From a virus: DNA of 22,566 nucleotides. Positions 1-22,566 of this stretch are shown here, one piece after another. The notes beneath the pieces are model-generated. The model was not told where the DNA came from. It saw only the letters and a program-made list of their open reading frames with translations, and made no database searches. Position 1 is the first letter of the stretch. Each line of letters opens with the position of its first letter. The position numbers and the translations under genes were made by a program. The DNA is taken from positions 1-22,566 of the IMG/VR virus record IMGVR_UViG_3300036832_000202. One strand, written 5' to 3'.

Positions 1-1
1 G

Positions 2-157
2 GACTACGTCGGCACGAAACGGATCGTGGTCGTCCAGCTGCCGCAGCGCGATGAGCAGCTGGCGGCCAGCCGGCCCCCGATGACGGTGCCGCCGGTCGTC
101 ACGCTGCAGCCGGGCGAATTTACGACGGCCACCTATCGCCGCAAGAGGCGCCCGTGA
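2..157 (+). CDS. C-terminal end of an unidentified phage head-region protein (partial)
   Basis: An open frame enters from the left edge and ends at TGA 155-157, giving the last 51 residues of a protein whose start lies outside the window. The visible part is a beta-rich stretch (KRIVVVQLPQ), then a proline/valine-rich segment and a basic tail ending RRKRRP. I do not recognise the family. The stop overlaps the GTG start of the head-tail connector gene by four bases (GTGA), so it belongs to the same operon. By position it would be a capsid, head-decoration or other head gene, which is inference from gene order only. Confidence 0.7.
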   Translation, partial: DYVGTKRIVVVQLPQRDEQLAASRPPMTVPPVVTLQPGEFTTATYRRKRRP

Positions 158-747
158 GCGCCACGCCGTTTATCAGTCCGCCGTGGCAATCGCCGCTGGC
201 GGTGTCGTCTGTCTTGGTCATCGGTCCGACGGAGGAACCGCTGACGCTGGCCGACGGCAAGCTGCGGGCGGGCCTCGACTGGCCCGCCGGGGATCCGCGG
301 GATGACCTGATGAACGCCTTCATTGCGGCGGCGCGCAGTCAGGTCGAGCAGGATACCGGCCTCGCGTTGCTGACGCAGACGCGCGCCATCACCTACGCGC
401 CCATCACCGATCCGGAGGCCTACATCCTGCTCCCGGCGCAAGCATGGCCGGTGCAGTCGGTGACGTCGCCGACCGGCCAAGTCGTCACCTTCACGACGGA
501 TCCGTTGCGGCGCGGGCTGATGGTGACGCCGCTGGATGTCAGCGGCACGTGGCAGATCGTCGCGGGCTGGCCGGATGCTGCGGCGCTCAAGGCGGAGGCG
601 CCGCTACTGGTGCAGGCCGTCGGCTTACTGACCGCCCATTACGCCACGCTGGGCCGCGACCTCGCCTCCGAAGCCCGCCACATGGAAACGGTGCCGCAGG
701 GCTACGACGCCTGTATCGCCCCCTACCGCTTGATCTGGGTGCCCTGA
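154..747 (+). CDS. gp6-like head-tail connector protein
   Basis: A 197-residue protein. Its central part reads DDLMNAFIAAARSQVEQDTGLAL, then LPAQAWPVQSVTS, and later GW followed by an alanine-rich helix, which is the usual layout of the phage gp6-like/YqbG connector family: helices containing 'A...E..TG..L', then strands with P-x-x-P and a C-terminal helix. These proteins form a ring under the portal that extends the DNA channel. The start is GTG 154, overlapping the previous stop by four bases, with AAGAGG about eight bases upstream. The next gene overlaps its stop by one base (TGATG at 745-749). Family placement is by eye and fits the gene order. Confidence 0.75.
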   Translation: MSATPFISPPWQSPLAVSSVLVIGPTEEPLTLADGKLRAGLDWPAGDPRDDLMNAFIAAARSQVEQDTGLALLTQTRAITYAPITDPEAYILLPAQAWPVQSVTSPTGQVVTFTTDPLRRGLMVTPLDVSGTWQIVAGWPDAAALKAEAPLLVQAVGLLTAHYATLGRDLASEARHMETVPQGYDACIAPYRLIWVP

Positions 748-1115
748 TGCCGATCGGCATGTCGGTCAACATCGGCGTCCGCACCCGGCGGGTGCAGCTG
801 GCCGGTCCCGGCACGCCGGTGCCGGATGGCGACGGCGGCTACATCGAAGTGTTCGCGCCGCTCGACCCGCCAGCGATGTTCGGCAGCGTCGAGCCGATGT
901 CGGCGCGCGACCTGGAACGCTTCACCAACGCGACCGTCGCAGCGGTGGCTACGCATCTGGTGTCGATGCCCTTTCATCCGGCCGTCACGATTCAGACGCG
1001 CGTGTCGTGGACTGATGACGCCAAGCGGCCGCATACCGCCAACGTGACCAGTCTGATCAACGTCGACGAAGCGTGCCATACGTTGCAGCTGGCTGTGGCC
1101 GAACAGGTGCAGTGA
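747..1115 (+). CDS. Phage head closure / head-tail adaptor protein
   Basis: A 122-residue protein starting at ATG 747, one base into the previous stop codon. An in-frame ORF extends upstream, but that part lies inside the connector gene. Residues 30-75 contain a glycine-rich turn, 'VEPMSARDLERF' and 'ATHLVSMPFHP'; the segment (T/S)H-x-V-x-(M/I) followed by a short charged strand and VxSxxxVD is typical of SPP1 gp16-like head-tail joining proteins, which close the connector after packaging. Position between a gp6-like connector and an HK97-gp10-like protein supports this. It overlaps the following start by one base (TGATG). Confidence 0.7.
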   Translation: MPIGMSVNIGVRTRRVQLAGPGTPVPDGDGGYIEVFAPLDPPAMFGSVEPMSARDLERFTNATVAAVATHLVSMPFHPAVTIQTRVSWTDDAKRPHTANVTSLINVDEACHTLQLAVAEQVQ

Positions 1116-1537
1116 TGGCGAGCCTGACATGGTCCGGTCTGTCGGAATTGAAGGAAGACCTCCGCAACCTGCCCGACTACTTGAAGGGCGAAGCGGCGCA
1201 CATCGTCGACGCCGCCGCCAATCGGGCGCAAGCCGATATCCAGAGCGGCTACGCGAACCATCGCCATAGCGGCAATCTGGCGGACCACGTGGAACAGACG
1301 GTGACCGATGACAGTCGCTATGGGTATGCGATTCAGGTGAAAGCCAATTCGCCGCACGCATGGCTGTTCGAATTTGGCTCGCAAGCGCGGCACCGCAATC
1401 TGAAGACATGGCGCCCGATGCCCGCCGGACACGTCTTCGTGCCGGCCATGGATAAGAACCGGCGGTGGATGTGGGATCAACTGAGCGCCTTGGTGACGCG
1501 CCAAGGCATGACGGTGACCGGTGACTATCGCAGCTGA
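1115..1537 (+). CDS. HK97 gp10-like tail completion / neck protein
   Basis: A 140-residue protein beginning MASLTWSGLSELKEDLRNLP, an N-terminus usual for HK97-gp10/TP901-1-type tail completion proteins (short strand, then a helix with L..L...L). The middle part holds G-NLADHV, a conserved strand-turn, and 'WLFEFGSQARH', the hallmark (Y/L)xxEFGxxx.(R/H) motif of this family. The C-terminal part has PAGHVFVPAMDKNR followed by a helix, also usual. These proteins sit at the head-tail interface. The start at 1115 is fixed by a one-base overlap with the preceding stop; the end overlaps the next gene by 17 bases. Confidence 0.8.
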   Translation: MASLTWSGLSELKEDLRNLPDYLKGEAAHIVDAAANRAQADIQSGYANHRHSGNLADHVEQTVTDDSRYGYAIQVKANSPHAWLFEFGSQARHRNLKTWRPMPAGHVFVPAMDKNRRWMWDQLSALVTRQGMTVTGDYRS

Positions 1538-1970
1538 TTCCTCCGACCTGGACGCCGCCGTCGTCTCGTTGTTGTCGACGGACCCGACGTTGGCCGGACT
1601 GCTCGCTGACGGCGTCTACTTCGACGTTGCGCCGCCGAATGCGAAACAGTTCGCCATCGTCTCGGTCATGACGGAACTCGACGAAGAGGACTTCGGCGGG
1701 CGCGTCTTCGAAGACGTGTTGTATCTGGTCAAGGCGGTTGAACTGTCGACGGTGCCGACGAAAAACATCAAGGCGGCGGCGGCGCGGATCGATGCGCTAC
1801 TCAATCGCGCGCAGTTCACCGCGCCCGGTTTCGGCGAGGTGACGGGCGCACGCGAACAGCGCCTCCGCCAGACGGAAGTGGACGACGTCGACAAGTCGAT
1901 CCGGTGGCTGCACCGGGGTGGGCAGTATCGACTCATGGCCACGCTGACCCCGTCGGCCACGAAAGGATGA
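1521..1970 (+). CDS. DUF3168-like tail terminator/completion protein
   Basis: A 149-residue protein. N-terminal 'DAAVVSLLSTDPTLAGLLADGVYFDVAPPNAKQFAIV' matches the layout of DUF3168/gp17-like tail terminators: a helix with L..D..L..L..DGVY...AP......P..V. A central strand FEDVLYLVKAVE and a helix KAAAARIDALLN follow. These proteins cap the tail tube at the head end. The only upstream in-frame start is GTG 1521, since TGA lies two codons earlier; it sits inside the previous gene and has no clear ribosome site, so translation is probably coupled. The call rests on motif layout and position. Confidence 0.7.
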   Translation: MTIAADSSDLDAAVVSLLSTDPTLAGLLADGVYFDVAPPNAKQFAIVSVMTELDEEDFGGRVFEDVLYLVKAVELSTVPTKNIKAAAARIDALLNRAQFTAPGFGEVTGAREQRLRQTEVDDVDKSIRWLHRGGQYRLMATLTPSATKG

Positions 1971-1986
1971 AAGGACAGAGGACGCC

Positions 1987-2397
1987 ATGATCAAAACAGG
2001 ACGCTACGGCGAAGTTGCGTGGGATCCGACCGGCGTGGGAACGGGCACGATCCCCGCCGTCATCTCGATGAACGGCTGGAAGCTGTCGATGAAGACCGAC
2101 TATGAGGACGTGTCGTGCTTCCAAGACACGAACAAGGTCTATGTGCCGGGGATGAAAGACGTGTCCGGAACCATGGGCGGCTTCTGGAATTCCGACAGTA
2201 CGGTGATCTTCGATGCGACCGACGCGACCGCGCCGGGCCTGCTCAAGCTGACGCCCAACACGACGGAGGCCACGTTCTTCTGGAGTGGGCTGGCGTACCT
2301 CGATGCCGACATCGATGCGTCGGTGAAGGGCGCGCCGAAGGTGTCCTCGACCTTCAAGGGCGCCGGACCATGGACGCAGGAGCCGGTCGGTCCGTAG
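1987..2397 (+). CDS. Major tail (tube) protein
   Basis: A 136-residue, beta-rich protein placed exactly where the tail tube gene lies in siphoviruses, after the terminator and before the chaperone. Visible features are an early strand 'ISMNGWKLSMKTDYEDVSCFQDTN', then 'GMKDVSGTMGGFW', a strand-turn-strand often seen in tube proteins (…DVSGTFxGxxD…), and a C-terminal 'GAPKVSSTFKGAGPW', the usual final strand of the tube beta-sandwich. ATG 1987 is preceded by AAAGGA and GAGGA in the sequence AAAGGACAGAGGACGCC, a good ribosome site, as expected for a highly expressed structural gene. The protein is short but within the usual range. Confidence 0.72.
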   Translation: MIKTGRYGEVAWDPTGVGTGTIPAVISMNGWKLSMKTDYEDVSCFQDTNKVYVPGMKDVSGTMGGFWNSDSTVIFDATDATAPGLLKLTPNTTEATFFWSGLAYLDADIDASVKGAPKVSSTFKGAGPWTQEPVGP

Positions 2398-2401
2398 GGC
2401 G

Positions 2402-2701
2402 ATGCTGCAGAACGTCCGGCTGCGCGGCAACACCGGCAGCATCACATACGGCTATCAGGAGGCCGCCACGCTCCGCAGCTGGACGATCGTCCGCCATGAA
2501 CCCGACGCGAAGCACGACGGATCGTGGCAGCTGCTGGCGGTCTTCGATCAGGTGAACAAGTTCCGGCTGCGACAACGGCCGCTTCTGTTCACCGCCAAGC
2601 GCGACGGCCTGAAAGGGCTGTGGTGCTGGCCGCTGGCGACCGCGTCGATTCAAATCGGCGACACGAAGTTGTACGCGATGTTGGAACCACCCGAACGCTG
2701 A
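2402..2701 (+). CDS. Small tail-region protein of unknown function
   Basis: A 99-residue protein starting at ATG 2402, four bases after the tail tube stop. It is beta-rich, with alternating strands such as 'TLRSWTIVRHEP', 'GSWQLLAVFDQ', 'RQRPLLFTAKR' and 'GLWCWPLATASIQIGDTKLYAMLEPP'. I do not recognise a family. Its place between the tube protein and the tail chaperone suggests a minor tail or tube-associated component. There is no signal peptide or membrane segment. It ends at TGA 2699-2701, and the strong AAGGAGG ribosome site of the next gene starts at 2701. Confidence 0.65.
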   Translation: MLQNVRLRGNTGSITYGYQEAATLRSWTIVRHEPDAKHDGSWQLLAVFDQVNKFRLRQRPLLFTAKRDGLKGLWCWPLATASIQIGDTKLYAMLEPPER

Positions 2702-2731
2702 AGGAGGACAGGACCACTGTGGTCCGCTATG
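2701..2731 (+). promoter_or_regulatory. Shine-Dalgarno, hairpin and start codon of the tail chaperone
   Basis: A very strong AAGGAGG at 2701-2707 lies 21 bases from the ATG at 2729, much too far for ordinary initiation. Between them GGACCA (2711-2716) and TGGTCC (2720-2725) form a perfect 6-bp stem with a three-base CTG loop. Folding it out leaves about six bases between ribosome site and start codon, an optimal spacing. Phage T4 gene 25 is a known case of a hairpin bringing the two together. A non-standard CTG start at 2717 is the alternative. Confidence 0.5.
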
Positions 2732-3172
2732 GCCATTCGTTTCGTGCGACCCGAACACCTCTGGCTGCCGCTGTCGGGCGGGGACGCGATCCTGGTCCGC
2801 AAGCGGCTGACGGCCGGTGAGCAGCGCCAGCAATTTGCGCGGACGTATACCGCCAATGCCGACGGCAAGCTGAATGTGAACCTGATCGAAACGGGCCTCG
2901 CGCTCGTCACCTCGTATCTGATCGACTGGCGCCAGAAAGATGATCCGGACGCGACGATCCGCACGCTGTCGATTCCGGAGTTGACCGACGTCCTCAACCA
3001 GCTGGAGCCGGCCTCCTTTACCGAAATCAAAGAGGCGATCGAACGCCACGAGCTGGCGATGCTGGCCGAACGTGAAGCGGAAAAAAACTCCCCGGCTGGC
3101 GAGAAGGCCGCATCCGCGATCTTGCCATCGCCGCTCGCTGCGGATGGCCAGTTGATTGGGTCCGCGATTTAG
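2729..3172 (+). CDS. Tail assembly chaperone, short (zero-frame) form
   Basis: A 147-residue protein whose place just before the tape measure gene, and whose helical C-terminal half, mark it as the gpG-like tail assembly chaperone. Residues 20-70 hold 'ILVRKRLTAGEQRQQF', 'VNLIETGLALVTSYLIDW' and later 'ELTDVLNQLEPASFTEIKEAIERH', the usual helix pattern of these proteins, which bind the tape measure protein during tail assembly. ATG 2729 follows the AAGGAGG-hairpin structure. At codons 118-120 the gene contains an A AAA AAC slippery site, and a -1 shift there gives a longer form. Without the shift translation ends at TAG 3170-3172. Confidence 0.75.
   Translation: MAIRFVRPEHLWLPLSGGDAILVRKRLTAGEQRQQFARTYTANADGKLNVNLIETGLALVTSYLIDWRQKDDPDATIRTLSIPELTDVLNQLEPASFTEIKEAIERHELAMLAEREAEKNSPAGEKAASAILPSPLAADGQLIGSAI
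3082..3088 (+). promoter_or_regulatory. -1 frameshift slippery site A AAA AAC in the tail chaperone
   Basis: The heptamer AAAAAAC is in the correct phase relative to the 2729 frame (A AAA AAC), the canonical X XXY YYZ arrangement for -1 slippage. A possible stimulatory stem is CATCCGC (3111-3117) with GCGGATG (3140-3146), although at 22 bases downstream it is further than usual. Conserved -1 shifting between the G and GT products is well established in tail chaperones of lambda and many other siphoviruses. Confidence 0.8.
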
Positions 3173-3252
3173 ACCCCGACGACTACGAGCTACTCGTTGA
3201 ACTCCTGACCGAGAAAGCCGACGGCGCTGCGTTGTCCTTCGAACTGGACTGA
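3088..3252 (+). CDS. -1 frame extension of the tail chaperone (gpGT-like form)
   Basis: After slipping at 3082-3088 the -1 frame is open from CTC 3088 to TGA 3250-3252, adding 54 residues to the first 120 for a product of about 174. The added part includes 'RDLAIAARCGWPVDWVRDLDPDDYELLVEL', with the tryptophans, a D-P-D-x-Y-x-L-L helix and short acidic end usual in the T domain that contacts the tail tube and tape measure. This frame has no ATG or GTG of its own, and its only TTG is seven codons from the end, so independent translation is unlikely. Its stop lies five bases before the tape measure ATG, so the long form could couple to that gene. Confidence 0.75.
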   Translation, partial: LPGWREGRIRDLAIAARCGWPVDWVRDLDPDDYELLVELLTEKADGAALSFELD

Positions 3253-3257
3253 TCCCC

Positions 3258-5807
3258 ATGCCTATCAGCGGAACCTTCGGCGCTGACTTCTCCGCCTTTC
3301 AGACGGCGGTGGATGGCGCGGTCACGAAGCTGATCACGTTCGAAGACAACGCGACGAAGGTGAAGAACGCGCTCGGCAAGATGGAAGAAAGCTTCTCCGG
3401 AAAAACGGTCATTCAGAACGCCACGCTGATGGCCGAAGCCATCGAACGCGCAGGCGGCATCGCCGCCCTGACCGGCGACGAACTGGCCACCGCAGGCGCC
3501 AAGGCGCAGGAAGCCGCCGAGAAAATGCGGGCGCTGGGCATCACGGTGCCGGAGAACATCCAAGCGGTCGCTGACGCCGCTGCGAAAGCCGACACGAGTA
3601 CGAAGAGTCTGAGCGTGTCCGTCCTGGACATGGTCAAGGCCTACGTCTCCGCCGAAGCGATACTCGGCGCCGCGAAGGCCGCATGGGCCGCCGTGACCGA
3701 TCAAGTGACCGAGTCGATCGGCGCCGCCAACGAAGCCGAGAAGGCGCACGTCCAGCTGCTCGCCGCGCTGCACACGCAGGGGACCGACATGCCCAGCGTG
3801 ATCAGTGCGTACGAGGGCTACGCGAGCGCGCTGCAAAAAACCACCATCTATCAGGACGACGCGATCGAAGGCGCCGAAGCCCTGCTCGTGCAGATCGGCG
3901 GCGTGATGCCCAAGGACATGCAGGCCGCGCTCACCGCGACGACGAATTTGGCGTCGGGGCTGGGCATCGACCTGCACACGGCGACCCTGATGGTCGCCAA
4001 GGCGGCCGAAGGCAACACGACGGCGCTCGGGAAAACCGGCGTCGTCCTCGACGAAACGCGCGTGAAGGCCGAAGGGTTCGGCTATGTCCTCGACACCATC
4101 AACGACAAATTCAGCGGGCAGGCGGCCGCCGTCGCCGATACCTACGCCGGTCGGCTGACGCAGCTGGCAAATACCTGGAACAACGTGCAGGAGTCGATCG
4201 GCCGCGTCATCACGCAAAACGCCACGGTGTTGAAAGCGATCGATCTGGTCAATCAAGCCATCGACAGCAACACGGGCGAACTGAAAGACAACCAGACCGC
4301 CACCGATCTGGTGTCGCTGGCGGTCATCAGTGCCGCGAAGGCCATGGGGTTCCTGATCGAAGCGGGCAATTTCCTGCAAACCGAATTCGAGGATCTGCGC
4401 GTCTTCGCCGACAAAACTGCACAGGGCTTCCTCGACCTCGGCATCGCGGCACTCAAGACCGGAATCGCCGTCGCTGACTTCCGGTCGCATATCGATCCGT
4501 CGACGTGGAACCCGCAATTTCAAGCGAGTCTGGCCGACGCGAAGACGGCACTCGCCGGAATGCAAGGGGCGTACAAAAATCTCGCGACCGACATCGCGTC
4601 GGCCGGCACCTCACAGAAAGACTGGTCCGACAAACTCGGGGGACTCAATACCCAGATCGACGGCTTCGTGGCGGAACTCGAAAAGACACGGGGCAAAACG
4701 AAAGAAGTGACGGCGGCCGCGAACGAAAACAGCGACGCATGGAACCGCAACACGGTCAACCAGAAGGCCAACGCCGAAGCCGCGAAAAAGGCGCACGACG
4801 AGGAAGAAGCGTTTTGGAAGGAGTACATCAAGTTCTACGAGGAAGAAATCGGCAAAACCGCCAAGACGTGGCAGAAGGCGCAGGAGGACAACGTCAAGGC
4901 GATGAAGCTCGTGAACGATGCCATCCTGGCCGAACTGGACGCGCAGGTGAAACTCAACGCCGCGCAGGGCCTCGATGCGATGGGCGCCATCAAACTGCAG
5001 TCGACCGCGCTCGACGATCTGAATACGAAGCTGGCCGCGCTGCACGCGAACAAGGTGCAGAACATCTCGCAGGAAAAAGAAGAGCAGGTGCTGATGCAGC
5101 AATACAGCACCGCGCTCTACAACGAAGCCGTCGCCGAAGATAAGAAACAACAGGCGCGGATCGATGCCTCGAACCGAGCCACCGAAGCGCTCAAGAGCAA
5201 CGTGCAACAAGTCGCCGATGCAACCGCGCTCACCTATCAGCGGGCGCTGAACGACTACACGAAGTACTCGCAGGACCAACTCGAAGCGCTGCGCGATGCC
5301 GCGAATGCGGCGGCGCAGGCGGTCAGCGATGCGGCGACGCGCGCCGCGCAGCACGCGGACGATGCGTTCAAAAGTTTTCACAACACGATCGTCCTCGACA
5401 CGACGGACCTGCAGACGCTCAATCAGGAGTTGACGAAGTTTTACGACAAGCTCGCGGCGCAGGGGAATGTCGGGATGATGGGGCCGAATGCCGGTGTTGG
5501 GATGCCGGGCGCGGGAACGGGTGCGGGGATGGGCCGCATTCCGTCCTTCGGTGAAGGCGGCTCGGGCGACTTCGGCAGCGGCACGGTAGCGATGCTGCAC
5601 GGCAAGGAAGCGGTGGTGCCCCTCGACGACAACGGCAGCAACATCCTCTACGGCGGCGCGGCCGGACTGTCCCACGGCGCCACGGTCAACCTGACCGTGA
5701 ATGTGACGCAGCCGCTGGGCACGCCGGACCAGATCGCGCGCGCCGTCGGCGAGGCGCAAATCTCGGTCTTGAAAGGACAGGGCATCCGCCTGCCGTATGG
5801 CGCCTAA
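3258..5807 (+). CDS. Tape measure protein
   Basis: An 849-residue protein, the usual tape measure position after the tail chaperone. Residues 130-340 hold the alanine/threonine-rich helical domain seen in phage tape measure families ('LHTATLMVAKAAEGNTTALGKTG', then 'YAGRLTQLANTWNNVQESIG'). Two moderately hydrophobic segments lie near residues 130-150 and 350-370. A long coiled-coil-like region with many K/E/A residues runs from about 490 to 710. The C-terminal part is glycine-rich and ends with 'GDFGSGTVAMLHGKEAVVPL', a conserved tape-measure tail signature. By the rule of about 1.5 angstrom per residue the tail would be roughly 120-130 nm. ATG 3258 lacks a strong ribosome site and may depend on coupling to the frameshifted chaperone. 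The end overlaps the next gene by 11 bases. Confidence 0.9.
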   Translation: MPISGTFGADFSAFQTAVDGAVTKLITFEDNATKVKNALGKMEESFSGKTVIQNATLMAEAIERAGGIAALTGDELATAGAKAQEAAEKMRALGITVPENIQAVADAAAKADTSTKSLSVSVLDMVKAYVSAEAILGAAKAAWAAVTDQVTESIGAANEAEKAHVQLLAALHTQGTDMPSVISAYEGYASALQKTTIYQDDAIEGAEALLVQIGGVMPKDMQAALTATTNLASGLGIDLHTATLMVAKAAEGNTTALGKTGVVLDETRVKAEGFGYVLDTINDKFSGQAAAVADTYAGRLTQLANTWNNVQESIGRVITQNATVLKAIDLVNQAIDSNTGELKDNQTATDLVSLAVISAAKAMGFLIEAGNFLQTEFEDLRVFADKTAQGFLDLGIAALKTGIAVADFRSHIDPSTWNPQFQASLADAKTALAGMQGAYKNLATDIASAGTSQKDWSDKLGGLNTQIDGFVAELEKTRGKTKEVTAAANENSDAWNRNTVNQKANAEAAKKAHDEEEAFWKEYIKFYEEEIGKTAKTWQKAQEDNVKAMKLVNDAILAELDAQVKLNAAQGLDAMGAIKLQSTALDDLNTKLAALHANKVQNISQEKEEQVLMQQYSTALYNEAVAEDKKQQARIDASNRATEALKSNVQQVADATALTYQRALNDYTKYSQDQLEALRDAANAAAQAVSDAATRAAQHADDAFKSFHNTIVLDTTDLQTLNQELTKFYDKLAAQGNVGMMGPNAGVGMPGAGTGAGMGRIPSFGEGGSGDFGSGTVAMLHGKEAVVPLDDNGSNILYGGAAGLSHGATVNLTVNVTQPLGTPDQIARAVGEAQISVLKGQGIRLPYGA

Positions 5808-8800
5808 AACGATCGCGCGATCGAATCTGGCGCGCTCGAATGCGGCGCGATCCGGCTGGCCGACGCTGGTCGGGACGAAGGTCAAACTCTTCGCCTTGTC
5901 GAAGGTCGCCCGCAGCGGCGCGACACGCTCGAATTATCACAACTGCCAGACCTTCATCACGATGAACGGACAGCGGCTGGGCGCAGGCGCCGTCGTCGGG
6001 GGACCGGGCATCCTGGCCAAGTCGGTCACCGTCAATGATTCGATGAACAACGTCCCGACTACCGCGCAGCTGACCTTCTACAAGATCGTGCCGGTCGAAG
6101 GGAACGACCTGATCATCACGCTCGGATCGGTCAACAACCGCCAGCGCGAATTGGCCGGCACCATCCTCAGCGTGGTGCACCGCTATGTCGGGGACCTGCC
6201 CGTCGACCGCAACATGGTCTATGACGCGCAGCTGATTGACTACACATGGGGACTCGGACGGAAGAAAGTGAGTGGCAAGTACACCAACAATTCCGTCGCC
6301 ACCATCGCCGCCGCCATTCTGGCGGGCGCTACGCAGTACACGCTCCAAGTCGATAGCGACATCGGCGCGATCCTCGTGAACGAAATCACCTTCACCGAAC
6401 AGACGGTGGACGATGCCCTGCACCAGCTGGTGACGCGCGTCGGCGGCGACTACGAGTGCGACTACCTGCGTGTCGTGCATCTGTTCCTCACCTACAAGCA
6501 GGACACGCCGCCCGCCCTCATCAATCGCGCGCATCGGTCCATGCGGGATCTGGTCTGGACGCGCGACCTATCGCAAGTCGTCACGCGCGTCTACCACGAC
6601 TGCGGCGGCTCGAATGCGCTGGAACAAATCGGCCCCGGCGAAACCCTGATCCCCGTCGAAACCGCTGCGTGGTACGAGACGGCAGGCGGCGTCGTCCTGG
6701 TCAACCAGCAGCGTGTGAACTATGCAGGCGTCGTGTTGGGCGGCGGCGGCGCGTTGGTCGGTCCCGGTGCCGCGCCGACGGCCGCGATCAATGCCGCTGT
6801 CGTGCCGGGGTCCGGCGTGACGGCCGGTGCGCACGACTATGCCGTGTCCTACGTGACGGCGTCGGGCGAGTCGCTGCCGGGGCCACGGGTGTCAGTCGTC
6901 AGCGGCGTCATCGCGCCGCCGACTGCTGGACCCGCCCTCGACACGTCGAAGCCGCTGCTCGCGGGCAACGGTCCCGCCCCCGGCGCGCACGACTACGCCA
7001 TGACCTTTGTCGCGAGTACCGGCGAGACGACGCCGGGGCCGCGCGTGACCATCAATACCGGCTTAGTCACGCCGCCGACAACCGGACCGACGCCCGCCGC
7101 TGGTGCCGTCGGTCCGGGTCCAGACGATGGCGCGCACGACTACGCGGTGTCCTTCGTCACGGCCCAAGGTCAGTCGACACCGTCGCCGATCGGTGGACAG
7201 ATCCAGCTGGCGGGCACGCCGGTCCCGGCGCCGGGCGCGCCGACGGCAAACACGGCGACGACGGGCGGGGCTGTCGATATCGGCCAGCACTGGTACGGCG
7301 TGACGTTCGTCACCGCGCGCGGCGAGACGACCGTCGGCAATGGCGTGATGGGTGAAGCGTTCGGACAGGGCAAGATCGCGGACCCAGCGGGCGCGCCGGG
7401 CGTGACCGACGGCAGCGGCAACAATACGGTCTCCGGGGGCAACGCCGCGTACATGTATGCCTATCGCGGCGGCGGTGGGCAAACACTCACCTCGCCCTCG
7501 ACGGACTATGTCTTAACCCTCGTCAGCAGCTTCCCCATCACGTATCGCAACGTGTCGATCACGGTGCCCGCGTCACCCGATCCGAACTGCACGGGGATCG
7601 TGCTCTATCGCGCGAACGGCTACAACCCGCCCCGCAGTTACTTCACCGAGATCGCGACGTTCTCGAATGTGCAATCTACGTTCACCGATAATTTCAGTAG
7701 TTCGAGCGGCGCGACCCCTCCGGCAAACAACAACACGACCGTCACCGGTTCGCCGCGCCAGACGATTCCGATCCGCACCATTCCGATCGGTCCCGCTGGC
7801 GTCATCGCGCGGAAGCTCTATCGGACCGACAACAAGGGCAGCGCGCCGAAGTTCCTCGTTACGATCAACAACAACAGCACGACTTCGTACGACGACGCGG
7901 CGGCAGACTCGACGCTCGGGGCCGTAGGACCCGGCAGCAACACCGCGTACGTCTCGACGGCGGTGCATCTCACGAACATCGCGCGCGCGATCGGCAGCGA
8001 TGCCGGGGCGGTCACGTCACGCAATCTGTGGCGCCGGTCGGCCGGTGCGGGGCTGCGTTTCCTGGCCACCATCGCAGATAACTCGGCGTCGACCTACGAC
8101 GACACGATTGCCAACAGTGCGCTCGGAGCGGCGCCACCGTCTGCGAATACGGCCTACCTGCAACAGATCCCGCTGACGCTGCCGCTGGGCGGACCCTTCA
8201 TCGTCAATCGCAATCTGTACCGCACGAAGATCGGATCGTCGACGCTGTTGATCATGGCCTCGCTGGATAACGTCGTGACGACGTTCCTCGATACCGTTCT
8301 CGACGGCAACCTTGGCGCAGCAGCGCCGACGACCAACGGAGCCGCCGCCGCACAGGTCAACCTGTCCGCGATTCCGATCGGGGCCGCATCCGTCACCCAG
8401 CGACGTCTCTATCGCACGGCAGCGGACGCCTCGCAGCTGAAGCTCCTGACGGGATTGGGCGATAACACGACGACGGCCATCAGCGACACCCAGCCCGATG
8501 CCGCGCTAGGTGCCAATGCGCCCACGTCCGATACGTCGCTGCTCCAGCAGCCCACGGGTAATGTCCTCGCGGGTGCGACGGCACTACCGTTGGCCAGCGT
8601 GGCCAGCTTCCGCGCAGCGGGCGGCTGGGCGATCGTCGCCTCGCAGATCGTCCGCTACACCGGCATCAGCGGGAACAACCTGTCCGGCGTGCCGGCCACC
8701 GGCATCGGATCGATCGGCGCGACGATTACCTTTAACGTGTCGGCCATTGCCGCGCCGATGCTGATCGGCGTGCCGACGACGGGGACGGGGACGATCCGCT

Positions 8801-9240
8801 ACACGATTTTCAAGGGCGATCCGGTCGACGTCTTCGTGCAGGTCGACGACCTGGCCGCGCAAGCCGCCGTCCGCGCGCAGCTGCCGGGGAGTGACGGCAT
8901 CATCGAAGACGAACTCCAAGATCGGCGCTTGTCGGCGACGGAAGGCCGCGCCCGTGCACAGGCCCGGCTGGCCCTGCTCGCCGCCCGCGACAGCACCGGC
9001 AAGGTCGGACTCATTTCGGTCACCTATACCTGTCGCGACATCAACACGCGCGCCGGGCGGACGGTCACGATCAACCTTGGTCCGCCGATCAACCTGTCGG
9101 GCGATTTCCAGATCCAGCGCGTCACGGAAAGCAAGTTCTACGTGCCGAGTCAGCCGCCCACCTATGTCGTCGAGGCGTCGAGTGTGCGCTTCTCGTACGA
9201 GCAACTTCTCCGCATCATCGGCGATGCAGCAGGGGCCTAA
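5797..9240 (+). CDS. Large tail hub/tip protein with tandem inserted repeats
   Basis: A 1147-residue protein directly after the tape measure gene, where the distal tail/hub protein is expected. The N-terminal part (about 45-320: 'FITMNGQRLGAG', 'AQLTFYKIVPVEGNDLIITLG', 'FTEQTVDDALHQLVTRVGGDYECDYLRVVHLF') and the last 140 residues ('VFVQVDDLAAQAAV', 'ARARAQARLALLA', 'FQIQRVT') have the pattern of phage baseplate-hub proteins. Between them, residues 344-940 are two families of tandem beta repeats. The first has GAHDYAVSYVT-like cores at residues 344, 396, 445 and 496. The second has LYRT-like cores at 603, 674, 744, 807 and 871. A segment with 'GG…V.(Q).(I/V).Y.G' occurs on both sides of the repeats. 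The first 45 residues contain repeated ARSN/ARSG units. The start overlaps the tape measure end by 11 bases. The hub assignment is inference; the repeats are seen directly. Confidence 0.75.
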   Translation: MAPKTIARSNLARSNAARSGWPTLVGTKVKLFALSKVARSGATRSNYHNCQTFITMNGQRLGAGAVVGGPGILAKSVTVNDSMNNVPTTAQLTFYKIVPVEGNDLIITLGSVNNRQRELAGTILSVVHRYVGDLPVDRNMVYDAQLIDYTWGLGRKKVSGKYTNNSVATIAAAILAGATQYTLQVDSDIGAILVNEITFTEQTVDDALHQLVTRVGGDYECDYLRVVHLFLTYKQDTPPALINRAHRSMRDLVWTRDLSQVVTRVYHDCGGSNALEQIGPGETLIPVETAAWYETAGGVVLVNQQRVNYAGVVLGGGGALVGPGAAPTAAINAAVVPGSGVTAGAHDYAVSYVTASGESLPGPRVSVVSGVIAPPTAGPALDTSKPLLAGNGPAPGAHDYAMTFVASTGETTPGPRVTINTGLVTPPTTGPTPAAGAVGPGPDDGAHDYAVSFVTAQGQSTPSPIGGQIQLAGTPVPAPGAPTANTATTGGAVDIGQHWYGVTFVTARGETTVGNGVMGEAFGQGKIADPAGAPGVTDGSGNNTVSGGNAAYMYAYRGGGGQTLTSPSTDYVLTLVSSFPITYRNVSITVPASPDPNCTGIVLYRANGYNPPRSYFTEIATFSNVQSTFTDNFSSSSGATPPANNNTTVTGSPRQTIPIRTIPIGPAGVIARKLYRTDNKGSAPKFLVTINNNSTTSYDDAAADSTLGAVGPGSNTAYVSTAVHLTNIARAIGSDAGAVTSRNLWRRSAGAGLRFLATIADNSASTYDDTIANSALGAAPPSANTAYLQQIPLTLPLGGPFIVNRNLYRTKIGSSTLLIMASLDNVVTTFLDTVLDGNLGAAAPTTNGAAAAQVNLSAIPIGAASVTQRRLYRTAADASQLKLLTGLGDNTTTAISDTQPDAALGANAPTSDTSLLQQPTGNVLAGATALPLASVASFRAAGGWAIVASQIVRYTGISGNNLSGVPATGIGSIGATITFNVSAIAAPMLIGVPTTGTGTIRYTIFKGDPVDVFVQVDDLAAQAAVRAQLPGSDGIIEDELQDRRLSATEGRARAQARLALLAARDSTGKVGLISVTYTCRDINTRAGRTVTINLGPPINLSGDFQIQRVTESKFYVPSQPPTYVVEASSVRFSYEQLLRIIGDAAGA
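6826..7440 (+). repeat. Four tandem Fn3/Ig-like units in the hub protein
   Basis: Four units begin G-A-H-D-Y or G-Q-H-W-Y followed by (A/G)-(V/M)-(S/T)-(Y/F)-V-T at 6826, 6982, 7129 and 7282, spaced 52, 49 and 51 residues. Each continues with a G-E-(S/T) or G-Q-S turn and a P-rich strand. The pattern resembles small fibronectin-III-like beta sandwiches found in phage tail proteins. The DNA copies have diverged, so these are protein-level repeats. Confidence 0.7.
7558..8535 (+). repeat. Five tandem 'LYRT' beta units in the hub protein
   Basis: Five units share a core (V/I)-x-x-R-x-L-Y-R-T, then a short strand and '(T/S)-(T/S)-(Y/F)-x-D-x-x-x-(D/N)-x-x-L-G-A'. The LYR/LWR cores start at 7603, 7816, 8026, 8215 and 8407, spaced 71, 70, 63 and 64 residues. 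The first copy (7603) is the most diverged. The D-N and D-D acidic turns could bind calcium, which is a guess. Confidence 0.7.
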
Positions 9241-9243
9241 GTT

Positions 9244-10224
9244 ATGGCAGTCACGATTACCCGCACCCCATGGATCGACGATGACGGGAGCGGCACCTAC
9301 GGCACGGTCATCAACAACGCCGAGAAGACGGCGCTCTATGCCCAGATCGATGAAGCGCTCGCCAAGGTGCCGATGCTAGTGGGCAACAACACGTTCACGG
9401 GCAGTCAAACGATTGCGGGCAATGTGAACGTGGCAGGGACAGCGAGTTACATCGTCAGCATCGCCGGGGAACAATTCCTATCGGTGCGGAACACCTCGCC
9501 CGGTACCACGAGTGTCACGACGATTTATCTCGGCAATGATGCGCTGTCGTACGAGTGTGCGCTCCAGTCGTTTGCGTCGAACTGGAACCCGCAGGCTGGC
9601 TATCAACTCGCCAACGGCACGACGATGAGTCAAGCGGGAGTGGGCGGCCTGACGTTCGTCACAACGACCAGCGCGCCGATCTTTTTCTGGACGGGGGGCG
9701 TGAAGCGGTGGTGGATCGCTCCAAGCGGTGAATTGAATGGCGGGCCGTACGGCGGCGGCGTCGGGAATCAATTCACCAGCTTTACAAACGGCGGCGGCGG
9801 CGCGTTGTTCGGAAATGTCGGCACGGGGGCCGCGAGTATCTTCGCCTTTTACAATGCGAACGGGCCGGTCGGCGGCGTGCAGACATCGGGCACGTCCACG
9901 GCGTTCCTCACGTCGTCCGATGCCCGCCTGAAAACGGATCGCGGCCTCGCGCGCGACACGTCGGTCCTTGAACGCACCGAGATCCACGACTACGAGTGGA
10001 TCGCCGATGGCGCGCCCGGTCGCGGCGTGTTCTCACAGGATGCGCACACGATCAAACCGGACGCGAACGTACCCGGCAGCAACGAACGCGACGATGAAGG
10101 GCGACTCGTGCGCCCGTGGTCGACCGACTACTCGAAGTATGTCCCTGACCTGATCGTGGGCTGGCAACAGCACCGCGCCGAACTTGCCGCACTGCGTGCC
10201 GAAGTGGCCGCACTGAAAGGATGA
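9244..10224 (+). CDS. Tail fibre with S74 intramolecular chaperone domain
   Basis: A 326-residue fibre protein. The first ~60 residues are a short attachment domain ('NNAEKTALYAQIDEALA', 'GNNTFTGSQTIAGNVNVAG'), followed by a glycine-rich beta region to about 220. The C-terminal ~100 residues begin SSDARLKTD, the signature of the peptidase S74 endosialidase-type chaperone. Ser225 and Lys230 match the serine-lysine spacing of the self-cleaving dyad, so the fibre is expected to trimerise and then release the chaperone by cutting before Ser225. The domain ends in a leucine/alanine coiled coil ('HRAELAALRAEVAALKG'), also usual. ATG 9244 lies three bases after the hub stop. A role in receptor binding is inferred. 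Confidence 0.88.
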   Translation: MAVTITRTPWIDDDGSGTYGTVINNAEKTALYAQIDEALAKVPMLVGNNTFTGSQTIAGNVNVAGTASYIVSIAGEQFLSVRNTSPGTTSVTTIYLGNDALSYECALQSFASNWNPQAGYQLANGTTMSQAGVGGLTFVTTTSAPIFFWTGGVKRWWIAPSGELNGGPYGGGVGNQFTSFTNGGGGALFGNVGTGAASIFAFYNANGPVGGVQTSGTSTAFLTSSDARLKTDRGLARDTSVLERTEIHDYEWIADGAPGRGVFSQDAHTIKPDANVPGSNERDDEGRLVRPWSTDYSKYVPDLIVGWQQHRAELAALRAEVAALKG

Positions 10225-10228
10225 CCGC

Positions 10229-10567
10229 ATGGCCAACGATGCCTATACCCAGCAAGCCCTCGCCGACGATCGCCGCTTCCAGCAGCGCCTCGAAAACGCG
10301 CTCGGCAAAGTCGCGTGGGAAGTGCTGAACGAAGATCCGGCCACCGTCCACCATCTCGAACGGGCGCAATTTGCCAACCGTGTCATTGCGAATCCGGCGC
10401 AGATGGCCTCGCAGCTGGCGTCGTCGTTTGTCGGACGGCCGAACCTCTTCGGCTTCGACACGACCTATGACTTCACCGTGGGCGGCGTCGTGACTGCCGC
10501 TGGTGATCCGGATATCGAATCGCAGCTGCACACGGACTGGAATTTCATGGCGGGCATCATCGAATGA
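10229..10567 (+). CDS. Conserved-looking small phage protein, function unknown
   Basis: A 112-residue protein with helical N-terminal two thirds ('QQALADDRRFQQRLENALGKVAWEVLNE', 'RAQFANRVIANPAQMASQLASSFVGRPN') and a short acidic C-terminal part. ATG 10229 follows AAAGGA by eight bases, a good ribosome site, and the end overlaps the next start (ATGA). There is no signal peptide, membrane segment or recognised catalytic motif. Lying between the fibre and an Ig-like tail protein, it may be a fibre-associated or assembly protein, but this is only positional. Confidence 0.65.
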   Translation: MANDAYTQQALADDRRFQQRLENALGKVAWEVLNEDPATVHHLERAQFANRVIANPAQMASQLASSFVGRPNLFGFDTTYDFTVGGVVTAAGDPDIESQLHTDWNFMAGIIE

Positions 10568-10791
10568 AGACCGTCCTGGACCCGGTCGACTACTGGCGCC
10601 TGCGGGCCAAGTGTAGTGACGCGCAGCGCGCCACGGCCGTCGCGATGCAAGCCCGCGAAGCCATGGTCACGGCGACCAAAGTACAGGCCGCCGCACTGAC
10701 GGCGCTCGGCTTCGATCCGAACCTGCCGACTTTCAGCCTCGACGACGACACCTGCACGATTGATCTGCCGGACGGCAAAGGAGACGTATGA
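10564..10791 (+). CDS. Small unknown protein of the late operon
   Basis: A 75-residue protein starting at ATG 10564, overlapping the previous stop by four bases. Residues 1-45 look like a long alpha helix rich in A/R/K/M ('YWRLRAKCSDAQRATAVAMQAREAMVTATKVQAAAL'); the rest is an acidic strand region ending DGKGDV. I do not recognise a family. It overlaps the next gene by ATGA, and the final codons carry that gene's ribosome site (AAAGGAGA at 10777-10784). A small helical protein here could be a chaperone or a coat for a fibre, but there is no direct evidence. Confidence 0.62.
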   Translation: MKTVLDPVDYWRLRAKCSDAQRATAVAMQAREAMVTATKVQAAALTALGFDPNLPTFSLDDDTCTIDLPDGKGDV

Positions 10792-11063
10792 CGATCAAGA
10801 CGACGGTCACGACTCAGGAACACAAACCGATTCCATCGGCCTATGTCTCCGCGAACATCCAGAACACCGGCACCACCTTTACCCGCTTTACCGACGGCAA
10901 CGGCTACGCCGATGTGGCGCTCTTCGATGACGACGTGCCCGACGGCGCACAGGTCACCTTCCTGGTTACCGCCGACGGCTTCAAGACGCACTGCGAATAC
11001 CTGACGATCAACGACGACGACGACGACCGGGAGGTGTCCGTCACCCTCGTCCCTTTCGTGTAA
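10788..11063 (+). CDS. Ig-like (carboxypeptidase-regulatory-like) domain protein, zero-frame form
   Basis: A 91-residue protein with the shape of a carboxypeptidase-regulatory/Ig-like beta sandwich: 'PIPSAYVSANIQNTGTTFTRFTDGNGYADVALF', then 'PDGAQVTFLVTADGFKTH'. The T-D-G-x-G-x-A turn followed by 'V.A.GF' is the family signature. Such domains sit on phage particle surfaces and are thought to bind glycans weakly. ATG 10788 overlaps the previous stop (ATGA) and has AAAGGAGA four bases upstream. A short acidic run NDDDDDRE precedes the last strand. The frame ends at TAA 11061-11063, but a C CCT TTC site two codons earlier would carry ribosomes into the next frame, fusing this domain to the following protein. 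Confidence 0.75.
   Translation: MTIKTTVTTQEHKPIPSAYVSANIQNTGTTFTRFTDGNGYADVALFDDDVPDGAQVTFLVTADGFKTHCEYLTINDDDDDREVSVTLVPFV
11051..11057 (+). promoter_or_regulatory. Candidate -1 frameshift slippery site C CCT TTC
   Basis: The heptamer CCCTTTC is phased C CCT TTC relative to the 10788 frame, an X XXY YYZ site, and lies one codon before the stop region (GTG TAA). The -1 frame is open from 11057 to 12073. Weak pairing of GGTCC (11071-11075) with GGACC (11091-11095) is possible downstream. Fusion of Ig-like domains to phage proteins by programmed frameshift has been described for other phages. A real one-base mutation or a sequencing error would look the same. Confidence 0.55.
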
Positions 11064-11131
11064 AGCGGCCGGTCCCGCCGCCGATCGTCCGGACCTTCCC
11101 GCCGCTGCCGCCCGGCACCTACGATGCCGTC

Positions 11132-12073
11132 TTGCCGTGGACGCCGCCGGTCTCGCGCGACTATCTGCGCGGCGACTTCTGGGCCGTGCCGCAACCCGGC
11201 TTGCCTGCCGTCCCCGGTGGACCGTCGGGCGGATCGTCGGAGTTTCCGGAGCGCATCATCACCGGCCTCGATTACAAGTACGACCGCAAGCAATGGTGGC
11301 CGAAGATGGTGGACCGCCATCGCGAGCGCGGCTACACGCACTGGCTGCGCTGGTCGAGTAACGCGCTCTATGACGGCGCCGAGTACGGCGGTAATCCGTC
11401 GATCAATAAATTCGTCGACGACTGCCTCTTACTCAAGCTGTTGGGCATGAAGTACGTGACGGTGTCGCTGACGTCGAAGGTTTTCGACCCGCGCGACCCG
11501 TCACTGCAGCAATACCAGGATCGGGTCGGGCCGCTGCTGTCGGCGCTGCTGTCCGCGAAGGCCGTCGACGAGCTGATCCCCGGTTTCGAGTTCGATGCGT
11601 TCAACGTCCCCGGCGAGACGACGGTGTCGATCTTCAAATGGGTCGGGCAACAAGGCCACGCGCACGGCGTGTCGACGTGGGCGCACTTCTATCCGCACGT
11701 CACGGCATGGTTTGCCGACGGGGATCCGCGCGGCCGCTTCGGCTTTTGGGAAGACTTGGGCGTCGACGTCGACGGCATCGACTATCAGGCCGATTCGGCG
11801 TGGGACGTGGCGGAACTGCAGGCGCGCATCGTTGATTCGCTGTGGACGTTCGGCGAGCAGGGCAACCTACACAAGTTCCGGCTCTGTGAAGATCAAGCGA
11901 TCAGACAATTCTCCGGACATCCGTGGGGATCGGCTTCGCTCCACCCTGACGAGAACGACGGCGCGCAGCGGGGGTACTACAGCTGCTGCACCGTCGACAA
12001 CGTCAAGCACACCGATGCGAAAGTGTGGGGCTACGGCAACGGCGGGATGCGGCCCGATGGAGGGTGGCTATGA
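11132..12073 (+). CDS. TIM-barrel-like tail-associated protein, possible glycan-active enzyme
   Basis: The open part from TTG 11132 encodes 313 residues, but the frame is open back to 11057. The earlier part reads as a proline-rich linker (RPVPPPIVRTFPPLPPG), so the true product is probably the -1 fusion with the Ig-like domain, about 428 residues in total. TTG 11132 has no ribosome site and no ATG or GTG lies between. The body has alternating strand/helix segments: 'ITGLDYKYDRKQWW', 'GYTHWLRWSS', 'LLGMKYVTVSL', 'GFEFDAFNVPGE', 'HGVSTWAHFYPH', 'DVDGIDYQAD', and a C-terminal CED..NGG part. Acidic residues at strand ends (E-F-D, D-G-I-D) resemble a glycosidase barrel. Enzyme activity is inference. 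The end overlaps the next ATG (ATGA). Confidence 0.65.
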   Translation: MPWTPPVSRDYLRGDFWAVPQPGLPAVPGGPSGGSSEFPERIITGLDYKYDRKQWWPKMVDRHRERGYTHWLRWSSNALYDGAEYGGNPSINKFVDDCLLLKLLGMKYVTVSLTSKVFDPRDPSLQQYQDRVGPLLSALLSAKAVDELIPGFEFDAFNVPGETTVSIFKWVGQQGHAHGVSTWAHFYPHVTAWFADGDPRGRFGFWEDLGVDVDGIDYQADSAWDVAELQARIVDSLWTFGEQGNLHKFRLCEDQAIRQFSGHPWGSASLHPDENDGAQRGYYSCCTVDNVKHTDAKVWGYGNGGMRPDGGWL

Positions 12074-13455
12074 GACATCGCACGACCGACGACGTCGGCG
12101 CCGCGCTCGACCGGGTCGAGTCGACGCTGGCCGTGCATACACAAGCGGTCCGACGTCTCCGTGACGTATACGACGACGCGAACCAGCCGACGCCGCCCGA
12201 CGATCAGACCATCTACGTCCACGCGGGCGAAGACTTGCGCAGCATCCTGGAGGCCGCGCCGCCGAGTGCGGTCGTCCGCTGCGAAGCGGCGACGTATCAA
12301 GGCCCGTTCATCTTGACGAAGCCGGTCACCTTGCGTGCCGACCACGAGCACGACGGCCGCGCCGGTCTCGAGATGCCGGTGTGGTTGACGTCCGGAGCCG
12401 AAGATACGGTCAGTATGCGCGGACCCGATCAGCGACTGCTCGGCGTCGGCATTCGGAACACGAACCCGGATTACCAACTCTTGGCGGTCACACGGGACGC
12501 GACGCGCACGCTGATCGATCAAGTGTCCTGTCTCGGGGATCCGGTCTACGGCGGACGCCGCGGCATCCGGCCAGAAGGGACCGGCGTCGTCATCCGCCGC
12601 TCCTATGTCGACTACATCGGACGGCCCGGTCTCGAAACGCAAGCCGTCTGCGGCATCGTCGGCGGCCGCGACATTCTCATCGACGATTCCCATCTCGCGG
12701 GCGCCGCCGAGGCGGTCATGTTCGGCGGTGGCGATACACCCAGCTCCGATTTAATTCCGACCGGCATCCGGATCACGCGGTCGACGCTCACCAAGCGGCC
12801 CGAATGGTTTCAGATGGGATGGCAGTTAAAAAATGCATTCGAGTTGAAGAATGCGAAGCACGTCTACGTCGCCGACACGATCATGGAGTACGCGGGCATG
12901 GCCGAAGGACAGGGCGCCTATTCCGGCGTGATGACGCCACGGAATCAGGACGGCGGCTCGAAGTGGAGCTGCGTCGAGGACGTCCTGATCGAACGGTGCC
13001 GCTGTTCGATTGCGGGCGGCTGTCTCTCGCTGATGGGCAGCGACTATGTCCATCCCTCCGAAAAGCTGCGGAACTTCACCATCCGAGACGTCCTGTATGA
13101 ACTCATCGATCCGTGGGGCGTGACTGGCGGCACCGGGAACTGTGTCTTTATCCAGCGCGCGCCGGAGCATGTGACCATCGAGCGCGTCACGATTCGCGGC
13201 GAACATCTGAACGCCGCGCTCTACTTCGGGCCGGATATGCCCCCGCCGTGGCTGACGATTCGCGACGTCGTCGTGCCGGCCGCCTTTACCGACCCGCACG
13301 AGAACAATCCGTACCTCTGGAAAATCGACGGGGGCGGGCAGGGGCAAAGTGCGGTGCAGGCCTTCTGTACCTTCCCCGATGACCATAGCAAGGACGCCGT
13401 GTTCGAGCGCATCGGCACGCCGGACGCGATCGGCGCGAGCGGCTATCCGGCATGA
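12070..13455 (+). CDS. Right-handed parallel beta-helix protein (tailspike-like)
   Basis: A 461-residue protein starting at ATG 12070, overlapping the previous stop by four bases; the open frame extends upstream but only into the previous gene. A short coiled-coil-like stretch (residues 8-35) is followed by 'IYVHAGEDLRSILEAAPPSAVVRCEAATYQG', the entry of a pectin-lyase-like beta-helix. Repeated short strands with asparagine and valine ladders follow ('GVGIRNTN', 'ILIDDSHLAG', 'IRITRSTLTK', 'VYVADTIMEYAG', 'VLIERCRCSIAGG', 'VTIERVTIRGEH', 'LTIRDVVVPAAF'). This fold is typical of phage spikes that bind or cleave surface polysaccharide. No catalytic residues can be named safely. With the S74 fibre and barrel protein it forms a host-recognition group. 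Confidence 0.75.
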   Translation: MRHRTTDDVGAALDRVESTLAVHTQAVRRLRDVYDDANQPTPPDDQTIYVHAGEDLRSILEAAPPSAVVRCEAATYQGPFILTKPVTLRADHEHDGRAGLEMPVWLTSGAEDTVSMRGPDQRLLGVGIRNTNPDYQLLAVTRDATRTLIDQVSCLGDPVYGGRRGIRPEGTGVVIRRSYVDYIGRPGLETQAVCGIVGGRDILIDDSHLAGAAEAVMFGGGDTPSSDLIPTGIRITRSTLTKRPEWFQMGWQLKNAFELKNAKHVYVADTIMEYAGMAEGQGAYSGVMTPRNQDGGSKWSCVEDVLIERCRCSIAGGCLSLMGSDYVHPSEKLRNFTIRDVLYELIDPWGVTGGTGNCVFIQRAPEHVTIERVTIRGEHLNAALYFGPDMPPPWLTIRDVVVPAAFTDPHENNPYLWKIDGGGQGQSAVQAFCTFPDDHSKDAVFERIGTPDAIGASGYPA

Positions 13456-13664
13456 CGCGCGCCGCCGTCGTCGTCCTGGCTCTGGTCAGCGGCTGCGGCG
13501 GCGCACTCTACCGGCTGACCGACGACGTCCACCAGCTGCGGCGCGTCACGCATACGCTCGGCTGTCAGGACGGGGCGCCGGTTAAGGTTTTGGTCGACCC
13601 GGCGTGTCCCGACGGTATCTGCGGAATCAGCTGTGCGCCGGACCGCTGGCGCGCGAAGGAATGA
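13452..13664 (+). CDS. Small predicted lipoprotein
   Basis: A 70-residue protein with a lipoprotein signal: positive start (MTR), a short hydrophobic core (AAVVVLALVSG) and Cys15 in a V-S-G-C lipobox. The mature part is about 55 residues with five more cysteines (in 'LGCQDG', 'PACPDGICGISCAP'), suggesting disulfides in the periplasm or outside. ATG 13452 overlaps the previous stop (ATGA). It lies after the tail-spike genes and just before a two-helix membrane protein. An outer-membrane lysis (spanin-like) part, a superinfection-exclusion lipoprotein or a virion protein are all possible; the sequence does not decide. Confidence 0.7.
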   Translation: MTRAAVVVLALVSGCGGALYRLTDDVHQLRRVTHTLGCQDGAPVKVLVDPACPDGICGISCAPDRWRAKE

Positions 13665-13668
13665 ACCC

Positions 13669-13806
13669 ATGTTGACGGTTGCCCTACTGCTCGCGCTGGC
13701 GGCGTTCGTCGTCACCATCTGGGCCGCGATGAACAAGGCCCCGCTGTGGCCGGCCGTCCTGTTGATCGACGTCGCGATCCTGATCCAGTCGTTACCCCTC
13801 CGGTGA
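13669..13806 (+). CDS. 45-residue two-helix membrane protein, holin-like candidate
   Basis: A short ORF from ATG 13669 to TGA 13804-13806. The first 21 residues (MLTVALLLALAAFVVTIWAAM) and residues 28-42 (PAVLLIDVAILIQSL) are two hydrophobic segments separated by the loop NKAPLW. That is the layout of very small phage membrane proteins, including some holins, but short hairpin membrane proteins are also common among prophage genes of unknown role. It starts four bases after the lipoprotein stop; AAGGA (13656-13660) lies nine bases upstream of the ATG. Its last 15 bases overlap the end of the convergent gene on the other strand. Confidence 0.6.
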   Translation: MLTVALLLALAAFVVTIWAAMNKAPLWPAVLLIDVAILIQSLPLR

Positions 13807-13998
13807 ATCCGGAGGCAGCGACCGGCCACGACCAAGAAATTCATCGATGCCCTTGGCGCATCCGTGGCTGATGATCTGTTGTAGCCCGATGACGTCATCT
13901 TGGCCGACGCGCAAAGTACCGCAGTTCCTGCCGTTGATGAACACGGCGATGTCGACATGGGACGGGGTTGGGTTGCGGTATTCAAGCGTGATCTTCAT
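13792..13998 (-). CDS. Small unknown phage protein
   Basis: A 68-residue protein starting MKITLEYRNPTP. The longer in-frame ORF begins far upstream, but this ATG (13998) overlaps the previous stop by four bases and has GAAAGG about eight bases upstream, so I chose it. It is a small alpha/beta protein: a strand (KITLEYRN), a strand with 'VDIAVFINGRNCGTLRV', then a helix 'DVIGLQQIISHGCAKGIDEFLGRG'. No motif identifies its function. It is the last gene of the leftward operon and runs 15 bases into the end of the late operon. Confidence 0.72.
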   Translation of the reverse strand: MKITLEYRNPTPSHVDIAVFINGRNCGTLRVGQDDVIGLQQIISHGCAKGIDEFLGRGRSLPPDSPEG

Positions 13999-14402
13999 GC
14001 AAGCGCCTTTCGTAGTCGTCGCCGGATGTTGCGTGACCTGGTCGGGGCCGATCGCCACGGCCGCATGGCTTTCTTCAGTCGACGCGGCGCCGTCGCGTAC
14101 GTTTCGACCAGCCGCACGGCCCATGCGTGGCCGGTCAGCGCATCCAACTTCGACGTGTACCGGCGCTGATACTGGTCGAAGACGCCGCCGAAGATCATCG
14201 TTTCCCACAACACCGGGCGGCCGTCGGCGCGGTGGCTGTGGTCGATGCTGAGGAAGACGGTCGACACCTCGACGCCGGTCACCGGCTGGTCATCGAAGAT
14301 CGTGGGGTCGGCCGTAGCCCACCAGACGGCGGCGGTCAGCGGGTCGGGTGACGGCACCGGTTCGCCGTCGTCGTCCAAGATGTAAAAGATCGGATGGGTC
14401 AT
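13995..14402 (-). CDS. Conserved phage hypothetical protein ('LDDDGEPVP' family)
   Basis: A 135-residue protein. The N-terminus 'FYILDDDGEPVPSPDPLTAAVWWATAD' and the core 'VEVSTVFLSIDHSHRADGRPVLWETMIFGG', followed by 'RYTSKLDALTGHAWAV', match a widespread family of small phage and prophage proteins of unknown function. The C-terminal 35 residues are strongly basic (RRLKKAMRPWRSAPTRSRN), so nucleic-acid binding is possible. ATG 14402 has no clear ribosome site; a TAGAAT-like -10 lies about ten bases upstream, so a short or leaderless transcript is possible, though no -35 is visible. The end overlaps the next gene by ATGA. Confidence 0.78.
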   Translation of the reverse strand: MTHPIFYILDDDGEPVPSPDPLTAAVWWATADPTIFDDQPVTGVEVSTVFLSIDHSHRADGRPVLWETMIFGGVFDQYQRRYTSKLDALTGHAWAVRLVETYATAPRRLKKAMRPWRSAPTRSRNIRRRLRKALA

Positions 14403-14599
14403 CAGGTCGGCATTCTAGACCCGGCTGGCGGGCCGCAGGAAGGCGGCAGGACGGCCGACCGGCCGGGGGTGGCCGGATGGCTGGCCGACGGCCGAACGCG
14501 GCCCAGACCGTCTGAGGACCGGCCAGACACGGCAACGGCCGACCCCGGTGAAGGCAGTCGGCCGTTGTGGTATGGTCCGGGTTCCGGCTGGCTGGCTGG
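14403..14599. other. Non-coding gap after the integrase: possible attP or terminator region
   Basis: About 197 bases between the integrase stop and the next minus-strand gene with no credible coding frame. It is dense in GGCCG/CGGCC and GGCTGG motifs, including a GGCT triplication near 14586-14600, and holds a perfect inverted repeat at 14534-14566. Because the integrase start is fused to its upstream gene, this is the nearest free space for an attachment site. No core sequence can be recognised from one copy. Confidence 0.4.
14534..14566 (-). terminator. Perfect 10-bp inverted repeat, possible integrase terminator
   Basis: AACGGCCGAC (14534-14543) and GTCGGCCGTT (14557-14566) pair fully around a 13-base loop, 34 bases beyond the integrase stop on the minus strand. 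It lacks a T-run on either side, so it is not a classical rho-independent terminator. It could instead be a protein-binding palindrome or part of an attachment site. Confidence 0.4.
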
Positions 14600-16327
14600 T
14601 CAGGCCACCCGGATGCGCTTGGTCGGGTAGTCTTTCCGCTTCGGGGGCCGGAATTCTCCAGCGAAAACCGGGTGGTAAGCGTCGTTCGAATTACTGCTAG
14701 ATTGTCCGACGCTTACCACCGTCCCGCCCAGTAAGCCCAACGCTTCGATCCGACCTTCAAACCGGATGACCCGGTCGCCAACGGCCCCGCTGTGGACCGG
14801 ATGGCAGACGACCGGCTGCGACAGGAACCGCCGCAACCAGTCCCGCGCGATCGGCGTCCGGCTGGCCAGCTGCGTCCGCCAGCTGTCGACCGTCTTCCGC
14901 ATCTGCGCTTCGACTTCCGGCCATGGCCGATGCGGACCAGCCGTCCCCCGCGCCTGCTGGAGGTCGGCTTCGATGGCGGCCTTGCGTTCTTCGGCCGCGT
15001 CCAGCAGGTCGGCCAGCCGTTCGGCCGCCTTCGGGTTCTTCGCCCGCCGGACGGCCGCCGTGCAGTTGTCGGCTTCGCGCGTGGCCTTCGTCAAGTCGGC
15101 CTGTAGCCGGTCGATGCGCTGGCCGGTCGACTTGGCGGTGTAGGCCGCCTTCGTCTTCGCCAGCAGCTGCTCGAATTTGTCCGGTGTCAGCTGCTTGAGG
15201 ATGGATCCGACCACCGCTGCGTCGAAGTCGGCCATGTGCCAGCGTGCCGAATTCCGGCAGCCGTTCGCCTTGCCTTTTGTGTAGTGTCGCGTGCAGGCGT
15301 AGCCGGCCACGATCCGACCTTCCTGCATGGTCCGCTTGCGGACGTGCATGCCGCCGCCGCATTCGCACTGGAGGAAGCCGGTCAGCAGATACTGCGAATC
15401 CAGATTCGCCCGGCGCGGCGTGCCATAGCTGCAGCTGGCCGACCGGCGTTCCATCTGCCGGTGGGCCGCTTGCCACAGCACGTCGTCGATGATGCGCAGC
15501 GTCGGATCCTGCCGCCGGATCCATTCCGACTTCGGCCGGACGACGATCTTCACCTTGCCGCTGGTCTTCACCTTCGTCGTCCGATTCCAGATGATGACGC
15601 CGCGATAGATGTCGTTATTGAGAATGTGCCGGACGCTGGCCCCGCTCCAGCCGTCCGACTTCGACGCCTTCGGTCTGATGGTCGGCACCTTGTCGTCGGT
15701 CAGGATGCGTGCCACTTTGTTGTAGCCGTCGCCCTTGGCTGTCAGCTTGAAGATCCGGACGACGACGGCCGCCTGCGCCGGATTGACCACGTGCCGCTTG
15801 TGGCCGTCGATCTTCTGAATGTCGATCGCGTACGACTTGCCGCTGGCGACGTCGCCCTTTTCGGCCAGCTGCGTCAGGGCTTCGTGGACGGTCACCTTCG
15901 ATTGTTTGATCGCGGCATGGTTCGCGTGCGCTTCGACGACGTTTTGCACGTCCGACCCGATGTCGCCGTGCTTGAACTGGTCGCCGGTTGCATAGAACCA
16001 GATGGCGACCCCGGCATCGGCGACGAAGGACAACTCGGAGACGCCCTTCATGCCTTCGCGTCGAGTGAACCGCGACTTGTCGCGGACGATCAGGACGTCG
16101 AAGCGGCCCGCATCAATTTCCTGGAGCAGTCGGCCGCGATTTTTCAGCTGCTGAAACAGTTCGCCGCTGATGGCGTCATCTTCGAAGATGGCGGCCGGAT
16201 CGACGGTCCAGCCCTTCGACGCGGCGAACTTCAGGGCGTTGGCGATCTGGCGCTTCGTCGATTTCAGATCGGAATCGTCCTTGTGTTTGAGCGACGACTT
16301 GCGGGCGTAGATGGCACACCGGATCAT
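14600..16327 (-). CDS. int: Large serine recombinase (phage integrase)
   Basis: A 575-residue large serine recombinase. The N-terminal catalytic domain has 'IYARKSS' with Ser11 as nucleophile, 'ED.AISGE' near residue 49, and 'LIVRDKSRFTRR' near 79-90, the conserved arginine region. A recombinase domain follows (about 180-290: 'VVNPAQAAVVVRIFKL', 'GWSGASVRHILNNDIYRGVIIWNRT'). A zinc ribbon has Cys321, Cys323, Cys345 and Cys357. A coiled coil of about 400-460 precedes a C-terminal tail. All key parts are present, so it should be active. The true start is ATG 16327, which overlaps the stop of an RHH-like gene (ATGA); the longer ORF start is out of context. It catalyses attP x attB recombination for lysogeny. 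Confidence 0.93.
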   Translation of the reverse strand: MIRCAIYARKSSLKHKDDSDLKSTKRQIANALKFAASKGWTVDPAAIFEDDAISGELFQQLKNRGRLLQEIDAGRFDVLIVRDKSRFTRREGMKGVSELSFVADAGVAIWFYATGDQFKHGDIGSDVQNVVEAHANHAAIKQSKVTVHEALTQLAEKGDVASGKSYAIDIQKIDGHKRHVVNPAQAAVVVRIFKLTAKGDGYNKVARILTDDKVPTIRPKASKSDGWSGASVRHILNNDIYRGVIIWNRTTKVKTSGKVKIVVRPKSEWIRRQDPTLRIIDDVLWQAAHRQMERRSASCSYGTPRRANLDSQYLLTGFLQCECGGGMHVRKRTMQEGRIVAGYACTRHYTKGKANGCRNSARWHMADFDAAVVGSILKQLTPDKFEQLLAKTKAAYTAKSTGQRIDRLQADLTKATREADNCTAAVRRAKNPKAAERLADLLDAAEERKAAIEADLQQARGTAGPHRPWPEVEAQMRKTVDSWRTQLASRTPIARDWLRRFLSQPVVCHPVHSGAVGDRVIRFEGRIEALGLLGGTVVSVGQSSSNSNDAYHPVFAGEFRPPKRKDYPTKRIRVA

Positions 16328-16512
16328 GATGCGCTCCAGTCCTGTAGCAGCCGCAGAATGGCGGCGCGATAGGACAGCCCTTCGCGCCTGCACTTGTCGG
16401 TGAACCGGCGCCACAGTGGCGCCGGGATGTAGCGCAGTGAATACGCCTTTTCCGTTTCTTTGTTCGGCGTGAATTCGTAGGAGTAGCCGCGCTTCTTCGG
16501 TTGGGTCGCCAT
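16324..16512 (-). CDS. Small ribbon-helix-helix-like protein coupled to the integrase
   Basis: A 62-residue basic protein, MATQPKKRGYSYEFTPNKETEKA then 'YSLRYIPAPLWRRFTDKCRREGLSYRAAILRLLQDW'. A short strand, a helix starting P-x-x-L-W-x-x-F and a second helix after G-L-S-Y-R match ribbon-helix-helix DNA-binding proteins (Arc/MetJ type). ATG 16512 has a strong GGAGGAA ribosome site and overlaps the DUF3768 stop by one base; its own stop overlaps the integrase start (ATGA). It could regulate the operon, or act as a recombination directionality factor for the integrase. Both are inference. Confidence 0.75.
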   Translation of the reverse strand: MATQPKKRGYSYEFTPNKETEKAYSLRYIPAPLWRRFTDKCRREGLSYRAAILRLLQDWSAS

Positions 16513-16880
16513 CAGTATTCCTCCGCGAGCATGATCGTCAACAGCCGATAGCAGGACAGCTGCGGATCGTCCGCGCCCCATTCCATCGCCGCCGAGTCGT
16601 AGTAGTCGAATTTGAAAAAGACGCGGGCGCCGTCGACGATGACGAGGCCGAAGTCGTGTTCGCCGTGCGGATCGTTGTCGCGGGTGAAGGTATCGAAGCA
16701 AGCCACCGCATGGAGGATGGCCAGCTGCTGGCGTTCCGGCAGCGCAGCGATGCCGGATGTCATCACGGTCCGGCCGTCGGTCCGGCCGTTGGCGAAAAAG
16801 TCGAGGACCGCCAGCCGTCGACGATAGCGATCGTTGGCGGCGGCAATGAGGGCAGCGCGAGACGTCGTCGTCGTATTCAT
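16512..16880 (-). CDS. DUF3768 family protein
   Basis: A 122-residue protein with strong family marks: 'IAAANDRYRRR', 'TSGIAALPERQQLAILHAVACFDTFTRDNDPHGEHDFG', 'FFKFDYYD' and 'LLTIMLAEEY' at the very end. This matches DUF3768, a family common on plasmids and prophages, especially of alphaproteobacteria, with no known function. The N-terminal MNTTTTSR is encoded by a short ACG repeat. ATG 16880 overlaps the previous stop (ATGA) and its end overlaps the RHH-like gene by one base, so it is translated as part of the integrase operon. Confidence 0.88.
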   Translation of the reverse strand: MNTTTTSRAALIAAANDRYRRRLAVLDFFANGRTDGRTVMTSGIAALPERQQLAILHAVACFDTFTRDNDPHGEHDFGLVIVDGARVFFKFDYYDSAAMEWGADDPQLSCYRLLTIMLAEEY

Positions 16881-17194
16881 TCGTGTTCCATCCGATCAAT
16901 GGCGGCGGCCACGTGGACCGCCATCCGGTATCCGTTCAGTTCATCGCAGGGGACTTTGGTGTCGACGGCAACAGCCGTCGGGTTACCGTCGGCGGTCGTC
17001 TGGTCGACGGTCAGCGTGGTGTTCGCGAAGCCAGCAGCGTAGCCACGCTTGTCGATGTCGTCGGCGTCATCGTCGGCCATGACCCAGATCAACAGGTAGC
17101 CGGGGTACTCGACCGTCACAGTCCAGTGCCATGGCGCCGCCGTCAACAGTTCGGCCGCGTGTTCGAGGACGTTCAATTGGTCGGCGCGGGTCAT
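16877..17194 (-). CDS. Unknown phage protein of the integrase operon
   Basis: A 105-residue protein beginning MTRADQLNVLEHAAELLTAAPWHW. I chose ATG 17194 because it overlaps the preceding stop by four bases; an ATG six codons earlier at 17212 lies inside the previous gene. An N-terminal helix is followed by a strand 'TVTVEYPGYLLIWVMADDDADD' and two more strands ending in a helix 'YRMAVHVAAAIDRMEHE'. The acidic turn is encoded by a GTC/GAC repeat run. No motif is recognised. The gene ends with ATGA overlap on DUF3768. Confidence 0.7.
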   Translation of the reverse strand: MTRADQLNVLEHAAELLTAAPWHWTVTVEYPGYLLIWVMADDDADDIDKRGYAAGFANTTLTVDQTTADGNPTAVAVDTKVPCDELNGYRMAVHVAAAIDRMEHE

Positions 17195-17706
17195 GACTGG
17201 ACATCCTTCCACGTGTCGTGCATGTCGCCATGGTCACCGTCGTGACCGTCCGGCTTCATGCAGCTGACGCCGTTGGAGCCGACCGGCTGGTGGCCGCAGA
17301 CGGCCTGCGCGCGGACACGAGCGAAGTCGTCCAGCAGTCCATTCAATCCGCGATTCGCTTCGTCCAGTCCTTCGCGGTCGCGCGTGTCGAAGTCTGGCCG
17401 GTAGTCGTCCTCGTCGTCGTCGTCGTCTTCGTGGTTCTCGGTCCAGCCGACAGCGGCCCCGGCGGCGCCCGGCAGATAGCCGACCTGTCCGCCTTCGGCG
17501 ATGTAGACCACCGCCGGTTCTGCCTTCGCGCCGTGTACTGCCTTCGTCATGCCGATCGTGCCGATCGAATGTTCGAACGCCCACTGCGGCTGAATGGCCA
17601 AGCGGACCTCCAGTTCGTCGCCATGTTCGTCGGCGATGTCGGTCAGGATGTCGATCAAGTCGCGGATGGTGCGCGGTCGGTCGAAGGTTTCAAAAGTTCT
17701 CGCCAT
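17191..17706 (-). CDS. Conserved phage/plasmid hypothetical protein with acidic linker
   Basis: A 171-residue protein starting MARTFETFDRPRTIRDLIDILTDIADEHGDELEVRLAIQPQWAFEHSIG. The pattern 'L.E(V/A)RLA.QP.WPFE.SIG' plus 'VVYIAEGGQVGYLPGAA..AVGW' is seen in a family of small proteins on phages and plasmids without known function. A strongly acidic stretch (EDDDDDEDD) follows, and the C-terminal part has 'VCGHQPVGSNGVSCMKPDGHDGDHGD', a Cys/His-rich segment that may bind metal. ATG 17706 follows the upstream stop by two bases. The longer ORF start (17757) lies inside the upstream gene. An acidic surface like this is also seen in DNA-mimic proteins, but that is speculation. Confidence 0.78.
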   Translation of the reverse strand: MARTFETFDRPRTIRDLIDILTDIADEHGDELEVRLAIQPQWAFEHSIGTIGMTKAVHGAKAEPAVVYIAEGGQVGYLPGAAGAAVGWTENHEDDDDDEDDYRPDFDTRDREGLDEANRGLNGLLDDFARVRAQAVCGHQPVGSNGVSCMKPDGHDGDHGDMHDTWKDVQS

Positions 17707-17708
17707 GA

Positions 17709-18536
17709 TTACTGCTCGCTTTCCTGCTGAATGAATTGACTCCAGATCCACGACCACGCGCCGAGTCCGTAGACGACGCGCGGGCCGTCGGCCGTCTCGA
17801 TCGTGGTCGGTGGGATGATTTCGACTTCGTCGTCACCGCCATCCATCTGGAGGTGAATCGAATCGTCGGCCGCGAAGAACGCCGTGCTGACCCCGCTGTC
17901 AGCCAAGTACGCGACGATGGCGGCCGCTTCGGTCCGTTCGAAGCGCGGACACGCCCAGCCGTTCCACCGTTCGCCGCGCGTCCAGCCGGGGACGCCGTCG
18001 GCGTAGCCGTAGGTTTCGTCTTCGATGCCGAAGCGTTGCCGGACCCAGTGCGTCGGCGTCTGGTCATCCAGACAGCGGGCTTCATACCCACACCACCGAC
18101 GCGCGCCGCAGACCGGACACGGCGCCAGCGACCCTTCACACGGCACGTTGGTCTTCGTTTCGATCCGACCATCGGCCCAGTGCGTCGTGCGCTCCGGATA
18201 GATGGTCGGACAGGGGATGCGCGTCATCATCGGCATCGCAGCCGACCAGACATCCGCCCACAGCCGCCGGTCGTCGACGTCGGCGCCGTGGTTGTCGAAG
18301 ACTTCCGCCATCACGACATTCGAATCGCAGAAGTCGTGCGAATGGCAGACGGCCGGATTCGTTTCCGCGAAGTTCCGATCGCCCAGTTCGCGCCATTCCT
18401 GCCGCGTCAAGGACCGACGCAGCTGCATGACGAAGTCGCGCGCCAGCTGGTCGACGTTCGGCCGATGGTCGTTGATACGATGCCGCGCGCACCGGCCCGT
18501 CGACGATTCCCGGCAGTCGAGACACTTCGTCTTCAT
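17709..18536 (-). CDS. Conserved phage hypothetical protein, Cys-rich, 275 residues
   Basis: A 275-residue protein beginning MKTKCLDC. The N-terminal 150 residues have 'CHSHDFCDSNVVMAEVFDNHG' and 'LWADVWSAAMPMM', a signature found in many phage and prophage hypotheticals. A second part contains 'CPVCGARRWCGYEARCL', a likely zinc-binding CxxC...C. The C-terminal 80 residues are an alpha/beta segment with 'TAFFAADDSIHLQMDGGDDEVEIIPP'. Function is not known. ATG 18536 has GGAGG eight bases upstream and overlaps the previous stop (ATGA). It is the largest hypothetical in the early operon. Confidence 0.78.
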   Translation of the reverse strand: MKTKCLDCRESSTGRCARHRINDHRPNVDQLARDFVMQLRRSLTRQEWRELGDRNFAETNPAVCHSHDFCDSNVVMAEVFDNHGADVDDRRLWADVWSAAMPMMTRIPCPTIYPERTTHWADGRIETKTNVPCEGSLAPCPVCGARRWCGYEARCLDDQTPTHWVRQRFGIEDETYGYADGVPGWTRGERWNGWACPRFERTEAAAIVAYLADSGVSTAFFAADDSIHLQMDGGDDEVEIIPPTTIETADGPRVVYGLGAWSWIWSQFIQQESEQ

Positions 18537-18712
18537 GATTGCCTCCGCGCGTCCGCGATCATGTCCTGCAGCACCGCGACAAGGTCGCGGCGTTCGGCTG
18601 GCGTGAACGTCTTCACCAGCTGTTGGAAGTCGTCGACGGCCGCCGGATCGTTCGAACGAAGGGCCAGCCGGTCCGCGATGGCTTTCAGCTGGCGCAGTTT
18701 GTTGTCGGTCAT
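18533..18712 (-). CDS. 59-residue helical protein
   Basis: A short gene running from ATG 18712 to TGA 18533-18535, coding for MTDNKLRQLKAIADRLALRS, then a linker and a second helix rich in Q/V/L ('DDFQQLVKTFTPAERRDLVAVLQDMIADARRQ'). It looks like a helical hairpin. ATG 18712 overlaps the preceding stop by one base (TAATG) and has GGAGGG ten bases upstream; its end overlaps the next start (ATGA). The clean junctions on both sides support it as a real gene. No family is recognised. Confidence 0.72.
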   Translation of the reverse strand: MTDNKLRQLKAIADRLALRSNDPAAVDDFQQLVKTFTPAERRDLVAVLQDMIADARRQS

Positions 18713-18897
18713 TACTTGCCCTCCATCAGATCGAACCGGCCGACCCGGTTGCCGTTGGAGTCGTAGAGCGATCCGCTGTCGTCGCCGTCAGTCGTCCGGA
18801 CGGCAACGTCGCGCAGGATGCGGGTCACTTCTTCCAGCAGCTGTTGCCGGTCGTCGTCCCCGAACGCGGCGATCGTTAATCTGAATGTGGTCGCCAT
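18712..18897 (-). CDS. 61-residue unknown protein
   Basis: A short gene from ATG 18897 to TAA 18712-18714: MATTFRLTIAAFGDDDRQQL, then a helix 'LEEVTRILRDVAV' and a strand-like end 'GSLYDSNGNRVGRFDLMEGK'. This is a small alpha/beta layout with an NGNRVG turn. It starts on a one-base overlap with the gene above (TAATG) with AAGGGGG upstream, and ends on a one-base overlap with the gene below. I do not recognise it. Confidence 0.72.
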   Translation of the reverse strand: MATTFRLTIAAFGDDDRQQLLEEVTRILRDVAVRTTDGDDSGSLYDSNGNRVGRFDLMEGK

Positions 18898-19157
18898 TAC
18901 TTGCCCCCTTCGCGCGTCAGGCCGGGATACGTCTTGTGGACCTTCTGCGTGCGCGGCGTTCCGGCATCGAAGGTGACCCAGACACTGATGCTGTTTTCCT
19001 TCGTCACCGTTCCGGCCAACGTTGCATCGCTGAACTGCACCACGACCCGCGTGCCGGTCGGCCAATACCATTTGGCATCCCAGTCCGCCGTCGCGTACGT
19101 CCACGTGCCGTCTTCCCGCTGCCGCTTCGTCGTCGTTGCTGTCGTCGTCGTCGTCAT
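18897..19157 (-). CDS. First gene of the left early cluster, unknown protein
   Basis: An 86-residue protein. A TTG at 19160 opens the frame, but ATG 19157 is preferred because AAGGAG lies about nine bases upstream. After a threonine-rich start (MTTTTTATTTKRQR, from an ACG repeat) it holds 'TWTYATADWDAKWYWPTGTRVVVQFSDATLAGTVTKENSISVWVTFDAGTPRTQKVHKTYPG', an SH3- or Tudor-like small beta barrel with V-x-V-x-F, G-T-V and V-W-V-T-F strands. Barrel folds of this sort often bind nucleic acid or peptide, which is inference. It begins the second stretch of coupled genes, after the regulatory gap. Confidence 0.75.
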   Translation of the reverse strand: MTTTTTATTTKRQREDGTWTYATADWDAKWYWPTGTRVVVQFSDATLAGTVTKENSISVWVTFDAGTPRTQKVHKTYPGLTREGGK

Positions 19158-19176
19158 CAAACCTGGCTCCTTGTTT

Positions 19177-19221
19177 ACCGGGTGCCTACTTGCACCCGGT
19201 AGGCCTTCAGCCTACCGGGTG
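19177..19221 (-). promoter_or_regulatory. Two mutually exclusive stem-loops near the ribosome site
   Basis: Segment A (19177-19185, ACCGGGTGC) pairs with B (19192-19200) in a perfect 9-bp stem with a six-base loop. B extended (19193-19204, CACCCGGTAGGC) pairs with C (19210-19221) in a perfect 12-bp stem with a five-base loop. The A:B stem ends four bases before the AAGGAG of the 19157 gene in the mRNA. The alternative folds could act as an attenuator or as tandem operators. Confidence 0.55.
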
Positions 19222-19226
19222 AAGTA

Positions 19227-19246
19227 TATACATGTCAAGATGTATA
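19227..19246. promoter_or_regulatory. AT-rich 7-bp palindrome, operator candidate
   Basis: TATACAT (19227-19233) and ATGTATA (19240-19246) pair perfectly around a six-base spacer and overlap the -10-like box. This layout suits a dimeric repressor such as an XRE or RHH protein. A nearby TTGACA on the minus strand is inside the spacer and is not at promoter spacing. Confidence 0.5.
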
Positions 19247-19258
19247 GACTTTCGACGT

Positions 19259-19274
19259 GTTTCCCTATGGAAAC
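19259..19274. promoter_or_regulatory. 6-bp palindrome GTTTCC-N4-GGAAAC
   Basis: Perfect six-base arms with a CTAT spacer, 13 bases to the right of the AT-rich palindrome. It may be a second operator in the same control region. On its own a palindrome this size could also be chance. Confidence 0.35.
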
Positions 19275-19318
19275 CCGGCAGTCTGAGAAGCCGCAGCTGG
19301 TGTCTCAGGTCGACGACG

Positions 19319-19453
19319 TCAGCCGACGATGCGTCCGCAAATGTCGCAGCCCATGCCATACCGATCGATCCATTCCAGACAGCTGTGGGCGGCACCGGAT
19401 GCCCGCAAGGCGTTGATGGCAAGTGCGTAGTTGATGTAGCGCGGGTGCTTCAT
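19319..19453 (-). CDS. 44-residue protein with a CxxC motif
   Basis: A very short gene from ATG 19453 to TGA 19319-19321. The protein starts MKHPRYINYALAINALRASG, then 'AHSCLEWIDRYGMGCDICGRIVG'. The single CDIC pair and an upstream H-S-C give a small metal-binding look. The start overlaps the previous stop by four bases (ATGA), which supports it despite the size. It is the last gene before the regulatory gap. No family is recognised. Confidence 0.62.
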   Translation of the reverse strand: MKHPRYINYALAINALRASGAAHSCLEWIDRYGMGCDICGRIVG

Positions 19454-19632
19454 GGGCTGATTCGTACGGTGACGGCGCGGGGACTGGTATCGACGACGGA
19501 CAGGCGCCGATGTTTGGCGACGATGCGGACACCATCATCGACCCCGTGTACGGTCGCGATGGCTTCGCCGCCGCGCCAGACTTCGACGACGATCGCGCCG
19601 TCGACGATGCCGATCCGCAGTTCGTTCGTCAT
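19450..19632 (-). CDS. 60-residue beta-rich protein, unknown
   Basis: ATG 19632 overlaps the preceding stop (ATGA), and the product is MTNELRIGIVDGAIVVEVWRG, then 'GEAIATVHGVDDGVRIVAKHRRLSVVDTSPRAVTVRISP'. It is a compact all-beta protein with a G-V-D-D-G turn. An ORF start further upstream at 19728 is out of context. There is no ribosome site of its own, so translation depends on coupling with the 28-residue gene. Function unknown. Confidence 0.7.
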   Translation of the reverse strand: MTNELRIGIVDGAIVVEVWRGGEAIATVHGVDDGVRIVAKHRRLSVVDTSPRAVTVRISP

Positions 19633-19715
19633 CGCGCGAGGCGCTCGCGGCAGTCGGCCGCCAGGATCGGCGGTGCGTATGCCATCAGTCGTGAGATGAC
19701 TTTGCTGTCTGTCAT
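19629..19715 (-). CDS. 28-residue leader-like small protein
   Basis: ATG 19715 to TGA 19629-19631, coding MTDSKVISRLMAYAPPILAA then DCRERLAR. A GGAG lies eight bases upstream, and an eight-T run (minus strand) precedes it. The end overlaps the next start (ATGA), so it could serve mainly to load ribosomes onto the following gene. It is a very short gene; its reality rests on the ribosome site and the overlap. Confidence 0.5.
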   Translation of the reverse strand: MTDSKVISRLMAYAPPILAADCRERLAR

Positions 19716-19734
19716 GTGCGGACTCCAAAAAAAA

Positions 19735-19968
19735 TCAGTCGTCGTCGGGCCACGGGATTTCCTGTTCGTCGACGGCGTCGTACGAGTCGGCGTGGATCGT
19801 CCAGACCGGCAGGCCCTTCGCCGCTCGGATGGGATTGGCCCATTCGACACACGACCGGCAGAGGGGTTCGCGTTTACCGTCGACGACCATCGACGGCACC
19901 CGCAGCGGATTGAAATGAAAGTGCCGACCACAGCGCAGGCAGGGCGCATACATCGACACGTATGCCAT
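19735..19968 (-). CDS. Zinc-ribbon-like conserved phage protein
   Basis: A 77-residue protein with two CxxC pairs: Cys10/Cys13 in 'APCLRCGRHFHFNPLRVPS' and Cys37/Cys40 in 'REPLCRSCVEWANPIR'. The text 'CGR.F.FNP.RVPS...DG.REP.C..C....N..R...GLP' is a common signature of small phage proteins, often in early regions, likely binding one zinc. The acidic C-terminus (EIPWPDDD) is also usual. ATG 19968 has AAAGGA about 14 bases upstream. The exact role is not known. Confidence 0.82.
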   Translation of the reverse strand: MAYVSMYAPCLRCGRHFHFNPLRVPSMVVDGKREPLCRSCVEWANPIRAAKGLPVWTIHADSYDAVDEQEIPWPDDD

Positions 19969-20004
19969 GGGTCATCCCGTCCTTTCGAGCGTCACCGGTC
20001 ACCG

Positions 20005-20214
20005 TCACGATTCGTCTTTCAGCTGTTGCTCGATCTGGTCGGCGGTGTCGCGCAGCCACTGCGGCAGGGTGATCAGAATGTCGGCAGGAACCTGGACTGC
20101 GAAGCCGCTGCCCCGGATGCCGTCCCACACCATCAGGACGACGCCGACCGCGCTGGTCGATTCGCGCGCCGTCGTTGCTTCGGCGTCGTACTTGCCGGGG
20201 CCGTTGATCTTCAC
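20005..20214 (-). CDS. Small conserved phage protein, GTG start
   Basis: A 69-residue protein beginning with GTG 20214 (M)KINGPGKYDAEATTARESTS, then 'AVGVVLMVWDGIRGSGFAVQVPADILITLPQWLRDTADQIEQQL'. 'GPGKYD.EAT..RE.T.A..VVL.V..G..GSGF.VQ' followed by 'LP..LR..ADQIE' is a pattern of small phage proteins of unknown role. The longer ORF upstream is in a shadow frame. The GTG overlaps the previous stop (GTGA), with GAAGG just upstream. Confidence 0.78.
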   Translation of the reverse strand: MKINGPGKYDAEATTARESTSAVGVVLMVWDGIRGSGFAVQVPADILITLPQWLRDTADQIEQQLKDES

Positions 20215-20723
20215 GCCTTCGGTCCCAAGGCGTAGCGGCCCTTGCCGGTCCGCACGAATTGGCCCGACTTCATGCCGGGGTGCATCGAACTGATCACAGC
20301 GGCTGATGTCTTGCCGTGCGTGCCTGCGATCAAGTCTTTCACGGCCGATTCCCCGTGCTTCTTCAGATAGGCATGAACGCGGTGCACCAGTCCGATCTTT
20401 TTCTTCGTCGTCGACTTCGGCCCCTTGCCTGCCGCAATGCGTGCCTTCAACCGTTCGCCTTGGGCAGCGCGGCGTTCCGCCGTCCATGACGCGGCGTGCT
20501 TCGTCGGCTTTTTCTTTTTCGTCAACACGACGTCGGGCCAGTGGCCGTTGGTGCTGGCCTTCGGCGCCGCCTTCAGCAGCTGCGGCGCCGTCGGACTGAG
20601 GAAGAGTTCCGGCCAGCCGTGGTGATACACCGCCAGCTGGCGTTCCATGTCAGCGATCTTCGCGGCCACGCCTGCGCCGGCCAGTTCGTGCAGGGCGTCT
20701 TTCGTCAGCGTCGTTTTCGCCAT
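20211..20723 (-). CDS. Basic protein with winged-helix-like C-terminus
   Basis: A 170-residue, strongly basic protein starting MAKTTLTKDALHELAGAGVAAKI (ATG 20723, GAAGGGA upstream). Residues 15-45 form a helix, 65-110 are K/R-rich ('TKKKKPTKHAASW', 'GKGPKSTTKKKIG'), and residues 113-170 read 'LVHRVHAYLKKHGESAVKDLIAGTHGKTSAAVISSMHPGMKSGQFVRTGKGRYALG', the layout of a winged helix (helix-helix-recognition helix, wing G-K-G-R-Y-A-L). It is probably a DNA-binding or chromatin-like phage protein. It overlaps the previous gene by 19 bases and the next by GTGA. Confidence 0.75.
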   Translation of the reverse strand: MAKTTLTKDALHELAGAGVAAKIADMERQLAVYHHGWPELFLSPTAPQLLKAAPKASTNGHWPDVVLTKKKKPTKHAASWTAERRAAQGERLKARIAAGKGPKSTTKKKIGLVHRVHAYLKKHGESAVKDLIAGTHGKTSAAVISSMHPGMKSGQFVRTGKGRYALGPKA

Positions 20724-20908
20724 CGTCGTCGTATCCCTTCGTCCGGAGTTGCCGAATCTACGCCCGTGTTCGCCGCCGCATCTTTTCGGTCGAGTTCGTC
20801 GATGGCGCACTCGACCATCGCTAAGCCGATCGCGAGTAGGAAGGAGTCCTGCTCGTTGACGGTCATGTGGTCGAAGGCCTCGCGCTTGTCGTTATCGTTG
20901 TCGGTCAT
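20705..20908 (-). CDS. 67-residue acidic-helical protein
   Basis: ATG 20908 (AAGGTG upstream; overlaps the previous stop by ATGA) gives MTDNDNDKREAFDHMTVNEQ, then a helix 'DSFLLAIGLAMVECAIDELDRK' and a basic end RRRWRKRR. The amphipathic helix with acidic and hydrophobic faces suggests a protein-protein contact. The gene overlaps the next one by 19 bases. I do not recognise a family. Confidence 0.68.
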   Translation of the reverse strand: MTDNDNDKREAFDHMTVNEQDSFLLAIGLAMVECAIDELDRKDAAANTGVDSATPDEGIRRRWRKRR

Positions 20909-21156
20909 CGCTGCACCTTGTTCCGGCGGCGCGTCGGTTGATGCGTCATCCCGTCGCGGGGATCGGTCCACGGCAAGCCGACGCTGTGACAGGCATCACG
21001 CGCCGCTTGATACAGTCGGTCATTTTCTTCGCGGGGGAGCATACGGGCGAGCGCCTCGATCGACAGTCGGGCGCGGTAGGGTGCGGCGCGGTAGTGATAG
21101 ATCAACCGGGCTTCGCGCGCGGTCAGCGTCAGCCGGATCGACTTCGCGATCGTCAT
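20905..21156 (-). CDS. 83-residue protein, unknown
   Basis: ATG 21156 overlaps the previous stop (ATGA). The protein MTIAKSIRLTLTAREARLIY is followed by a helix 'LSIEALARMLPREENDRLYQAARDACHSVG' and a tail of mixed charge ('HQPTRRRNKVQR'). A strand-helix-helix layout like 'I.LTLT..EA..I......' resembles small antitoxin- or regulator-like proteins, but no specific family is clear. It is translated as part of the coupled series. Confidence 0.68.
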   Translation of the reverse strand: MTIAKSIRLTLTAREARLIYHYRAAPYRARLSIEALARMLPREENDRLYQAARDACHSVGLPWTDPRDGMTHQPTRRRNKVQR

Positions 21157-21611
21157 GCCCGCCGACGCTTTCGCCGCTTCGCCGGTTCGGCCTGTTGTTC
21201 GGCTTTCATCGCGCGCGCCTTCAGCGCCGAAAAACTCACGTCAACCTGGTGGACGGCTTCGGGTTCCCAGCCGCCTTCGCGCAAGATGGCGAGACAGGTC
21301 CAGTACGCCGTGTGGCCCATGCCCTTGAAGGTGCCGACTTCATGAATGCGCGCCGCCAGTTCGGCCAGCGACGTGATCTGCAGCTGCTGGAGGACGCGAT
21401 TGATATTCGCGGCGGCGACCGGATGCGGACAGCCCAAGCGGCCCAGCGCCCAGCGGTCCCAGTGATGCGTCCCGATCGTCAACAGGGGTTGATGCTCGTG
21501 CTTGACGAACGTCGCGCCGATGATGCGGACATAGTCGCCCGGAGTGACGAAGACGCGGCCGTAGGCGGCACGATGCGCGCGCTTGACCAAGCGCAGGGTA
21601 TCGGCACTCAT
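21153..21611 (-). CDS. 152-residue protein with HhH/alpha-CTD-like segment
   Basis: ATG 21611 has GAAGAGG about nine bases upstream and overlaps the previous stop (ATGA). The first 65 residues include 'FVTPGDYVRIIGATFVKH', a small beta segment. Residues 75-115, 'LQQLQITSLAELAARIHEVGTFKGMGHTAYWTCLAILREGG', resemble the helix-hairpin-helix of RNA polymerase alpha C-terminal domains (SLAEL..R......G.G.......L). The tail is basic (KRRKRRR). A contact with transcription or DNA is possible, with low certainty. Confidence 0.66.
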   Translation of the reverse strand: MSADTLRLVKRAHRAAYGRVFVTPGDYVRIIGATFVKHEHQPLLTIGTHHWDRWALGRLGCPHPVAAANINRVLQQLQITSLAELAARIHEVGTFKGMGHTAYWTCLAILREGGWEPEAVHQVDVSFSALKARAMKAEQQAEPAKRRKRRRA

Positions 21612-21865
21612 GCGGGCCTCTTCTTTTTAATCAGGCGCAGCACGGCGCGTGCCTGCCGCAGCCGTTCCCGCTGGACGGGTGCCGTGTGCGCCCGCTGCCA
21701 CTCCCAGTTGCGCTGCTGGACCTCGTCCGCTTCCTTCATGCAGGTCGCAAAGTCTTGCATGAGGGATTCCGACAGACGGAACCCATAATCCACGTACCCA
21801 CCCTTTTCGTCCGCAACCACGAAGAGAAACGACTGCTGTCGACTGGCCGCCGATCGTTTTGGCAT
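21608..21865 (-). CDS. First gene downstream of the repressor, 85 residues, unknown
   Basis: ATG 21865 with GCGGAG seven bases upstream. MPKRSAASRQQSFLFVVADE is followed by 'GYVDYGFRLSESLMQDFATCMKEADEVQQRNWEWQRAHTAPVQ' and a basic helix 'RERLRQARAVLRLIKKKRPA'. Mostly helical, with a strongly basic end, so nucleic-acid binding is possible. It is followed by an ATGA overlap. No family is recognised. Confidence 0.68.
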   Translation of the reverse strand: MPKRSAASRQQSFLFVVADEKGGYVDYGFRLSESLMQDFATCMKEADEVQQRNWEWQRAHTAPVQRERLRQARAVLRLIKKKRPA

Positions 21866-21974
21866 AGCTCCGCCCTCGCTTAGGTGTCCTCGTTGATCCT
21901 GTGACCATCGGTGTCCCGATGGTCCCCTTTGGTTAATTACCGCTCTGCAAGTACTACCAGCACACGTGATTACC
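21866..21974. promoter_or_regulatory. Gap between repressor and early cluster with 9-bp inverted repeat
   Basis: About 109 bases. GACCATCGG (21903-21911) and CCGATGGTC (21916-21924) pair perfectly around TGTC. An AT-rich patch (GGTTAATTACC, 21931-21941) lies alongside. No T-run follows the stem on either strand, so an operator is as likely as a terminator. A -35/-10 pair cannot be assigned with confidence. Confidence 0.45.
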
Positions 21975-22490
21975 CTAGCCCCGCCGATGTCGTCGCGGAC
22001 CCTCTGCGCCCGCTGCTATCGGCGGTGGCCAGTCTGGTGGAGTACTTGCTTTGTCGGCAGGAGCCGAGATGTGATCGCCTGCCGCCGCCGCCGTCGTCGT
22101 CGTCGCTGCTGTCCCGTGGATGGAGAAGTTCTGCGCGTCCATTGCTTTCCCGATCGATAAGTACGCCAGCTGCGAATGGCGATGGCGGATGCCGTGATAC
22201 GCCGTGAGCAGCTGCTGCTCTTCGTCGGTCAATTCCAGCGAGACAGGTCCATAGAGGCGCAGGAGTTGATCGGCCAGCTGATGACGACCGGCAGCACGCA
22301 GGATGGTGTCAGGATTTTCGCGGGTGACTTCGGCCAGCTTCAAACAGCCCTTGACATCGAAGGGTTGTCCCCGCGACCCCATGGCGCGACTGATGCGACT
22401 GGGGGCGATGCCGAGGGCGTCGGCGAATTCCTGGACGGTCTCATACCGCTTGCGAAGCCGTCGGAGCAAGGTTGCGAACGAGGATGCCAT
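21975..22490 (-). CDS. XRE-family helix-turn-helix repressor
   Basis: A 171-residue protein (ATG 22490; an ATG six codons earlier at 22508 is equally possible since neither has a good ribosome site). Residues 5-60 are an XRE-type domain: 'FATLLRRLRKRYETVQEFADALGIAPSRISRAMGSRGQPFDVKGCLKLAEVT', with the HTH at about 18-37 (Q-E-F-A-D-A-L-G-I, S-R-I-S-R-A). The middle part is helical ('LTDEEQQLLTAYHGIRHRHSQL'), and the end is a low-complexity A/T/P-rich tail. No S24 peptidase-type domain is present, so it is not a LexA/CI-type self-cleaving repressor. It likely controls early and lysogeny genes. Confidence 0.82.
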   Translation of the reverse strand: MASSFATLLRRLRKRYETVQEFADALGIAPSRISRAMGSRGQPFDVKGCLKLAEVTRENPDTILRAAGRHQLADQLLRLYGPVSLELTDEEQQLLTAYHGIRHRHSQLAYLSIGKAMDAQNFSIHGTAATTTTAAAAGDHISAPADKASTPPDWPPPIAAGAEGPRRHRRG

Positions 22491-22508
22491 CGGTGCGCAA
22501 CTTACCAT

Positions 22509-22535
22509 AACGACATAAACGACATCAACGACAAA
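22509..22535. repeat. Three tandem 9-bp repeats upstream of the repressor
   Basis: AACGACATA, AACGACATC and AACGACAAA follow one another (22509-22517, 22518-22526, 22527-22535). They lie directly before the 22508 start codon of the repressor, in its leader or promoter. Regular direct repeats at a regulator's start often bind that regulator; nine bases is slightly short of one helical turn. The remaining 31 bases to the window end hold nothing I can name. Confidence 0.55.
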
Positions 22536-22566
22536 TAAGTGATACAGACGGGTCAGGTACGACTCT

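Follow-up and report, generated by a model that had tools for sequence, protein, structure and literature searches.

The window analysed here is a stretch of 22,566 bases of a virus record. It carries a tail operon of a phage, in which the junction between a small Ig-like gene and the following large reading frame is, with high probability, a site of programmed −1 frameshifting. The expected products are a free Ig/transthyretin-like protein and a minority fusion of about 428 residues, where the same domain would be connected through a linker to a glycoside hydrolase-like barrel. The features of the window that are necessary for the discussion are as follows.

1073–1537: neck/tail-completion protein (phrog_5)
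3258–9240, plus strand: two long tail-region ORFs of 849 and 1147 aa
9244–10224: tail fibre with an S74-like end
10777–10783, plus strand: Shine-Dalgarno sequence AAAGGAG of the Ig-like gene, anti-SD duplex −8.7 kcal/mol
10788–11063, plus strand: zero-frame ORF, 91-aa Ig/transthyretin-like (CarboxypepD_reg-like) domain, ATG at 10788, TAA at 11061–11063
11029–11035, plus strand: Shine-Dalgarno-like GGGAGGT inside the gene, its end 15 nt from the heptamer, −11.6 kcal/mol
11051–11057, plus strand: candidate slippery heptamer C CCT TTC (X XXY YYZ), identical and in phase in 7/7 loci
11051–12073, plus strand: −1 frame barrel ORF, predicted GH-A-like (β/α)8 barrel from about residue 30 (11138) to 12070
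11057–11137, plus strand: proline-rich linker of the −1 frame, RVKRPVPPPIVRTFPPLPPGTYDAVLP, preceding the fold and GTG 11186, its first part with low pLDDT
11061–11063, plus strand: zero-frame stop TAA, one codon past the heptamer, position kept in 7/7 loci
11064–11106, plus strand: candidate 3′ hairpin, outer arms 11064–11069/11101–11106, inner arms 11071–11075/11091–11095
11132–11134, plus strand: TTG, the sole ATG/GTG/TTG candidate before the fold, SD duplex −1.7 kcal/mol, judged unused
12070–13455, plus strand: next gene, 461 aa, ATGA overlap with the barrel stop, SD −9.8 kcal/mol
14600–16414, minus strand: large serine recombinase (Resolvase, Recombinase and Zn ribbon; phrog_95 integrase, E 7e-63)

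Downstream of the tail fibre the gene order is two small genes, the Ig-like ORF, the barrel ORF and the gene of the 461-aa protein, and the start of the Ig-like gene overlaps the upstream gene as ATGA. The two long tail-region ORFs have no match in Pfam, PHROG or NCBIfam, and a search of annotated phages with the Ig-like protein and the barrel gave no match to either. Since a large serine recombinase is present, the phage is probably temperate. The only database match of the 461-aa protein is weak (NosD, E 0.015); the protein looks repeat-like, of the beta-helix type, and is perhaps a second tail protein directed at polysaccharide.

At the junction the zero frame reads GTC CCT TTC GTG TAA and the −1 frame CCC TTT CGT GTA AAG CGG CCG. 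The original prediction of a correctly phased CCCTTTC just before the Ig-like stop can thus be read directly from the bases, with one sense codon left before TAA. The −1 frame is open from 10931 to 12073, including 340 codons from the heptamer onward, and runs straight into the barrel through the proline-rich linker, as had been supposed; the length of the predicted fusion (88 + 2 + 338 = 428 aa) also agrees with the earlier figure. The two strands of the window together contain 129 mechanical ORFs of 60 aa or more; in a survey of these, this was the only one with an in-phase X XXY YYZ heptamer in its last 33 nt, and its CCT codon accounts for 4% of the proline codons in the genes of the window. 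No known RNA element was found at gathering score. Transcriptional slippage was rejected on the basis of the sequence, because the longest homopolymer at the site is three bases.

The barrel and the junction pattern were used to search viral contigs (IMG/VR) of uncultured phages, which led to about 50 barrel relatives. The two-frame layout is present in seven loci: the window, L017 (=L001), L018 (=L002), L021, L024 (=L006), L025 and L064. In all of them an identical CCCTTTC in the zero-frame phase is followed by one codon, the stop and the −1 continuation, so that the proposed comparison of homologues shows this arrangement kept in six other contigs; the stop is TAA in six loci and TGA in L025. 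Junction-pattern matches in L074, L075, L077 and L078, where the frames are short or unrelated, were set aside as due to chance.

The barrels of L064 and the window are 29% identical, and their N-terminal domains have no detectable similarity (E 0.48), while 23 of 24 junction bases coincide. For the N-terminal domain of L017, the similarity to that of the window is confined to 15 residues at the junction (E 0.012). In ten further contigs an L017-type domain is fused in frame to a different protein after a ...TLIPF motif, and the heptamer occurs in none of these: nine use CCG TTC for P-F and one has A-F. Hence CCT TTC is found in 7/7 loci with the stop and in 0/9 in-frame P-F relatives (Fisher p 9e-5, with kin treated as independent). 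Among five close Ig genes, 11/11 amino-acid-invariant codons within the last 17 are also codon-invariant, compared with 13/48 elsewhere in the gene (p 9e-6, related sequences being treated as independent). These comparisons point to conservation of the slippery sequence at the nucleotide level beyond protein constraint. The ten contigs (L080–L089) share another feature, namely a relative of the L017 domain, a Pro-rich linker and a conserved C-terminal protein of about 200 residues (DAIDLSxAIVASGDCPxVAHLPI...) in one frame, suggesting that phage surface proteins may generally use the L017-type Ig-like domain as an N-terminal adapter.

Behind the stop codon, the stretch leading to the fold (11063–11182) evolves as coding sequence of the −1 frame: in six close loci, from just past the stop to the conserved DFW/DWW motif, pN/pS is 0.42 in this frame and 1.29 and 1.69 in the others. 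The −1 frame past the site is therefore both coding and unbroken into the extension. No start codon in this frame is common to all seven loci. The TTG at 11132 is CTG in four of the six other loci and is absent from L064, where no ATG, GTG or TTG occurs until residue 56, inside the fold. The next candidate, GTG 11186, is residue 46 and lies within the conserved domain. For both codons the best Shine-Dalgarno match reaches no more than about −2 kcal/mol, compared with −8.7 and −9.8 kcal/mol for the Ig gene and the next gene, in accordance with the earlier statement that the barrel has no ribosome site. The accompanying statement that there is no ATG or GTG start holds up to the fold and should be amended for the GTG inside it and for the TTG. 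Use of that TTG, which had been named as the observation that would speak against a frameshift, would in addition remove conserved −1 frame coding sequence. An own TTG or GTG start as the general mode was rejected, there being no shared start and, in L064, none at all before the fold.

The zero-frame product was called Ig-like in the original prediction. The Ig/transthyretin-type sandwich stands, and the more suitable family is CarboxypepD_reg (PF13620; E 1.6e-7, 32.0 bits at a gathering cutoff of 32.3) rather than Big_1, whose match is weaker (E 6e-4). By Pfam, the N-terminal domain is thus probably a carboxypeptidase-regulatory-like (transthyretin/Ig-type) sandwich with a score slightly below the cutoff. 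CarboxypepD_reg is also matched by three in-frame fusions (best E 0.0017), and a sequence search of the PDB with the domain gave no useful match. The last 60 codons of the gene have a zero-frame pN/pS of 0.25.

For the −1 frame protein, an AlphaFold2 model was obtained with good confidence (pLDDT 89.1, pTM 0.88), and its resemblance to hydrolases of clan GH-A agrees with the TIM-barrel-like fold suggested before. The nearest structures belong to GH53 and GH5, with Z of about 16 at about 10% identity; the best match has Z 16.5 and an rmsd of 3.6 Å over 256 aligned residues. Members of clan GH-A have two catalytic glutamates at strands 4 and 7 and an asparagine directly before the strand-4 glutamate. 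In 43 barrel sequences two glutamates are invariant, E180 (11588–11590) and E280 (11888–11890). In the predicted model the former is situated just past strand 174–176 and the latter ends strand 275–280, taken as strands 4 and 7, so that the two are candidates for the catalytic pair. The residue preceding the strand-4 glutamate in the alignments is Phe, Trp or Gly; the canonical Asn is missing, and therefore the barrel is named GH-A-like and not a member of the clan. The model supports a GH-A-like (β/α)8 fold of about 310 residues, and polysaccharide hydrolysis would be a plausible function of it. Neither Pfam, PHROG and NCBIfam nor a sequence search of the PDB gave a match to the barrel, and no relative of it was found in GTDB genomes. 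The barrel is under purifying selection (pN/pS of 0.57 in frame, 1.23 and 1.45 in the other frames). A model of the in-frame fusion L046 was poor (pLDDT 55) and was left out.

Two candidate stimulators surround the heptamer. The upstream GGGAGGT (−11.6 kcal/mol, where −7.7 kcal/mol corresponds to 5% of the coding background) is present in 5/7 loci, L017 and L064 being without it, and may act as a 5′ frameshift stimulator. It sits over conserved residues in the codon-frozen 3′ end of the Ig gene, and protein constraint is a possible alternative cause of its conservation. The downstream hairpin of the window starts 6 nt after the heptamer (−18.2 kcal/mol, z −1.5), and the 103-nt fold of the window shows no excess stability. 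In L017 and L064 hairpins are found at the same distance with −28 kcal/mol and z of −3.3 and −4.2, respectively, and the outer hairpin columns are common to these two loci and the window. The hairpin is strong in 2/7 loci and weak in L018, L021, L024 and L025. Across the seven loci RNAalifold gives an unfavourable covariation term, and equal pair counts are obtained with shuffles; a structure conserved in all seven loci is not established, and the hairpin is unproven. It may nevertheless be a 3′ stimulator in some members, and its distribution suggests a trade-off with the SD-like stretch. This non-uniformity of stimulators counts against the frameshift reading.

The barrel is also expressed in other layouts. 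In twelve relatives (eleven in alignment A4 and L137) a continuous Ig-linker-barrel ORF exists, and the linkers are alike between the layouts (SFKRAPDVPVIVRGPLLPF against PFRVKRPVPPPIVRTFPPLP). Since such natural fusions of the two parts exist, the fused product is viable. Most other relatives have a barrel with its own start. In 18 of 22 loci tested a long ORF lies upstream, and its stop and the barrel start overlap or are very close to each other; this arrangement is absent in six of the seven frameshift loci. In the own-start relatives L019–L031 a different upstream protein of about 95 aa (MYYRFLITDPLPVLV...) replaces the Ig-like gene, and a short hydrophobic segment, AGSVxLLGS, opens the barrels. 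On the tree, the in-frame fusions that were placed form one separate clade, the frameshift and own-start forms interleave, and the supported branches force at least four changes of expression mode. Such a history agrees with a shuffling of domains in which the junction was adapted anew on each occasion.

The main competitor of frameshifting is a barrel made as a separate protein, by termination-reinitiation or by internal initiation. Its weak start would be TTG 11132, GTG 11186 or some non-canonical codon located at the stop, and GGGAGGT would help. Relatives from the same clade do use coupled own starts, and SD-like stretches near the ends of phage genes are common and can favour restart (PMC5009743). 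At position +36 GTG is present in four loci, with GTC in the window and GTT in L018. The only TGA junction, that of L025 (L025:2998-3012), gives rise to a −1 frame GTGA overlap, where a coupled restart could take place. Restart nevertheless finds no start common to the seven loci and none of the usual codons before the fold in L064; the SD-like stretch is too distant from all the candidate start codons, and the sequence 5′ of any start is conserved as −1 frame protein. Retention of the rare CCT codon together with the heptamer is left unexplained as well. In our opinion, a separately started barrel is an improbable explanation of the junction. As a side observation, the L025 junction might represent a transition between frameshift and coupled-restart expression.

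An origin of the junction by chance or by sequencing error is very unlikely, judging from the relatives. Twelve of them have the two domains in this order without any break of frame, which might be taken for a trace of a sequencing or assembly error, or of a recent indel, that split one gene; one-frame relatives had in fact been named beforehand as a sign of this, and they do exist. Yet the same two-frame junction is found in seven independent contigs and recurs across the family, the in-frame fusions form their separate clade, and synonymous sites are constrained around the junction. For the recurrence and the separate clade, error or indel was rejected, and we ascribe it almost no probability. 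It may also be supposed that two independent genes overlap by chance, with a decaying or unexpressed barrel and an incidental upstream −1 frame, and the barrel indeed has no match in the three family databases. A barrel of this kind would hardly be expected to show purifying selection, a confident model and two glutamates invariant in 43 sequences, so chance overlap is to be regarded as highly improbable.

On the frameshift reading, the following course of events may be proposed. Ribosomes translating the Ig-like gene would reach C CCT TTC, and the majority would add one further codon and terminate at TAA, giving the free 91-aa domain as the probable main product. A fraction would slip one base backward, with the same tRNA re-pairing at each codon (CCT to CCC and TTC to TTT), and would continue in the −1 frame through the proline-rich linker into the 310-residue GH-A-like barrel, to yield the 428-aa protein. 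In most members slipping would probably be aided by the SD-like stretch situated some 15 nt upstream and, in others, also or instead by the hairpin about 6 nt downstream. Judging from the position in the operon and from known cases, the N-terminal domain could be a docking adapter of the tail tip, incorporated into the virion in many free copies, and the minority copies with the barrel would bind or cleave polysaccharide of the host surface. A more daring suggestion, which we consider possible and rather doubtful, is that the junction of about 25 nt (GTCCCTTTCGTGTAARGCGGCC...) is a portable frameshift cassette. Its seam would be kept at the nucleotide level and passed between phages, so that unrelated N-terminal adapters are swapped onto GH-A-like barrels with the adapter:fusion ratio preserved, and the family would repeatedly move between frameshift, in-frame and separate-start expression.

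If the frameshift reading is right, phage frameshifting is extended to an Ig-like base product with an enzyme-like barrel as the rarer extension. One barrel family with three expression modes (frameshift, in-frame fusion and own start) makes a natural comparison set, which allows asking what benefit a frameshift-set ratio gives to the phage and how frameshift signals are gained and lost during domain shuffling. In tail proteins of this kind, the true start would often escape automatic gene callers, and with it the N-terminal part.

In the literature covered, which was a part of it, CCCTTTC was not found as a phage slippery site, nor was any barrel to which an N-terminal Ig-like domain is joined by frameshift. 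With GH53 and GH5 of clan GH-A the protein shares the predicted (β/α)8 barrel (Z about 16), its two invariant glutamates being placed by the model at strands 4 and 7 as candidates for the catalytic pair, and it differs from them by the low identity (about 10%), the missing Pfam and NCBIfam matches and the lack of Asn before the strand-4 glutamate. The −1 signals of E. coli dnaX and IS elements consist of an SD sequence, a heptamer and a stem-loop (PMC5009743). The candidate layout is similar, with an upstream SD-like stretch, a heptamer and a downstream hairpin, but CCCTTTC is not A-rich, and the stretch and the hairpin each occur in a part of the family.

In lambda gpG/gpGT, ribosomes slipping by −1 shortly before a small ORF ends make a minority longer protein at a set ratio (PMC5009743), and the same course is predicted here. 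Unlike lambda, no chaperone pair before the tape measure is concerned; the place is the tail-tip/fibre end of the operon, and the parts are an adapter and a GH-A-like barrel. It is well established that phages use frameshifting with Ig-like domains. C-terminal domains of this type are added by frameshift to capsid and major tail proteins, as in T3 gene 10, A2 and Listeria A118/PSA, and the fact that one architecture may occur both in frame and with a frameshift was ascribed to domain shuffling (PMC5009743); the SPP1 major tail protein with its frameshift-added Ig-like domain was described in PMC6669499. These systems have in common with the present one a phage virion-protein gene, an Ig-like domain, a shift (predicted here) near the zero-frame stop, by which most of the product is short and a minor part long, and the coexistence of in-frame and frameshift versions. 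The polarity, however, is reversed here: the Ig/transthyretin-like domain is N-terminal and in the zero frame, and the predicted extension is a large enzyme-like barrel.

The nearest precedent for an Ig domain ahead of the shift is TpeX of 936-group lactococcal phages, where a frameshift after an Ig-fold adhesin domain adds an extension linked to carbohydrate binding (PMC6669499). There, the zero frame yields the complete major tail protein, which ends in the Ig domain, in contrast to the free single domain here, and the part added here would be a GH-A-like barrel. In the known cases found, it is thus the C-terminus of a capsid or tail-tube protein that bears the Ig domain or the further extension, whereas what appears new here is a small Ig-like domain as the base product, with an enzyme-like barrel as the extension.
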